A DNA stretch of 64,000 nucleotides from an uncultured Acidimicrobiales bacterium (lineage in GTDB: Bacteria; Actinomycetota; Acidimicrobiia; Acidimicrobiales; Aldehydirespiratoraceae): contig CATQHS010000001.1 of NCBI GenBank assembly GCA_958296055.1, forward strand, positions 3,209,505 to 3,273,504, read 5' to 3'. The position numbers and the translations under genes are program-made. Shown here in pieces: positions 1 through 64,000 of this stretch (position 1 is the stretch's first letter; every line of letters starts with the position of its first letter). The notes beneath the pieces were generated by a model. That model searched no databases, was not told the DNA's origin, and saw nothing but the letters and a program-made list of their open reading frames with translations.

Positions 1-303
1 TTCGCCGTCATCGCCGAGGAGCTGGGGATGGTGGGCACGATGGGGGTCATGGCCCTCTTCGTGGTGGTGGCGGTGACCGGCTTCGTGGTGGCCCTGAGAG
101 CCCCCGATCGCTTCGGAATGCTGGTGGCCATCGGCATAACCGCGTGGATCGTGACCCAGGCCGTGCTCAACATGGGGGCGACCATGGCCCTGGTGCCGGT
201 ACTGGGGATGACCCTGCCGTTCTTGTCCTTCGGAGGGTCGTCGCTGGTGGTGACCATGGCTGCGGTGGGGCTGCTGCTCAACGTGGCCCGCCAGACCCGA
301 TGA
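1..303 (+). CDS. ftsW: FtsW/RodA-family lipid II polymerase, C-terminal part
   Basis: Only the last 100 residues are present; the gene enters from the left edge in frame 1. FtsW is the membrane peptidoglycan glycosyltransferase of the divisome. The visible part starts with FAVIAEELG, which matches the SEDS-family motif F(A/S)VIGEELG. Hydrophobic segments follow, then the family motif G(M/L)TLPFLSFGGSS near the end and a short hydrophilic tail. The stop overlaps the murG start as ATGA (300-303), so the two are probably translationally coupled. The position directly before murG-murC-murB-ftsQ-ftsZ is the classical dcw order and supports FtsW over RodA. Confidence 0.93.
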   Translation, partial: FAVIAEELGMVGTMGVMALFVVVAVTGFVVALRAPDRFGMLVAIGITAWIVTQAVLNMGATMALVPVLGMTLPFLSFGGSSLVVTMAAVGLLLNVARQTR

Positions 304-1472
304 CCGGCCCCGCCCGCCCCGCGGCCCGGGCCGACTCGGAAACCTGGGCGATCATCGCGGGGGGCGGCACCGCGGGGCACGTGCTGGCCGGGCTGAGCAT
401 CGCCCGGGAGATGACGCGCCGGGGCGCGCCCGCCGACGCGGTTCACTGCGTGGGCAGCTCCCGGGGCGCCGAGGACCGGCTGGTGGGCGAGGCTGGGTTC
501 GGTCTCACCACCCTGCCCGGGCGGGGAATCCAGCGCCGGCTCACCCCGGCCAACCTGGGCGCGGCCGCCGGGCTGGCCCGGGCCCTGGCCCGAGCCCTGC
601 GCCTGGTTCGCCGGCGCCGCCCGGCGGTGGTGGTGGGCCTGGGGGGCTACGCCTCCGTCGCCTGCGGGCTGGCCGCCGCGGCCTGGAGGGTGCCTTTGGT
701 CATCACCGAGCAGAACGCCGTCGCCGGCGCGGCCAACCGGCTGCTGGCCCGCTGGGCCCGGGGGGTGGCGGTCGGCTTCCCGACCGTCGACCTGCCCGGA
801 GCGGTGTGCACCGGCAACCCGGTGAGGCCCGAGATTCTGGCCGTGGACCGCGGCCGGCAGCGGGCGGCGGCCCGAGCCGCCCTCGGCGTCGGCCAGGGCC
901 GGTTCCTGGTGGTGGCGCTCGGCGGCTCGCTGGGGGCCCGGCGGATCAACCAAGCCGTGGCGGAGATGGCGGCCATGGGGCGTCACCGGTCCGACATCCA
1001 CGTCCGCCACATCGCCGGCCGGCGCGACTACGGCTGGGTCGCCGAGCAGGTCGAGTCCATCGATCGGGGGGAGCTGGGCTACGACTTGGTGGAATACGAG
1101 GACGACATGGCCGCCGTGTACGCCGCCGCCGACTTGGTGGTGAGCCGATCCGGCGCCTCCAGCGTGGCCGAGCTGGCCGCGGCGGGCGTCCCGGCCGTGC
1201 TGGTGCCGCTGCCGGGCGCCCCGGGCGACCATCAGACGGCCAACGCCCGAGCCCTGGCCGATGCGGGTGCCGCCGTTGTCGTCGCCGACAAAGACCTGGA
1301 CGGGTCCCGGCTGGCGGCGGAGATCGACTCCCTGGCCGCCGACCCCGGCCGCCTCGACGACATGAGCCGGGCGGCTCGGGCCGCGGCCCGCCCGGACGCG
1401 ACCGGGGCCGTGGTCGACCTGATCGAGAAATGCGCCCGCCGGCCCATGCCGGTGACGGCCGAGGAGCGGTGA
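300..1472 (+). CDS. murG: UDP-GlcNAc:lipid I N-acetylglucosaminyltransferase MurG
   Basis: Adds GlcNAc to lipid I to make lipid II at the inner face of the membrane. The 390-residue product has the N-terminal glycine loop GGGTAGHV, the mid-protein GGSLGARRIN loop and the C-terminal nucleotide-binding region SRSGASSVAELAAAG followed by PGAPGDHQTANA, all MurG hallmarks. The ATG at 300 overlaps the ftsW stop. An upstream in-frame extension to 144 would lie inside ftsW and is rejected. The stop overlaps the murC start by one base (TGATG at 1470-1474). Confidence 0.96.
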   Translation: MTGPARPAARADSETWAIIAGGGTAGHVLAGLSIAREMTRRGAPADAVHCVGSSRGAEDRLVGEAGFGLTTLPGRGIQRRLTPANLGAAAGLARALARALRLVRRRRPAVVVGLGGYASVACGLAAAAWRVPLVITEQNAVAGAANRLLARWARGVAVGFPTVDLPGAVCTGNPVRPEILAVDRGRQRAAARAALGVGQGRFLVVALGGSLGARRINQAVAEMAAMGRHRSDIHVRHIAGRRDYGWVAEQVESIDRGELGYDLVEYEDDMAAVYAAADLVVSRSGASSVAELAAAGVPAVLVPLPGAPGDHQTANARALADAGAAVVVADKDLDGSRLAAEIDSLAADPGRLDDMSRAARAAARPDATGAVVDLIEKCARRPMPVTAEER

Positions 1473-2869
1473 TGGCCGGGTTGGATCTGTCCCGGCCCGC
1501 CCGGGTCCACGTCGTCGGCGCGGGCGGAGCTGGCATGGGGGCCATCGCCTCGGTGCTGCGGGCCATGGGCCACGCCGTGACCGGCTCGGACATCAAAGAC
1601 AGCCAGGTGACCGAGCGGCTCCGGGCCGAGGGGGTGCCGGTGGCCGTCGGCCACGATCCGGCCAATCTCGGGGAGGCCGAGGTGTTGGCCATCTCCTCGG
1701 CCATCGGGGCCGGCAATCCCGAGGTGCGGGCCGCCCGGGCCGCCGGCGTCCCGGTGGTGACCCGTAGCGAGATCCTCCCGGCCATCGCCTCGGTCCGCCG
1801 CACCGTCGCGGTGGCGGGCACCCACGGCAAGACCACCACCAGCTCCATGCTGGCCCTGGTGCTGGTCGAGGCCGGGCTGCGCCCGTCGTTCATCATCGGG
1901 GGAGACCTCAACGAGATAGGCACCGGCGGGGTCTGGGACACCGGCGACTGGTTCGTGATCGAAGCCGACGAGAGCGATCGCACCTTCCTGGCGCTGGACC
2001 CGGACGTGGCCGTCGTCACCAGCGTCGAGCCCGACCATCTCGAGACCTACGGCGGAGATCCCGCCGAGTTGGAGGCCGCCTTCGGGGCCTTCCTCGGATC
2101 AGCCGGCGCCGGGGTGGTGTGCGCCGACGACCCGGTGGCGGCCTCCTTGGCCCGATCGGCCTCCGCCGTCACCTACGGAACCGGCGCCGGTGCCGACTAT
2201 CGGATGACCGCGGTCGAGCGGTCCATGCCCACGGTCGCTTTCGACCTCTCCCGCCGCGGGGAGTGGCTGGGCCGGATCGAACTGCCCACCCCGGGCCTGC
2301 ACAACGCCCGCAACGCGGCCGCGGCCGCGGTGACGGCGTTGGCGGTGGGGGCCCCGTTCGAGGCCGCGGCGGAGGCGCTGGGCCGCTTCGGCGGGGTGGC
2401 CCGCCGCTTCGAGTTCCGCGGCGCCGCCGGAGGGGTCGCCTTCGTCGACGACTACGCCCACCTCCCCGGCGAAGTGGAGGCCGCGCTGGACGCGGCCCGC
2501 GACGGGGGCGAGTGGGACCGGATCGTGTGCGTCTTCCAGCCCCACCGGTACAGCCGCACCGCCGCCGTGGGCCCCGACTTCGCCCACTCGTTCGCGGGCG
2601 CCGATCACCTCGTGGTCACCGAGATATACCCGGCGGGCGAGGCGCCCCGGCCCGGGGTCTCCTCCAAGATAATCGTCGATGCCGTGCTCGACGCCCGCCC
2701 GCAGTCGTCGGTGACCTGGCTGCCCCGCCTCGACGACGCGGTCGAATGGCTTCAGCGGCGGCTGCGGCCCGGGGATCTCTGCCTGACCCTCGGGGCCGGC
2801 GACCTGACCGCGCTGCCCGATGCGGTCATGGAGCGGCTCGGAGGCCGCGACCAGGGCGGGCCGCCGTGA
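1472..2869 (+). CDS. murC: UDP-N-acetylmuramate--L-alanine ligase MurC
   Basis: Cytoplasmic Mur ligase that adds the first amino acid (L-Ala) of the peptide stem. The 465-residue product has the N-terminal VHVVGAGGAGMGAIA nucleotide loop typical of MurC, the ATP-binding GTHGKTTTSSM motif near residue 118, the EADESDRTF motif, and the HNARNAAAAA and DDYAHLP motifs of the central and C-terminal Mur-ligase domains. The start is the ATG overlapping the murG stop. The stop overlaps the murB GTG start (GTGA at 2866-2869). Confidence 0.97.
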   Translation: MAGLDLSRPARVHVVGAGGAGMGAIASVLRAMGHAVTGSDIKDSQVTERLRAEGVPVAVGHDPANLGEAEVLAISSAIGAGNPEVRAARAAGVPVVTRSEILPAIASVRRTVAVAGTHGKTTTSSMLALVLVEAGLRPSFIIGGDLNEIGTGGVWDTGDWFVIEADESDRTFLALDPDVAVVTSVEPDHLETYGGDPAELEAAFGAFLGSAGAGVVCADDPVAASLARSASAVTYGTGAGADYRMTAVERSMPTVAFDLSRRGEWLGRIELPTPGLHNARNAAAAAVTALAVGAPFEAAAEALGRFGGVARRFEFRGAAGGVAFVDDYAHLPGEVEAALDAARDGGEWDRIVCVFQPHRYSRTAAVGPDFAHSFAGADHLVVTEIYPAGEAPRPGVSSKIIVDAVLDARPQSSVTWLPRLDDAVEWLQRRLRPGDLCLTLGAGDLTALPDAVMERLGGRDQGGPP

Positions 2870-3861
2870 CCGCCGCCGTTCCCCGGAGTTCGGGGCCGCC
2901 CTCGCCGGCCAACGGCGCGCCGCCGGTCGTGACCGCCGCGGTGGCCGCCTTGGAGGAGCGCCTGGCCCGCTCCCCGCTGGCCCCGGCGGTGCGCCGCCGC
3001 CACCCGCTGGGCCCCCGCACCACTTACCGGGTCGGCGGCCCGGCCCTTCTCTTCGTCCCGGTGCGCAACCGGGCCGCGCTCGACCTCATCGCCTCCTGCA
3101 CCGCGGGCTCGGAGGCGCCGGTGCTGGTGCTGGGCCGGGGCTCCAATCTGCTGGTGGCCGACGCCGGGTTCAACGGCCTGGCCCTGGCCCTCGAGGGCGA
3201 CTTGGCCGGTTTCGGCGTGTCCGGGACGGCGGTGAGGGCCGGGGGAGGGGCTCCGCTGCCCAAGCTGGCTCGCCGGACCGTGGCCGAGGGGCTGACCGGG
3301 TTCGAGTGGGCGGTGGGGGTGCCCGGATCGGTGGGCGGGGCGGTGCGCATGAACGCAGGCGGCCACGGCTCCGACATGGCGGCGGTGCTGGATGAGGCTG
3401 AGATCGTCGATCTTCGCCTGGGTTCCGCTTTCACGGCGGCGGCCGCCGATCTCGGGCTCGGCTACCGGACCAGCAATCTCGCCCCCCACCAAGTGGTGGC
3501 CGAGGCCCGGCTGCGGCTGGCCCCCGGCGACGCCGAAGCCGGTCGGGCCGCGCTGGCCGAGATCGTGGCCTGGCGGCGGGCCAATCAGCCCGGGGGCCAT
3601 AACTCGGGGTCGGTCTTCACCAACCCCGACGGCGACAGCGCCGGCCGGCTCATTGACGCGGCCGGGGCCAGGGGGCTGCGGATGGGCACGGCCCGGGTGT
3701 CGCCCAAGCACGCCAACTTCATCCAGTCCGACGAGGGCGGGTCGGCCGCCGACGTGGTGGCGCTCATGGCCGAGGTTCAGCGCCGGGTGGCCGAGAGCTG
3801 CGGCGTCGACTTGGTCCCCGAGACTTGCCTGGTCGGCTTCGACCCCGGCGCGGCCTCATGA
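2866..3861 (+). CDS. murB: UDP-N-acetylenolpyruvoylglucosamine reductase MurB
   Basis: FAD- and NADPH-dependent reduction of enolpyruvyl-UDP-GlcNAc to UDP-MurNAc. The product is about 331 residues. It shows the TTYRVGGPA start of the FAD-binding domain, the LGRGSNLLVAD motif, GVPGSVGGAVRMNAG, and the C-terminal NSGSVFTNP loop carrying the catalytic serine; HANFIQ lies near the end. The GTG at 2866 overlaps the murC stop. The first 25 residues are a Pro/Ala-rich extension. The stop (3859-3861) overlaps an ATG that opens the duplicated leader frame before ftsQ. Confidence 0.96.
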   Translation: MTAAVPRSSGPPSPANGAPPVVTAAVAALEERLARSPLAPAVRRRHPLGPRTTYRVGGPALLFVPVRNRAALDLIASCTAGSEAPVLVLGRGSNLLVADAGFNGLALALEGDLAGFGVSGTAVRAGGGAPLPKLARRTVAEGLTGFEWAVGVPGSVGGAVRMNAGGHGSDMAAVLDEAEIVDLRLGSAFTAAAADLGLGYRTSNLAPHQVVAEARLRLAPGDAEAGRAALAEIVAWRRANQPGGHNSGSVFTNPDGDSAGRLIDAAGARGLRMGTARVSPKHANFIQSDEGGSAADVVALMAEVQRRVAESCGVDLVPETCLVGFDPGAAS

Positions 3862-3902
3862 CTGCGGCCATCGATCCGCGCCTGCCGAGGCGGTCGGTGT
3901 GA
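3858..3902 (+). other. 14-codon leader frame copied from the ftsQ start
   Basis: An ATG at 3858 overlaps the murB stop as ATGA and reads 14 codons ([14 protein letters not shown]) to a TGA at 3900-3902, which overlaps the real ftsQ GTG at 3899. The first nine residues match the FtsQ N-terminus except for the start codon, and 26 of 27 bases are identical at an offset of 41 bp. It is therefore a tandem duplication of the translation-start region in a different frame. Whether it is translated is unknown. It could couple murB translation to ftsQ. Confidence 0.6.
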
Positions 3903-4702
3903 CTGCGGCCATCGACCCGCGCCTGCGGGCCCGGCGCACCGAGGTCAAGCGGGCCGAGGGCCGGCGCCGGTTGCGAGTCCTGATTGCGGCCGTGACGCTG
4001 GCCGGGTTGCTGGCCGGCGGGTGGGGGTTGAGCCGCTCGGCTCTGCTGGACGTGGACCGGGTGATGATCTCAGGAGTCGGGGGGGTCCGGGCCGGGCTCG
4101 TCCGCCAGGCGGCCGGCGTGGCCGAGGGCGCCCCGATGATCGACATCGACCCCGGCGACTTGGAGCGGGCCGTCGCCGGCCTGGCCTGGGTGGAGGAGGC
4201 CCGGGTCCAGCGGGACTGGCCCGGCACCGTCGACATCCGGGTGACGCCCCGGGTCCCGGTGGCGGTGGCCCCCGCCGGCGACGGGAGTCCGGTCCTGGTC
4301 GACGCCGGCGGCTACGTGATCGGCCCGGCCCCGCCCTCGCCGGACCTTCCCCTGATCTCAGTGCCCTTCGAGGGCGAGCCCGGCGCGGTCCACGTGAAGG
4401 CCGGGCCCGGTCTGGCCGTGGTGGCCGCCCTGCCCGCCGACCTCGAGGCCTGGACCCGGTCCGTCATCGCCCTGCCCCGAGGCCGGGTGGGCCTGGAGCT
4501 GGCCGGGGGAGCGACGGCCGTGCTGGGGGAGCCGTCCCGTCTCGACGACAAGATAGCCGCCGTCCGGTCGGTGCTGTTCGGGGTGGATCTCGAATGCGTC
4601 ACCACCATCGACGCCACCATGGCCGACCTCACCACGCTGGTCCGCGACCCGCTCTGCCTGCCGCCGGCGCCGCTGCAGTCCGCCCCTGAGCCCGCAGCCT
4701 GA
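3899..4702 (+). CDS. ftsQ: Cell division protein FtsQ
   Basis: Divisome scaffold that links FtsW/FtsI to the FtsL/FtsB complex. The 267-residue product has a basic cytoplasmic N-terminus, one transmembrane helix around residues 22-40 ([16 protein letters not shown]), then an extracytoplasmic POTRA-type domain starting at [18 protein letters not shown] and an FtsQ domain with [16 protein letters not shown]. Start choice: the GTG at 3899 keeps the conserved basic head, and the ATG at 3858 is in another frame. The position after murB and before ftsZ matches the dcw cluster. Confidence 0.9.
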
Positions 4703-4704
4703 TG

Positions 4705-4710
4705 TACGGT
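4705..4710 (+). promoter_or_regulatory. Possible -10 box before ftsZ
   Basis: TACGGT fits the TANNNT pattern seen before many starts in this window and sits five bases before the in-frame GTG at 4716. Transcription from here would give either a leaderless long FtsZ or a roughly 95-base leader with the ribosome site used by ATG 4812. No convincing -35 box is visible. Confidence 0.35.
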
Positions 4711-4811
4711 CACCGGTGGAACCGCCCGATTCGCCAGACACCGACCCGAACGGAGCCGCCCGGCCTTCGCCGGCTCAGCAGACATCGACCCGATGGGAGG
4801 TCGCTTCGGCC

Positions 4812-5933
4812 ATGGTAAACCCGCAGAATTACTTGGCAGTCATCAAAGTCGTCGGCATAGGGGGAGGAGGGGCCAACGCCGTCAACCGCATGATCGACGC
4901 CGGACTAAAAGGCGTGGACTTCATAGCCGCCAACACCGACACCCAGGCCCTGATGTTGAGCGACGCCGACGTGAAGCTCGACATCGGCCGCAACCTGACC
5001 AAGGGCTTGGGGGCCGGGAGCGACCCCGAGATCGGCCGCCAGGCCGCGGAAGACCACATCGAGGAGATTCGCGAGGTGCTCACCGGGGCGGATCTGGTGT
5101 TCATCACCGCGGGCAAGGGGGGCGGCACGGGGACGGGCGCGGCCCCGGTGATCGCCGAGGTGTCCCGTTCGGTCGGGGCCCTCACCATAGGGGTGGTGAC
5201 CCGCCCGTTCGGTTTCGAGGGCCGGCGCCGTTCCGTTCAGGCCGAGCAGGGGATCCAACGCCTCAAGGAGAAGGTGGACACGCTGATCGTCATTCCCAAC
5301 GACCGGCTGCTGTCGGTCTCCGACGACAAGACCTCGGTGCTCAACGCTTTCAAGATGGCCGACGAAATCTTGCTCCAGGGCGTTCAGGGCATCACCACCC
5401 TCATCACCACCCCCGGCTTCATAAACACCGACTTCGCCGACGTCAAGACGGTGATGACCGAAGCGGGCAGCGCCCTAATGGGCATCGGCACCAGCAGCGG
5501 GGAGGGCCGAGCGGTGGCCGCGGCCCGCTCCGCCATCTCCAGCCCGCTGCTGGAAACGTCGGTCGAGAACGCCAAGGGCATTCTCCTGAACATCTCGGGC
5601 GGCCCCGATCTGGGGCTCCTCGAGGTGAACGAGGCGGCCGAGGTCATCCACGGCATGGCCCACCAGGACGCCAACATCATCTTCGGGGCGGTAATCGACG
5701 AGGAGATGGGCGACAGCGTTCGGGTCACGGTGATCGCGGCCGGGTTTGACCGCTGGGAAGATCAGGGATCGGTCCGCGACGTCCTCCGCCAGTCGTCGAC
5801 CCGGCAGCAGGCCCCGATCACCGCGGCCGAGGACATGTCCGTCACCGACGTCTTCGCCATGGCCGCCGACCCCGATCCCGCCCTGCTGGAGGATGCAGAC
5901 GACGAGTTCGACGTTCCCGACTTCCTCCGGTAG
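4812..5933 (+). CDS. ftsZ: Cell division GTPase FtsZ
   Basis: Tubulin-like GTPase that polymerises into the Z ring. From ATG 4812 the 373-residue product begins [20 protein letters not shown], as other actinobacterial FtsZ proteins do. It carries the tubulin signature [10 protein letters not shown] near residue 103, the T7-loop region [12 protein letters not shown], and a C-terminal peptide [10 protein letters not shown] that fits the partner-binding tail (SepF, FtsA-like). A GGGAGGT ribosome site lies about ten bases before this ATG. An in-frame GTG at 4716 preceded by TACGGT could give a form with 32 extra residues. Confidence 0.96.
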
Positions 5934-5939
5934 CCGAGG

Positions 5940-6683
5940 GTGATCGATCAGCCGCCGCTGGCCGGTCGGGGCCAGGTGATAGAGAGGCTGGTGCCGGCTG
6001 GCCCGGGCCAGGTGGCCAGGGTCCGTTTCTCGGACCGCTCCTTCGGCGATTTCGGCGTTGACGGCGACCCGGCCGAGTTGGAGGCCCGCCGCCGGGACTT
6101 CATGGGCGGCCGGTGGACCTGGATGCGCCAGGCCCACGGGGCTCGAGTGGTGGCGGTGAGCCGGCCGGGGCACGGGGCCGGGTTGGTCGGGGACGGAGCG
6201 GTGACGGCCCGGCCCGGGGCCGTTCTGGCCGTGCAGACCGCCGACTGCGCCCCGGTGGTGATCGCCGGTCCGGGGGCCGTCGGCATCGCTCACGCCGGAT
6301 GGAGGGGGATACTGGCCGGGGTCGTCGGCGCTGTCGTCGGTGCCGTCCGGGCCTGCGAGCAGCCCGGAGGCGGTCCCCTCCGAGCCGTGATCGGCCCGGT
6401 CATCCGGCCCGGGCGCTATGAGTTCGGGCCAGCCGATTTGGACGCGGTGGTCGCGGCCACCGGCGAGGAAGCCAGGGCCGCCACTTCCGAGGGCGCCCCG
6501 GCGCTCGACTTGGCCGCCGCAGTCCGGGCCGCGCTCCGAGCCTGCGGAGTGGACGAGGTGGAGGATCTGGGGCTGGACACGTTCGACGAGCGCTTCTTCT
6601 CGCACCGAGTCCGGGGCGATCGCGGCCTCCAGGTCGCCGCGGTCAGGCTCGAGCCCGCCAATGGCACCCGATCCTCCGGCTGA
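5940..6683 (+). CDS. pgeF: Peptidoglycan editing factor PgeF (YfiH/YlmD family)
   Basis: Family of multicopper-oxidase-like (laccase domain) proteins that in E. coli removes L-Ser wrongly built into the peptidoglycan stem. The 247-residue product shows the metal-site motifs in order: QAHGARVV, TADCAPVVI (metal Cys) and AHAGWRG (metal His), followed by GPVIRPGRYEFG. The GTG start lies six bases after the ftsZ stop. This position downstream of ftsZ and before yggS is conserved in many Gram-positive bacteria. The 3' end overlaps the yggS start by 23 bases. Confidence 0.9.
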   Translation: MIDQPPLAGRGQVIERLVPAGPGQVARVRFSDRSFGDFGVDGDPAELEARRRDFMGGRWTWMRQAHGARVVAVSRPGHGAGLVGDGAVTARPGAVLAVQTADCAPVVIAGPGAVGIAHAGWRGILAGVVGAVVGAVRACEQPGGGPLRAVIGPVIRPGRYEFGPADLDAVVAATGEEARAATSEGAPALDLAAAVRAALRACGVDEVEDLGLDTFDERFFSHRVRGDRGLQVAAVRLEPANGTRSSG

Positions 6684-7362
6684 TCTAGTGGCCGAGCGCC
6701 ACGAGATGGTCAAGGAGCGCATGCACCGGGCCGGGGGTGCCGGCGTGGAGCTGGTGGCTGTGACCAAGGGCTGGGGACCGGGGGCCATTGAGGCCGCGGC
6801 GGCCTGCGGCATCGGCCACATCGGCGAGAACTATGCGCAGGAGTGCCTGGCCAAGCTGGAGACGGCCCGGCTCGACCGCCGGCCCCGGGTCCATCTCATC
6901 GGGCGCCTCCAGCGGAACAAGGTCAGGCGCCTGGCCGCCGTCATCGACGTCTGGCAGACCATCGACCGGGTCGAGCTGGTGCACGAGATCGCCCTCCGGG
7001 CGCCGGGGGCGGAGGTGATGATCCAGGTGAACGTGTCCGGCGAGAGCACCAAGGCCGGGTGCGCCCCCGAAGGAGTCGGCTCTCTGGCCGCAGCCGCCCA
7101 GAGCACCGGTTTGAGGCTGGTCGGCCTCATGGGGATCGGACCGGTGGGCCCGCCGGCTGAGGCCCGGCCCGGGTTCAGAGCCCTGAGGCGCATGGTCGAC
7201 CATCTCGGTCTCCGGCACTGCTCCATGGGCATGAGCAACGATCTGGAGGCGGCGATCGAGGAGGGCTCGACCATGGTTCGGATCGGACGGGACCTGTTCG
7301 GCGAGCGCCGGCCCCAGGGAGCATCTGATCGCTCGCCCCGTCCGCGCACTAGATTGAGCTGA
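6661..7362 (+). CDS. PLP homeostasis protein, YggS/YlmE family
   Basis: Pyridoxal-phosphate-binding alanine-racemase-like fold protein that buffers PLP; no catalytic activity is established for the family. The 233-residue product has the PLP lysine in ELVAVTKG, the IGENYAQE motif, HLIGRLQRNKVR, QVNVSGESTKAG, and the C-terminal SMGMSNDLEAAIEEGSTMVRIG signature. The ATG at 6661 lies inside the end of pgeF; GTG 6688 is an alternative start. The gene is part of the ftsZ-pgeF-yggS-sepF run. Confidence 0.92.
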   Translation: MAPDPPADLVAERHEMVKERMHRAGGAGVELVAVTKGWGPGAIEAAAACGIGHIGENYAQECLAKLETARLDRRPRVHLIGRLQRNKVRRLAAVIDVWQTIDRVELVHEIALRAPGAEVMIQVNVSGESTKAGCAPEGVGSLAAAAQSTGLRLVGLMGIGPVGPPAEARPGFRALRRMVDHLGLRHCSMGMSNDLEAAIEEGSTMVRIGRDLFGERRPQGASDRSPRPRTRLS

Positions 7363-7374
7363 GAGGAGGTCGTC

Positions 7375-7914
7375 ATGTTCAAGAAGGCGATGATCTACCT
7401 GGGTCTCGGGCCCGACGAGGCCTACGACGACTACCCGGCATCGGGGCCCGGGCCCGCCGTCGATCCGGGCGCCGGCCTCGCCGCCCCCCAGCCCCGCGGC
7501 GCGGTGGCGGCCCAGTCTCCCGTCCACCGCCAACAGATGCGCCCCCCCCAACCGGCTTTCGAGCCCCCGAGGACGGTGCGGGCCCTGCCGCCCGAGCCGG
7601 CGAACCCGGATGGGGGGGATGGGCCGGCCAAGGCGGTTCGCACCCTGGGCCCCGCCCCGCCCAAGCCCTACGCCATCTCCCCGACGGCGTTCAACGACGC
7701 CCAAGCGGTCGGAGACCGGCTCAAAGCCGGGCAGTCGGTGATCATGAACCTTCAAGACGTCGAGCGCGACCTGCGCCGCCGGCTGGTCGATTTCGCCAGC
7801 GGTCTCTGCTACGCCCTCGGAGGAAAGATGGACCGCGTGGCCAAGCAGGTTTATCTGCTCAATCCGGAGAATGTCGAAGGTTCCGACGACAAGGTCAGGT
7901 CGTCGGCCGACTGA
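7375..7914 (+). CDS. sepF: Cell division protein SepF
   Basis: Membrane anchor of the Z ring in Gram-positive bacteria, binding the FtsZ C-terminal tail. The 179-residue product starts MFKKAMIYLGLG, an amphipathic membrane-binding helix. A Pro/Ala-rich linker follows (about residues 20-95), then the SepF core around 98-170 with AISPTAFNDAQAVGDRL, VIMNLQDVERDLRRRLVDF and the glycine-rich CYALGGKMDRVAKQVYLL. A strong GAGAGGAGGT ribosome site lies just before the ATG. No ftsA is present, which is usual for actinobacteria using SepF. Confidence 0.94.
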   Translation: MFKKAMIYLGLGPDEAYDDYPASGPGPAVDPGAGLAAPQPRGAVAAQSPVHRQQMRPPQPAFEPPRTVRALPPEPANPDGGDGPAKAVRTLGPAPPKPYAISPTAFNDAQAVGDRLKAGQSVIMNLQDVERDLRRRLVDFASGLCYALGGKMDRVAKQVYLLNPENVEGSDDKVRSSAD

Positions 7915-7969
7915 CGGTCGACGATCCGACCGCGGATGAACCCGATTTTCAGATGACCCCGAGCGCCGG

Positions 7970-8227
7970 ATGATACTGAGCCTCATCTGCCTGCTCTTGC
8001 AGATCTACATGGTGGTGATCTTCGGTCGCGTTCTGTTGAGCTGGTTTCCGCTCGACCCCAGCGGGCCCATGGCCACTGTCGGAGGGTTCTTGCATCTGCT
8101 CACCGACCCGGTGATGAAGCCGGTACAGCGATCGCTCCCGCCCGTGCGTTTCGGAGGTTTCGCCCTCGACCTTTCGGCCATCGTGGTGATCGTGGCCATC
8201 GTCTTTCTGCAAAGGCTCATCTGCTAG
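7970..8227 (+). CDS. YggT family membrane protein
   Basis: Short 85-residue integral membrane protein with two hydrophobic helices, at the N-terminus (about residues 2-25) and C-terminus (about 62-83). The conserved YggT centre lies between them: LLSWFPLDPSGP followed by LTDPVMKPVQRSLPP. The function is not established; the family often sits next to sepF and divIVA. It lies 55 bases after sepF and before divIVA, consistent with a division cluster. Confidence 0.85.
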   Translation: MILSLICLLLQIYMVVIFGRVLLSWFPLDPSGPMATVGGFLHLLTDPVMKPVQRSLPPVRFGGFALDLSAIVVIVAIVFLQRLIC

Positions 8228-8319
8228 TGAGCCGACCGGTCGGACTCTCGACTATCTGATCGGCGCCTTTGACCGAAGGTCCACCTATCGCGTCGTCGGG
8301 TGTGTCATCATTTGCCTCC

Positions 8320-9639
8320 ATGGAAACTCTTATTGATCTTTTCCAAGACATCAAGTTCCGTGAGCGCTTTCGCGGCTATGACTCCGCCGAGGTGGACGCC
8401 TACGTGATCGCGGTGGCCAAGGCGGCAGCCCAGCTCCAGGGCCGGCTCATGGAACTCCAGCAGCGAGCCCAAGCCGCCGAAGCCATCCTCGGCGGTAGCG
8501 GCGAGAACGGCAACGGCGAGAACGGCGTCGGGCACAGCCCGTATCAAGTGCTGGCCTTGGCCCAGCGCACGGCTGATACCGCGGTGGCCGAGGCCCGCCA
8601 AGAGGCGGGTTCGATCGTCGGTGCGGCCCGCCGACAAGCAGAGCAGACCCTGGTCGAGGCGGCCGACAAGGCAAGGGTCCAGCTCGCCCAAGCCGACGGC
8701 GACGCCCGATCCCGGATCCAGGAAACCGAGTACCAGTGCTCCCTCCTGCGAGCCGAGGCGGAGGCCGATCGGGAGCGGATGCTAGAGGAGGCCCGGCGCC
8801 GGGCCATAGAGGTGGCCGAGGCCGAGCGCGACCGGATCATGGCCGAGGTTGACGGCCTTGAGGCGACCCGGATTGGGCTGCGGGCCGAGGTCGACACCCT
8901 GCAGAGCTGCCGGTCCGAGCACCTCTCCGCCCTCACGGGCTCGATGGCCGCGCTCCAGACCGTCGTCGAGGGCTTGGCCAGCGTCTCGTCGCTGGCCGCC
9001 CCGCCCGCAGACGCGGCCATCGAGGCTCGCGCCGCGCCGCGCCGCGATGCGGGTCCGGCGAACGGGCCGGCACCTTCCAGGCCGGTGTCGCCGGTGTCGG
9101 TGTCGGCCGGAGGTTCGCCCGAGCCGGTGTCGGTGTCGGCCGGAGGTTCGCCCGAGCCGGTGTCGCCGGAGCCGGTGTCGGCCGGGGTCCTGTCCGGGGC
9201 GGAGCCCGCGACGGGCGACGAGCCGGGCCCTTCCGACGCCGACTACGACACATCTGGAATCAGCGATCTGGTTCCCCCCACTCCACCAACCCGGCTGGTC
9301 ACGGCCACCGACATCGGCATGGTGGCCGCGGGCCTGAATGTTCTAGATCGTCGGCAGACCTCTTCCTCGTCCGCCCTTCTCGACCCGGACATGCCCGGCC
9401 CGGCTACTCAGCCCATGTCGATGGTCGCCGACGCCGACGACACCACCCCCGATCCGGCGACGGTCGGCGAGCCGCCTTCGCGCTTCAGCGGCGAGCCCGA
9501 CAACGGCCTGCTGGTCGAACAGCTTCGGCAGGCCGTCACCGAGGACGATCCCCTGCCCGGGTCCGAGGAGGCCATGGTCGCCTTCTTCGGACCGGACTCC
9601 GGTTCCCATTCCAAAGGCTGGTTCCGGGGCCGCCGCTGA
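8320..9639 (+). CDS. divIVA: DivIVA-domain coiled-coil protein (Wag31-like)
   Basis: Polar/septal scaffold that binds curved membrane and organises cell-wall growth. From ATG 8320 the 439-residue product starts [28 protein letters not shown], a DivIVA lipid-binding domain. A long Ala/Glu/Arg coiled coil follows to about residue 225. The remainder is a disordered Pro/Ser/Glu-rich tail that contains two perfect 11-residue repeats ([14 protein letters not shown] 9091-9156). A TTG at 8269 would add 17 residues of no family similarity, so I prefer 8320. The long tail exceeds typical Wag31 proteins. Confidence 0.85.
9091..9156 (+). repeat. Two 33-bp direct repeats inside divIVA
   Basis: Two adjacent identical 33-bp units (9091-9123, 9124-9156) encode [11 protein letters not shown] twice in the disordered tail, followed by a partial, diverged copy. 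They are in frame, so they only lengthen the linker. Confidence 0.85.
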
Positions 9640-9765
9640 CTGGCGGGGCCGTATCGGGGTGAACTGAGCGGCATCGCCCGGGCGCCTCCGCCGTAGACTG
9701 TCGCTTCCGATGAGGGCCGATTCTCACTCGGGTCTAATTCGAAGGCCCGAACAGGAGCTGTGACC

Positions 9766-10542
9766 ATGGCCTCAGACCGACAGACCCCGGCTAAGAAGGC
9801 TCCGGCTAAGAAGGCTTCTGCGGCAGTGAAGGCTCCGGCGGTGAAGGCTTCGGCCAAGAAGGCCCCCGCTAAGAAGGCTTCTGCGGCAGTGAAGGCTCCG
9901 GCGGTGAAGGCTTCGGCTAAGAAGGCTCCGGCTAAGAAGGCTTCTGCGGCAGTGAAGGCTCCGGCGGTGAAGGCTTCGGCCAAGAAGGCCCCCGCTAAGA
10001 AGGCTTCTGCAGCCAAGACCCCGGCCAAGAAAGCCCCGGCTAAGAAGGCTTCTGCGGCAGTGAAGGCTCCGGCGGTGAAGGCTCCGGCCAAGGCGGCTCC
10101 GGCTAAGAAGGCTTCTGCAGCCAAGAAGGCTCCGGCTAAGAAAGCCCCGGCCCGCAAGTCCCGGCGGGGGCACGGCGAGAAGTTTGTCAACGAGATGAAG
10201 AGAAAGCTGCTCAAGGAGAGGAGCAAGTACGTGTACTCGGCCGAGGAGTATCAGGCCGAGGCCAACTTGCTGCTCGAAGCCCGCGAGCCCGGAGACGTGC
10301 AATTCGACGAGGAGGGCGGCGAGGGCGACACGGTCGCAGTGGAGCGCGATCAGGATTTGGCCCTGTCCAGTCAGGCCCGTCACACCGTCGAGCAGATAGA
10401 CGCAGCCCTGGCTCGCATAGATGCCGGGGTCTACGGGTTCTGCGTCATCTCCGGCGAGCGCATCCAGCAGACCCGCCTCCGAGCCATTCCGTGGGCCGCC
10501 GAGCGCGTGGAGGTTAAGGCCGGCGGCCTCAGGCGCCTCTGA
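9766..10542 (+). CDS. TraR/DksA-like protein with a lysine/alanine-rich histone H1-like N-terminus
   Basis: Residues 1-135 are almost entirely Ala/Lys/Pro/Ser/Val with [10 protein letters not shown] units like histone H1 tails, suggesting nucleic-acid binding. The C-terminal half is a DksA/TraR-like region: a helical hairpin ([18 protein letters not shown] onward), then [20 protein letters not shown] and [16 protein letters not shown], the layout of the zinc-finger end. Only one of the four usual zinc cysteines remains. The ATG at 9766 has AGGAG eight bases upstream; GTG 9760 is possible. It could act on RNA polymerase or on DNA; the role is inferred. Confidence 0.75.
9805..9993 (+). repeat. 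63-bp tandem repeats coding the lysine/alanine tail
   Basis: Three consecutive 63-bp units (9805-9867, 9868-9930, 9931-9993), nearly identical at DNA level, each code for the 21-residue pattern [21 protein letters not shown]. Shorter variants continue to about 10150. The near identity, with only synonymous changes, suggests recent slippage or unequal recombination. Confidence 0.85.
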
Positions 10543-10567
10543 CTGTTCCGCCCTGCCGTCTTCGGCC

Positions 10568-11053
10568 ATGACCCGTCCGGCCCCGACCGAGAGGGTGGCC
10601 CGCGGCTGGCCCTACTTCGCGGCCGGGGCGGTGCTGGTCGCGGACCAGCTCACCAAATGGTGGGCCCTGCACGCCCTCGACGGGGGCAGGGTCATCGACG
10701 TCGTCTGGACCCTGCGCCTGCGCCTCGTCTTCAACACCGGCGCCGCCTTCAGCCAGTTCGACGGGCTGGGCCCGGTGATCTCGGTGGTGGCCGTGGTCGT
10801 CGCCGCCGTGCTGTTGCGGCGGGGAACGCTGGCGCCCGAGCGGCGCACTTCCATCACTTTGGGCTCTATGGCCGGCGGAGCCCTGGGGAACCTCGTGGAT
10901 CGGCTGACCCGCGACGGGGACGGCTTCCTGGGCGGGGCGGTCGTCGATTTCATAGACGTGCAGTGGTGGCCGGTTTGGAACGTGGCCGACATGGGGATCG
11001 TGATCGGGGGCGCGGCGCTCGTCCTCTTCGCCATGCGGAAATCGAGCCGGTGA
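10568..11053 (+). CDS. lspA: Lipoprotein signal peptidase LspA
   Basis: Membrane aspartic protease that removes signal peptides from prolipoproteins. The 161-residue product has four hydrophobic segments and the family motifs: VLVADQLTKWWA, VFNTGAAFSQF, GGALGNLVDRLTR (catalytic Asp) and VVDFIDVQWWPVWNVADMGI (second catalytic Asp in the NVAD segment). The ATG 10568 start comes 26 bases after the previous gene. The stop overlaps the next GTG (GTGA at 11050-11053). Confidence 0.95.
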   Translation: MTRPAPTERVARGWPYFAAGAVLVADQLTKWWALHALDGGRVIDVVWTLRLRLVFNTGAAFSQFDGLGPVISVVAVVVAAVLLRRGTLAPERRTSITLGSMAGGALGNLVDRLTRDGDGFLGGAVVDFIDVQWWPVWNVADMGIVIGGAALVLFAMRKSSR

Positions 11054-11958
11054 GCGCGGTAGAGGAGATCCTGCCCCCGTCTCTGGCCGGCCAGCGCCTC
11101 GACCGGGTGGTGGCCCTCTTGGCCGGTGTCAGCCGGGCCCGGGCGGCCCGGCTGGTGGCTCAAGGCGCGGTGCGCCTTGACGGGTCGGTCGCCGAGTCCG
11201 GGTCGCGGCGGGTGGCCGAGGGGCAGTCAGTGGCCCTGCGCGTCCCCGAGCCCGACGATCCCCGCCCGGGCCCCGACCGGTCCGTGGCCGTCGACGTGGT
11301 CTTGGAGGACGACGAGGTGGTGGTGGTGAACAAACCGGCCGGTCTGGTGGTCCATCCCGGTTCGGGACCGACCCTGGTCGCCGGCCTTCTGGCCCGCTAT
11401 CCCGAGATGGCCGGCGTGGGCGAACCCTCCCGGCCGGGGATCGTGCACCGCCTCGACCGGGACACCTCCGGGCTCTTGGTCGTGGCCCGCACCCCCCGGG
11501 CCTATGAGTCGCTGGTGGCCCAACTGAAGGCTCACGAACCGGAGCGGGTCTACGCCGCCTTGGTGTGGGGCCACCCCGGCGCCGAGACCGGAGTCATCGA
11601 CGCCCCCATCGGCCGCTCGCTCCGCCGCCGCGACCGCATGACGGTGACCGGCGACGGTCGCCGGGCCGTCACCCGCTACCAAGTGGAGCGCCGGTTCTCC
11701 CACCCCCGGCCGACGGCCCTGCTGACCTGCCGGCTGGAGACCGGCCGCACCCACCAGATCCGGGTCCACCTCCGGGCCATCGGGCACCCGGTGGTCGGCG
11801 ACCGGGCCTACGACGGCGGCCGGCCCGGGCTGGACCCCGGCCGGCCCTTCCTGCACGCCGGCCGGCTCCGGTTCCGCCATCCGGCGTCGGGCCGGCCGGT
11901 GCAGGCCGAAGCCCCTCTCCCCCCCGACCTGGCCTCAATCCTGAGCCTCTGCCGCTAG
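11050..11958 (+). CDS. RluA-family pseudouridine synthase (RluD-like)
   Basis: Converts uridines in 23S rRNA to pseudouridine. The 302-residue product has an N-terminal S4 RNA-binding domain (LAGQRLDRVVALLAGVSRARAARLV), then the catalytic domain with VVNKPAGLVVHPG, the active-site HRLDRDTSGLLVVAR and the C-terminal GRTHQIRVHLRAIGHPVVGD. The location directly after lspA is the common lspA-rluD pairing. Exact rRNA targets cannot be read from sequence. Confidence 0.92.
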   Translation: MSAVEEILPPSLAGQRLDRVVALLAGVSRARAARLVAQGAVRLDGSVAESGSRRVAEGQSVALRVPEPDDPRPGPDRSVAVDVVLEDDEVVVVNKPAGLVVHPGSGPTLVAGLLARYPEMAGVGEPSRPGIVHRLDRDTSGLLVVARTPRAYESLVAQLKAHEPERVYAALVWGHPGAETGVIDAPIGRSLRRRDRMTVTGDGRRAVTRYQVERRFSHPRPTALLTCRLETGRTHQIRVHLRAIGHPVVGDRAYDGGRPGLDPGRPFLHAGRLRFRHPASGRPVQAEAPLPPDLASILSLCR

Positions 11959-11982
11959 CAGGGGCTGAGCAAGAGGCCGGCG

Positions 11983-12417
11983 TCAGGGGGGCCAGGCCGA
12001 CTCGCCCCTGGCCATGGAGGCGATGTCAGCCAGGCTGTAGGAGTCGAGGAAGTGGCGCATGTGCGACCCGGCCGCCGACCAGATGGACAGCAGGACGCAC
12101 TGGCCCTCGTGGTCGCAAGCCCCGTCGGTGTGGGGCTCGCCGAAGTCTCCCGCGGTGATGGGTCCGTCCACCGCCCTCACTATCTCCGAAAGCCTGATGT
12201 CGGCGGGATCGCGGTCCAGCACGTAGCCGCCCCCCACCCCCCGCTTGGACCGCACCAGGCCCGCCCCCTTCAGGGCCAGCAGGATCTGCTCCAGGTAGGG
12301 CTGGGGGAGCGCGGTCCGCTCGGCGATCTCCCGGACCGAGGTGGGGGCCTCCTCGCGGTGCAAGGCCAGGCACAGAAGAGCCCGCGAGGCGTAGTCGCCC
12401 CGGGTCGACACCCTCAT
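11983..12417 (-). CDS. Rrf2-family transcriptional regulator
   Basis: A 144-residue winged-helix repressor starting MRVSTRGDYASRALLCLAL, with the recognition helix around residues 28-50 (SVREIAERTALPQPYLEQIL) and the wing KRGVGGGYVL, all Rrf2/IscR features. Two cysteines in CDHEGQC near residues 110-116 could hold an Fe-S cluster or act as thiol sensors. The third IscR-type cysteine is not seen, so the cofactor is uncertain. TAGGAT six bases before the ATG suggests a leaderless transcript. It lies divergent from the phosphatase-like gene. Confidence 0.88.
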   Translation of the reverse strand: MRVSTRGDYASRALLCLALHREEAPTSVREIAERTALPQPYLEQILLALKGAGLVRSKRGVGGGYVLDRDPADIRLSEIVRAVDGPITAGDFGEPHTDGACDHEGQCVLLSIWSAAGSHMRHFLDSYSLADIASMARGESAWPP

Positions 12418-12543
12418 GGCGGCATCCTAGGGGCGGCGACCGGGCGGCTGCCGACCGATGGGGCAAGATGGGGGCCATGTCGGGTGGCACCAGCGAGGTC
12501 GGCGCCGGGGGGGGGAGCGGCCGGGCCGGATGAGAGCCGGCCC

Positions 12544-13632
12544 GTGCTCCCCGCCTACGGCGGGGGCTGCGTGGCCGATATCGTCCCGGCCGTCCTGGAA
12601 CCGGGCCCGGTGCCGCCCCGTTTCCTGCCCCCCGAGGTGATAGACGCCCGGGCCGTGGTGATGCTGGTCATCGACGGGCTGGGCTGGGAGCAGCTCGCCG
12701 CCCACTCCGACATCGCTCCCACCCTGGCCGGGATGGCCGGCGGCTCGGTCACCACCGTGGCCCCGAGCACCACCTCGGCCGCTCTGACCTCGATCGTCAC
12801 CGGGACCGCCCCCGGCCGCCACGGCATCGTCGGGTATCGGGTGGCCTTCCCCGCGGGCAAGCTCAACATCCTCCGCTGGACCACCCCCGAAGGAGACGCC
12901 CGCGATCTGATCGCGCCCGAGGGGGTCCAGGTGATGCCTCCCTTCATGGGCCACCGGGCGCCGGCGGTGATCATGTCGGGGTTCATCGACTCGGGCTTCA
13001 CCCGCGCCCATCTGGGAGGGGCCCGGCTGTCGGGCTACCTGGTGCTGTCGGGTCTGGCGGTGGAGGTGGCCAGGCTCTTGGCCGGCGGGGAGTCGTTCGT
13101 GTACGCCTACTACGACGGCCCCGACCGCGTCGCCCACGAGTACGGGTTCGACGACCGCTACCGGGCCGAGCTGCGAGCCTGCGACCGCGTCGTGGCCGAC
13201 CTCCTCTCCGAGCTGCCGGCCGGCTCGGCTCTGGTGGTGACCTCCGATCACGGTCTGGTCGACTGCACCGGCGGCACGGTGGAGATCGACGCCGAGGTCA
13301 AGGCCCTGGCCGCGGCCGAGTCCGGGGAGGCCCGGTTCCGCTGGCTTCACGCCCGCCCCGGCCGGGTCCGCCCCCTGCTCGAAGCGGCCCGGGCCGCCCA
13401 CGGGGGCCAGGCCTGGGTGATGGCCGCCGATGCGGTGGTGGAGGAGGGGTGGCTGGGGCCGGCGGTGACCGATCAGGCCCGGTCCCGGCTCGGCCATGTA
13501 GCTCTGGTAGCCCGAGGCGGCCTGGCCTTCACCCACCCCGACGACAGCACCCCCGAGACGCTCAAGGGACGGCACGGCTCGGTGACCGCGGCCGAGATGC
13601 TGGTGCCGGTCCTGACCCATGTGGCCGACTGA
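12544..13632 (+). CDS. Alkaline phosphatase/nucleotide pyrophosphatase-superfamily protein
   Basis: Metal-dependent phosphohydrolase fold. VVMLVIDGLGW (first metal Asp), APSTTSAALTSIVTG (nucleophile Thr region), GIVGYRV, YAYYDGPDRVAHEYG and VTSDHGLVDC (metal Asp-His) appear in the order found in type I phosphodiesterase/nucleotide pyrophosphatases. The substrate is unknown. From GTG 12544 it has 362 residues. The true start may be ATG 12477, preceded by CAAGAT. That frame reaches this gene only if the G9 run at 12507-12515 had one G fewer, so the 5' end is doubtful. It is followed by bpa. Confidence 0.78.
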   Translation: MLPAYGGGCVADIVPAVLEPGPVPPRFLPPEVIDARAVVMLVIDGLGWEQLAAHSDIAPTLAGMAGGSVTTVAPSTTSAALTSIVTGTAPGRHGIVGYRVAFPAGKLNILRWTTPEGDARDLIAPEGVQVMPPFMGHRAPAVIMSGFIDSGFTRAHLGGARLSGYLVLSGLAVEVARLLAGGESFVYAYYDGPDRVAHEYGFDDRYRAELRACDRVVADLLSELPAGSALVVTSDHGLVDCTGGTVEIDAEVKALAAAESGEARFRWLHARPGRVRPLLEAARAAHGGQAWVMAADAVVEEGWLGPAVTDQARSRLGHVALVARGGLAFTHPDDSTPETLKGRHGSVTAAEMLVPVLTHVAD

Positions 13633-13666
13633 CCGCCGCGACCCGCGCCAGCGGGGTAGAACCGCG

Positions 13667-14071
13667 ATGCGCATCGGGACGATGATGAAACAGCTTTTGG
13701 CCGAGGTGCGGGGGGCCGATCTAGACGAGGCCAGCCGGCACCGGCTCAGAGAGATCTACGAGACGTCGCTGGCCGAGGTCGGGTCGGCGCTCTCGCCGGA
13801 CCTCCGGGACGAGCTCGACCGCTTGGCCCCGCCCTTCGGCCCCGGCGACACCCCCTCCGCGTCCGAGCTGCAGATCGTGAAAGCCCAGCTCGTGGGCTGG
13901 CTGGAGGGGCTTATCCAGGGCATGCAAGCCATGCTGTTCGCCCAGCAGATGGCGGCCAAGCAGCAGCTCGCGTCAATGCGGGGCCAACTGCCGAGCCCCT
14001 CGGGGCCGGGCCGGCCCGCGGCCGGGGGACCCGGCGGCGCCGGCGAGGACCGTCCCGGCACCTACCTCTGA
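13667..14071 (+). CDS. bpa: Bacterial proteasome activator Bpa/PafE
   Basis: ATP-independent ring that opens the actinobacterial 20S proteasome gate to degrade unfolded proteins such as HspR. The 134-residue product starts MRIGTMMKQLLAEVR, then LDEASRHRLREIYETS, QLVGWLEGLIQGMQAMLFAQQMAAKQQL and a Gly/Pro-rich tail ending RPGTYL, which matches the proteasome-docking GQYL-type C-terminus. The acidic N-terminal extension known from the mycobacterial protein is missing from this ATG. TAGAAC four bases upstream may be a -10 box. No proteasome genes are in the window. Confidence 0.9.
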   Translation: MRIGTMMKQLLAEVRGADLDEASRHRLREIYETSLAEVGSALSPDLRDELDRLAPPFGPGDTPSASELQIVKAQLVGWLEGLIQGMQAMLFAQQMAAKQQLASMRGQLPSPSGPGRPAAGGPGGAGEDRPGTYL

Positions 14072-14206
14072 ACCGCCGCCCCTCTCCGGGCCGCGGCTGG
14101 CCCCCCGGGCGCGTTGACCGGTCTGAAACCGCCGCCTTCTCCGGGCGGAATGGACGGTGTCCGGCCGCCCGGCTATGTTCTGGCCGGCGAATGACAAGCC
14201 TGTTAT

Positions 14207-14238
14207 TTGTCCACAGAGCGTCCACAACGCCGTCCACA
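14207..14238 (+). promoter_or_regulatory. Cluster of DnaA-box-like sites before dnaE
   Basis: TTGTCCACA at 14207-14215 equals the actinobacterial DnaA-box consensus. Two further TCCACA cores follow at 14221 and 14233, all on the same strand and spaced 11 and 12 bases, about one helical turn. They end about 30 bases before the dnaE start. DnaA could regulate dnaE here; this is inference from motif and phasing only. Confidence 0.4.
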
Positions 14239-14269
14239 CCAGGGCCCGGGCCCCAGAACAGGAGTTCCG

Positions 14270-17839
<3,570 letters not shown>

Positions 17840-18007
17840 CTCTTCGGCCGGGCGCCGCCGCTATCGGTGCCTGAGGCTCTCCGATCAGTGCTCGGGCCCT
17901 CCAGGTTGCGAATCGGCGGCTCAGGCTGGAAACTGGAGGCGATCCGACATTCGGGCGCTGGCTGCGGCCGCGCTGGCGCCCTCGGCGAAATCCAGAGGTG
18001 CGAACGC

Positions 18008-18676
18008 ATGGCAATCGAGGTCGAGACCAAGGACTGCACCTCGCTGGGAGACGCTGATCTGGCCGAGATGGCCGACCTGTGCGCCAATTCTCCCAACCGC
18101 TACGAGGTGGGGCTGCTGTCCAAGCAGGCCGAGGCCTGGGTGCTGCTCACCGAGTCCCGGGAGAACGGCCGGCTCAGGGGCTTCTCGTTCTGCACGCTGG
18201 AGCGGATCGGCGGCACCCCCAGCGTCCTCATCGGCGCCGCCCACATCTGCCGCACCACCAAGCGCGACACGGTGCTGAGGGCGATCATGACCGACCAGAT
18301 GCGCCGGGCCGTTCTGGCCTTCCCCGACGAGGATGTGCTAGTCGGGACTCGGATCAACGACCCCGGGGCGATCGAGGCGTTCAAGAGCCTGAGTGACATC
18401 ATCCCCCGGCACGACCACAAGGCGTCGGGGGAGGAGCGGGCCTGGGGCCGCCGGCTGGCCAAGCGGTTCGGCGTGAGCCAGCTCAACTACGAGGACCGCG
18501 CCTTCACCGCCCGGGGCCGGGGGGCCCCGCCGGTGGTGCTCGACCACATCAGCGGAAAGCCGGCGAGGACGCCGCCGGAGACCGCCGCCCTTCTGGAGGG
18601 CTTGGACACAGCCGACGGCGACACCCTCGTCGTGTGCGGCTGGGCCCTGGCCGAGGACCTCGAGAAGCTCCTGTAG
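18008..18676 (+). CDS. Conserved hypothetical protein, possibly GNAT-like
   Basis: I do not recognise a named family. The 222-residue acidic protein has alternating strands and helices. A central part resembles an acyltransfer (GNAT) fold: a strand with GFSFCTLERIG, then a helix with VLRAIMTDQMRRAVLAF and a later FKSLSDIIPRHDH. No canonical acetyl-CoA loop is obvious, so this is weak. ATG 18008 is chosen because the longer frame back to 17867 has no family-like composition. It is followed by two stem-loops at 18702-18745 and stands alone between dnaE and a nitroreductase. Confidence 0.6.
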   Translation: MAIEVETKDCTSLGDADLAEMADLCANSPNRYEVGLLSKQAEAWVLLTESRENGRLRGFSFCTLERIGGTPSVLIGAAHICRTTKRDTVLRAIMTDQMRRAVLAFPDEDVLVGTRINDPGAIEAFKSLSDIIPRHDHKASGEERAWGRRLAKRFGVSQLNYEDRAFTARGRGAPPVVLDHISGKPARTPPETAALLEGLDTADGDTLVVCGWALAEDLEKLL

Positions 18677-18701
18677 AGAGTCGAGGGTTCGAAGACCGAA
18701 G

Positions 18702-18745
18702 GTCGAGGGCTGCGGCCGGGGCCCTCGACGGGGCTGCGGCAGCCC
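18702..18745 (+). terminator. Possible terminator: two adjacent stem-loops
   Basis: GTCGAGGG (18702-18709) pairs with CCCTCGAC (18722-18729) around a 12-base loop. Directly after comes GGGCTGC-G-GCAGCCC (18731-18745). There is no T-run, so factor-independent termination is not certain. Confidence 0.4.
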
Positions 18746-18758
18746 GTCCGGACGGCCG

Positions 18759-19355
18759 GTGGAGTTCGAGCGGGCGGTGGCGGCCCGGCGTATGGTCAGG
18801 GCCTTCACCGACGAGCCGGTCGATCCCGAGACGGTGGACCGGATCCTCGGGCTGGCCCGGCGGGCCCCGTCGGCGGGCAACGCCGACGGCCTCGACTTCC
18901 TGGTCCTGGAGGGACCGGACGCCGCCGCCTACTGGGAGGTGACCCTGCCGGAGCCGCGGCGGTCCGGGTTCGCCTGGCCGGGGCTGCTGGCCGCGCCGGC
19001 GGTGGTGGTGGTGTGGGCGGACCCGAGCGCCTACGTGGCCCGCTACCGCGAGCCCGACAAGTCCCGGGCCGGACTGGGGGCGGGGCCGGAGGCTTGGCCC
19101 GTGCCCTACTGGTTCGTCGACGCCGGCGCGGCGGTGATGACCATCTTGTGCGCCTGTGCCGACCGGGGCCTGGGGGCGTCGTTCTTCGGCCTCTTCGAGC
19201 ACGAGCCCGCGGTGCGGGCCCGCTTCAGCGTGCCCGAGGGGCGCAGGGCCGCCGGCGCGGTGGCGCTGGGCCACCCCGCCCCCGACCGGCCGTCCGGCTC
19301 GCTGCGCCGCCGCCGCCGGGGGTTGCCCGAGATCGTGCACCGGGGGGCCTGGTAG
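18759..19355 (+). CDS. Nitroreductase-family protein
   Basis: FMN-dependent oxidoreductase fold, 198 residues. The N-terminus RRMVRAFTDEPVDPETVDRIL and ARRAPSAGNADGLDFLVL are the usual FMN phosphate-binding start. Later, WFVDAGAAVMTILCACADRGLGASFF and VALGHPAPD match the dimer core and the C-terminal FMN site. The substrate is unknown. The next two genes are acyl-CoA-type enzymes, but a separate -10 box (TAGCCT) before them argues against a shared transcript. GTG start. Confidence 0.85.
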   Translation: MEFERAVAARRMVRAFTDEPVDPETVDRILGLARRAPSAGNADGLDFLVLEGPDAAAYWEVTLPEPRRSGFAWPGLLAAPAVVVVWADPSAYVARYREPDKSRAGLGAGPEAWPVPYWFVDAGAAVMTILCACADRGLGASFFGLFEHEPAVRARFSVPEGRRAAGAVALGHPAPDRPSGSLRRRRRGLPEIVHRGAW

Positions 19356-19383
19356 TCCCTTCGCCGCAGGGCACTCGTTCTCC

Positions 19384-19412
19384 CCGGCCGGCGGGTCCTG
19401 TCACGGGGGCGG
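19384..19412. repeat. 29-bp sequence repeated exactly inside the HNH gene
   Basis: The 29 bases 19384-19412, just before the DUF35 gene, recur without mismatch at 25544-25572 within the DUF222-HNH gene. An 18-base part (GGCGGGTCCTGTCACGGG) is also at about 25487-25504. The origin and role of this dispersed repeat are unknown. Confidence 0.6.
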
Positions 19413-19432
19413 GGTTGGTAGCCTCACTGGCC

Positions 19433-19885
19433 ATGTCTTCGTCGGCTGGTGACCCCGCGTCGGTCCCCATCGTCGATTACCTGCGGCTCGGGTCCCGGCC
19501 CCACCTGCGGGCCCGCCAGTGCACGAACTGCGGGGCCCGGTACTTCGACCGCCGCAACGCCTGCGCCAACTGCGGGGGAACCGACATGGCCTACGCCCGG
19601 GTCCGCAACCAGGGCGTGGTCAAGTCCTTCACCATCGTGCACCGGGCCGCGCCCGGCATACCCGTCCCGTTCGTGTCGGCCATCGTCGAGACCGCCGACG
19701 GCACGTCGGTGCGGTCCAACCTGGTGAACTGCGACCCCGACCCCGAGACCGTGCGGCTGGGCATGAAGGTGCGGCTCACCACCTATGCGATGGGGACCGA
19801 CGACAACGGGACCACCGCCGTCGCCTTCGGCTACGAGCCGATCCGAAGCCAGAGGGCCGGAACGAAAAACCCACAAGGACACTGA
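19433..19885 (+). CDS. Zn-ribbon/OB-fold (DUF35) protein
   Basis: DUF35 proteins partner thiolases and acyl-CoA enzymes. The 150-residue product has a rubredoxin-like zinc ribbon (CTNCG ... CANCG, about residues 30-50), followed by an OB fold with VVKSFTIVH and FVSAIVETADG. The ATG at 19433 is preceded by TAGCCT eight bases upstream, a probable -10 box giving a near-leaderless mRNA. The thiolase gene starts four bases after its stop, so the two very likely form one complex. Confidence 0.9.
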   Translation: MSSSAGDPASVPIVDYLRLGSRPHLRARQCTNCGARYFDRRNACANCGGTDMAYARVRNQGVVKSFTIVHRAAPGIPVPFVSAIVETADGTSVRSNLVNCDPDPETVRLGMKVRLTTYAMGTDDNGTTAVAFGYEPIRSQRAGTKNPQGH

Positions 19886-19889
19886 GACC

Positions 19890-21107
19890 ATGGCCGGAAC
19901 CAGAATCGCCCCCGACAGCGTGTGGGTCCTCGGGGCCCACATGACCCGCTTCGCCCGCTACCCCGAGTTCGACGCCGTCGATCTGGCCGCCGAGAGCGTC
20001 CTGGGGGCGCTGGCCGACGGCGGCGTGGCCATCGGCGACGTGGACGTGCTGGCCGCCGGGTCGCTCATGCAGCCGCCGGGACTGGGCCAGCGGATCCAGA
20101 AACAGGTCGGCCAGACCGGTATCCCCGTCTACAACGTGACCAACGCCTGCGCCACCGGCGCCACCGCGGTGCGGGCCGCGGTCATGGCCATCAAGGCCGG
20201 CGAGGCCGGGATCGGCTTGGCGGTGGGCGCCGAGCAGATGGGCAAGATGGGGCTGCTGGGCGGGGCGGCCAAGAAGAAGGAGAAGCGGGTCTTCGAGCCC
20301 TCCGGCCGCTACGGGGCGGTCACCGGCATCGACGGCTACCTGGGGACCGCCACCATGCCGGGGGTGTTCGCCCAGGCGGGCATGGCCTACGCCGGCGAGC
20401 ACGGCGGGGTCTCATTCGAGCAGTTCGCCCGGGTGGCCTACAAGAACCATCTCCACTCCACCCTCAACCCGCTGGCCCAGTACCGCAAGAAGTTCTCCAT
20501 GGCCGAGGTCATGGAGTCGCCGATGATGAGCTACCCGAACACGCTGCTCATGTGCTGCCCCACCGGCGACGGCGCGGCCGCGGCGGTGCTGGTGTCGGGG
20601 GAGAGGCTTAGGCGGATGGCGCCGGAGCAGCGCCGACGGGCGGTGAAGCTCTCGGCCTCGGTGCTGACGTCTGACCCCTACGTCGAGTGGGGCCAAGTCC
20701 AGCCCGACGTGAACACCCTCACCCGCAACGCGGCGGCCCAGGCCTACGAGGCGGCCGGGGTCGGCCCTGAAGACTTGGACTTGGTGGAGCTCCACGACTG
20801 CTTCGCCACCGCCGAGCTGATCCACTACGACAACCTGGGCCTGTGCGAGCCGGGCGCCGCCGGCGACTTCATCGACTCGGGCGCGCCGTTCCGGGACGGC
20901 GCCACCCCGGTGAACGTGTCGGGGGGCCTGATCTCCAAGGGCCACCCGATCGGGGCCACCGGCGTGGCCAACCTCTATGAGGTGGTCGCCCACCTGCGGG
21001 GCGAGGCCGGCGACCGCCAGGTGCCGGGGGCCAAGGTTGGCCTGGCCCACGTGATCGGCCTCGGCTCGGCCTGCGGCGTCCACATCCTGGAGAAAGCCGC
21101 GGCCTGA
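19890..21107 (+). CDS. SCP2-type thiolase / acetyl-CoA acetyltransferase-like
   Basis: Thiolase-superfamily protein of the SCP2/lipid-transfer type, 405 residues. VYNVTNACATGATAVRAAV holds the nucleophile Cys. LVELHDCFATAELIHYDNLG and VNVSGGLISKGHPIGATG carry the C-terminal catalytic His, and GLGSACGVHIL lies at the end. With DUF35 just upstream it probably acts on an acyl-CoA, for example in fatty-acid or sterol side-chain breakdown. Which direction and substrate cannot be told. The CoA-ester lyase role reported for some DUF35-linked thiolases is an alternative. Confidence 0.88.
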   Translation: MAGTRIAPDSVWVLGAHMTRFARYPEFDAVDLAAESVLGALADGGVAIGDVDVLAAGSLMQPPGLGQRIQKQVGQTGIPVYNVTNACATGATAVRAAVMAIKAGEAGIGLAVGAEQMGKMGLLGGAAKKKEKRVFEPSGRYGAVTGIDGYLGTATMPGVFAQAGMAYAGEHGGVSFEQFARVAYKNHLHSTLNPLAQYRKKFSMAEVMESPMMSYPNTLLMCCPTGDGAAAAVLVSGERLRRMAPEQRRRAVKLSASVLTSDPYVEWGQVQPDVNTLTRNAAAQAYEAAGVGPEDLDLVELHDCFATAELIHYDNLGLCEPGAAGDFIDSGAPFRDGATPVNVSGGLISKGHPIGATGVANLYEVVAHLRGEAGDRQVPGAKVGLAHVIGLGSACGVHILEKAAA

Positions 21108-21143
21108 GAGGGCTCGAATCGAGCCGCCGCCCCCACGGGGCAC

Positions 21144-23132
21144 TCAGTCAAGTCGCTCGGCTAGCTCGGCTGGGGTTGACGCCGGGGCCTCGCAGGCGTA
21201 GTGGCGGCACACGTAGGCGAAGCCGGGCCGCCGCCCGGCCCACAGCGGCGACGGGTAGGGCTCGCCCCAGGCCAGCACCGAGTTGGGCCGGTAGCGGGCC
21301 CGGGCTTCGGCCACCAGGTCGGGCCGGTCGCCGACCACGACGATCTCGTCGAGGCCCCCGGCGTACATGTCCACCGCCTGAAGCATGCGGCCGAAGGCGG
21401 TGGGGTGCTGGCAGGCCGCCGCGCCCAGCAGACCCAAGATGGCCTCGGCTCGCTCGGTGTAGCCGGCCTCTCCGGTGAGGGCGCCCAGCCGCAGCAGGGC
21501 GGCCGCCGCGCTGGACTGGGCCGACGGGGTGGCGTTGTCCATCAGGTCCTTGGGCCTAGTCACCAGCTCCTCGGCGTCGGCGCCGGTGGTGTACACGCCT
21601 CCCGACTCGGGGTCCCAGAACAGCTCGATCAGCCCGTCGGCGGCGGCCCGGGCCTCCTCGATCCAGCGGGCCCGGCCGGTCAGCTCGGCCAAGTCGACGA
21701 AGGCGCCGGCCAGGGCTCCGTAGTCCTGGGCGCAGGCCAGGTGGCGGGCCCCGGCCGCCCGGCCATCGCCGCCGGCCTGCCACGACCGCAGCCAGCGGCC
21801 GTCGCCCCGGCGCAGGGCGGCGGCCAGGAACTCGCCGTTGGCGACGGCCGCGTCGGCCCATTCGCGGTTCCCGGTGGCCGCGGCCGCCTCGCACAGCGCC
21901 TGAAGCATCAGCGCGTTCCACTCGGTGAGCACCTTGTCGTCGAGGCCGGGGCGGACTCGGCCCTCCCGGTGCTCGAACAGAGCCCGGCGGGCCGACTCCA
22001 CCGCCGGGCTGCGGGCCAGGTCGCCCCGCACCGGGCGGTGCAGGATGTTGGCCCCCTCGAAGTTGCCGGCGGAGGTGACCCCCCACCACTCGGCCGCCTC
22101 TTCGGCGCCCTCGCCGGCCACGGCGGCCACCTCGGCCGCCGACCACACGTAGAACTTGCCCTCCACCCCCTCGGAGTCGGCGTCCTCGGCCGAATAGAAC
22201 CCGCCGTCGGGGTGGCGCAGGTCCCGCAGCACGTAGCCGACGGTCTCGTCGAGCACCTGCCGGTAGGCGGGGTTGCCGGTCACCATCCAGGCGTGCAGGT
22301 ACGCCCGAGCCAGCAGGGCGTTGTCATAGAGCATCTTCTCGAAGTGGGGCACCAGCCAGCGCTGGTCCACCGAGTACCGGGCGAAGCCGCCCCCGAGATG
22401 GTCGTAGATCCCGCCCGAGGCCATGGCGTCGAGGCTGGTGGTGACCACCCCGAGCAGCTCGGGGTCGCCGGTGCGGCGGTGCAGGCGCAGGGCCGAGGCC
22501 AGGGTCATGGCGGCCGGGAACTTGGGCGCGGCGCCGAAACCGCCCCACACCGGGTCGAACGCCGCCTTGATCTGAGCCGCAGCCCGGTCTAGGCCCTCCG
22601 GTCCGGGCGGCCCGTCGGCGGCCGGCGCCGCCCGCCCGGTCCGCTCGATCAGCTCGGTGAGCTGGCTGGCCTGGGCGGCCACGTCGCTCCGCCGGTTCCG
22701 CCAGGCGTCGTCGACCGCGGCCATGACCTGGCGGAACGAGGCCATTCCGCCCCGGGGCCGGTCCGGGTAGTAGGTGCCGCCGTAGAACGGCTGGCCGTCG
22801 GGGGTCAGGAACACGGTCATGGGCCAGCCCCCCCGGCCGGTGAGGGCCTGGACCGAGTCCATGTAGACGGCGTCCACGTCGGGCCGCTCCTCCCGGTCCA
22901 CCTTCACGTTGACGAACAGCTCGTTCATCACTGCGGCCGTGTCGGGGTCCTCGAAGGACTCGTGGGCCATCACATGGCACCAGTGGCAGCTCGAGTAGCC
23001 GACCGACAGCAGCACGGGCCGGTCCCGCTCGGCGGCGGCGGCGAAGGCCTCGGGGCCCCACGGGTACCAGTCGACCGGGTTGTGGCGGTGCTGGCGCAGG
23101 TAGGGGCTGGCCTCGCCGTCGAGCCGGTTCAC
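21144..23132 (-). CDS. DUF255 thioredoxin-domain protein (YyaL/SPATA20 family)
   Basis: The 662-residue product starts with the conserved [18 protein letters not shown], then a thioredoxin-like domain with [17 protein letters not shown] (CxxC) and [14 protein letters not shown] long (alpha/alpha)6-barrel-like region follows with [13 protein letters not shown] and [16 protein letters not shown], and a C-terminal tail including VVVGD. The family is widespread but its reaction is not established; cellobiose-epimerase-like folding has been noted for it. Single gene, convergent with the thiolase. Confidence 0.9.
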
Positions 23133-23279
23133 GGGCCGATCCTAGGCTCGGCCCGCCGGCCCGGTGTTTCGGGGCCGAGTTCTGTTTCTGCCGGGGCCTG
23201 GGCCCGCAGGGTGGGTTGTCCGGGGCTGGCCGGGGGCCTGGGTTCGGCCAGGGTCGGCGTTTCGGGGCACAATGGGGCG

Positions 23280-23984
23280 GTGGGTGCGGGCGTGCGGGTG
23301 TTGGTGGTCGACGACGAGCCCGCCTATCGGGACGGCCTCCGGGTGGCGCTGGGGGCCGAGGGGTTCGCGGTGGACGTGGCCGCCGACGGTGAGGAGGCTC
23401 TGGCGCTGTTCGAGTCGCGGTCGCCCGATCTGGTGCTGCTGGACGTGATGCTGCCCCGCATCTCCGGGATCGACGTGTGCCGGCGCATCCGGGCCGCCGA
23501 CGCCACGCCGGTGATAATGGTTTCGGCCCGCAACTCCGAGATCGACACGGTGGTGGGCCTGGAGATAGGCGCCGACGACTACGTGGCCAAGCCGTATCGG
23601 GTGAGGGAGCTGGTGGCCCGGATGCGCACGGTGCTGCGCCGGGCCGCGGCCCGTCCCGGCGGCGCCGCCGGTGCCGGGGCCGGCGATGCCCTGACCGTCG
23701 GCGACGTGACCCTCGACCGGGACCGCTACGAGGTGACGGTGGCCGGCCGGAAGATCAATCTCCCGCTGAAGGAGTTCGAGGTGCTGGCGCTGCTGATGGA
23801 GAACGCGGGCCGGGTGGTGACCCGAGAGACTCTCATAGACCGGGTCTGGGGCTTCGACTACATCGGCAGCACCAAAACCCTCGACGTCCACATCAAGCGG
23901 CTGAGATCCCGCATTGACCCCGACCGGTCCAAGCCCGAACCGATCGTCACCATCCGCGGCCTCGGCTACAAGTACGCGGTTTAG
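23280..23984 (+). CDS. OmpR-family response regulator, orphan
   Basis: The 234-residue protein has a receiver domain with the acidic pair VDDEPAY, phospho-acceptor Asp in LVLLDVMLPR and Lys in DDYVAKPYRVREL, then a winged-helix DNA-binding domain ending IVTIRGLGYKY. It is most like RegX3-type phosphate regulators, but no histidine kinase or pho gene is next to it, so the partner and stimulus are unknown. GTG 23280 is used; GTG 23292 would also preserve the receiver. A Gly/Ala-rich linker joins the domains. Confidence 0.9.
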   Translation: MGAGVRVLVVDDEPAYRDGLRVALGAEGFAVDVAADGEEALALFESRSPDLVLLDVMLPRISGIDVCRRIRAADATPVIMVSARNSEIDTVVGLEIGADDYVAKPYRVRELVARMRTVLRRAAARPGGAAGAGAGDALTVGDVTLDRDRYEVTVAGRKINLPLKEFEVLALLMENAGRVVTRETLIDRVWGFDYIGSTKTLDVHIKRLRSRIDPDRSKPEPIVTIRGLGYKYAV

Positions 23985-24005
23985 CCCGGTGCCGGTGATT
24001 CGGCT

Positions 24006-24893
24006 GTGACTTCGGGGTGGCGGATCTGGGTGGCCGGGGCCCGGGTCAGAACCCTGGCCGTGGCGGTGGCGCCGGTGGCGGTGGGGGCCGCCGCCGCGGT
24101 GGGGGCCGGACCGGGGGTGCCGTGGTGGCGGGCCGGGCTGGCCCTGGTGGTGGCGCTGGGCCTGCAGGTGGGGGTGAACTTCGCTAACGATTACTCCGAC
24201 GGGGTGCGGGGTGCCGACGGTGCCGACCGCACCGGGCCCGCCCGGCTGGTGGGGTCGGGGTTGGCGGCGCCCCGGCTGGTGAAGCGGGCTGCGGCCCTGT
24301 CTTTCGCGGCCGCGGCCGCGGCCGGGTTGGCGCTGGCCGCCGCGGCCGGCTGGGAACTGCTGGCGGTGGGGGTCCTGTGCCTGCTGGCTGGCTGGGGCTA
24401 CACCGGCGGCCCGGCCCCGTACGGGTATCTCGGGTTGGGCGAGCTGTTCGTGTTCGCGTTCTTCGGGCTGGTGGCCACGGCCGGGACCACCTACGTGCTG
24501 GTGGAGCGGGTGGAGCCCTTGGCGGTGGCCGCGGCCGTTCCGGTCGGCCTGTGGGCGACGGCCCTGCTGGTGGCCAACAACCTGCGGGACATACCCGGCG
24601 ACGCGGCCATCGGCAAGCGCACCCTGGCCGTCCGCATCGGCGACCGGGCCTCTCGGTGGCTGTACGTCGCCCTGCTGGCGGTCGGCTACGGGGCCGCGGC
24701 GTCGATCTCGCTGCTGTTCGAGGGCCGGGCGGCGTGGGCCGCGCTGGCCGGGGTTCCCTTCGCCGTGGCCGCGGCCCGGCCGGTGCTGGCCGGGGCCTCG
24801 GGCCCGGCCCTGGTGCCGACCCTGGCCGCCACCGGCCGGCTCCAGCTCGTCTCGGGCCTGGGTTTGGCCGCCGGCCTAGCCATCACCGGCTGA
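24006..24893 (+). CDS. menA: 1,4-dihydroxy-2-naphthoate polyprenyltransferase MenA
   Basis: UbiA-family integral membrane prenyltransferase that attaches the isoprenoid chain in menaquinone synthesis. The 295-residue product has about eight hydrophobic segments and both Mg-pyrophosphate Asp motifs: NFANDYSDGVRGAD and NNLRDIPGDAAIGKRTLAVRIGD. The length fits the family. It starts 21 bases after the response regulator. MenG, the last menaquinone enzyme, lies nearby on the other strand (26735-27469), separated by the HNH gene. Confidence 0.94.
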   Translation: MTSGWRIWVAGARVRTLAVAVAPVAVGAAAAVGAGPGVPWWRAGLALVVALGLQVGVNFANDYSDGVRGADGADRTGPARLVGSGLAAPRLVKRAAALSFAAAAAAGLALAAAAGWELLAVGVLCLLAGWGYTGGPAPYGYLGLGELFVFAFFGLVATAGTTYVLVERVEPLAVAAAVPVGLWATALLVANNLRDIPGDAAIGKRTLAVRIGDRASRWLYVALLAVGYGAAASISLLFEGRAAWAALAGVPFAVAAARPVLAGASGPALVPTLAATGRLQLVSGLGLAAGLAITG

Positions 24894-24988
24894 TCTATTC
24901 AGACCCGGCCGGCGGCAGTGCCAGCACCCCGGGCTCCGGGGGCGGGTCGGCGGGAGGAGATCGTGTCTCCCCGGCTGGATGGTCATGG

Positions 24989-26539
24989 TTATGGTCCGGC
25001 CCGGATTTTGGTCGGCGGGCTCGCTGGTGATCTTGGTGTCGGGGTGTGGGTTGTCCATTGGCCGTCGGGTGCTCGGGTGAGGGTGAGGTTGTGTTGGTGG
25101 ATGTGGTGGTGGTGGCGGTTGCAGACCAGGGCGAGGTTGTTGATGTCGGTGGGGCCGTGGGCGGGGGCGGTCCAGGCGATGATGTGGTGGGCGTGGCAGT
25201 GGCTGGGGCTGGCCGCGCATAGGACGCAGCCGCGGTCTCGGGCTATGAGCATTCGCCATTGCTGGGGGGAGACGGTTCTGGTCTTACGGCCGTGCCACAA
25301 CGGCAGTCCGTCGCGGGAGAACAGGGCCCCGAACAGGTCGGCCTCGCAGGCCAGGCGCTCTAGTTCGGAGCGGGGGATGGGGCCGGTGCCGGGGATTTCG
25401 CAGCGGGCGTTGGGGTCGGCGCCGGTGATGGCGTTGGTGTGGGCGATGACGAGGATCTGGTTGCGCAGGCTCGGAGCGTTTCGGTTGGCGGGTCCTGTCA
25501 CGGGCTGTTGCGGTGTGTTCCGGCCGGCGGGTTGCGGGGCGTTCCGGCCGGCGGGTCCTGTCACGGGGGCGGTCGTCGCCGCAAGCGGCGCCGACGCTGG
25601 CCCCCGTGCCACCCCCCGGCCTGGCGCACTGGGCTCCGGCCCGGGCTTTTGCTCGCCGGCCGTGTTGGCGCGGCCGTCGGGGACGGACTCGCCTGGCGCA
25701 CCGGGTTCGGGCTTGGGCTCTTGCTCACCGGCTCGGCGGCGGGATGGGGGGTTGCTGGCATCGCTGTCCGTGTCCGGGCTGCTGTCGAGGCCAGCGTTGT
25801 TGTCGGTGTCGGTGTCGGGATCGTTGTCGGGGTCTGGGGTGGGGGTTATTCCTAGGGCGGCGGTTAGGGCGTCGGCGTTGCGCTGGTCCCAGGTGCGGAT
25901 CTGGTCGGGTTTGGCGTTTCGGCCGCCGTCGGCTCGGTAGAGGCGGTTGGCGATGTCGTCGATTACGGCCCGGGCCTGGGCGCCGGTGACGGGGTCCAAG
26001 CGGGTGCGGAAGTTGACCATGCCTTCGCCGTCGCACCAGGCCCGGTGGCTGCGCATGGCCCTCTGGCGGCGGAACTTGGCCTCGCGGTTCTCCATCGTCT
26101 GGTGGTGGCTGGTCCAGTCGGCGACCTCCCGGGCGGCCAGGTCGGCGGGCATGGCCTTTGCCTTCTCCAGCAGGCCTGTGTCGTCGTTGACCGTCTCAGC
26201 CGAGGTGGTCCGGGCGGCTTGCACCAAGGCGTCGGCGTGCTCGGCGGTGATGTCACCCTCGGCCAGCGCGCCAGCCACCGCAGGCATCTGGTCCAAAGCT
26301 TCGGCTCGGCGCAGCCGCCGCCGGGCCTCGCGCTGAGAGCAGCCGCCCCCAGCCCGCAGCAGCTCAAGACCTGCTGCGGGATCAAAGGTCCGGTCTGTGG
26401 CTGCGGTCAACAGCCGGGCCTCCAAGGCATCCACCGCCGCTCGCACCCGCTTCACCCCGGCCGCGGTTTCGTGCAACCCGGCCAGGCCCATGGCCGCCAC
26501 GTCCAAGGCGTTCAGCTCGGTGACGATCCGGTCGAACAC
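24989..26539 (-). CDS. DUF222 / HNH endonuclease-like protein (13E12 type)
   Basis: The 516-residue product carries an N-terminal DUF222 region (MFDRIVTELNALDVAAMGLAGLHETAAG to about residue 230). A low-complexity Pro/Asp/Ser/Ala linker (about 235-365) has repeats of the type VTGPAGRNAPQ. A C-terminal HNH domain follows with CVLCAASPSHCHAHHIIAW and NNLALVCNRHHHHIHQ. Such genes are abundant and variable in actinobacteria and behave like mobile or repeat-associated elements. The target is unknown. It separates menA from menG and may be an insertion. Confidence 0.88.
   Translation of the reverse strand: MFDRIVTELNALDVAAMGLAGLHETAAGVKRVRAAVDALEARLLTAATDRTFDPAAGLELLRAGGGCSQREARRRLRRAEALDQMPAVAGALAEGDITAEHADALVQAARTTSAETVNDDTGLLEKAKAMPADLAAREVADWTSHHQTMENREAKFRRQRAMRSHRAWCDGEGMVNFRTRLDPVTGAQARAVIDDIANRLYRADGGRNAKPDQIRTWDQRNADALTAALGITPTPDPDNDPDTDTDNNAGLDSSPDTDSDASNPPSRRRAGEQEPKPEPGAPGESVPDGRANTAGEQKPGPEPSAPGRGVARGPASAPLAATTAPVTGPAGRNAPQPAGRNTPQQPVTGPANRNAPSLRNQILVIAHTNAITGADPNARCEIPGTGPIPRSELERLACEADLFGALFSRDGLPLWHGRKTRTVSPQQWRMLIARDRGCVLCAASPSHCHAHHIIAWTAPAHGPTDINNLALVCNRHHHHIHQHNLTLTRAPDGQWTTHTPTPRSPASPPTKIRAGP
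25544..25572. repeat. Second copy of the 29-bp dispersed repeat
   Basis: Identical to 19384-19412. Here it lies within the coding linker of the DUF222-HNH gene. Confidence 0.6.
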
Positions 26540-26637
26540 GACATGCTCCCATCCAGCCGATCCCCGAAGGGACCGAAATCGAACCTGAAAACTGGGACCC
26601 GCCGAAGCTGGCGAGCCACTGGTCTGGGGAAGTGCCA

Positions 26638-26667
26638 GAACCTCCGAACGGTCAATTCAGGAGGTTC
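26638..26667 (-). terminator. Possible stem-loop downstream of menG
   Basis: GAACCTCC (26638-26645) and GGAGGTTC (26660-26667) are perfect 8-base arms with a 14-base loop, located between the menG stop and the HNH start. It could end the mshD-menG transcript or regulate the HNH gene. The rest of 26540-26734 shows no gene. Confidence 0.3.
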
Positions 26668-26734
26668 CATGACCGGTAACGACAATGTATCAGAGCACTG
26701 TGACAGTCCGGCCTCTCGATGCGGCCGGGGGCTC

Positions 26735-27469
26735 TCAGGGTCGGCGGCGGGTGGCGGTGAAGAGCTGGGCCAGGCCGCGGCTGAGGGGGCGGTGGGCCAC
26801 GCCGCCGAACCCGGCCGCCTCGATGCGGGCACCCAGCTCGGCGGGCGGAGGCAGGTAGGCCAGGGAGCGGGGGAGGTAGCGGTAGGCGCCGGGGTCCGAC
26901 AGCAAGGCCCCGATCCGGGGGACGACTCGTTCCAGGTAGAGGCGATGGCCCCGACCCCACCAGCCCCCCGACGGCTGGCCCACCTCGAGCAGGGCGATGC
27001 GGCCGCCGGGGCGGACCGCCCGGGCCAGCTCGGCCAGGAAGGGGTCGATCTCCACCAGGTTGCGCAGGGCGAAGCCGCAGACCGCCCCGTCCGCGGCCCC
27101 GTCCGGCACCGGCAGGTGGATGACGTCGGCCCTGACCAGCGGGGCCGAGCCCCGGGCGGCCCCCAGCATCCCCGCCGAGAAGTCCAAGCCGACAGGGGCG
27201 TGGCCACGGGCCCCAAGGCGGCGGCACAGGTCGCCGGTCCCGCAGGCGCAGTCGAGCACCACCGACCCGGCGGGCAGGCCCAGGTCTCTCACGGCCCGTC
27301 GGCGCCAGCCCCGGTCCAGTCCCAGGGTCATGACCCGGTTCACCAGTTCGTAGCGGCCAGCGATGGCGTCGAACATCGACCGCACCGCCCGACGCTTGGC
27401 CGCCCCCTCCGGCAGGTCGCTGAAGGTCTCGCTGATGCCGTCGCCGCGGGCGGGCGCGGCGGCGCTCAC
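26735..27469 (-). CDS. menG: Demethylmenaquinone methyltransferase MenG (UbiE family)
   Basis: SAM-dependent C-methyltransferase, last step of menaquinone synthesis. The 244-residue product has RSMFDAIAGRYELVNRVMTLGLDRGWRRRAV, the UbiE N-terminal signature, then the SAM loop VLDCACGTGDL, FALRNLVEIDPFL and the RPGGRIALLEVGQP region. The GTG at 27469 overlaps the stop of the upstream membrane-protein gene (GTGA), so both are cotranslated. Longer in-frame extensions run inside that gene and are rejected. Confidence 0.9.
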   Translation of the reverse strand: MSAAAPARGDGISETFSDLPEGAAKRRAVRSMFDAIAGRYELVNRVMTLGLDRGWRRRAVRDLGLPAGSVVLDCACGTGDLCRRLGARGHAPVGLDFSAGMLGAARGSAPLVRADVIHLPVPDGAADGAVCGFALRNLVEIDPFLAELARAVRPGGRIALLEVGQPSGGWWGRGHRLYLERVVPRIGALLSDPGAYRYLPRSLAYLPPPAELGARIEAAGFGGVAHRPLSRGLAQLFTATRRRP

Positions 27470-27867
27470 TTGAACCAGTGCTTTTGGTAGTCGCGGCTTT
27501 GCCGGTGCAGGAGCAGGGCCAGCAGGGCGATATCGAACATCAGGCTGATGGGGGCGGACACCAGCCGACCCAGCCCGTCGTAGAAGGCCAAGACCACCCG
27601 CAGGACTAGCGGGGCGACCGCCACCGTCACCCCGAGCCGGTAGGCCCAGCGCATGGAGTTGGCGATCCCGAAGGCGGCGGCCAGCTTGCCCACGATGACC
27701 AGCAGCAGGTAGGCGACGGCCAGGATTCGCAGCCCGAACAGCCGGCCGGTGGGGAAGCCCCCGGCCAGCGCGAACAGCAAGTCGATGCCGCCCTGGATGT
27801 ACATGAGGAGCTGGGCCAGGTACAGCGTCTGGGGTTGGCGGGAGTTGATCCACTGGCGGGTGGTCAT
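27466..27867 (-). CDS. Small membrane protein, unknown function
   Basis: A 133-residue protein with about four hydrophobic segments (roughly residues 17-35, 43-67, 75-93, 100-120) and a basic C-terminal tail RQSRDYQKHWFK. I do not recognise a family. It sits between mshD and menG with 4-base overlaps on both sides, so it belongs to their operon. Confidence 0.7.
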   Translation of the reverse strand: MTTRQWINSRQPQTLYLAQLLMYIQGGIDLLFALAGGFPTGRLFGLRILAVAYLLLVIVGKLAAAFGIANSMRWAYRLGVTVAVAPLVLRVVLAFYDGLGRLVSAPISLMFDIALLALLLHRQSRDYQKHWFK

Positions 27868-28595
27868 GGCCCCCCAGTATGGGCGCTCGGGCCCGGCGAG
27901 CGGTGCCGGGCCGGCCGGCGATAGGCCCGGTCGGTGTGGTGGTGCCCGAAGCCGATCCGGTCATAGGCGGCGTTGGCGGCGTGGTTGTCGGACTCCACGT
28001 AGAGCATGCCGCCGCGCAGCCCCCGGCCGGCCAGCCACGCCAGCCCCGATCGGGTCATGGGCGCGCCCAAGCCTCGGCCGTGGAAGTCGGGGTCGACGGC
28101 GATTACGTAGATCTCGCCCAGGGCGGGGGCGGTGTCGGCGTGGATCTTGGTCCAGCAGAATCCGGCCAGGCGGCCGCTTCGGTGGTGGAGCCGCAGGCCG
28201 TCGGGGTCGAACCACGGCTCGCCCATCCGGTCTTGCACGTCGGCGGCGGTGAGCCCGCCCTGCTCGGGGTGCCAGGCGAAGGCCCGGTTGTTCAAAGCGA
28301 CCAGGTCGTCGAGGTCGGCGGGGGCGAAGGGCCGGGTGTCCAGGACCGGGCCCGGCGCCGGGAGCGGGCAGCGGAGTTGCCACAGGTCCCGGTAGGGCTC
28401 GAACCCGAACCGGGCCGCGACGGCGTCGTCCTCTTCAGCCGCGGCTCGGATCCAGAGCTGAACCGGCTCGTCGTCGCTGAGCCCGGCGACCGCCCGGGCC
28501 AGGGCGGCCTCCAGTCCGGCCGGGTCGCGGTCCTCGGGGGCGGTGATCCGGGTCTGGAACTCCCCGCCGCCGGGGGAGTCAATCTCCAGCTCCAC
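27864..28595 (-). CDS. mshD: Mycothiol synthase-like GNAT acetyltransferase
   Basis: Acetylates Cys-GlcN-Ins in the final step of mycothiol synthesis. The C-terminal GNAT domain shows the MshD motifs NRAFAWHPEQGGLT, EPWFDPDGLRLH, GFCWTKIH, GEIYVIAVDPDFHGRGLG (acetyl-CoA loop) and LYVESDNHAANAAYDRIGF. At 243 residues it is shorter than the usual roughly 300, with a reduced N-terminal GNAT half. TACCGT six bases before the GTG start suggests a leaderless mRNA. It is first in an overlapping three-gene operon ending in menG. Confidence 0.85.
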   Translation of the reverse strand: MELEIDSPGGGEFQTRITAPEDRDPAGLEAALARAVAGLSDDEPVQLWIRAAAEEDDAVAARFGFEPYRDLWQLRCPLPAPGPVLDTRPFAPADLDDLVALNNRAFAWHPEQGGLTAADVQDRMGEPWFDPDGLRLHHRSGRLAGFCWTKIHADTAPALGEIYVIAVDPDFHGRGLGAPMTRSGLAWLAGRGLRGGMLYVESDNHAANAAYDRIGFGHHHTDRAYRRPARHRSPGPSAHTGGP

Positions 28596-28686
28596 CGTTC
28601 CACGGTACCGGCGAACTCATCCCGTCCTCCCCGGTGCGCCAGCCTCCCTCGGCCTATTGAAACTGACTGAAAAATATCTTGGATGG

Positions 28687-28715
28687 TTGACTGGCCGGTG
28701 AAGGGCGGCTAGGGT
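28687..28715 (+). promoter_or_regulatory. Promoter of the first coiled-coil membrane gene
   Basis: TTGACT (28687-28692), a 17-base spacer and TAGGGT (28710-28715) make a good housekeeping-type promoter seven bases before ATG 28723, which implies a leaderless mRNA. The same arrangement and flanking sequence occur before the paralogue at 30168. Confidence 0.7.
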
Positions 28716-28722
28716 GCTGGCG

Positions 28723-29094
28723 ATGGAGGGCGACGCCACTCTGACGATGATGGTCACGGTCATCAGCACCGGCGCGGTGATCGTGGGCGCGCTGTTCGCG
28801 TTCGGGGTCTTCTTCATCCGCCGCATGGACGCGGCCAACCGAGAGACGCGGACCGAGTTCCAGGGTTTGCGGACCGAGATTCAGGGCGTTCGGAATGAGA
28901 TCCAGGGTTTGCGGACCGAGATGAGCACCGAATTTCAGAATGTGCGAACCGAGATTCAGGGTGTTCGGAATGAGATCCAGGGCGTGCGCACGGATCTCGG
29001 GCCCCGCATCGACCGGGTCAACACCCGAGTGGACCGGGTGATCGAGTTGTCGATCCGACCAGACTCGGAGCAGGCGATCGCCGCCGATCGGTGA
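28723..29094 (+). CDS. Small membrane-anchored coiled-coil protein (paralogue 1)
   Basis: A 123-residue protein. A single transmembrane helix at about residues 8-30 (MMVTVISTGAVIVGALFAFGVF) is followed by heptad units of the form QGLRTEI/QGVRNEI/QGLRTEM to about residue 95, a coiled coil, and a short tail. No family name is recognised. The paralogue at 30168 shares the membrane helix almost exactly, the heptads and the promoter. The two flank the degenerate gene at 29148-30041. A role in membrane tethering is only a guess. Confidence 0.7.
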   Translation: MEGDATLTMMVTVISTGAVIVGALFAFGVFFIRRMDAANRETRTEFQGLRTEIQGVRNEIQGLRTEMSTEFQNVRTEIQGVRNEIQGVRTDLGPRIDRVNTRVDRVIELSIRPDSEQAIAADR

Positions 29095-29147
29095 GCCGGG
29101 CCCGGAGGAGGCCGCCCACCGCCTACGGCCAAGCCAGTTCGGGACGC

Positions 29148-30041
29148 CTACTCGAACTCTGAGGCCCTGGCACCGAGGTTGGCGGCGTTCTCCGACACGA
29201 TCCTCTGCGTGGCGTCGTCGTAGCCCTCGGCGCTGGCCGCCCGGATCTCCAGTTCCAGCCCGAGGTCGGGGCCGAGACGGGCGGTGACGTGGTCGAGGAT
29301 CTCGCTCAACTGCCTGATGCCCCGGATCGGGTCGAGGTCGAACCGGGCGTAGAACCGGGTCGCGGCCCGATGGTCGGGCCACGAGTCGGGCTCGAGACCG
29401 GCCTCCGGTCCGAGGCCCGGGCGTCCGCCGCCCGGGTCGGTGCCGCCCGCACCTGCGGCCCCGTACCCGCGGTCGGAAGCCGCGGCCTCAGACGGGGGAG
29501 AGGAGACACAGTCGGGGTGGACGATCAGCCCGCCGGGGGCCGGGTTCACGTGCTCGGCGGTGACGACGCCCCGCCAGCCCGATCCGTCGCGGCCGGCGGC
29601 GTACCCGAAAGTCTCGGCGGCCCAGTTCAGCTTGGCCGTGCCGTCGCTGACCGCGGCGGCCAGCAGGAACCTGAGCGGCTTCTGAACCAGGAGCCGCTGG
29701 TAGACGGCGTCGATCTGGTGCGGGTAGGGCTCGATGTTGGAGGTGTCCACCGCCGCGTAGGGGTCGGCCAGATGGGCGTTCTGCATCCGCCGGGCCTCCG
29801 AGGCCAGCCGGAAGTCGGCCCCGTCGGCGTCGAAGCTCCAGCGCCGGTCCGACGCCGGGGACAGGCCCTCGAGATCGGCGGCGGTGACGATCTGCTCGCC
29901 GAGCCGGCCTGCGTTGTCCCGGTAGACGAGTGTGGCCGAGGTCTCCCCGTGGATCTCGATATCCACCACGGTGACGTCGCCGCCGGCCACCACGCCAGAG
30001 AGCCGCTGGCCGGATTTGATGTCGGAGAACGCCAGGGCCAC
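29148..30041 (-). pseudogene. Deletion remnant joining a SNF2-type helicase N-terminus to a DUF499-like C-terminus
   Basis: Residues 1 to about 125 look like the N-terminus of defence-associated SNF2 helicases (DrmD-like): LAFSDIKSGQRLSGVV, RRWSFDADGADFRLASEARRM, HLADPYAAVDTSNIEPYPHQIDAVY, LLVQKPLRFLLA. The ADD-GxGKT Walker A expected next is absent. Instead the reading frame continues with sequence resembling the end of DUF499 ATPases (NWAAETFGYAAGRDGSGWRGV, GLIVHPDC, FYARFDLDPIRGIRQLSEILDHV). The frame is open for 297 residues, so a short fusion protein may still be made. The assignment rests on remembered family motifs. Confidence 0.55.
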
Positions 30042-30131
30042 CAGACCTCCCGTTTCTCAACCTAACCGGCCGGGCCGGCCGCGAGGGCCGGTTCTGGCTC
30101 AGTGAGAATCATTGAAAAATGCTTTGGATGG

Positions 30132-30160
30132 TTGACAGGGGTACTGGGGCCGGTTAAGGT
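30132..30160 (+). promoter_or_regulatory. Promoter of the second coiled-coil membrane gene
   Basis: TTGACA (30132-30137), a 17-base spacer and TAAGGT (30155-30160), seven bases before GTG 30168. It matches the promoter at 28687 in layout and in the conserved upstream stretch ATTGAAAAATGCTTTGGATG, close to that before paralogue 1. Confidence 0.72.
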
Positions 30161-30167
30161 GGTGGCT

Positions 30168-30542
30168 GTGGAAGGCGGCACTGATCTGACGATGATGGTC
30201 ACGGTCATCAGCACCGGCGCGGTGATCCTGGGCTCGCTGTTCGCGTTCGGGGTCTTCTTCATTCGTCGCACGGACGCTGCCAATCGAGACATGCGGACTG
30301 AGATGCGCACCGAATTTCAGAGTGTGCGGACTGAGATCCAGGCTGTGCGGGCTGAGATGAACACCGAATTTCAGAGTGTGCGGACTGAGATGAACACCCA
30401 GTTTGCGAGTGTGCGGAATGAGATCCAGGGCGTGCGCACGGATCTCGGGCCCAGGGTCGACCGGGTCAACGCCCGGGTGGATCAGGCGATCTTGGCAGTG
30501 AGCAGGCCCGCCGCAGAGCAGGCGGCTGCCGCCGACCTCTGA
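30168..30542 (+). CDS. Small membrane-anchored coiled-coil protein (paralogue 2)
   Basis: A 124-residue paralogue of the 28723 gene: a membrane helix (MMVTVISTGAVILGSLFAFGVF), then RTEMRTEFQSVRTEIQAVRAEM and related heptads, ending with the shared GVRTDLGPRVDRVNARVD. The start GTG 30168 is placed seven bases after the -10 box, at the position equivalent to ATG 28723. A longer frame from 30102 would run through the promoter and is rejected. Function unknown. Confidence 0.7.
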   Translation: MEGGTDLTMMVTVISTGAVILGSLFAFGVFFIRRTDAANRDMRTEMRTEFQSVRTEIQAVRAEMNTEFQSVRTEMNTQFASVRNEIQGVRTDLGPRVDRVNARVDQAILAVSRPAAEQAAAADL

Positions 30543-30633
30543 GCCGCGGGCACCGGCACCGAGCGACACTTGTCGCCCGGCCGCGTGAAAGAGCGGTTAG
30601 TTTGCCGGGTTGATTGATCAGCAGGTCGAGTTG

Positions 30634-30828
30634 ATGCTTCGTGTGACCGTCCGCCCCGAGATTCTGCGCTGGGCCCGCGAGCGTGCAGGCTCGGGGCTCG
30701 ACGTTTCCCACGCAGACCGAAGCACCCTTGAGGGCAGGTCGTCTTTCACCGAGGTGCTCCGGCTGCTCGGGCTCATCAGGGCGTTCGCCTGCTGCGGGAT
30801 TGGCCCGAGCCTGGGACGGGACGCCTGA
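30634..30828 (+). pseudogene. Fragment of an XRE/ImmA-IrrE-type gene
   Basis: The first about 20 residues (MLRVTVRPEILRWARERAG) match the usual start of XRE-linked ImmA/IrrE metallopeptidase proteins. The remaining 45 residues do not continue the helix-turn-helix and look unrelated. Read as a remnant; it ends at the nth start (30828). An in-frame TTG at 30610 is possible. Confidence 0.4.
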
Positions 30829-31469
30829 TGGGTCGGCCTCGCTCGCCCCGAGGGCGGGCTCGCGTCACCCGCGAGAGGCTGGCCCAGGCCTACCCGGAGG
30901 CGGTGTGCGAACTCGACCACTCCAACCCGTTCGAGCTGCTGATGGCCACCATCCTGTCGGCCCAGGCCACCGACGTCGGTGTCAACAAGGCCACCCCGGC
31001 GCTGTTCGCCCGCTTCCCCGACCCGTGGGCGCTGGCCGCGGTGGAGCCCGAGCACGTCGAGCCCTACGTGAGCACCATCGGCCTGTTCCGCCAGAAGTCC
31101 AAGAGCCTGGTGGGCATGGCCCGCCGCCTGGTGGAGGAGCACGGCGGCGAGGTGCCCGGCGCCATGGGCGACCTGGTGAAGCTGCCCGGGGTGGGTCGCA
31201 AGACGGCCAACGTCATCCGCAGCGTGGGCCTGGGCCTGCCCGGCCTGCCGGTGGACACCCACGTCACCCGGCTGTCGAACCTGCTCGGGCTCACCGACTC
31301 CACCGACCCGGTGCGGATCGAGCAGGAGCTCAACCCCATGATCCCCGCGGCCGAGCGGGGCGACTTCAGCCTCCGCATGATCCTGCACGGCCGCCGGGTG
31401 TGCATCGCCCGCCGGCCCCGCTGCGAGGACTGCGTCCTCAACGACTTCTGCCCCTCCAGCGCGCTCTGA
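30828..31469 (+). CDS. nth: Endonuclease III
   Basis: DNA glycosylase/AP lyase for oxidised pyrimidines. The 213-residue product has the helix-hairpin-helix LPGVGRKTANVI with the catalytic Lys, the catalytic Asp in LPVDTHVTRLSN, ILSAQATD near the N-terminus, and a C-terminal 4Fe-4S cluster with spacing C-x6-C-x2-C-x5-C (CIARRPRCEDCVLNDFC). ATG 30828. It appears to be a lone gene after the scarred region. Confidence 0.95.
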   Translation: MGRPRSPRGRARVTRERLAQAYPEAVCELDHSNPFELLMATILSAQATDVGVNKATPALFARFPDPWALAAVEPEHVEPYVSTIGLFRQKSKSLVGMARRLVEEHGGEVPGAMGDLVKLPGVGRKTANVIRSVGLGLPGLPVDTHVTRLSNLLGLTDSTDPVRIEQELNPMIPAAERGDFSLRMILHGRRVCIARRPRCEDCVLNDFCPSSAL

Positions 31470-31598
31470 TCAGATCGAGCCGGCCGTCGCTCTCGAACGG
31501 CGCGGTGCCAATGGCCGCCAGCTCCCTCTGAGCCCCACGGCCGCCCTGATGCGCCGGGGCGGTCACTTCGGCCGGGGCGGCTCCGGTAGCGTTACGGG

Positions 31599-32945
31599 GT
31601 GCTCAGCCGCCTGGATCTCCGCGGCCGGACCGGGCCGCTGGACTCGCTCCTTCCCCGTCCCCGCCGGCCCGCCGACGGCCCCGTCGAGGAGGTCCGGGCC
31701 ATCATCGAGCAAGTCAGAACCGGCGGCGACCGGGCCTTGATCGAGCTGACCCGCCGCTTCGACGGGGTTGAGCTCGAATCCCTGACGGTGAGCCCCGATG
31801 CCGTCGCCGCCTCGCTGGAACGGGTGACCGAGCCGGTGCGGGAGGCCTTGGAGGCCGCCGCGGCCCGGGTGGCCGCCTACCACGCCCGCCAGTTGCCCGC
31901 CGACTTTCGGCACGAGTCCGGGGGGATAGCGGTTCACGGGTGCCACCGGCCGGTGGACCGGGCCGGCTGCTACGTGCCGGGGGGCCGGGCCGTCTACCCG
32001 TCCACCGTGATCATGACCGCCGTGCCGGCCCGCACCGCCGGGGTGGGCGACATCGCCCTGGCCGTGCCGCCCGGGCCCGACGGGGCCGTTCCCGATGTGG
32101 TGCTGGCCGCGGCCGCCACCGCTGGAGCGAACCGAGTTCACCCGGTTGGAGGGGCCCAGGCGGTGGCGGCCTTGGCTTACGGCACCGAATCGGTGGCCGC
32201 CGTCGATGTTATCGCCGGGCCGGGCAGCGTCTATGTGGCCCTGGCCATGCGGGAGGTGGCCGGAGCGGTCGGGGTGCCCTCGGCCTTCGCCGGCCCGTCG
32301 GAGGTGGTGGTGGTGGCCGACGCCGCCGCCGACCCCGAGCTGGCCGCCATCGACGTGATCCTTCAGGCCGAGCACGGCCCCGACGGGCTGGCCTGGCTGG
32401 TGACCTGGGAACCCGAGGCGGCCGAGGCCGTCTCAGCCGAGGTGGCCCGGCTGGTCGCCGCCGCCGACCGGGCCGGGGAGATCGCGGCGACCTTGGAGTC
32501 GTCCGGCTACGCCGTGGTCTGCGAGTCGCCCCAGCAGGCCATGGCCGTGGTCAACCAGATCGCCCCCGAGCACCTCGAGCTCCAGGTGGCCGACCCCGAA
32601 GCCCTGCTGCCGCTGGTGCGCAATGCCGGGGCCGTGTTCTGCGGCCGCTGGACGCCGGCCTCGCTGGGCGACTACCTGGCCGGGCCCAGCCACGTGCTGC
32701 CCACCAACGGCACCGCCCGGTTCGCCAGCGCCCTGGGGGTGCGCGACTTCATGAAGGACCGGCACGTGATCACCGCCAGCCGAGACGGGCTGGAGGAGGC
32801 CGCGCCTCACGTGATCGCCCTGGCCGAGGCCGAGGGCCTGACCGCCCACGCCGAGTCCGTCCGGCTTCGGACCGCGAAGCCGGGCCGCCGATCGGCTCGC
32901 GCCCCCGGGCCCCGACCGACGACGGGGGCGGTGATCGAGACGTGA
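31599..32945 (+). CDS. hisD: Histidinol dehydrogenase
   Basis: Last two oxidations of histidine synthesis (histidinol to histidine, NAD-dependent, zinc). The 448-residue product contains CYVPGGRAVYPSTVIMTAVPA, VHPVGGAQAVAALAYGTESV, the family signature around IDVILQAEHGPDGLAWLV and APEHLEL with metal and catalytic residues. TAGCGT at 31587-31592 lies six bases before the GTG 31599 start, so the his operon probably begins with a leaderless mRNA. It is first of hisDCBHAF and overlaps hisC by four bases. Confidence 0.95.
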   Translation: MLSRLDLRGRTGPLDSLLPRPRRPADGPVEEVRAIIEQVRTGGDRALIELTRRFDGVELESLTVSPDAVAASLERVTEPVREALEAAAARVAAYHARQLPADFRHESGGIAVHGCHRPVDRAGCYVPGGRAVYPSTVIMTAVPARTAGVGDIALAVPPGPDGAVPDVVLAAAATAGANRVHPVGGAQAVAALAYGTESVAAVDVIAGPGSVYVALAMREVAGAVGVPSAFAGPSEVVVVADAAADPELAAIDVILQAEHGPDGLAWLVTWEPEAAEAVSAEVARLVAAADRAGEIAATLESSGYAVVCESPQQAMAVVNQIAPEHLELQVADPEALLPLVRNAGAVFCGRWTPASLGDYLAGPSHVLPTNGTARFASALGVRDFMKDRHVITASRDGLEEAAPHVIALAEAEGLTAHAESVRLRTAKPGRRSARAPGPRPTTGAVIET

Positions 32946-34033
32946 CCACCGATCGGGCCGTGACCCCCAGAATCGAGGCCCGGGCGGACATCGCGCTGAT
33001 GGCGGGCTACCACTCGCCCCAGCTCGACGTGAGGGTCCGGCTCAACACCAACGAGAGCCCGGTTCCGCCGCCGGAGGCGTTCACCGAGGCGATGGCCGCC
33101 GCGGTGCGCCGGATCAACTGGAACCGCTACCCCGACCGGGCCGCCCGCGAGCTGAGGGCCCGGATCGCCGGCCTGCACGGCGTCGATCCCGGAAACGTGT
33201 TCGCGGCCAACGGCTCCAACGAGGTGATCCAGTGCCTGCTGCTGGCCTTCGGGGGGCCGGGCCGGGCCGCGGCCACCTTCGAGCCCACCTACGCCCTGCA
33301 CAGCCACCTAGCCCGCGTCACCGGCACCGCCCTCGTCCAGGGGCGCCGCCGAGACGACTTGGGCCTCGACCTCGACGAGGCCGCAGTGGTGATCGGCCGG
33401 CGCCGTCCGGCGGTGACCTTTTTGTGCTCGCCCAACAACCCCACCGGCATGACCGACGACCCCGGCGCGGTGGCGGTCGTGCTCGATCGGGTGGCCGAGG
33501 TGGGGGGGCTGCTGTGCGTGGATGAGGCTTACGGGCAGTTCAGCCCTCACACCGCCCTCGACCTGGCCGGTCCGGACGTCCCGCTGGCGGTGACCCGCAC
33601 CTACTCCAAGACCTGGGCCATGGCCGGGGCCCGGCTCGGCTACCTGATCGGCCCGGAGTGGGTGGTGGCCGAGCTGGACAAGGTGGCCCTGCCCTACCAC
33701 CTCGACGCTATGACCCAAGCCGCCGGTGTCGCCGCCCTCGACCATGTCGAGGAGATGAACCGGCGGGTGGCCGACCTGGTGGCCGAGCGGTCCCGGCTCT
33801 GCGCCGGGCTGGCCCGACTGCCGGTGAAGGTCTGGCCCTCGGGAGCCAACTTCGTGCTGTTCCGGCCCGCCCCGGTGCCGGGGGCCGAGGTGTGGAGGCG
33901 GCTCGTGGATCGCTCCGTGCTGGTCCGAGACTGCTCCTCGTGGCCCGGGCTGGAGGGATGCCTGCGGGTCACGGTCGGCACGCCGGACGAGAACGACACC
34001 TTCCTTCAAGCCCTAGAGGAGATACTGGCGTGA
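32942..34033 (+). CDS. hisC: Histidinol-phosphate aminotransferase
   Basis: PLP-dependent fold-type I transaminase, 363 residues. It has LNTNESPVPPP near the N-terminus, NRYPDRAARELRARIA, ANGSNEVIQCLLLAFGG, SPNNPTGM, DEAYGQF and the PLP-lysine region RTYSKTWAMAGARLGY, with RVTVGTPDEN at the C-terminus. The GTG overlaps the hisD stop (GTGA). It probably acts in histidine synthesis, although such enzymes can also accept aromatic substrates. Confidence 0.94.
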   Translation: MTTDRAVTPRIEARADIALMAGYHSPQLDVRVRLNTNESPVPPPEAFTEAMAAAVRRINWNRYPDRAARELRARIAGLHGVDPGNVFAANGSNEVIQCLLLAFGGPGRAAATFEPTYALHSHLARVTGTALVQGRRRDDLGLDLDEAAVVIGRRRPAVTFLCSPNNPTGMTDDPGAVAVVLDRVAEVGGLLCVDEAYGQFSPHTALDLAGPDVPLAVTRTYSKTWAMAGARLGYLIGPEWVVAELDKVALPYHLDAMTQAAGVAALDHVEEMNRRVADLVAERSRLCAGLARLPVKVWPSGANFVLFRPAPVPGAEVWRRLVDRSVLVRDCSSWPGLEGCLRVTVGTPDENDTFLQALEEILA

Positions 34034-34076
34034 GCCGCCGCTCTCCATCGCCGCCCCGTCCCGCCAAGGAGACCTC

Positions 34077-34667
34077 ATGAGTCGCACCGCATCTGAGTCC
34101 CGGGTCACCAAGGAGACCCGCATTGAAGTCGAACTGGACCTCGACGGCGCCGGCGCCGCCAACGTGTCCACCGGCCTGCCCTTCTTCGACCACATGCTCG
34201 ACCAGCTCGGCCGTCACGGCGGGTTCGACCTCGCCGTCCGGGCCAGCGGCGACCTTGAAGTGGACAGCCACCACACCGTGGAGGACGTGGGCATAGTGCT
34301 GGGCCGGGTCTTCCGGAAAGCCCTCGGCGACAAAGCCGGCGTCCGCCGCTTCGCCAGCATCACCGTGCCCCTCGACGAGGCCGCGGTGGAGGCGGTGGTG
34401 GACCTGTCGGGCCGCCCGTTCCTGCACTACGACATCGACTTCCCCGGTCAGAAGATCCTGGGCGACCCCCCCTTCGACCCCCAGCTCGCCGAGGAGTTCT
34501 GGCGGGCTTTCGCCACCGCCTCGACCATGACCCTGCACCTAACCCTCAAGCGGGGCAAGAACACCCACCACATAGTCGAGGCTTCCTTCAAGGGGGTGGC
34601 CCGGGCCCTGCGCGACGCGGTGCGGGTGGAGGGCGCGGCCCTGCCCTCCACCAAGGGAACCCTGTGA
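34077..34667 (+). CDS. hisB: Imidazoleglycerol-phosphate dehydratase
   Basis: Manganese-dependent dehydratase of histidine synthesis, monofunctional (196 residues). Duplicated metal motifs are seen: FFDHMLDQLGRHGGFD and DSHHTVEDVGI in the first half, HYDIDF and KNTHHIVEASFKGVARALRDAV in the second. An AAGGAGA ribosome site stands just before ATG 34077. Fourth step between hisC and hisH, as in other actinobacteria. Confidence 0.96.
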   Translation: MSRTASESRVTKETRIEVELDLDGAGAANVSTGLPFFDHMLDQLGRHGGFDLAVRASGDLEVDSHHTVEDVGIVLGRVFRKALGDKAGVRRFASITVPLDEAAVEAVVDLSGRPFLHYDIDFPGQKILGDPPFDPQLAEEFWRAFATASTMTLHLTLKRGKNTHHIVEASFKGVARALRDAVRVEGAALPSTKGTL

Positions 34668-34719
34668 CCTGGCGCCGCCGACGGGCCGGACCGGGGCCGG
34701 GGAGCCATAGCCTCGGGGC

Positions 34720-35469
34720 ATGACCGCCGACGGGGCCTCCTCTGGGCCTCTGATCGCCATATTGGACTACGGGATCGGCAACCTGGCCTCGGCCCGCAAG
34801 GGCTTCGCCCGGGCCGGCGCCGACGCCCGGCTCACCGCCGACCGGGGCCTGATCGCCGACGCCCGGGCCCTGGTGTTGCCCGGGGTGGGGGCCTTCGCCC
34901 CCTGCATGAGGGCCTTGGGTCGCACCGGCTTGGACGAGGTCGCGGTGGAGGCGGTGGCCGCGGGCCGTCCGTTCATGGGCATCTGCGTGGGCATGCAGTT
35001 GCTGTTCGCCGGTTCCGAGGAGGCCCCGTCGGAACCGGGGCTGGGGCTGTTCGACCGGCAGGTCCGGCTGATCCCGGGGGAGGTCAAGCGGCCCCAGATG
35101 CAGTGGAACGTGCTCGACCGCCGGGGCGACCACCCCATGTTCGCGGGCCTGGACCGGCGGGCCTGGGTGTACTTCGTCCACTCCTACGCGGCTGCTGACG
35201 GCGACGACGTGATCGCCACCTGCCGCTACGGCGCCGACCTGGTCGCCGCGGTGGCCCGGGGCAACCTGTGGGCGGTGCAGTTCCACCCCGAGAAGTCCTC
35301 CACCGCCGGGCTGCGGATTCTGGCCAACTTCGTAGCTGGCCTAAGCGACGGCTCGGACTCCCCGGCTGGCCTGGGCTCGAATCCTCCGGACGGCTCGGAC
35401 TCCCCGGCTGGCCTGGGCTCGAATCCTCCGGACGGCGCGGACTCCCCGGCTGAGGCCAGCGGGTCGTGA
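34720..35469 (+). CDS. hisH: Imidazole glycerol phosphate synthase, glutaminase subunit HisH
   Basis: Class I glutamine amidotransferase that feeds ammonia to HisF. LDYGIGNLASARKGF, LPGVGAFAPCM, the nucleophile in FMGICVGMQLLF and the His-Glu pair in VQFHPEKS are visible; the core ends about residue 208. The last 40 residues are an unusual tail of 14-residue repeats (DGSDSPAGLGSNPP). TAGCCT six bases before ATG 34720 suggests an internal leaderless promoter. The stop overlaps the hisA GTG. Confidence 0.94.
   Translation: MTADGASSGPLIAILDYGIGNLASARKGFARAGADARLTADRGLIADARALVLPGVGAFAPCMRALGRTGLDEVAVEAVAAGRPFMGICVGMQLLFAGSEEAPSEPGLGLFDRQVRLIPGEVKRPQMQWNVLDRRGDHPMFAGLDRRAWVYFVHSYAAADGDDVIATCRYGADLVAAVARGNLWAVQFHPEKSSTAGLRILANFVAGLSDGSDSPAGLGSNPPDGSDSPAGLGSNPPDGADSPAEASGS
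35347..35464 (+). repeat. 42-bp repeats at the 3' end of hisH
   Basis: Two perfect 42-bp units (35347-35388, 35389-35430) and a partial third code for DGSDSPAGLGSNPP. They extend HisH past its normal C-terminus and end at the hisA start. Confidence 0.88.
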
Positions 35470-36197
35470 AGCTGTTCGCGGCGGTCGACATCCGCGGCGG
35501 GCGGTGCGTGCGGCTTCACCGGGGCGACTACGACCGAGAGACCGTCTACGGCGACGACCCGGTGGCGACGGCGGTGGAGCTGGCCGGGGCCGGGGCCGAC
35601 TGGATCCACGTGGTGGACCTGGATGCGGCCCGCACCGGACAGCCCGTGAACCGGCCGGCGGTGGCGGCAGTGGCCGCCGCGGTGGACGTGCCGGTGCAGG
35701 CTGGCGGCGGCGTCCGGTCGGCCGAAGCCGCCCAGGCCCTCCTGAAAGCCGGGGTGGAGCGGGTGGTGCTGGGAACGGCCGCGCTGGCCGACCCCGGGCT
35801 GGTCCGCACCCTGGCCCGGTCGAGCCGGGTGGCCGTCGGCCTCGACGCCCGGGCCGGAGGAGTGGCCACCGACGGCTGGCGGACCGAGACGAACCGGAGC
35901 GTGCTGGAGGTGGCCGCCGGATTCGCCAGCGCCGGGGTGGACGCCTTCGTGGCCACCGACATCGACCGGGACGGGACCATGGGCGGTCCCGACCTGGCCG
36001 GCCTGGCCGCCCTGCTGGAGGCCACCCCGGTTCCGGTGGTCGCCTCCGGCGGGGTCGGCGGCCTCGACGACCTTGACGCCCTGGCCGGCCTGGAGCCCGG
36101 CGGCCGGCGGCTGGAGGGCGTGATCGTGGGCAAGGCCCTCTACGAGGGCCGCTTCACCGTGGCCGAGGCGGTCGAACGGCTGAGGGGCGGCTCGTGA
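35466..36197 (+). CDS. hisA: ProFAR isomerase HisA
   Basis: TIM-barrel isomerase of histidine synthesis, 243 residues. It has the first catalytic Asp in [34 protein letters not shown], and the second Asp in [16 protein letters not shown], with VVASGGVG near the end. In mycobacteria and streptomycetes this protein (PriA) also does the TrpF reaction. Here a separate trpF exists (45750), so it may be monofunctional. GTG start overlapping hisH; hisF overlaps its end. Confidence 0.93.
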
Positions 36198-36967
36198 CCA
36201 GGGTGGCCCGGGTGATCCCCTGCTTGGACGTGGACGGGGGCCGGGTGGTGAAGGGCGTGAACTTCGTCGGCATCCGCGATGCTGGCGACCCGGTGGAGCT
36301 GGCCGCCCGCTACGACGAGCAGGGCGCGGATGAGCTGGTGTTCCTCGACATCACCGCATCCTCGGACCGGCGGGACACCACGGTGGCCATGGCCCGGGCG
36401 GTGGCTGATGAGGTGTTCATACCGTTCACTGTCGGCGGCGGCATCCGCACCGCCGATGACGCCCGCCTGCTCCTGCGGGCCGGAGCCGACAAAGTGAGCG
36501 TCAACACCGCGGCGGTGCGCCGCCCCGAGCTGGTCTCCGAGATCAGCCGGACCTTCGGGGTCCAGTGCTGCGTGGTGGCCATCGACGCCCGAGCCTCATC
36601 CGAGCAGGCCGGCGGCTACGAGGTGTTCACCCACGGGGGCCGGACCCGCACCGGCATCGACGCCTTGGAGTGGGCCTGCGAAGCCGAGCGGCTCGGGGCG
36701 GGCGAGATCCTGCTCACCTCCATGGACCGCGACGGCACCCGCGACGGCTTCGACCTGACCCTCACCGAGGCGGTCAGCGCGGCTGTGAACGTCCCGGTGA
36801 TCGCCAGCGGCGGCGTGGGAACCCTCGATCATCTGGTGGAGGGCGTGGTCGGAGGCGGCGCCGACGCGGTGCTGGCGGCCAGCATCTTCCACTACGGCCA
36901 GCACACCGTGGCCGAGGCCAAGACCCGGCTGATCGCCGCCGGCGTCACCGTCCGCCCGCCCCCCTGA
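36194..36967 (+). CDS. hisF: Imidazole glycerol phosphate synthase, cyclase subunit HisF
   Basis: Cyclase partner of HisH forming IGP and AICAR. The 257-residue TIM barrel shows [19 protein letters not shown] (catalytic Asp), [54 protein letters not shown] (second Asp) and [16 protein letters not shown] start overlapping hisA by four bases. Last gene of the his run; a possible terminator follows. Confidence 0.96.
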
Positions 36968-37011
36968 CCCTCTTCCCCAAAATCCGAAGGAAGGGGTCGA
37001 AGGAAAGAGGG
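36968..37011 (+). terminator. Possible terminator after hisF
   Basis: CCCTCTT (36968-36974) can pair with AAGAGGG (37005-37011), with an inner CCCC/GGGG pair (36975-36978, 36993-36996). It is imperfect and has no T-run. Confidence 0.3.
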
Positions 37012-37057
37012 GGTTGAAGGAAAGATTGGCGGGGGGCGGTAGGGTTTTGGCCTGCCA

Positions 37058-40000
37058 ATGGTGACGACAACTTCAACCGCCACCTTGGACCCGAACCTGG
37101 CCCTGTCGGAGGACTTCGCCGCCCTCGTGCGCCGCCACGTGGACGGCCGGGCCACAGCCGATGAGCTGGAGCTGCTCAGAGCCAACGAGCAGGTTTGGGC
37201 CCGAGCGCTGTACCGCTTGCTCGACGACGTGGCCGAGTCGATCGACGACGTGAGGTCCGCGGTCCGCGGCCATCAGCGGGCGATCGTCATGGCCGACCTG
37301 GAGGCCGACTACCGGGCCGTGGACCGGGTGCTGGCCGGACTGATCGGCCCGGCCCGGGCGCCGGTCGGCGGCGAGTCTGAGACCGAGACCGGGGTGGCGG
37401 AACTGCAGCTCTCGTGGATCCCCGGTCGGGTCATCGCCTGGGCCGCCGGTCCCGGCGCGCCGCCCGAGGACGCCGAAGCAGTGCGGGCTCGGCTCTACGA
37501 CTGCGGGGGCTCCACCGTGGACTGGGGGACGTACCGGCCGGTCAAGCTGGGGGGCCGCAACCGGGCCGACACCGTCTCGGCCCCGGTCGAGAGCTGCCTC
37601 GGCTGGCTGGTGGCGCTGGGCGACACCGCCGGCGAGGAGGGGATCGGAGCGAGCGTGGCCTGGCTGGGCCTGGCCGCCGCGCTGGCGGTGCGGATCACCG
37701 CCCAGGGCCGCTTCGTCCCCCAGCTCAAGAAGCTTCGCCGCCGCCGCGACGAGGACGGCAACGACAACGGCGACGCCGGCGGCAACGGCGGCCAGCCTCG
37801 CCGCGACGCTGGAACCTTCGCCGTCCAGTGGTCGCCGGCCCTGGTGGAGACCGAGACTCTGGCCTCCCTGGCCGATTCGCTGCCCGGCGCGGTGGCCGCC
37901 TTCGAGAACCAGCGGGATCGGATCGCCTTCACCCAGGCCGTGCTGGTCGACCTGGTGGACGCCATCGTGAGCCAGGCCGCCGAGCGGCTCGACGTTCCCG
38001 CTCCGCCGCCGGACCCCAAGACCCGGGCCGACGCGGCCGAAGCCATGCTGGCCCACCTCGACGGCGAGCCCTTCGAGATCCCCAGCCGGCACGGGTCCGA
38101 GCTGGCCCGCCGGCTCGACCAGTGGTCGCGCCCGGTGACCGGCCCCCACGACCGGGGCTTGGTGGTCCAGCTCGCCCCGCCCGACGAGAGCGGCGCCTGG
38201 CACCTGTCGGTGCTGTCGGTCTCCAGCGCCGGGGACCTGCAGCCGGTCGAGTCGGCCTTGGTCAACGCGTCGGCCGCCCGCCGCCACTCGGTGCGCCATC
38301 AGCTCGCCCGGCTGGAGCGGCTCTACCCCGAGCTGCTGCGGCTGGGGGGGCGGCGCCGGGGCGAGGTGATGCTGGGCCAGGACGAGGCCTGGACGCTCAT
38401 GACCGAAAAGGGCCTGGTCCTGACCGCCGGCGGCTACGACGTCAGGGTGCCGGCGCTGTCCCGCCGCCGGCCCCGGCCGTCGCTGCGCCTCACCTCGCTG
38501 GAAGCCCAAGACTCGAAGGTGGGGGCCCAGCAGCTCGCCGCTGTCCGCTGGTCGGTGGTCTTCGACGACGTGGAGCTCACCGCGGACGAGATCCGCCAGC
38601 TTGCCTCGCAGGCCCGCCCGCTGGTGAAGAGCCGGGGCCGGTGGATCGAGATCGAGCGGGCCGACTTGGCCGAGGCGGCCGAGGCGCTGGCCGAGCGGGC
38701 CGACCAGACCCGGCTGACCGGCGCCGACATGCTGCGGCACACCCTCGGCTTGGAGGGCTCGCCGCTGGCCGGGGGAGTGGCCATCGCGGGCGAGGGCTGG
38801 GCCGCCGACCTGATCCGCAGCGCCGGGCGGATCGCCGGAGCCCCCACCGTCCAGCCCGACGGGTTCCAGGGGGCGCTGCGCTCCTACCAGGCCGAGGCCC
38901 TGGGGTGGCTGGGGTTCCTCGACGAGGCCGGGATGGGCGGGTGCCTGGCCCTGGACATGGGCCTGGGCAAGACGCCGACCATGCTGGCCCACGTCGAGAG
39001 CACCGTGGCTGCCGGCGCCGCCGACGGGCCGTCGCTGGTGATCGCCCCGCCCGCGGTGGTGGGCAACTGGGCTTCGGAGGCCCGGCGTTTTGTGCCCGAC
39101 TTGGAGACGGTCATCCACCACGGCCCCAGCCGGATCGACAAGGCGGACGTGCCGGCCCTGGCCGCGGGCGTCCATCTGGTCATCACCAGCTACGGCACCG
39201 CCCTGCGCGACATCGACGGGTTCGAGCGGGTCGACTGGTCCAAGGTGGTACTCGACGAGGCCCAGGCCATCAAGAACCCGGCCGGCGAGACCGGCCAGCA
39301 GCTCCGCAGGCTGAGAGCCCGCAGCCGGGTGGCCCTCACCGGCACCCCGATCGAGAACGGGCTGGGCGACCTGTGGTCCATCATGGACTTCTGCAACCCC
39401 GGTTTGGTCGGGGCCAGGGCCCCGTTCATCGCCGAGATGTCCAAGGTCTCGGAGGGCGACTCCAGCGGGGAGGGGGTGCTGGCCGCCCTCAACGGCATCC
39501 TCGTGTTCCGCCGGACCAAGGCCGAGCCGATGATCGCCGCCGAGCTGCCCGACCGCATCGACGAGCTCGACCACTGCACCATGACCACCGAGCAGATCGG
39601 GCTCTACCAGGCCGTGCTCGACCGGCTGGTGGCCACGGCCGCCGACGAAGAGCCGGGCCCCAAGAAGAAGGGGGCGGTGCTGGCGGCCATCACCGCGCTC
39701 AAGCAGATCTGCAACCACCCCGTCAACTACGTAGACGACGGCGGCCCCCTCGACGGGCGCTCGGGGAAGCTGGCCCGCCTCAACGAGATCCTCGAGGTGG
39801 TGTTCGCCTCCGATGAGCGGGCGCTGATCTTCACCCACTTCGCCACCTGGGGGGAGCGGCTGGCCCAGTACCTGACCGAGCAGACCGGGATGGCGATCGA
39901 CTGCTACCACGGAGGCCTGGCCCGCCGGCCCCGGGACGAGATGGTGGCCCGGTTCCAGCGGGGCACCGGGGCGGGGGCCTTGGTCTTGTCCATCAAGGCG

Positions 40001-40318
40001 GGCGGTACCGGCCTCAACCTCACCGCGGCCAGCCACGTGGTGCTCTACGACCGGTGGTGGAACCCGGCGGTGGAGGACCAGGCCCGGGACCGGGCCTGGC
40101 GCATCGGGCAGAAGAACACCGTGGTTTGCCACCGGCTGGTGTGTCCGGGCACGGTGGACGAGCGGGTGGAGGAGATAGTGGCCGGCAAGCGGCGGATAGC
40201 CGACATGGTCCTGCCCAAGTCGAGTTCCATCGGCGATCTCGACCGCGACCAGCTCCGGGCCGCGCTGGGCATCGACTCCGACCTGCTGCTGATGGACGAC
40301 GAGAACGGGGCCGGGTAG
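37058..40318 (+). CDS. SNF2/RapA-type DEAD-like helicase
   Basis: A 1086-residue ATP-dependent translocase. The N-terminal about 590 residues contain the SNF2-associated region of bacterial HelZ-type proteins. The ATPase core has LALDMGLGKTPTML (Walker A, about residue 632), VVLDEAQAIKNP (DEAQ box, about 732) and VALTGTPIENGLGDLWSIMDF, and the second lobe has DRWWNPAVEDQARDRAWRIGQ. The ATG start lies twelve bases after a TAGGGT box. The small gene right after it resembles the C-terminus of SWIM-zinc-finger partners. Likely nucleic-acid remodelling; role in repair or defence unproven. Confidence 0.88.
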   Translation: MVTTTSTATLDPNLALSEDFAALVRRHVDGRATADELELLRANEQVWARALYRLLDDVAESIDDVRSAVRGHQRAIVMADLEADYRAVDRVLAGLIGPARAPVGGESETETGVAELQLSWIPGRVIAWAAGPGAPPEDAEAVRARLYDCGGSTVDWGTYRPVKLGGRNRADTVSAPVESCLGWLVALGDTAGEEGIGASVAWLGLAAALAVRITAQGRFVPQLKKLRRRRDEDGNDNGDAGGNGGQPRRDAGTFAVQWSPALVETETLASLADSLPGAVAAFENQRDRIAFTQAVLVDLVDAIVSQAAERLDVPAPPPDPKTRADAAEAMLAHLDGEPFEIPSRHGSELARRLDQWSRPVTGPHDRGLVVQLAPPDESGAWHLSVLSVSSAGDLQPVESALVNASAARRHSVRHQLARLERLYPELLRLGGRRRGEVMLGQDEAWTLMTEKGLVLTAGGYDVRVPALSRRRPRPSLRLTSLEAQDSKVGAQQLAAVRWSVVFDDVELTADEIRQLASQARPLVKSRGRWIEIERADLAEAAEALAERADQTRLTGADMLRHTLGLEGSPLAGGVAIAGEGWAADLIRSAGRIAGAPTVQPDGFQGALRSYQAEALGWLGFLDEAGMGGCLALDMGLGKTPTMLAHVESTVAAGAADGPSLVIAPPAVVGNWASEARRFVPDLETVIHHGPSRIDKADVPALAAGVHLVITSYGTALRDIDGFERVDWSKVVLDEAQAIKNPAGETGQQLRRLRARSRVALTGTPIENGLGDLWSIMDFCNPGLVGARAPFIAEMSKVSEGDSSGEGVLAALNGILVFRRTKAEPMIAAELPDRIDELDHCTMTTEQIGLYQAVLDRLVATAADEEPGPKKKGAVLAAITALKQICNHPVNYVDDGGPLDGRSGKLARLNEILEVVFASDERALIFTHFATWGERLAQYLTEQTGMAIDCYHGGLARRPRDEMVARFQRGTGAGALVLSIKAGGTGLNLTAASHVVLYDRWWNPAVEDQARDRAWRIGQKNTVVCHRLVCPGTVDERVEEIVAGKRRIADMVLPKSSSIGDLDRDQLRAALGIDSDLLLMDDENGAG

Positions 40319-40321
40319 GCC

Positions 40322-40756
40322 ATGAACGGTGCCGGCGGCGATCGACGCGGCAACGACCGGGACGCCCATCGGGGCGGCAACGACCGAGGCGGCCATCGGG
40401 CCGGCAACGACCGGGGCGCCAACGACCGGGGTGGCCACGATCGCCGCGGCCACGACCGGGGTGGCAACGACCGAGGCGGCAAGCAAGTCCGAAAGAGCCG
40501 GGGCAAGAGCCAGACCCCCGAGTCGGCCCGCACCTCCGGCGACTTCTGGGGCGACCCGGCCCGGCTGCCCCCGGTGAGCGAGGTGACGGCGTCGGCCGAC
40601 GGCTCCGCGGTGATCAGGTCGCTGGGCCGGCCTCCGGTGACCGGGCACGAGGCGGCCAGCGAGTACTACTTCCGGATCGCCTGCGACCGGGCCGTCAACC
40701 TGGCCTCGGTGCTGGCCACCGCCGGGGACCTGCTCGACGACGAGGACCCGGACTGA
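40322..40756 (+). CDS. Small protein with Gly/Asn/Asp/Arg-rich repeats, SWIM-partner-like C-terminus
   Basis: The 144-residue product has a first half made of repeating NDRGG/HDRGG/HRGGN units (about residues 3-56), a low-complexity, RNA-binding-like RGG composition. The second half (FWGDPARLP ... VIRSLGRPPVTGHEAASEYYFRIACDRAVNLAS) recalls the C-terminal part of SWIM zinc-finger proteins usually encoded next to SNF2 helicases. No SWIM cysteines are present. It starts three bases after the helicase stop, so the pair is an operon. Confidence 0.6.
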   Translation: MNGAGGDRRGNDRDAHRGGNDRGGHRAGNDRGANDRGGHDRRGHDRGGNDRGGKQVRKSRGKSQTPESARTSGDFWGDPARLPPVSEVTASADGSAVIRSLGRPPVTGHEAASEYYFRIACDRAVNLASVLATAGDLLDDEDPD

Positions 40757-40775
40757 CCCGGTACGGTTGAGGGCC

Positions 40776-41144
40776 GTGACCGCCATCGCCGAGCGCCCCG
40801 TCGGCCCGGCCCCCGGCCCCCAAGGCGACGACCGGCTGCCGGTGAAGATGCTCAACGACCGCATCCTGGTGGGGATGGGCGAGGCCGAGGCGGAGCGCCG
40901 CTCAGCCGGCGGGATCCTCATCCCGGCCACCGCCCAGGTGGGCAAGCGCCTGTCCTGGGCCGAGGTGGTGGCGGTGGGCCCCAACGTGCGGACCATCGAG
41001 CATGGCGACCAGGTGCTGTTCAACCCCGAAGACCGCTACGAGGTGGAGGTGCGGGGCCGCGACTACATCATCTTGAGGGAGCGCGACGTGCATGCGGTGG
41101 CCTCCGAGCGCCTCGACCAGGCCAGCACCGGGCTCTACCTGTAG
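40776..41144 (+). CDS. GroES-like co-chaperone
   Basis: A 122-residue protein. The GroES 10-kDa fold appears from about residue 25: [29 protein letters not shown] (mobile-loop region), [45 protein letters not shown]. It has an extra N-terminal Pro-rich segment and a C-terminal tail, so it is a paralogue type common in actinobacteria without an adjacent groEL. TACGGT eight bases before GTG 40776 looks like a -10 box. Confidence 0.82.
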
Positions 41145-41151
41145 GACGCCG

Positions 41152-41538
41152 ATGAGTCCCGATTCGACGGTGCCGCCGCCGCCCGTCGAGGCCGCCGCCG
41201 AGCAGATCGCCGCCGTCCGCTACGACGACGCCGGGCTGGTTCCCGCCATCGTGCAGGAGGCCTCCACCGGGCAGGTGCTGATGATGGCCTGGATGAACGC
41301 CGAGGCGCTGTCGCTCACCCTCCGCGAGGGCCGCACCGTGTTCTGGAGCCGCTCCCGCCGAGAGATCTGGCGCAAGGGCGAGACGTCGGGGGCCGTCCAG
41401 CGGGTGCGGGAGGCTTACTACGACTGCGACGGCGACACCCTGTTGTTTGTGGTGGACCAAGAGGGGGAGGGGGCCTGCCACACCGGCGCTTTCTCGTGCT
41501 TCTTCCGCTCCTTCGGTGCCCCGGGCGGCCCTGGGTGA
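41152..41538 (+). CDS. hisI: Phosphoribosyl-AMP cyclohydrolase
   Basis: Zinc/magnesium enzyme opening the adenine ring in histidine synthesis, 128 residues. [35 protein letters not shown], the metal-binding [12 protein letters not shown] and the C-terminal [14 protein letters not shown] with the zinc cysteines are all present. No HisE part is fused. ATG 41152 follows the groES-like stop by seven bases. It is separated from the main his operon by the helicase genes and leads into trpE. Confidence 0.94.
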
Positions 41539-41572
41539 GCCGAGTCCCTCCGGCGCCATACCGGGCGGCGGC

Positions 41573-43127
41573 GTGAACGCCTCGAGCCGGGACCAGTTCC
41601 GGGAGCTGGCCCGCGACTGGAGGGTAGTCCCCGTCTGGCGGACGCTGCTGGCCGATTTGACCACCCCGGTGGCCGCCTTCGCCCGGGTGGTGGACGGTGC
41701 CGACGGTTTCCTGCTGGAGTCGGTCGAGCACGGCGACCGCTGGGGCCGGTGGTCCTGCATCGGCCGCAACCCGGTGGCGGTGCTGGAGGCCCGGGGCTCC
41801 CGGGTGACCGTGACCGGCGATCTCGGCTTCGACATACCCCGGGCCGAGGGGATGCTGGCCGCGGTGGAGGCCGTCCTCGCCCAGTGCCGGGCCCCGGTGA
41901 TCGAGGACCTGCCGCCGCTGCAGGGCGGGCTGGTCGGCTACCTCGGCTACGACGTGGTGCGCGAGATCGAGCACCTTCCCGGCACCCCCCCAGACGACCA
42001 GGGCCACCCCGACGCGGTGATGGCCGTGACCGGCGAGCTGGCCGTCTACGACCATTGGCGCCAGCGGGTGACGCTGATCTCCAACGCGTTCGTGCCCGAC
42101 GGCGCCGACGGCGAGACCATCGACCGCCTCTACGACGCGGGCATGGCCCGCCTCGATGCCCTGGCCGCCGACGGGACTAAGCCCCTGGCCGAGCCGCTGC
42201 TGGAGCCGCCCGGCCCCGAGCCCGAGCCCCCCGCGGTGACCTCCACCATGAGCCCCGACGACTACGCCCGGGCGGTGGAGGCGGCCAAGGAGCACATCGG
42301 CGCGGGCGACGTCTACCAGGTGGTGCTGTCGCAGCGCTTCGACCTCGACCTCGACGCCGACGCCTTCGACCTGTACCGGGTGCTGCGCCAGATCAACCCC
42401 AGCCCCTACATGTACTTCCTGCGCTGCGGCGCCCTGGAGATGGTGGGGGGGGTCGCCCGAGCCCATGGTGCAGCTCCGCGACGGCCGGGTGATCAGCCGG
42501 CCCATCGCTGGCACCCGGCGCCGGGGCCGCACCGACGAGGAGGACCGGCGGCTGGGGGCCGAGCTGGCCGAGCACCCCAAGGAGCGGGCCGAGCACGTCA
42601 TGCTGGTGGACCTGGCCCGCAACGACGTGGGCCGGGTGGTGCAGTTCGGGTCGCTGCGGGTGGACGAGATGATGACCCTGGAGCGCTACAGCCACGTGAT
42701 GCACCTCACCTCCCAGGTGTCGGGGCGGCTGGCCCCGGACCTGTCGCCGGTGGACGTGCTGCGGGCCACGCTGCCGGCCGGCACCGTGTCGGGGGCGCCC
42801 AAGGTGCGGGCCATGGAGATCATCGACGAACTGGAGCCGGTGAAGCGGGGCCCCTACGCCGGGGTGGTGGGCTACGCCGACTTCTCGGGCAACATCGACA
42901 CCGCCATCGCCATCCGCACCATGCTGGTGGCGGGCAACCGGGCCTCGGTGCAGGCCGGGGCCGGGATCGTGGCCGACTCGGTGGCGGCCGAAGAGCATCA
43001 GGAGTGCCGCAACAAGGCCCGGGCCCTGCTGGCCGCGGTGCCCGCCGCCCGCCGCATGACCGCCGCCCGCCGGGCCGATACGAGAGGCGGCCCGGACGGC
43101 CCGGATGGCCTGGGGGCCGGCCTGTGA
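41573..43127 (+). CDS. trpE: Anthranilate synthase component I, with a +1 frameshift in a G8 run
   Basis: Chorismate to anthranilate, first tryptophan step. Frame 2 from GTG 41573 reads [26 protein letters not shown] to [12 protein letters not shown] and [18 protein letters not shown]. The family then expects SPEP. Removing one G from the G8 run at 42445-42452 restores [14 protein letters not shown], and frame 0 continues with [39 protein letters not shown] and [18 protein letters not shown] to 43127, about 517 residues in all. Either a sequencing error, slippage, or a real lesion. No trpG is next to it. Confidence 0.9.
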
Positions 43128-43197
43128 GTTCGGGCCGGGGCTGTCGGAGGAGCGGCCGGTGAGTTCGGGTCGGGGCTGTCGGGGGAGTGGCCGGTGA
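43124..43197 (+). other. Two tandem 12-codon leader frames before ygfZ
   Basis: GTG 43124 overlaps the trpE stop (GTGA) and reads 12 codons to the TGA at 43160-43162. GTG 43159 overlaps that stop and reads 12 codons to the TGA at 43195-43197, which overlaps the real GTG 43194. The three GTG codons are exactly 35 bp apart and in three different frames. The two 35-bp units are nearly identical and code [12 protein letters not shown] and [13 protein letters not shown] chain of stop-start overlaps may carry ribosomes from trpE to ygfZ. Confidence 0.65.
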
Positions 43198-44099
43198 GCC
43201 CGGGCCTGGAGGCCATGCGGTTCGGGGCCGGGGCCGTGACGGTGGAGCGGGACGCGGTCCGGGTTTGGGGCCCCGACGCCCCTTCCTACTTGCAGGGCCA
43301 GATCTCCCAGGATGTGGAGTCGGCGGCGTTGGGGGTGTCGGCTTGGTCGCTGGTGCTGCAGCCCCAGGGCCGGATCGACGCCTGGTTCCGCCTCACCCGC
43401 TGCGGCCCCGACGAGTTCCTGCTCGACGTGGACGCCGGGCACGGGGCCGGGCTGGTCGAGCGCCTAGAGCGGTTCAAGCTGAGAGTCGACGTCGAGATTG
43501 AGGCTCTGGACGGCTGGCGCATGATGGCGGTCAGGGGCCCGGGGGCGGAGGCGGCGGCCGCTGGACCGGCGATGGCTGGCGCCGAGGTGCGGGCGACGGT
43601 TGACTGGCCCGGCTTCAAGGGCGTTGACCTGCTGTTCTCGGGTCCCGCCCCCGACCCGACCGTCTGGCCGGAGGGGCTGGCCGAGGCCGACCGGGCCGAC
43701 TTGGAGGTCCTGCGGATCCGGGCCGGATGTCCGACCATGGGCGCAGAGATCGGCCCCCGGACCATCCCGGCCGAGCTGGGCCCGAGCCTGCTCTCGAAGT
43801 CGGTGAGCTTCACCAAGGGCTGCTACACCGGCCAGGAGCTGGTGGCCCGGATCGACAGCCGGGGCGGCAACGTGCCCCGGCCCCTGCGGCTGATGGAGAT
43901 CGCCGGCGCCGACAATCTGGCCCCGGGCGCCGAGGTGACCGCGGCCGGCAAAACGGTGGGGGAGATCACCTCGGCCGCGCTCGATCCCGATGCCGGCCTG
44001 ACCGTGGCCCTGGGGCCGGTGCACCGCCGGGTCGAGCCCCCGGCCGCCGCCGCCGTGGCCGGGCGGGAGGCCGTCATCCTGGCCCTGCCCGCGGGCTGA
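43194..44099 (+). CDS. ygfZ: YgfZ/GcvT-domain folate-binding protein
   Basis: Tetrahydrofolate-binding protein related to GcvT, needed for Fe-S enzyme function and some tRNA modification. The 301-residue product has YLQGQISQDVES near the N-terminus, WFRLTRCGPDEFLLDV, GCPTMGAEI, and the diagnostic KGCYTGQELVARIDSRG, then a C-terminal beta-barrel. GTG 43194 is the third of three evenly spaced GTGs. Its place inside the trp run is unusual. Confidence 0.88.
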   Translation: MSPGLEAMRFGAGAVTVERDAVRVWGPDAPSYLQGQISQDVESAALGVSAWSLVLQPQGRIDAWFRLTRCGPDEFLLDVDAGHGAGLVERLERFKLRVDVEIEALDGWRMMAVRGPGAEAAAAGPAMAGAEVRATVDWPGFKGVDLLFSGPAPDPTVWPEGLAEADRADLEVLRIRAGCPTMGAEIGPRTIPAELGPSLLSKSVSFTKGCYTGQELVARIDSRGGNVPRPLRLMEIAGADNLAPGAEVTAAGKTVGEITSAALDPDAGLTVALGPVHRRVEPPAAAAVAGREAVILALPAG

Positions 44100-44216
44100 G
44101 GGCCCCGGCCTCCTCGGCGTGGCTCATCGGTCGGCTGGAGCGGGGGCGCGCCGGGGGCGAAGTGACAGAGCCCCGTTGCCCGGGAGTCGGGGCGGGGCCG
44201 GTCCTACCATGGGGCC

Positions 44217-44747
44217 ATGGACCCCTACGCCGTTCTGGGCGTGGATCCCGACGCGTCGGTGGCGGAGATCCGCCGGGCCTACCTGGCCCGGGCCCGCCAG
44301 GTCCACCCCGACGTCAGCCGGGACGACCCCCAGGCCGCGGAGCGGATGCGCCGGGTCAACCGGGCCTGGGAGATGCTGTCGGACCCCGGGTTCGAGGCCC
44401 CGTCCCCGGTCCGGGCCGAGCCGGCCGGGCCCCGAACCCCGGCGCCGGCCACCGGCTTCGGCGATCCGGGCGGGTTCACCGGCTTCGACGACTCCGACGA
44501 GGCCGAGGGATCGGGCGGCTTCTCCGAGGCCGACGACCGGCCCATAACCGCGGGCGGGCTGCCCGACTGGCTCCGGCTGGCCCCGCCGCTGACCCTGGCG
44601 GCCGGTCTGTTCCTGTGCGCGGTGGGAGCGCTGGCGGGCCTGCTGCCGCTGGTGGCGGTGGGCCTGGGGTCTCTGGCCGTGGCGCTGGTGATGTTCGTGG
44701 TCGCCCCGCTGGTGGCCCTGGCCCGCTGCAAGCAGGGCCCCGAGTGA
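44217..44747 (+). CDS. DnaJ-domain membrane protein
   Basis: The 176-residue protein has a J domain at residues 1-60 with YAVLGVDPDASVAEIRRAY and the HPD motif in VHPDVSRDD, a Pro/Gly-rich linker, and two C-terminal hydrophobic helices (about 122-168). The J domain would face the cytoplasm and could recruit DnaK to the membrane. TACCAT six bases before ATG 44217 suggests a leaderless mRNA. No Hsp70 gene is nearby. Confidence 0.82.
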   Translation: MDPYAVLGVDPDASVAEIRRAYLARARQVHPDVSRDDPQAAERMRRVNRAWEMLSDPGFEAPSPVRAEPAGPRTPAPATGFGDPGGFTGFDDSDEAEGSGGFSEADDRPITAGGLPDWLRLAPPLTLAAGLFLCAVGALAGLLPLVAVGLGSLAVALVMFVVAPLVALARCKQGPE

Positions 44748-44820
44748 GCCGCCCCCGCCCCGCCCCCCGCCGGCCCGGCGGCTCCGCCCGCCGCCCGCCC
44801 GCGCGAGTTCGGCGCCTGCG

Positions 44821-45609
44821 GTGAGCGGCGCCTACCTCGACCGCATCCTCGAGGCTCACCGGGCCGCGGCCTCAGCCGACCGGCGCTCGGTCGAGTCGCT
44901 GCTGGAGGAGCTGGACGGCATCGATCACCATCCCCGCCCGTTCCGGGACACGCTGGCCGCGGCCGGGCCGGGCGGAGCCGCGGTCGTGGCCGAGGTCAAG
45001 CGGCGGTCGCCGTCCAAGGGCGACCTGCGGGCCGGCCTCGACCCGGCCCGTCTGGCCGCCGATTACGAGCGGGGCGGAGCCCGGGCCCTGTCGGTGCTCA
45101 CCGACGCCGAGTGGTTCGGCGGCTCCGCCGACGACCTCCGGCGGGCCCGGGCCGCGGCGGCGCTGCCGGTGCTGCGCAAGGACTTCACCGTCGACCCCCG
45201 AGACGTGGTCGACGCAGCGTTGATGGGCGCGGACTGCGTCCTTTTGATCGCGGCCGCCCTCGACGGTGCCGAGCTGGCCGAGCTGAGCGGGCTAGCCCGC
45301 GATGTCGGCCTTGACTGCATGGTGGAGGTCCACGACGAGGCCGAGCTGGAGCGGGCCCTGGCCTGCGGCGCCTCGCTGGTGGGGGTCAACCAGCGGGACC
45401 TGTTCACCTTCGAGGTCGACCGGGCCCGGGCGGTGCGGGTGGCGGCGGCCATCCCCGACGGGGTGGTGCGGGTGGCCGAGTCGGGGATACGGGGCCGCGA
45501 CGACGTGGCCGCCCTGGCCGGCGCCGGCTATCACGCCGTCTTGGTGGGCGAGACCCTGGTGACCGCGGCCGATCCCGAAGCCGCGCTGCGCCGCCTTCTG
45601 GAGCCCTGA
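44821..45609 (+). CDS. trpC: Indole-3-glycerol-phosphate synthase
   Basis: TIM-barrel enzyme of tryptophan synthesis, 262 residues. YLDRILEAHRAA opens the family domain. AEVKRRSPSKGDL, ALSVLTDAEWFGG, LPVLRKDFTVDP, GADCVLLIAAAL, GVNQRDLFTFEVD and VAESGIRGRDDV carry the catalytic Glu/Lys and phosphate-binding residues. GTG start after a GC-rich gap. It is followed by a 32-bp repeat tract and trpF. Confidence 0.95.
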   Translation: MSGAYLDRILEAHRAAASADRRSVESLLEELDGIDHHPRPFRDTLAAAGPGGAAVVAEVKRRSPSKGDLRAGLDPARLAADYERGGARALSVLTDAEWFGGSADDLRRARAAAALPVLRKDFTVDPRDVVDAALMGADCVLLIAAALDGAELAELSGLARDVGLDCMVEVHDEAELERALACGASLVGVNQRDLFTFEVDRARAVRVAAAIPDGVVRVAESGIRGRDDVAALAGAGYHAVLVGETLVTAADPEAALRRLLEP

Positions 45610-45643
45610 CCACCTCAGAGCCGCGGTGCCGGGCCGCCGTGAC

Positions 45644-45730
45644 GGGGTGACCCGAGAGCGGCGGGCGGCCGAGGCGGGGTGACCCGAGCGCGCCGGGCGG
45701 CCGAGGCGGGGTGACCCGAGCGCGGCGGAC
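45644..45730 (+). repeat. 32-bp tandem repeats between trpC and trpF
   Basis: GGGGTGACCC begins copies at 45644, 45676 and 45708, giving two full units and one partial, over 90% alike. They sit just before the trpF -10 box. Function unknown. Confidence 0.8.
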
Positions 45731-45749
45731 GCCGGGGTAGCGTCGGGGC

Positions 45750-46445
45750 GTGTTCGTCAAGATCTGCGGCGTCACCAACGAGTCCGACGCGCTGCTGGCG
45801 GTGGCGCTGGGGGCGGACGCATTGGGGTTCGTGCTGGCCCCCTCGTCCCGGCGGGTGGCGCCGGACCGGGTGCGCGACATCGCCCGGCGCGTCCCCGGCG
45901 ACGTCCTCACCGTGGGCGTCTTCCGCAACGAGCTGCCCGAGCGGGTGGTGGAGCTGGCCCAGCGGGCCGGCCTCAAGGCGGTGCAGCTCCACGGCGACGA
46001 GTCCCCGGCCGAATCCCGCCGGGTGGCCGAGCAGATCCCCACCGTCATCAAGGCCTTCCCGGCCGGCCACCCCGGCTTGGACCACATCGACGATTACGGC
46101 ACCGAGACGGTGCTGGTGGACGGGCCCCGGCCCGGCTCGGGCCAGGTGTTCGACTGGTCGCTGGCCGAGGGCGCCCCCCGGTCCCGGTACCGGGTGATCC
46201 TGGCCGGCGGGCTCGACGCCGACATCGTGGCCTCCGCCATCGCCCGGGTGAGGCCCTGGGGCGTGGACGTCTCCTCGGGGGTGGAGAGCGAGCCCGGACG
46301 CAAGGACCCGGCCCGGCTGCGGGCCTTCATCGAGGCGGCCCGGGCCGCGGCCCCGCCGCCCGACGACGGCGGATGGCCCGAATCCGCCGGCCCGCCCGGC
46401 TGGGGCGAGGCCCCCTACGACTGGGAGGAAGAGGACCGGTCGTGA
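45750..46445 (+). CDS. trpF: Phosphoribosylanthranilate isomerase
   Basis: Amadori rearrangement in tryptophan synthesis, 231 residues. [28 protein letters not shown] holds the catalytic Cys. [31 protein letters not shown] (catalytic Asp), [12 protein letters not shown] and [17 protein letters not shown] follow. TAGCGT six bases before GTG 45750 (45738-45743) equals the box before hisD. Its presence makes a bifunctional PriA unnecessary here. Confidence 0.94.
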
Positions 46446-47662
46446 CCGCAGAGGAGCAGGCGACCACGGCCGAGCCCGCCCGCGGGGAGAACGCGATGGA
46501 GCAGGCGACCATGGCCGAGCCCGCCCCCGGCGGCCGGTTCGGCCAGTTCGGCGGGATGTTCGTCCCCGAGCCCCTGGTGCCGGCCTGCCAGGAGCTGGAC
46601 CGCCAGTTCTGCTCGGCTTGGGCCGACCCGGCTTTCAAGGCCGAGCTGGACGGCCTGCTGGCCGACTACGCCGGCCGCCCCTCTCCGGTCACCGAGTGCC
46701 CCAACCTGTCCGAGGAGCTGGGCCTGCGGCTGCTGCTCAAGCGCGAGGACCTCAACCACACCGGCAGCCACAAGATCAACAACGTGCTGGGCCAGGCCCT
46801 GCTGGCCCGACGCATGGGCAAGACCCGCCTAGTGGCCGAGACCGGCGCCGGCCAGCACGGCGTGGCCACCGCCACCGCGGCCGCCCTGTTCGGCATGGAG
46901 TGCATCGTCTACATGGGGGCGGTGGACATGGAGCGCCAGGCCCTCAACGTGTTCAGGATGCGCCTGCTGGGAGCCGAGGTCCGGGCGGCCGAGACCGGGT
47001 CGCGCACCCTCAAGGACGCCATCAACGAGGCCCTGAGGCACTGGGTGGCGGTGGTGGACTCCACCCACTACTGCATCGGCTCGGTGATGGGGCCGCATCC
47101 GTATCCGTGGATGGTGCGGGAGTTCCAGCGGGTGGTGGGCGACGAGGCCCGCCGCCAGTGCGCCGAGATCCTCTCCGGCGGGGCGCCCGACACGGTGACC
47201 GCGGCGGTGGGCGGAGGATCGAACGCGGCGGGCATCTTCGCCGGCTTCGTCGACACCGGAGCCGCCCTGGTGGGGGTGGAGCCGGCCGGCGGGGCGGCGA
47301 TCGGGCGCTCCGTTCCCGGCATCGTGCACGGGTCCCGGTCCTATCTGATGCAGGACGAGTGGGGCCAGGTGCTGGAGGCCTCCTCCATCTCGGCCGGCCT
47401 CGACTACCCGGGGGTGGGGCCCGAGCACGCCCATTTGGCCGCGGTCGGCCGGGCCCGCTACGAGTCGGTCACCGACGAAGAGGTGGTGGACGCCTTCGGG
47501 CTGCTGGCCCGCACCGAGGGCATCATCGCCGCCTTGGAGTGCGCCCACGCCCTGGCCTGGGTGGCGCGGGCCCGCCGAGAGCTGGCCGGGACGACCGTCT
47601 TGTTGAACCTCAGCGGCCGGGGCGACAAGGACGTGGCCCAGATGATGGACCTCCTGGAGTGA
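46442..47662 (+). CDS. trpB: Tryptophan synthase beta chain
   Basis: PLP enzyme joining indole and serine, 406 residues. [18 protein letters not shown], the PLP-lysine motif [35 protein letters not shown] and LSGRGDKDV are all present. The GTG 46442 overlaps the trpF stop. The first about 30 residues contain an in-frame duplication (EQATTAEPA then EQATMAEPA, offset 45 bp), and ATG 46496 could be a second start. Confidence 0.96.
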
Positions 47663-47734
47663 CCGGGCGGCCGGTGATCGGCAGCCGCCGCGGGGAGGAT
47701 CGGTGACGGGCCGACCCGGGGCCGGGCGAACCCG

Positions 47735-48517
47735 ATGACCGGGCGGCTGGAGGCGGCGCTGCGGGCCCGCCGGGACCGGGGCAAGTGCCTGGTGCCCTAT
47801 CTGACCGGCGGGCTGGGGGCGGGTTGGCTCGACGCGGTGGAGGCGGTGGCCGCGGCCGGGGCCGACGCCATCGAGATCGGCATCCCCTTCTCGGACCCGG
47901 TGATGGACGGCCCCACCATCCAGCGGGCCAACGACCGGGCCTTGGGCTCGGGGGCCACGCCCCAGTCAATCCTTCAGGCCCTGTCCGGAGCCGACCTGGG
48001 CGTGCCGACCGCGGTGATGACCTACGTCAACATCGCCCACCACATGGGCTACGAGCGGTTCGCGGCGTCGCTGGCCGCCGCGGGGGTGAGCGGCTGCATC
48101 CTCCCCGACCTCCCCCTCGAAGAGGTGGACGAGTGGGCCGAGGCCGCGGCCGCCGCCGGGGTGGAGACGGTGTTGCTGGCCGCGCCCACCGCCGGCGATG
48201 AGCGGCTGGGAAGGATCTGCGCCCGCTCCCGGGGCTTCGTGTACGGCGTGGGGCTGATGGGCGTCACTGGGGTGCGGGCCGAGCTGGCCGCCAGCGCCAA
48301 GGTGATGGCGGCCCGGCTCAAAGCGGTGACCGACCGGCCGGTGCTGGTGGGGGTGGGGGTGGGCACGCCCGCTCAGGCCGTCGACGTCTGCTCGGCGGCC
48401 GACGGGGTGGTGGTGGGCTCGGCCGTGGTGCAGCGCATGCTCGACGACGACGGGCCCGAGGAGGTGGCCGGGCTGGTGGCCGAGTTCCGGGCCGCCCTCG
48501 ACGCCGCCCGCCCCTGA
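47735..48517 (+). CDS. trpA: Tryptophan synthase alpha chain
   Basis: Cleaves indole-3-glycerol phosphate; TIM barrel of 260 residues. LVPYLTGGLGAGW, DAIEIGIPFSDPVMDGPTIQRANDRAL with catalytic Glu and Asp, MTYVNIAHHMGYERF, CILPDLPLEE, YGVGLMGVTGVR and VGVGVGTPAQA are seen. ATG 47735 lies 72 bases after trpB. Last trp gene in the window; trpD and trpG are not found. Confidence 0.95.
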   Translation: MTGRLEAALRARRDRGKCLVPYLTGGLGAGWLDAVEAVAAAGADAIEIGIPFSDPVMDGPTIQRANDRALGSGATPQSILQALSGADLGVPTAVMTYVNIAHHMGYERFAASLAAAGVSGCILPDLPLEEVDEWAEAAAAAGVETVLLAAPTAGDERLGRICARSRGFVYGVGLMGVTGVRAELAASAKVMAARLKAVTDRPVLVGVGVGTPAQAVDVCSAADGVVVGSAVVQRMLDDDGPEEVAGLVAEFRAALDAARP

Positions 48518-48556
48518 CCGGCCCGGGCCGGCGATCAGGCAGGGGCGGCTCGGCCC

Positions 48557-48592
48557 GTGGACCACGATCTGATCGTCGTCGGGGGCGGTTGA
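48557..48592 (+). other. 11-codon leader frame copied from the next gene's start
   Basis: GTG 48557 reads VDHDLIVVGGG and stops at TGA 48590-48592, which overlaps ATG 48592. The peptide equals the first 11 residues of the downstream protein apart from the start codon. The DNA is a 31-bp near-perfect tandem copy at a 35-bp offset, so the copy is out of frame with the gene. Confidence 0.65.
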
Positions 48593-50019
48593 TGGACCAC
48601 GATCTGATCGTCGTCGGGGGCGGAGCGGCCGGGCTGGCCGCGGTGCGCACCGGGCTGTGGGTCGGTGCCGACGTGGCCCTGGTGACCGACGGCCCCATCG
48701 GGGGCGACTGCACCTTCACCGGGTGCATCCCCTCCAAGACCCTGATCGCCGCCGCCTCGGCCGGGCTCGGCTTCAGCGAGGCCATGGACCGGGTCCGCTC
48801 GACCGTCGATCAGGTCGCCGCCACCGAGTCGGCCGACGTGTGGCTCCGGCAGGGGGTAACGGTGGTGGAGGGCCGGGGCCGGCTGGTCACCCACGACACG
48901 GTGGCGGTGGACGGCCGGCGGCTCACCGCGCCCCGGATCGTGGTGGCCACCGGCGCCCGGCCCGAAATCCCGTCCCTCGACGGCCTCGACCCCTCCGCCG
49001 GGCCGGCCGGCGGGAAGGCGACCGGCCGCTGGTCCGGGCCGGCCGGTGAGGCCGTGCTCACCACCGAGACCCTGTTCGAGCTGGAGTCGCGGCCGGCGTC
49101 GATGGGGATCCTCGGCGGCGGCCCGACCGGCTGCGAGCTGGCCCAGGCCCTGGCCCGGCTGGGGGTGGAGGTCGTGCTGTTCGAAGCGGCCGAGAGGGTG
49201 CTGGCCGGCGAAGAAGCCGAGGCGTCCTCGGTGGTCGCCGCCGCGCTGACCGCCGCCGGGGTGGAGGTGCGCGCCTCGACCCCGGTCACCGGAGTCTCCG
49301 CCGGAGGCGACGCCGCCGGGGTGGAGGTGCGCGCCGGGTCGGGGGCGGGGGAGGAGTCGGTGACGGTCGAGCGGCTGCTGGTGGCCGCGGGCCGGGCTCC
49401 GGCCGCCGACGGGCTCGGCCTAAGGGAGCTGGGGGTGAAGCTCCGCGGGCCGGGCTGGGTCGTCACCGACGACCGGATGGCCACCAATGTCAAGGGCGTC
49501 TACGCGGCCGGCGACATAACCGGGAGGATGGCCTTCACCCACGCCGCCGACGAGATGGGCCGGCTGGCCGCGGCCAACGCCCTGGGCCGGGGCCCGCGGG
49601 GCCGGTTCCGGGACCGCTGGATCCCGCGGGTGACCTTCACCGACCCGGAGGTGGCCCGAGTGGGCGTCGTCGAGGCCGAAGCCCCGGCCCGAAGCCGGGT
49701 GGCGTACCTGCCCCTCTCAGAGGTGGACCGAGCCGTCACCGACGGCCGGGCCGACGGCTTCATCAAGCTCATGGCCGGGCCCCGGCCGGGGCTGGGCCGG
49801 CTCGGAGGCGGGCAGGTGGTCGGGGCCACGATCGCCGCCCCGAGAGCGGGCGAGATGATCGCCGAGGTGGCGCTGGCCATGCGGACCGGGGCCTTCGCCG
49901 GCCGCTTGGCCCAGACCGCCCACGCCTACCCCACCTGGTCCCACGGCGTCCAGAAGGCGGCCGCCCAGTTCTTCGGCGAGATCGAGGGCCGAAGGGCCCG
50001 CCCGTTCAGCCCGCGGTGA
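48592..50019 (+). CDS. Class I pyridine nucleotide-disulfide oxidoreductase (Lpd-like)
   Basis: FAD/NAD flavoprotein, 475 residues. The FAD loop VVGGGAAGLAAV opens it. GGDCTFTGCIPSKTLI is the redox-active CxxxxC. GILGGGPTGCELAQALARLG is the NAD(P) loop, VYAAGDITG the second FAD motif, and HAYPTWSHGVQ the C-terminal interface where lipoamide dehydrogenases have HxHPT. Here the motif is HAYPTWS, as in mercuric-reductase/soluble quinone-reductase-like members. Substrate open. Confidence 0.85.
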   Translation: MDHDLIVVGGGAAGLAAVRTGLWVGADVALVTDGPIGGDCTFTGCIPSKTLIAAASAGLGFSEAMDRVRSTVDQVAATESADVWLRQGVTVVEGRGRLVTHDTVAVDGRRLTAPRIVVATGARPEIPSLDGLDPSAGPAGGKATGRWSGPAGEAVLTTETLFELESRPASMGILGGGPTGCELAQALARLGVEVVLFEAAERVLAGEEAEASSVVAAALTAAGVEVRASTPVTGVSAGGDAAGVEVRAGSGAGEESVTVERLLVAAGRAPAADGLGLRELGVKLRGPGWVVTDDRMATNVKGVYAAGDITGRMAFTHAADEMGRLAAANALGRGPRGRFRDRWIPRVTFTDPEVARVGVVEAEAPARSRVAYLPLSEVDRAVTDGRADGFIKLMAGPRPGLGRLGGGQVVGATIAAPRAGEMIAEVALAMRTGAFAGRLAQTAHAYPTWSHGVQKAAAQFFGEIEGRRARPFSPR

Positions 50020-50758
50020 GGCCGTGGTCGGCGCTGATCACCGCGCCGTGGATGTTGGCGGCCTCGTCGGAGGCCACGAAGGCGATCAGAGCGGCGATCT
50101 GCTCGGGGGTGCTCATGGACCGCGGGCTGATGCCGGGTCGGATCAGGTCGAAGTCGGCGTCGTCGGGCATGGCGAAGTTGCGGGTCATGGGGGTGTCGAC
50201 CCCGCCGGGGGCGATGGCGTTGACCCTCACCTTGGTCTTGATCAGCTCCATGGCCAAAGCCCGGGTGAGCAGGGCGATGGCCCCCTTGGTGGCTCCGTAG
50301 GCGACGGTGTAGGCCATGCCCATGATGGCGGTGTTGGAGGCGATGTTGACGATGTTGCCGTCCGATTCCAGCAGGTGGGGCAGGGCGGCCTGGGCTAGGA
50401 AGAACGGGCCCTTGACGTTCACCCCGAACATGGCGTCCCAGCCCTCCTCGGTGGCGTCGCCGAAGTGCTCCTGCCAGCAGACGCCGGCGATGTTGCCCAG
50501 CACGTCGAGTCGGCCGAAGGCGGCCGCGCAATCGGCGGCCGCCCGTCGGCAGTCTGGCACCGAGGACACGTCGGCCGTCTGGGTGAGCATGGTCCCGCCC
50601 GCGGCCCTAACCGCGGCGGCGGTGGCCTCGAGGCCGTCGGCGTCCACATCGATCCCGAACACCGAGGCCCCCTCGGCGGCTAGCCGGATGGAGGCGGCCC
50701 GCCCGATGCCCGACGCGGCCCCGGTCAGCAGCGCTGCCTTGCCGTCGAACCGGGCCAT
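50006..50758 (-). CDS. Short-chain dehydrogenase/reductase
   Basis: Classical SDR of 250 residues: cofactor loop TGAASGIGRAA, DVDAD after the second strand (favours NAD over NADP), NIAG, the catalytic Ser region NIASNTAIMGM, and YGATK with catalytic Tyr and Lys; GGVDTPM follows. The substrate is unknown. TAGGGT six bases before the ATG suggests a leaderless mRNA. The alkB-like gene upstream on the same strand overlaps it by 34 bases. Confidence 0.88.
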   Translation of the reverse strand: MARFDGKAALLTGAASGIGRAASIRLAAEGASVFGIDVDADGLEATAAAVRAAGGTMLTQTADVSSVPDCRRAAADCAAAFGRLDVLGNIAGVCWQEHFGDATEEGWDAMFGVNVKGPFFLAQAALPHLLESDGNIVNIASNTAIMGMAYTVAYGATKGAIALLTRALAMELIKTKVRVNAIAPGGVDTPMTRNFAMPDDADFDLIRPGISPRSMSTPEQIAALIAFVASDEAANIHGAVISADHGLTAG

Positions 50759-51474
50759 TCCGCCACCCTAGTCAGCCCCGCCCCGGCCTCCGCCCCGCCT
50801 CCACCCGGGCCTTCACCCTGGCCGCTGGCCGCGGTCCGGGCGGTCCGGGGCCGCGGGCGGCAGCGGAAGGTCACGCTCATGCGGGGCGGGGCGTGGGCCG
50901 CTTTGGGCACGGCGTGTTCCCAGCGGCGCTGGCAGTCGCCGCCCATCACCAGCAGGTCGCCCGAGCCCAGCAGGAACGAACGGGACCGGCCCCCTCCGGC
51001 CGGCCGCAGGGCGAACCGCCGGGGCCCGCCCAGCGAGACGATGGCCACGATGGGGTGGGCCCCGCGCCGGCCGGGCGAGCCGGGCGGGCCCAGCCGGTCG
51101 CGGTGCCAGGCCACCGAGTCGCGGCCGTCGCGGTAGTAGTTGACCCACACCGAGTCGATGGCCTCGCCGTACATCCGGCTCAGGGCCGCGGCCATCTCGC
51201 CGACCACCTCCGGGGCGCCGGGCGAGCCGGGCGGGCACGCCGCCCCCAGCCGGGGCTCGTCCACCATCCGCCCGTACATCCTCCGCCGCACCGACCGCCA
51301 GCCGAGCCGGCCGGCCAGGTCGCCCAGCAGCTCGTCGCCGCCGTGCAGCCAGCGGCGGCCCAGGTCGATCCAACAGGCGCAGTCGAGTCGGAGGCGCTCG
51401 ACGGCCGCCGTGCCGTCCACCCGGGGCCGGCCCTGCGCGAACAGATCGGCTTGATAGTTTCCCAGTCGGGCCAT
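50725..51474 (-). CDS. AlkB-like 2-oxoglutarate/Fe(II) dioxygenase
   Basis: Oxidative demethylase-type fold, 249 residues. The iron motif HRD in VAWHRDRLG, the distal His in RRWEHAVPK and the 2OG-binding Arg in RMSVTFR are spaced as in AlkB family members, with NYYRDGRDS before the HxD. Likely alkylated nucleic-acid repair. The ATG at 51474 is chosen because the upstream frame runs antisense to the MBOAT gene. The 3' 50 codons (Gly/Ala/Pro-rich) overlap the SDR start. Confidence 0.83.
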   Translation of the reverse strand: MARLGNYQADLFAQGRPRVDGTAAVERLRLDCACWIDLGRRWLHGGDELLGDLAGRLGWRSVRRRMYGRMVDEPRLGAACPPGSPGAPEVVGEMAAALSRMYGEAIDSVWVNYYRDGRDSVAWHRDRLGPPGSPGRRGAHPIVAIVSLGGPRRFALRPAGGGRSRSFLLGSGDLLVMGGDCQRRWEHAVPKAAHAPPRMSVTFRCRPRPRTARTAASGQGEGPGGGGAEAGAGLTRVAEWPGSTARQRC

Positions 51475-51507
51475 ACCCGCCGACTTTACCCGAACAGGCG
51501 TATGTAA

Positions 51508-52917
51508 TTGCTGTTCCCCACGTTCACGTTCGCGGCGTTCTTCGCCGTCGTCCTGCCGGTGGGCTGGGCCCTGCGGAGCCGCCCGACCGCGTGGAAGCTG
51601 TTCATGCTGGCCGCGTCGTACTGGTTCTACGCGGCCTGGGACGCCCGGTTCGTGCTGTTGCTGGCGGCCATGACCGTCGGCAACAAGGTGGCGGCCGTGG
51701 CCAACGCCCGGGCCGGGCGCCGGTCGGTCAAGCGCCTGGCCGTCGGCGGGGCGATGGTCCTGGACCTGGGGGTGCTCTCCTTCTTCAAGTACTACGACTT
51801 CTTCACCGACAGCCTGGAGCGCAACCTCGGCCTCTCCAGCCCGGCGCTGGACATCGTGCTGCCGGTGGGGATCTCGTTCTTCACCTTCCAGGCCATCAGC
51901 TACGTCGTGGACGTGCACCGGGGCCAGACCGAGCCGACTGGGCTGCTCGACTTCGCCGTGTACCTGTCGTTCTTCCCCCAGCTCGTGGCCGGCCCCATCG
52001 TGCGGGCCACCGAGTTCCTGCCCGAACTGGCCTCCGCCCGCCGGCCCGACCGGGTGGAGACGGGGCGGGCGGTGCAGTTGATCGGGCGGGGCCTGTTCAA
52101 GAAGGTGGTGATCTCGGATTTCTTGGCCCGGGCCATCGTGGACGACGCCTTCGGCACCCCCAGCGAGTACGGCGCCGTCGACGTGCTCTTCGGGATCTAC
52201 GGCTACGCCGTGCAGATCTACGCCGACTTCTCGGGCTACACCGACATGGCCATCGGCATCGCCCTGCTGCTGGGGTTCCGGTTCCCCCAGAACTTCGACC
52301 GGCCCTACGCGGCCGTCTCCATCCAGGACTTCTGGCGCCGCTGGCACATGACCCTGTCGCGCTGGCTGCGCGACTACCTCTACATCCCCCTGGGCGGCAG
52401 CCGCCGGGGCGAGCTGGCCACCTACCGCAACCTGCTGGTCACCATGGGACTGGGCGGGCTGTGGCACGGCGCGGCCGGGGTCTTCGTGGTGTGGGGCCTG
52501 TACCACGGGGCCGGCCTGGCGGTGGAGCGACTGGCCGCCGAGGGCCGGGGCCGGTGGATCTGGCGGGAGCGCAGCGACCGGGACTGGGGCTGGCTGGGCA
52601 AGCTGCTCACCTTCCATTTCGTGTGCGGGGGATGGGTGCTATTCAACAGCGGCACCCTGGACCGGGCCTGGGAGGTGTTCGGACGGCTGGCGACCGGCTG
52701 GGGAACCGGCCCCGAGCTGTTGAACCCGCTGGTGCTGGCGGCCATCGTCGGGTCGGTGCTGGCCCAGTACGTGCCGGAGAGGCGAGCCCGGAGATGGTCG
52801 TCGGCGATGGCGTCGGTGCCGCTGGGCGCCACTGCGGTGGGGTTTGCGGCGTGGATCATGGTGGTGGTGGCCCTGGGGCCTGAGGGCGTGTCGGAGTTCA
52901 TCTACTTCCAGTTCTGA
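51508..52917 (+). CDS. MBOAT-family O-acyltransferase (AlgI-like)
   Basis: Integral membrane acyltransferase of 469 residues with about ten hydrophobic segments. It has LFPTFTFAAFF at the start, FFKYYDFF, PVGISFFTFQAISYVVDVHRG, QLVAGPIVRATEFLPEL, DFWRRWHMTLSRWLRDYLYIPLGGSRRG and the catalytic His in GLWHGAAGVFVVWGLYHG. It moves acyl groups across the membrane onto a surface polysaccharide. TTG 51508 is the likely start. The next gene is a secreted SGNH-type protein, the usual partner. Confidence 0.9.
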   Translation: MLFPTFTFAAFFAVVLPVGWALRSRPTAWKLFMLAASYWFYAAWDARFVLLLAAMTVGNKVAAVANARAGRRSVKRLAVGGAMVLDLGVLSFFKYYDFFTDSLERNLGLSSPALDIVLPVGISFFTFQAISYVVDVHRGQTEPTGLLDFAVYLSFFPQLVAGPIVRATEFLPELASARRPDRVETGRAVQLIGRGLFKKVVISDFLARAIVDDAFGTPSEYGAVDVLFGIYGYAVQIYADFSGYTDMAIGIALLLGFRFPQNFDRPYAAVSIQDFWRRWHMTLSRWLRDYLYIPLGGSRRGELATYRNLLVTMGLGGLWHGAAGVFVVWGLYHGAGLAVERLAAEGRGRWIWRERSDRDWGWLGKLLTFHFVCGGWVLFNSGTLDRAWEVFGRLATGWGTGPELLNPLVLAAIVGSVLAQYVPERRARRWSSAMASVPLGATAVGFAAWIMVVVALGPEGVSEFIYFQF

Positions 52918-53022
52918 CCGGCCAGTCCGTCTCCGACGATTTCAGGCCGCTGAACAGGGCTTTCAGTCCGGCGGCGGAGGGTTCTGGCCCCGGCTCCGGC
53001 GGAGCGTTACGGTCGGCCGGCA

Positions 53023-54366
53023 ATGGTCTCGATGGAGATCACCGGGCCGGTGTCGGCCGGCGGCGGCGAGCGCTTCGGGACGGCTGGCGGGCCTGGCACC
53101 GTCCAGCCCGCCACCCGGGTGGTCTCCATGCTGGCCGCGGCGGTGACCTGCATGGGGCTGGCCGCGCTGCTGGTGAGCGGGAAGCTGGTGGATATCGCCG
53201 ATCGCCAGCCGCTGGGGGATAGCCGGGACCAGTGGCTGGGGCTGGCCTCCGACGTGGACCGGGTGGCCAACTACCTGTCGCTCAACCGGCCTTACGACCT
53301 GATCCTTGATGTGCGCGGTGCCGGTACCGACGCCGGCCGCCAAGTCGAGTCGATCGAGGCGGTGGCCGCCGCGGCCGGGATCGAGCCCGACGCCCTCCTA
53401 GCCGTCGGCGACGGGGGCACCGGAAACGAGGCCGTCTCGGGCCGGGACGGCTCGTCCTCCGATCCGAGTCCGGACCCGGCCGCCCCGGACCCGGCCGGGC
53501 CCCCAGGCGCCTCCCCGCCGGAACCGTCGCCGCCTCTGGACCCGGCTGGCGGCGCCGTCGGCAGCGATCCGCCCGGCGGCGAAGCATCCGGCGCCGACCC
53601 GCCGGGTGCCGACCCGCCGGGCGGCGAGGCATCTGGTGCCGCCCCGTCCCCGCCGGGGGCCTCCGGCCCGGACTCCGAGTCCGAGACCGAACCGGCCGAA
53701 CCGGCGCCGGCGGGCCGGGCGGTCACCCCGGAGGCGCCGCTGCGGATATATGTGGCCGGGGACAGCCAGGCCACGTACCTGGGCCAGTCCCTGGCCACCG
53801 GCCGGGCCCGAGACCTGTTCGACGTGACCAAGGGCGATCGCATCTCCACCAGCCTGGCCCGGCCCGACTACTTCAACTGGCCTGCCGAGGTGGTGGCGGT
53901 GGCCGAGGCCGATGACCCCGAGCTGTTCGTATTCTTCCTGGGGGCCAACGACTGGCAGGACATGCGGTCCGCCGAGGGCGTCCGTTTGGTGCGGGGCACT
54001 GACGAGTGGAGCCAGGAGTGGTCGTGGCGGCTGTTCGTCACCTTGGAGGCGCTCAAGAGCGAGCACCGCCATGTGGTCTGGGTGGGCCAGCCGCCCATGC
54101 GCGTCGGCTGGCGGGATGAGGGGGCGGCGGTGATGAACGAGATCGCCAGGGCGGTCATCGCCGGCCGGGACGACGCCACCATGATCGACATCTGGGAGAT
54201 GTTCGGCGGGGACGAGGACTACCGGGAGCGGGTGGTCGGCCCCGACGGCGAGGAGTTCCGGGCCCGCCAAAACGACGGGGTCCACCTGCGCCGCGAGGCG
54301 TCGGAGTGGGTGGCCGACCTGGTGGTGGACGCCGTGGCCCGGCGGTGGGTCCTGCCGTTCGGCTGA
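53023..54366 (+). CDS. Membrane-anchored SGNH/GDSL-type hydrolase (DUF459-like)
   Basis: The 447-residue protein has one N-terminal membrane helix (about 35-52), a long Pro/Gly/Ser/Asp-rich spacer (about 125-235), then an SGNH-like domain: YVAGDSQATYLGQ (nucleophile Ser), FFLGANDWQDM (oxyanion Gly/Asn), and NDGVHLRREASEW (Asp-x-x-His). Placed after an MBOAT protein, it probably transfers or removes acyl groups on an outer polymer. ATG 53032 is an alternative start. Confidence 0.84.
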   Translation: MVSMEITGPVSAGGGERFGTAGGPGTVQPATRVVSMLAAAVTCMGLAALLVSGKLVDIADRQPLGDSRDQWLGLASDVDRVANYLSLNRPYDLILDVRGAGTDAGRQVESIEAVAAAAGIEPDALLAVGDGGTGNEAVSGRDGSSSDPSPDPAAPDPAGPPGASPPEPSPPLDPAGGAVGSDPPGGEASGADPPGADPPGGEASGAAPSPPGASGPDSESETEPAEPAPAGRAVTPEAPLRIYVAGDSQATYLGQSLATGRARDLFDVTKGDRISTSLARPDYFNWPAEVVAVAEADDPELFVFFLGANDWQDMRSAEGVRLVRGTDEWSQEWSWRLFVTLEALKSEHRHVVWVGQPPMRVGWRDEGAAVMNEIARAVIAGRDDATMIDIWEMFGGDEDYRERVVGPDGEEFRARQNDGVHLRREASEWVADLVVDAVARRWVLPFG

Positions 54367-54450
54367 GAGCGTTGGCCGGGCCGCCCGGCGGGCCGCGGTT
54401 CGGCTGAGGCCGACCGGCCGCTCGGCGGCTGGCCCGAGGCTGGTCGGGGG

Positions 54451-54999
54451 TCAGTTGTCGGAGGGGTTGCGGGGGTATAGGCGGAGGCGGCGGATAGGGC
54501 CGGTCTGGCGGCCGAGCACCGCCGCCCAGAGCTGGTCGGGGTCGGGCGCGAACGGGTCGGTTCCGGCGTGGTCGAGGACGAACCAGGAGTCCTGGTCCAG
54601 CTCGGCCTCTAGCTGGCCCGGCGCCCAGGCCGCGTAGCCGGCGAAGATGCGGGTCTCGTCCAGCCCGGCGACGTCGCCCGGCTTGCGCTCCAGGTCGACG
54701 GTGCCGATGCGCCCGATCACCTGCGACCAGTGCTGGTCGGCGTCGTCGAGGGCCACCGACGCCAGCGCGATCACCGAGGACGGGCTCACCGGCCCGCCTA
54801 CGAAGATCACCTGGGGGCGGGACACCGCGCCGGCCCATTCATCGATGGTGTTGCGCACCGTCAGTTGACTGGGCCGGTTGAGCACGACGCCGAGGGCGCC
54901 CTCGGCGTGGTGTTCGAGCATGAGCAGCACGGTCTGGCGGAAGTTGGGGTCGAGCAGGGTGGGGGTGGCCACCAGGAGTCTGCCCCGGACCGATTCCAT
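54451..54999 (-). CDS. YqgE/AlgH family protein
   Basis: The 182-residue product has the DUF179 features: GRLLVATPTLLDPNFRQTVLLMLEH, GALGVVLNRPS, VFVGGPV-type FVGGPVSPSSVIAL, and FAGYAAWAPGQLEAEL near the C-terminus. The function is not established. It is convergent with nothing close and lies divergent from thiD. Confidence 0.88.
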   Translation of the reverse strand: MESVRGRLLVATPTLLDPNFRQTVLLMLEHHAEGALGVVLNRPSQLTVRNTIDEWAGAVSRPQVIFVGGPVSPSSVIALASVALDDADQHWSQVIGRIGTVDLERKPGDVAGLDETRIFAGYAAWAPGQLEAELDQDSWFVLDHAGTDPFAPDPDQLWAAVLGRQTGPIRRLRLYPRNPSDN

Positions 55000-55040
55000 G
55001 GGGTGAGTCTTTCACGGCCCGGGCTGGTTGCGGCGCCAGC

Positions 55041-55140
55041 GGTGGGGCGTTGGAGCGGATGGGGGTGCTGGCCGGGCCGGGCGGCCGGGTTCGGGGCGGC
55101 GGTGGAGGCGTTGGAGCGGATGGGGCGCTGGTCGGGCCGG
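55041..55140 (+). repeat. Imperfect 61-bp duplication upstream of thiD
   Basis: GCGTTGGAGCGGATGGGG occurs at 55047 and 55108, each followed by a GCTGG-CGGGCCGG stretch. An incomplete tandem copy between yqgE and thiD; role unknown. Confidence 0.6.
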
Positions 55141-55158
55141 TTGTGGCACCATCGGTTG

Positions 55159-55959
55159 ATGACGGAGTTCCGGGTGGCCCTCACCGTGGCGGCTTCGGAC
55201 CCCCTCGGCGGTGCCGGGGTCCAGGCCGACCTCACCACCTTCGCCGCGCTGGGCGTGCACGGGGCCAGTGCGGTGACGGCGGTGACGGCCCAGTCGCTGA
55301 CCGCGGTGACGGCAGTGGCGCCGGTGGACGCCGACGTGGTGGCAGCCCAGATCGACGAGGTCGCGGCGGTTTTCGAGGTGGCTGCGGTGAAGACCGGACT
55401 GTTGCGCCGGCCCGAGGTGGTGGAGCTGGTGGCGGCCCGGGTGGCCGACGGGGTGCTGCCCGCGCCAGTGGTGGACCCGGTGATGGTGGACGGGCGGGGG
55501 GTCCGCTTCGTGGACGAGGCGGTGGTGGCGGCTTACCGGGAGGCGCTGTTCCCGCTGGCCCGGGTGGTGACGCCCAACCGGGCCGAGGCCGAATTGTTGG
55601 TGGGAGCCGAGCTGGCCGGCTCGGCGGCCGTGGCCGAGCGGGCCGAGGCGTTTCGGGCGCTGGGCGCCGATGTGGTGGTGACCGGCGGCGGCTTCGACGG
55701 CTCGCCCGACGACGTGGTGGTGACCGGATCGGGGGTGCGGGTGTATCCGAGGCGGCGCATCCGCACCGACAACGTGCGGGGGAGCGGCTGCACCTTCTCG
55801 GCCGCGCTGGCCGCGGCCCTGGCCCAGGGCTGCGACTTAGCCGAGGCGGCGTCGGTGGCGGGCGACTTCGTGCGCCGGGCCATCGAGGTGTCCGCGGGCT
55901 GGGACGTGGGCGGCCCCGGCCCGGTCGCCCACGTGACAGTCAGCCCTCAGCGCCTTTAG
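55159..55959 (+). CDS. thiD: Phosphomethylpyrimidine kinase
   Basis: Phosphorylates HMP and HMP-P for thiamin synthesis; ribokinase-like fold, 266 residues. ALTVAASDPLGGAGVQADLTTFAALGVHG is the family N-terminus. AVKTGLL, VVDPVMVDGRG, VTPNRAEAELLVG, DVVVTGGGFDG and RGSGCTFSAALAAALAQG (phosphate-binding end) follow. The stop codon overlaps, on the other strand, the stop of the large NTPase gene by four bases, so the island joins right at the end of thiD. Confidence 0.94.
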   Translation: MTEFRVALTVAASDPLGGAGVQADLTTFAALGVHGASAVTAVTAQSLTAVTAVAPVDADVVAAQIDEVAAVFEVAAVKTGLLRRPEVVELVAARVADGVLPAPVVDPVMVDGRGVRFVDEAVVAAYREALFPLARVVTPNRAEAELLVGAELAGSAAVAERAEAFRALGADVVVTGGGFDGSPDDVVVTGSGVRVYPRRRIRTDNVRGSGCTFSAALAAALAQGCDLAEAASVAGDFVRRAIEVSAGWDVGGPGPVAHVTVSPQRL

Positions 55960-58900
55960 CCCTCAGGCTTTTGGACATCGACTACGCAGACCGTGATCTT
56001 GCGGGACTCTTCTTCGGTCAGCGTCGCTTGCAGCCGTTCTTGTAGCTCTTGGGCAGTACTCGGGCGTTTGCCCTGTGGCGGTGGTGGAGAGTTGTCGCCG
56101 CCGAACCAGAACACCAAGTAAACCCCGTACCCGCCAGTCGCCGGGTCGCTGGTGTACCGCTCGATCAACTGATTGTGCAGCGCACTCCAGAGATCCAGGT
56201 GAGTGGTCTTTTTGACCTCCACCGGCACGTTGAAACCTGGATAGGAAATACGGATGTCGGCCCGCTTGTCGTTGGCGTACTGCCCTTCGGGTTGGGCATC
56301 TACTCCTTCGGGTAGCCGCCCCCGCAGATCCGAGAGCAGCGCATCCCGGCATGAATTCTCGTTCTTGGGTGTCTCAGGCCGGCCGTATGGATCTTCGTTC
56401 CAATACTGCCTCCAGTCATCGGTGTTACCAGTGCGAATCCGAACAGCGATCTCGGACAGACGATCCACTACGAGAGCAGCAAGATCGGCAACATTGGCGG
56501 GTGCTGTGTTACTCAGGGTTTTGAAGATACTCTTTATATCTTGGACATGATAAGTTGCATCTCGATAAATTACTCGTTGATTATCCTGAGCCCTGCGAAG
56601 TGCATCATGCCAGTGATGCAGAGCAGCATCCGATAAAAGACTCTCCAACACCTGTACCGCATCTTGACTCGGCAGGGATGCCAATCTTTGGATTAGGAGG
56701 TGAACTAGATCTGTTGCTTCCATCTCTAGCGTCACTACTCCATTCGCCCAAGTGGGTTTGAATGAAGTTCCTATCGACCTAATGAGGAGACTATATGCTG
56801 TATAATGAAGCTCGTCTGTTAAAATCGGCACCTTCTGCCGAGGACAAAAAAATCTAGCTAAATGTCTAACGCGCTTGTCGTAACCGCCAACGAGTTGCTC
56901 TAACCTATGACAATATGTCTCAGGGGAAATGACGATTCCTGCTGCCAACCAATGAACTTTTTGTGCAGTATTCATACTCTTAGAAGATAATTTTTCTTCA
57001 ATCACTTCTCGAATCGACGACTTATCAGTATGTTGTAAAGCTGACCAAAGAAGATAATCTAGTGCTTCAATTTTACTTAGAGTACAACGTATTGGAAAGG
57101 CTCTTAGTAAAGGCAAACTTGAATAGCGAGCGACTTGAGAGTGATTCGGTATGTGTGCGAGATTGTACAAAGCTGGAATTGATTCTCCTTCATTCCGTAT
57201 ACCTGATTTAGCACACTGTACCAAAACTTCTGCCACTAACTTCGGTGAGGAAGAAACCAATTCTAAGTACCATTCGCTATCCTGAATACGACCGACGGTA
57301 AAGCTATAATATAAGGCCACTGCATTGCGTAACTGATCCTCGCTAAGATTTTGTAATTGCTCAGGCGAACTTCGTCTCATTTGGTCCATACCGGCTAGAA
57401 TTGGATAGGCCAAGTATGGAACTTTAGACTCCGATTTAATTCTTAATATATCCTTAATAGTGGGGATATCCGCTCTCCATATGGTGTAACAAAGACTGTT
57501 TAGAGCGATCTGCAGTAGATCCTCATCTTCTCCCAGGAATTCTCGTAGCTTTTGTTCAGGATCTAGATCAGGACGCCAATTTTGGCCCGCAAACCATCCA
57601 AAATAGGCTCTAGCTATATCGTACAAGAGCGCCGGATTAGCTTGGTTATTCTGTAAGGCTTTAATGTTGGACTTAAGATAGTTTACCCACTGCTTTCGTT
57701 CATGTCTCTGTTCGTGTTCGTATTCTTTAATTTTAAGCTCATGTTCACGCTGCATATCTTCGAGTTCTTGGTCGTTCAGGGTACTTGCTAGTTGGTTTTC
57801 CAGGGCTTGATGCCCATGTGTGCGTTCAAATAGAAGCGATTGTGATAGACCTGTATCATAAGTCTGGCTTTGATATGAGCTAATAGCTTCTCGGAGCAGA
57901 TACTTAGACACTTGAGGATTCATATCGGCTAGTTCAACGGCTTTATCCAAACACCATAGTCCAAAATCGGGTGGGAGCGTACTCCCGTATATACGGTATA
58001 TAGCTGCATGGGCTGAAGAGATTGAATCGTCACCCTTGACGTACCTAATAAGTCCTTCTAGAAAAATTTTCTTCTGAACTTCAGGATGCTTTTCAAGCCA
58101 CCTACTAACTTTAAAGGCGGATTCATCATTGGGATGAAAACCTGTCGGTCTATTCATTGTGCCTGCACTTAGCCAGTTGTAAAGTCTTGCAATATTCAGT
58201 TCAATATCATGTGTATCCAATCCACGAGCTAGAAGAGCGACTGGTAAATCTTTCAGCCCACTACTCTTAAAAGTCTTTTCTAAGACGGACATTTGGATAC
58301 ACAGATTATCAAGCAGTTCAGGAATATCGGCATCGGTCGTCTTTATAAGAAGATGCAATCGCCAAAATATCTGATGTCGCCCGATAAAGGATCTGTGGCT
58401 GTGTCCCGTCAGATAATTCCAAATTCTGGCAGGAGGTATTTGTTCAGGATAAAGAACATCTAGAATTGTTCCTAACAATTCATCATACGAGTCGGAGACG
58501 CGTCCGACTTGAATGTCCTCGAGTAGTTTTAGAAGATTTCTGTCTCTATCATGGCTACATCTTGTGGTGTTGATATATGCATCCAGTGCGCTTAGTGTTA
58601 CTCTTGGCCACCAACTGTCATCGCGCACAATGCCAAGTACGGTCGGGGATAGATCAGGTAATGGCGTGCCTTGATGGAGGATACGCAGCAACAAATCAAT
58701 GAAGATCTGGTGATCCTGATCGCGTCGCGAATCCGTAAACTCCCTGAGCAGCGTTGATTCTAATTTCGTTGAGGCTAGAGATACAAAGGCCGATGCTGTC
58801 TGCCATGTGTCGGCAAATCCGATAACTTCGCGCTTCAAAGATGCGAGCAGTCGGCGCTTCTCCTCAGTAGAGAAATTTCGGATGTCGCCATACAGTCCGA

Positions 58901-60038
58901 CGCCGATGGGATCTCTTGCGATAAGGTCGTCCCTAGCTTGATACGAATGGGCAGCTAGCCAGGCAGACAAGCCTCTGAACCCGGATACGACGCCTCCGTC
59001 CTCGCCGACGAGTAAAGAGATAACTCGGCTTGCCGGAAGACCGTCAGTAATTAGTTGGGCAAGATATCGGGCGGCTAGAAACTCAGCTATGTGCCGGTGA
59101 ACGGGCGCGAAGTGTCCGTCACCACCGACGTCGGCTTTGAACAACATGGAGGCCAGCGCTCGCCTGCGTCTCTCCGGCGATTCGTCGTTCCAAGTGTCTG
59201 GAGCGAGGTATTCGGTGTCGGTTTCGCCAAAGTTGAGCGAGTGTCCGGCCGCGCCTGAAATCAACTGAATGGCACAAAGGCGTCCGGCAGTTTCTAGAAT
59301 TTCGTAGAACGCCTGTGGCGATCTTTGTTCCGAGATCCTATGCTCCTCGTTATGTTCAACAGCCATACGCTGGCAGGCTTTCTCGAAAGTGTCAAGTCGG
59401 CTTTCGGGCCATCCTCCCTCCTGAGCGACTGCTTTTGCCAGTAGAAGGAGGCTCTGCGGATTGAACAGCAGGCCTTCTAGATTTCTTCGGTATGCATTTT
59501 CTTGAAAATCTTTGACATCGTCGATACTCGGATCATTCTCTAAGATGGTGTCAATATTCGGTTTTGTAAGTGGATCAAGCCGTAGCATTACAACTTGAGA
59601 ATTTGCAGATACAGTTATTAAATGTTTCTGATCATTCTCGCCAAGCCAATCAGCTTCACGGCATGATATGCGAAATGAAGGTCTTCCTAAATTGTCAAGT
59701 TTGTTACGGATGAGATCAAAGGGAGTTCGGGAATCTGTATATCCAGTGCGCACCTCGTCTAGTCCGTCTATAAAGATAGTTCGTCCTTGCCATTCTAGAT
59801 GGTTGGCAACGTCAAAGGTGAGGAATTCGCGAGCTGATATCAAAACAGCTTCCTCTCCGATGTCGTTGCATTCGGTTTCGAATTCGGTGCTTTTGCCGGA
59901 TCCGGGATCACCAAGCAGCACGTACGCGGGCTCGGTGCGGAACTCTCTCAGAGGTAATGAAGCAATGTTGCTATTTTTAGTCTCCTCGCCTTGCGAGATC
60001 TCGGTGCAGGTCCGCGGTACGGGGGCTATGCCGCTCAT
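55956..60038 (-). CDS. Large NACHT/STAND-like NTPase with a C-terminal nuclease-like domain
   Basis: A 1360-residue protein. The P-loop LLGDPGSGKSTEF is at residues 41-53 and Walker B IFIDGLDEV at 88-96. HRHIAEFLAARYLAQL near residue 320 matches the winged-helix end of NACHT modules. A long helical, repeat-like middle follows, including a charged coiled coil (DMQREHELKIKEYEHEQRHE). The last about 120 residues read CRDALLSDLRGRLPEG, ADIRISYPGFNVPVEVKKT, a PD-(D/E)xK pattern. Its ATG overlaps the upstream ATPase stop (ATGA, 60035-60038). The middle is clearly AT-richer than the genome. Likely antiphage, unproven. Confidence 0.75.
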   Translation of the reverse strand: MSGIAPVPRTCTEISQGEETKNSNIASLPLREFRTEPAYVLLGDPGSGKSTEFETECNDIGEEAVLISAREFLTFDVANHLEWQGRTIFIDGLDEVRTGYTDSRTPFDLIRNKLDNLGRPSFRISCREADWLGENDQKHLITVSANSQVVMLRLDPLTKPNIDTILENDPSIDDVKDFQENAYRRNLEGLLFNPQSLLLLAKAVAQEGGWPESRLDTFEKACQRMAVEHNEEHRISEQRSPQAFYEILETAGRLCAIQLISGAAGHSLNFGETDTEYLAPDTWNDESPERRRRALASMLFKADVGGDGHFAPVHRHIAEFLAARYLAQLITDGLPASRVISLLVGEDGGVVSGFRGLSAWLAAHSYQARDDLIARDPIGVGLYGDIRNFSTEEKRRLLASLKREVIGFADTWQTASAFVSLASTKLESTLLREFTDSRRDQDHQIFIDLLLRILHQGTPLPDLSPTVLGIVRDDSWWPRVTLSALDAYINTTRCSHDRDRNLLKLLEDIQVGRVSDSYDELLGTILDVLYPEQIPPARIWNYLTGHSHRSFIGRHQIFWRLHLLIKTTDADIPELLDNLCIQMSVLEKTFKSSGLKDLPVALLARGLDTHDIELNIARLYNWLSAGTMNRPTGFHPNDESAFKVSRWLEKHPEVQKKIFLEGLIRYVKGDDSISSAHAAIYRIYGSTLPPDFGLWCLDKAVELADMNPQVSKYLLREAISSYQSQTYDTGLSQSLLFERTHGHQALENQLASTLNDQELEDMQREHELKIKEYEHEQRHERKQWVNYLKSNIKALQNNQANPALLYDIARAYFGWFAGQNWRPDLDPEQKLREFLGEDEDLLQIALNSLCYTIWRADIPTIKDILRIKSESKVPYLAYPILAGMDQMRRSSPEQLQNLSEDQLRNAVALYYSFTVGRIQDSEWYLELVSSSPKLVAEVLVQCAKSGIRNEGESIPALYNLAHIPNHSQVARYSSLPLLRAFPIRCTLSKIEALDYLLWSALQHTDKSSIREVIEEKLSSKSMNTAQKVHWLAAGIVISPETYCHRLEQLVGGYDKRVRHLARFFCPRQKVPILTDELHYTAYSLLIRSIGTSFKPTWANGVVTLEMEATDLVHLLIQRLASLPSQDAVQVLESLLSDAALHHWHDALRRAQDNQRVIYRDATYHVQDIKSIFKTLSNTAPANVADLAALVVDRLSEIAVRIRTGNTDDWRQYWNEDPYGRPETPKNENSCRDALLSDLRGRLPEGVDAQPEGQYANDKRADIRISYPGFNVPVEVKKTTHLDLWSALHNQLIERYTSDPATGGYGVYLVFWFGGDNSPPPPQGKRPSTAQELQERLQATLTEEESRKITVCVVDVQKPEG

Positions 60039-61294
60039 GATTCCGTGAACCAATGTCTTGCGGGCACGCTGAAGAACTCATTGAGCGGTACTCCGCCTTG
60101 TCCGACGAGCAGCGTACGAGCGGGCCCCAGTCGCTTCTGGAACACGGCTAGGCCGCTGACACTGGGGCGCTTCGACCCGCTTTTGACTTCGATGGCCACA
60201 AGTTTGGGGCCGCGTTGCATCACGAAGTCCACTTCGTGCGAGTTCTCTCTCCAGTAGCGAAGACTGATGTCTGACGTAGCGGAGTTGAACAGGTGAGCGC
60301 CAACTGAACTCTCCACGACTCGTCCCCAGAATGTGCGATCTGCCTTCGCTGCATTGAAGGAGTATCCCGATACAGCAGTCATGAGAGCAGTGTTGAGGAC
60401 GTTGAGCTTCGGACTCGACTCTTTGCGGCGGATCGGCTGGTTGGCATGTTTGGGCAGTCCTGCTAGCAGTCCCGCCTTCGAGAGCAGATTGAGGTAGCGA
60501 GCCAGTGTGGTTGTGTTGCCCGCGTCTTGGAGGTGTCCGATCATCTTATTGTACGAAAGGATTTGTCCTGAGTAAGCCGCCCCCAGTTCGAATAGCCGTT
60601 TCAGGAGCACGGGCTTTACGATTCGTGTCATCGAGATGATGTCTCGCTCGATGTTGGGCTCCACCAGCGCCCGAAGGACGTAGTCGCGCCAGCGGTCGGA
60701 GTCCCGAACGTGTTCGGCCGCGCCTGGATACCCGCCGAAGTAGAGGTACTCCTCTAGGTCGAGGTTGAACGCCGAAGACATCTCCAAGAACGACCAGTGG
60801 GTTACGGGAACGGTTTCAAATCGCCCGGCGAGGCTCTCGCTCAGCCCTGATTGCATGAGCAAGGGTGACGACCCCAGTATCACCACGTGCATCGGGAGTT
60901 CTCTGGCCCGGTCGGCATCCCAGAGTCCCTTGACCGCTCTCGACCAATCGGGAATTGTCTGAATCTCGTCGATCACCAACACGAAACCTCGGTCAGGCCG
61001 ATCGGCGGTCCGACGGCGCGCCTCTTCCCAGCGCCTCACCAGCCACTCGATGTCGCGTACTTGGGGCAGTAGAGAGGTCTCTGTTTCGTTCGACTCGGAG
61101 GGAGGCAGCAGTCTGGGGGAGTCGGGTTCGTCGACCGAGAGGTAGAGACTGGCCTGTTCGATCCGTTCGAGTGCCTGGCGTACGATGGTGGTCTTGCCGG
61201 TCTGGCGGGGCCCGAACACCGCGATGATCCTGCTTGGCGACTCGGCCAAGCGATGGACAAGAGTGGTCACGTGCGAGCGCTGGAATGGGCTCAT
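60035..61294 (-). CDS. AAA ATPase with DUF4143 C-terminal domain
   Basis: A 419-residue protein. Walker A FGPRQTGKTTIV is at residues 27-38 and Walker B VLVIDEIQTIPDW at 105-117. ILGSSPLLMQSGLSESLAGRFE is the usual AAA/DUF4143 sensor region, then YLYFGGYPGAAE. A DUF4143 C-terminus follows with YWRENSHEVDFVM (354-359) and LVAIEVKSG (367-373), a PD-(D/E)xK-like core. Such ATPases are common, with unknown function. It is cotranslated with the large NTPase. A promoter embedded in an inverted repeat lies just upstream. Confidence 0.86.
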   Translation of the reverse strand: MSPFQRSHVTTLVHRLAESPSRIIAVFGPRQTGKTTIVRQALERIEQASLYLSVDEPDSPRLLPPSESNETETSLLPQVRDIEWLVRRWEEARRRTADRPDRGFVLVIDEIQTIPDWSRAVKGLWDADRARELPMHVVILGSSPLLMQSGLSESLAGRFETVPVTHWSFLEMSSAFNLDLEEYLYFGGYPGAAEHVRDSDRWRDYVLRALVEPNIERDIISMTRIVKPVLLKRLFELGAAYSGQILSYNKMIGHLQDAGNTTTLARYLNLLSKAGLLAGLPKHANQPIRRKESSPKLNVLNTALMTAVSGYSFNAAKADRTFWGRVVESSVGAHLFNSATSDISLRYWRENSHEVDFVMQRGPKLVAIEVKSGSKRPSVSGLAVFQKRLGPARTLLVGQGGVPLNEFFSVPARHWFTES

Positions 61295-61300
61295 GGAGCT

Positions 61301-61329
61301 ATTTTACATCATTGAGTAAAAATACTCAA
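61301..61329 (-). promoter_or_regulatory. Promoter of the ATPase/NTPase operon
   Basis: On the minus strand TTGAGT (61324-61329), a 17-base spacer and TAAAAT (61301-61306) form a strong promoter six bases before the ATG at 61294, so the mRNA is probably leaderless. Both boxes lie largely inside the inverted repeat 61304-61337. Confidence 0.7.
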
Positions 61330-61337
61330 TGATGTAA
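61304..61337. promoter_or_regulatory. Perfect 15-bp inverted repeat, likely operator
   Basis: TTACATCATTGAGTA (61304-61318) and its exact complement (61323-61337) are separated by AAAA. It covers the -35 box and touches the -10 box of the ATPase operon, as an autoregulatory operator would. It has no GC-rich stem plus T-run, so a terminator is less likely. The binding protein is unknown. Confidence 0.6.
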
Positions 61338-61338
61338 T

Positions 61339-61367
61339 CACCAGCTTGAGCTGCACTTTTGCTGGTG
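61339..61367 (-). terminator. Weak stem-loop between the island and the DUF1330-like gene
   Basis: CACCAGC (61339-61345) pairs with GCTGGTG (61361-61367), loop 15 bases. It lies after the stop of the minus-strand gene at 61391. No T-run. Confidence 0.25.
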
Positions 61368-61390
61368 TCCAACCAGTTCCTTGCGTCAGT

Positions 61391-61795
61391 TCAGTCCGTG
61401 CTTTCGGCTTGCGGGAGGGCGGTGACCTCGACGGGGTCGTGATCTTGCACGTCGTGGGCTCTGGCCCCGGTGATGAGGGATTGGGCCAGCGCCCGCGAGG
61501 CCAGGTCGTCGAAATCGTCTCGGCGGGGGTCCCGCAGGAAGCCCTCGACGGCCGGGCCGTCGGGGAACGACAGCACGAGCACGGCGTCGGGCCGCTCCGG
61601 CCCAGCCTCCACCTCACGGGCCCGGCGTTCGAGCTGGCCTCGGTGGCGGGGGAGAAGCTTCAGCAGCCGCCGGACGTAGCGCTCGAGCTCCCGAGACGAC
61701 CCAGCCCGCCAGAGCTGCAGGGTGATCCCAATGCGCCGTTCCGGCTCCTCCACGGTTCGGACGTTACCGCGGGCCGTCTTCTGCTGTGGGCTCAT
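61391..61795 (-). CDS. Small DUF1330-like protein
   Basis: High-GC, host-like 134-residue protein. IGITLQLWRAGSSRELERYVRRLLKLL followed by RPDAVLVLSFPDGPAVEGFLRDPRRDDFDDLASRALAQSL suggests a dimeric alpha-beta barrel of the DUF1330/antibiotic-monooxygenase type. The function is unknown. Start uncertain: ATG 61795 or GTG 61753. The frame to 61936 has a low-complexity head and is not favoured. It marks the return to normal base composition right of the island. Confidence 0.55.
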   Translation of the reverse strand: MSPQQKTARGNVRTVEEPERRIGITLQLWRAGSSRELERYVRRLLKLLPRHRGQLERRAREVEAGPERPDAVLVLSFPDGPAVEGFLRDPRRDDFDDLASRALAQSLITGARAHDVQDHDPVEVTALPQAESTD

Positions 61796-61839
61796 CTCGG
61801 AGCATGAGCCCCTCTCACGGCGACCGCCACTACCCGGAT

Positions 61840-62568
61840 TTAGCTCCCAAGTGCTTCTAGGAGGACAGACAGGGCAATCAGTGATCCAACGAGACCCACC
61901 AACCCCATGACCAACAGGACGGCTCTGCGAGCGCACCCAGTCCTGTTTCCGAGCGAGGCTTGGCGCTCGCTGTGTCGCCCATGTCGGGTCAGGTCGCCCG
62001 GCGCTGTCAGCGCCGTTTCTTCTTGATAGAAGATCGCCTCTTTGTGTTGCCCATGTTGGACTAGGTCGTCTGATGCTGCCAGGTACCGCTCAATACGTAC
62101 GTTGATATCCCATGATTTTGAGATCAAGTTGTGCATCTCTGTCCAGAGCCGGGTGGCCTCGTCGCCGGTGACGAGCGCCATCATCTCGACGTTGTGGAAC
62201 AGCCCCTGCTTGGTCAGGTTTGCAGATCCCAACATAACTGATAGACCGGCTGGGTTGGAACGGTCATTCCATACCATCCATGCCTTGGCATGAGCCTCAG
62301 ACGGATCTCCCCCCTTGCTCGTGCGGTACCAGTTTCGAACCTGTACATCTGGTCGAGCCAAGAATTCTAGAGCTGATGAGCGGGCGGCCGTAGTGGCCTT
62401 GGTGAAGTAAGTTTTCTTGGCATTGCCGATGACCAAAGTCACGGGCTGGCCTCGGGTGTGCTCATTCAACCAGGCCAGACCAGCGGTGCTCGCATAGCCA
62501 ACCGTAATGTAGAGGTGGCCGTGAGGATTGGCTCGCAAGAACCTTACTATCTGATTAGAGGCTGACAT
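61840..62568 (-). CDS. Phospholipase D-family nuclease-like protein with C-terminal membrane helix
   Basis: A 242-residue protein. LYITVGYASTAGLAWLNEH opens a PLD fold. EAHAKAWMVW (His-x-Lys) followed by VMLGSANLTKQGLFHNVEMMAL is the single catalytic motif, as in NgoFVII/BfiI-like nucleases that work as dimers. Near the C-terminus is a basic stretch with two similar segments (LVQHGQHKE, LTRHGRHSE), then a hydrophobic helix (AVLLVMGLVGLVGSLIALSVLLEAL). AAAGGAG eight bases before ATG 62568 sets the start. The next feature is the CRISPR array, 82 bases away. Possible membrane-linked effector. Confidence 0.72.
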   Translation of the reverse strand: MSASNQIVRFLRANPHGHLYITVGYASTAGLAWLNEHTRGQPVTLVIGNAKKTYFTKATTAARSSALEFLARPDVQVRNWYRTSKGGDPSEAHAKAWMVWNDRSNPAGLSVMLGSANLTKQGLFHNVEMMALVTGDEATRLWTEMHNLISKSWDINVRIERYLAASDDLVQHGQHKEAIFYQEETALTAPGDLTRHGRHSERQASLGNRTGCARRAVLLVMGLVGLVGSLIALSVLLEALGS

Positions 62569-62650
62569 TTGCCTCACTCCTTTCATGTTGGATACTTTGT
62601 GAGGACATCTTTAGATCTACGCAAAGAGCTATATCGCGGGTTTTTAAGTG

Positions 62651-63995
62651 CCTTCAATGTAGGGGGAGGGGGGACCCTCCCCGTATTCGAACGCCTCGGC
62701 GTCGATCCCCACACCCGGTCGGTGCTTCAATGTAGGGGGAGGGGGGACCCTCCCCGTATGATCGAGGCCGAGATCGTCGGGCCGGCCGAGATCCGGCTTC
62801 AATGTAGGGGGAGGGGGGACCCTCCCCGTATCGGCGTGACCGTGACCACATGACCCCCCCGAAAAACAGCTTCAATGTAGGGGGAGGGGGGACCCTCCCC
62901 GTATGCGATCATCGCCTGGTGGACCGACTGATGGCCTCCCTCGCTTCAATGTAGGGGGAGGGGGGACCCTCCCCGTATGCCAGTTCCGAATGGCCGCGTC
63001 GGCGGCGAGAGTGTTCGCTTCAATGTAGGGGGAGGGGGGACCCTCCCCGTATCCCTGACCAGCACTTATACAATTCTCGAAAATAATCTGCTTCAATGTA
63101 GGGGGAGGGGGGACCCTCCCCGTATATAAATGAGCTGCTTTCAACGCTGACTCAAACTTATGCTTCAATGTAGGGGGAGGGGGGACCCTCCCCGTATCCC
63201 AGATGACATACCACTAGCGGACGAGTATAGATGCTTCAATGTAGGGGGAGGGGGGACCCTCCCCGTATATGTTCGTCGGTAGACAGACAGCACGCGGCAA
63301 GCGTGCTTCAATGTAGGGGGAGGGGGGACCCTCCCCGTATCGGCGTCCCAGGCGCGGGCAGGGCTTGAACCTTGAGCTTCAATGTAGGGGGAGGGGGGAC
63401 CCTCCCCGTATAAGAGAGGAAGAGATAACCATGACTGACAAGCCTAAGCTTCAATGTAGGGGGAGGGGGGACCCTCCCCGTATGGTATAGAACCTCTCAC
63501 CAGCACCAGCATTGGGAGGGCTTCAATGTAGGGGGAGGGGGGACCCTCCCCGTATTTGACCATTCATCTGACTTAGACTTATCAATACCGCTGCTTCAAT
63601 GTAGGGGGAGGGGGGACCCTCCCCGTATGGGTGTAAGGCGTACAATATAATGGCTGAGTCACTAATGCTTCAATGTAGGGGGAGGGGGGACCCTCCCCGT
63701 ATATGGCGCTACCGAGACGCTACAGAGGGCGACCGCGAGCTTCAATGTAGGGGGAGGGGGGACCCTCCCCGTATGTGATGCGATTTCGCTGCGCTGCTCG
63801 TCGTGTACCACGCTTCAATGTAGGGGGAGGGGGGACCCTCCCCGTATCGAAGCTCGACGACTCCGGCCATCGGGCCACTTGGGAGCTTCAATGTAGGGGG
63901 AGGGGGGACCCTCCCCGTATGCCCAACCACACCAAACGCACACCGTGTCAGACGCCTTGCTTCAATGTAGGGGGAGGGGGGGACCCTCCCCGTAT
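62651..63995. CRISPR. CRISPR array, 19 repeats and 18 spacers
   Basis: The repeat is 36 bp, starting GCTTCAATGTAG and ending CCCTCCCCGTAT, with an internal perfect stem (GGGGAGGG / CCCTCCCC). Repeat starts: 62651, 62724, 62796, 62869, 62943, 63017, 63090, 63162, 63233, 63305, 63376, 63448, 63520, 63593, 63667, 63739, 63812, 63885, 63959. Spacers are 35-38 bp, all different. Repeat 1 has C instead of G at its first base; repeat 19 has one extra G. Read on the minus strand the repeat ends ATTGAAGC, like known type I/III 5' handles, so the leader is probably right of the window. No cas gene is in the window. Confidence 0.97.
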
Positions 63996-64000
63996 CCGGG

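Follow-up and report, generated by a model that had tools for sequence, protein, structure and literature searches.

Organization of the locus

We examined a window of 64,000 nucleotides (the whole stretch of DNA that was analysed) from an uncultured Acidimicrobiales bacterium; coordinates refer to it unless another locus is named. Where the original prediction had placed them, the window carries two open reading frames on the minus strand (55956-61294), referred to as B and A in the order of transcription:

60035..61294, minus strand: gene B, 419 aa, an AAA_14/DUF4143 ATPase of the candidate defence family PDC-S01
55956..60038, minus strand: gene A, 1360 aa, ATG at 60038, an EruA-like NACHT protein
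60035..60038, minus strand: ATGA overlap of the B stop codon (TGA) with the A start codon (ATG), read from the sequence

The shared ATGA and the 1360-residue length of A had been predicted correctly, and the two genes do have a single promoter-like element, located before B. At the other end, a thiD-like gene (Phos_pyr_kin, 5.7e-67) converges on the pair and its 3' end overlaps the A stop codon, in keeping with the claim that the pair ends at thiD. The AT-rich middle that had been described for the large gene is also borne out: the GC content falls from 0.70 over the window to 0.59 for B and 0.48 for A (GC3 0.45), with its lowest values in A residues 431-1100 (0.42-0.43). In other genomes, the GC content of A homologues mostly lies within a few points of that of their surroundings. 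The dip seen here therefore suggests a recent arrival of A in this genome.

The CRISPR array and the PLD protein said to adjoin the pair both lie upstream of B. The PLD-like gene (61840-62586; PLDc_2, 1.4e-8) is weakly similar to DISARM DrmC, at a score under the DrmC cut-off. The array (62647-63990, near the contig end) has a 36-nt repeat at a spacing of ~73 nt, with 17 exact copies starting at 62724-63885 (19 according to the repeat finder). The same genome harbors a second B-like fragment (L072, G000:C1:2570041-2570925) that is truncated, contains an internal TAG and shows 59% identity; it adjoins an ORF that by eye is HipA-like, and there is no A beside it.

Gene A resembles the antiphage protein EruA

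The following features were assigned within A:

59886..59912, minus strand: Walker A, GDPGSGKST, from the conserved-residue alignment
59748..59783, minus strand: NACHT-type Walker B, IFIDGLDEVR, from the conserved-residue alignment
57699..58748, minus strand: variable middle, residues 431-780, one of the least-conserved and most-gapped stretches and largely absent from some natural relatives
56586..57707, minus strand: module of residues 778-1151, which occurs fused to B in two genomes
55959..56441, minus strand: C-terminal nuclease-like domain, residues about 1200-1360, from E1227, D1261, E1274-x-K1276 and Q1290 plus a fold model

In an alignment of 35 proteins, from which L014 was left out, the P-loop and the NACHT-type Walker B (GxDE; DGLDE) are kept in 97-100% of the sequences. 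The same range applies to each of the residues E1227, D1261, E1274, K1276 and Q1290, which correspond to the E, D, ExK, Q set of PD-(D/E)xK nucleases. A model of the C-terminus fits this fold; its best fold matches are Can2/Card1 and other PD-(D/E)xK nucleases, the nuclease matches being weak by E-value (best 2.3e-3). The variable middle is likely the sensor region.

Judged by its sequence, A is a close sister of EruA (NCBIfam NF058535, "NACHT domain-containing antiphage protein EruA"). Residues 28-1356 align to positions 15-1318 of the EruA model with 910.8 bits (2.1e-273), and the NACHT and C-terminal PD-(D/E)xK residues are the same in both, although the score remains below the cut-off of 1000 bits curated by NCBI. 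HyoA (NF058534), also a NACHT antiphage protein, is much more distant (220.1 bits, far under the HyoA cut-off of 1200). None of 5027 PADLOC models, a library that should include Avs models, matched A at an E-value up to 1, and A reaches no cut-off in the copy of Pfam that we searched. PF28130 is given by precomputed annotation for P0001 and many A relatives; our Pfam search did not return that match for A. A sequence search against solved structures gave no useful match for A or B.

In two stand-alone ORFs (L103:6031-6900 and L063), the match to A is confined to its C-terminal part (residues 1080-1359 and 1087-1355); they may be separate nuclease genes or remnants. An N-terminal VPRTCTEI stretch is found in most paired A proteins and was considered as a tag for docking to B. 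The idea was dropped, since the N-termini of B-less EruA-like proteins contain comparable stretches.

Gene B is a DUF4143 ATPase with a predicted STAND-type fold

A Pfam search identified AAA_14 and DUF4143 as the domains of B. Among the PADLOC models, residues 4-416 of the 419 match PDLC04791 of family PDC-S01 over its full length (536.4 bits). PDC-S01 ranks as the fourth commonest defence candidate in prokaryotes, with 9,986 archaeal and 29,494 bacterial systems, and most such candidates await experimental validation (PMC12988326). It is listed there as an unvalidated single-gene candidate (PMC12988326), whereas the branch of B has a fixed partner gene. The features assigned within B are:

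61187..61213, minus strand: Walker A, GPRQTGKTT, from the conserved-residue alignment
60959..60982, minus strand: Walker B, VLVIDEIQ, from the conserved-residue alignment
60395..60613, minus strand: predicted winged helix in the middle of B, residues about 228-300, from helices followed by strands in the model and the span of the STAND matches
60038..60337, minus strand: C-terminus with a PD-(D/E)xK-like order of elements, D356 and E369-x-K371, from the motif and the secondary structure of the model

The structural model of B, which is of middling quality (pLDDT 77.6 for the model used; 54-78 for five models), points to a STAND-type fold with an ATPase, a helical domain and a winged helix. Its top VIA matches are 2qen (15.6), 2fna (15.0) and CED-4 (14.6), and AAA+ proteins score below them at about 12-14. 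These best matches, i.e. archaeal STAND ATPases (2qen, 2fna), CED-4 and plant NLRs, cover residues 1-326 at 14-16% identity, and the extra C-terminal ExK domain is particular to B. D356, E369 and K371 are each kept in at least 96% of 29 proteins. The motif and the secondary structure of this part agree with a PD-(D/E)xK domain; the fold matches extend mainly over residues 2-321, leaving the C-terminus outside. The ExK domain of B is predicted to be a second nuclease.

The original prediction of a DUF4143 ATPase next to a NACHT/STAND-like NTPase is thus confirmed, as is the presence of ATPase motifs and a C-terminal D...ExK in both partners. The latter would also fit a McrBC-like restriction machine, in which two ATPases form one complex that recognizes and cuts foreign DNA directly, and McrC is among the fold matches of the A C-terminus. 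However, A is of the NACHT/EruA type with a sensor-like variable middle, and the pair comes without a modification enzyme, so that we regard such a machine as the most improbable of the readings discussed here.

B and A form a conserved pair

We could observe the same arrangement in many other bacteria. Among 15 A relatives fetched from named genomes, 12 have B or part of B upstream. The other three comprise L007, which lacks B and is interrupted by an inserted segment containing a transposase-like ORF, and two copies at a contig edge. The records of these 15 belong to Chloroflexi, Acidobacteriota, Binatota, Nitrospinota, Gemmatimonadota, Gammaproteobacteria and Spirochaetia (a decayed copy). 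A tree of 39 proteins, built by a quick method with a midpoint root and showing some long branches, contains one clade of 30 (SH-aLRT 96), and B is upstream in 29 of these 30, L059 being the exception. The insertion-broken L007 and the contig-edge copies L008 and L013 were excluded from the tree. Five of its rows were labelled as carrying B on partial evidence or from another locus of the same place: B is cut by the contig end in L003 and L054, L014 has only B residues 264-419 and an A that stops early, and for L083 and L084 B was read in L088 and L087.

Two further surveys gave the same picture. A search of 395 Pseudomonadota genomes with the EruA model, at a threshold of 1e-60, yielded 47 matches, 30 of which were fetched; 29 were testable and all 29 have B (this set overlaps the first one, with L165 and L167 corresponding to L055 and L057, and L164 to L054). 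Ten of 64 Gemmatimonadota genomes contain A, and B-type genes of at least 65% identity occur in those same ten, a split that was noticed post hoc. Six further B-type places in this phylum (50-56%) have no A alongside where this could be told. The pairing of B and A is therefore real, goes beyond chance and is spread over several bacterial phyla. The objection that homologues might rarely be neighbours fails on the 29 of 30 clade rows, the 29 of 29 testable loci and the ten of ten A-bearing Gemmatimonadota genomes.

The junction between the genes is mostly an overlap (ATGA, GTGA or TGATG), and in L001 and L075 they lie a few nucleotides apart. In L062 and L088, where A is without its middle part, a common intervening sequence (about 430 and 180 bp, respectively) lies between the two genes. 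In two genomes, B is fused in frame to residues 778-1151 of A (L064:3152-5770 and L065:1199-3847; 872 and 882 aa). The fusion proteins have neither the NACHT nor the nuclease part of A, and their B half retains the catalytic residues. Between the two, dN/dS is about 0.21 in both halves, which suggests that the fusion is kept by selection rather than decaying, as far as can be judged from two related sequences.

None of the B-paired proteins scored against the EruA model reaches 1000 bits (best 968.5). Six EruA proteins do exceed the cut-off (L047, L048, L052, L186, L188 and L189; 1035-1326 bits), and there is no B-type gene in the flanks that were read around them. The NCBI cut-off thus separates EruA from a B-paired sister clade within the sample seen, and the named family does not share the ATPase partner. 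One of the six, L048 on a Paracoccus plasmid, is followed downstream by a DUF4143 gene of a different PDC-S01 subfamily, a neighbourhood that may be due to chance.

Could A then act alone, as a defence protein like solitary EruA, with B merely a regulator or a frequent rider? The six EruA proteins, the B-less L059 within the paired clade and the promoter palindrome that accompanies B even without A (see below), as if B were a unit of its own, all speak for this. L059 and L007 indeed imply that B is not strictly needed. However, B has been kept in 29 of the 30 rows of one clade, retains its ATPase and ExK residues, and occurs in two genomes as a fusion with part of A. We therefore consider a solitary role of A unlikely, and favour a system of two proteins.

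The original prediction did not recognize the pairing as a described system. This stands for the pair as such, which is conserved and for which we found no paper in the literature searched on EruA, HyoA and DUF4143. It does not stand for the partners, since A is the close EruA sister described above (910.8 bits) and B belongs to PDC-S01. The kinds to which the two members belong, a NACHT antiphage protein and PDC-S01, were already known.

A palindrome covers the predicted promoter of B

The region upstream of B contains two overlapping features:

61304..61337, strand not applicable: perfect 15-bp inverted repeat with a 4-nt centre, TTACATCATTGAGTA-TTTT-TACTCAATGATGTAA, the predicted operator, which ends 9 nt before the B ATG
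61301..61329, minus strand: predicted promoter inside the palindrome, with TTGAGT and TAAAAT 17 nt apart and the B ATG another 6 nt away

With this spacing, the transcript of the B/A operon would be leaderless and its promoter covered by the palindrome. Hexamers of the same kind recur elsewhere: of 27 paired regions, 20 contain TTGAGT, TTGACT or TTGAGA, and 19 of those have a TANNNT 17 nt further on, 6-10 nt before the start codon.

The core TTGAGTA-N4-TACTCAA matches in at least 12 of 14 positions in 30 of 38 distinct B-type upstream regions, compared to 0.15 expected from dinucleotide shuffles, and the gap is 4 nt in all 30. Regions shorter than 60 nt, B matches beginning after residue 12 and duplicates had been dropped from this set. 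The core is found before 22 of 28 paired B genes and before eight of ten B-type genes for which no A was seen; L109 was counted as paired, being the start of the L062 pair, and L106, among the ten, is cut by its contig end, so that an A is possible there. Among the genes without A, those from Thermus and Bacteroides have the core, and the one from Collinsella scores 11. In a second set, from Pseudomonadota, 19 of 28 regions contain the core, two of them being repeats of the first set. The palindrome is absent from eight of the 38 and nine of the 28 regions. It was found before none of ten B-less A genes (two of these controls, L047 and L186, are weak, their annotated starts probably lying too far 3') and before none of the EruA genes over the cut-off. 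The palindrome travels with B and not with A.

A search with the exact pattern TTGAGTAN{0,6}TACTCAA returned a single site in this genome, the one before B, and we rejected transposon ends as an explanation on these grounds. In 20 genomes, the pattern gave six sites in six genomes, five before B-type genes and one (G696) not, and the reversed control pattern gave one site. In the outer arms of the palindrome (47 sequences), pairing exceeds the column expectation at some positions only (position 9, 0.66 vs 0.31 expected; position 1, 0.57 vs 0.64 expected), and for this reason we stress only the core. The occurrence of this palindrome on the predicted -35 and -10 elements before B-type genes is new here.

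Other DUF4143 subfamilies do not share the sequence. Thirty Spirochaetota loci yielded 25 genes with a usable ORF; the core precedes none of them, but 11 have other significant palindromes upstream, compared to three among 30 control ORFs (p 0.005, Fisher). The Spirochaetota palindromes (L126-L155) differ in sequence, and several have TTGAC in the loop or an arm. Most simply, every DUF4143 ATPase would recognize a palindrome of its own, and a general autoregulation of the DUF4143 family is possible. A Thermus thermophilus DUF4143 gene with HTH motifs, possibly of another kind than B, is reported to be up 6.6-fold when a plasmid and Argonaute are both present (PMC4406477).

The palindrome might instead belong to the promoter as such, form a hairpin or serve the mobility of the module, given that -35- and -10-like hexamers lie within it and that hairpins commonly precede genes (as they do for 22 of 207 control ORFs). 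Such origins would hardly account for the conservation of core and 4-nt spacing across phyla and before solitary B genes, or for the differing palindromes of other DUF4143 subfamilies. Moreover, the palindrome lies upstream of the predicted transcription start, and the single site in this genome provides no pair of ends. We judge this explanation to be quite unlikely and treat the palindrome as a candidate operator of B.

Type II toxin-antitoxin operons usually show the same layout, with a characteristic gene order, overlapping genes and a palindrome at the promoter. B, as the first gene and with its predicted autoregulation, would then be expected to neutralize a harmful A. The layout fits, but A-like proteins exist without B (the six EruA proteins and L059), B is a large STAND ATPase rather than a small antitoxin, and the same palindrome precedes solitary B genes. 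We consider this reading improbable.

Genomic context

The pair does not appear to be mobile or phage cargo. In viral contigs, four stretches matched an A pattern with no relative of A among them, and no relatives of B were found; 50,697 phage records contained one weak match to A. Plasmids carry distant A relatives in 37 records, all below 60% identity.

The original prediction had also proposed to look for homologues in defence islands. The 106 ORFs flanking 20 loci match 172 PADLOC families at 1e-10, a number that counts families rather than ORFs, comes without a control set and is mostly due to one protein matching many models. Out of ten neighbour ORFs looked at singly, three match at 1e-20, two of which belong to one restriction system. 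Few of the neighbours tested elsewhere are defence genes; we claim no enrichment and give little weight to the proximity of such genes.

A model for the B/A pair

The conserved pairing and overlap, the ATPase and nuclease motifs, the palindrome that goes with B and not with A, and the natural B-A fusion form the observed base for reading B/A as a two-protein anti-phage defence. In this system, B would repress the shared promoter via the palindrome and act as partner of A, whose C-terminal nuclease would cut DNA upon infection. We lean towards this reading and hold it to be somewhat better than an even guess.

The steps could be as follows. The winged helix of B would bind the palindrome, keeping the operon low and coupling autoregulation to the ATP state of B; being a STAND ATPase, B may switch state upon infection. 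The winged helices of STAND proteins often function in assembly rather than DNA binding, which counts against B as the DNA binder. The variable middle of A would sense a phage component, and A would then assemble through its NACHT domain in an ATP-driven manner, with B assisting by touching the 778-1151 module; such a contact is suggested by the natural fusion of B to precisely this part. Assembly would switch on the C-terminal PD-(D/E)xK domain of A, so that DNA is degraded and the infected cell is stopped.

A bolder version can be put forward only tentatively, and we think it has the smaller chance of being right. Here, B/A would be a bacterial paired NLR, i.e. two STAND receptors, each with a nuclease, encoded in one overlapping operon, with B as a self-regulating STAND switch by which the NACHT nuclease A is licensed. 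The same would then hold for PDC-S01/DUF4143 ATPases in general, tens of thousands of autoregulated switches, each with its own palindrome over its promoter. For the very common orphan family PDC-S01, the locus gives two direct handles: the fixed partner, which is related to an antiphage protein, and the palindrome that moves with the gene. Plants have paired NLR-like receptors; if the bolder version is true, bacteria would have them as well.
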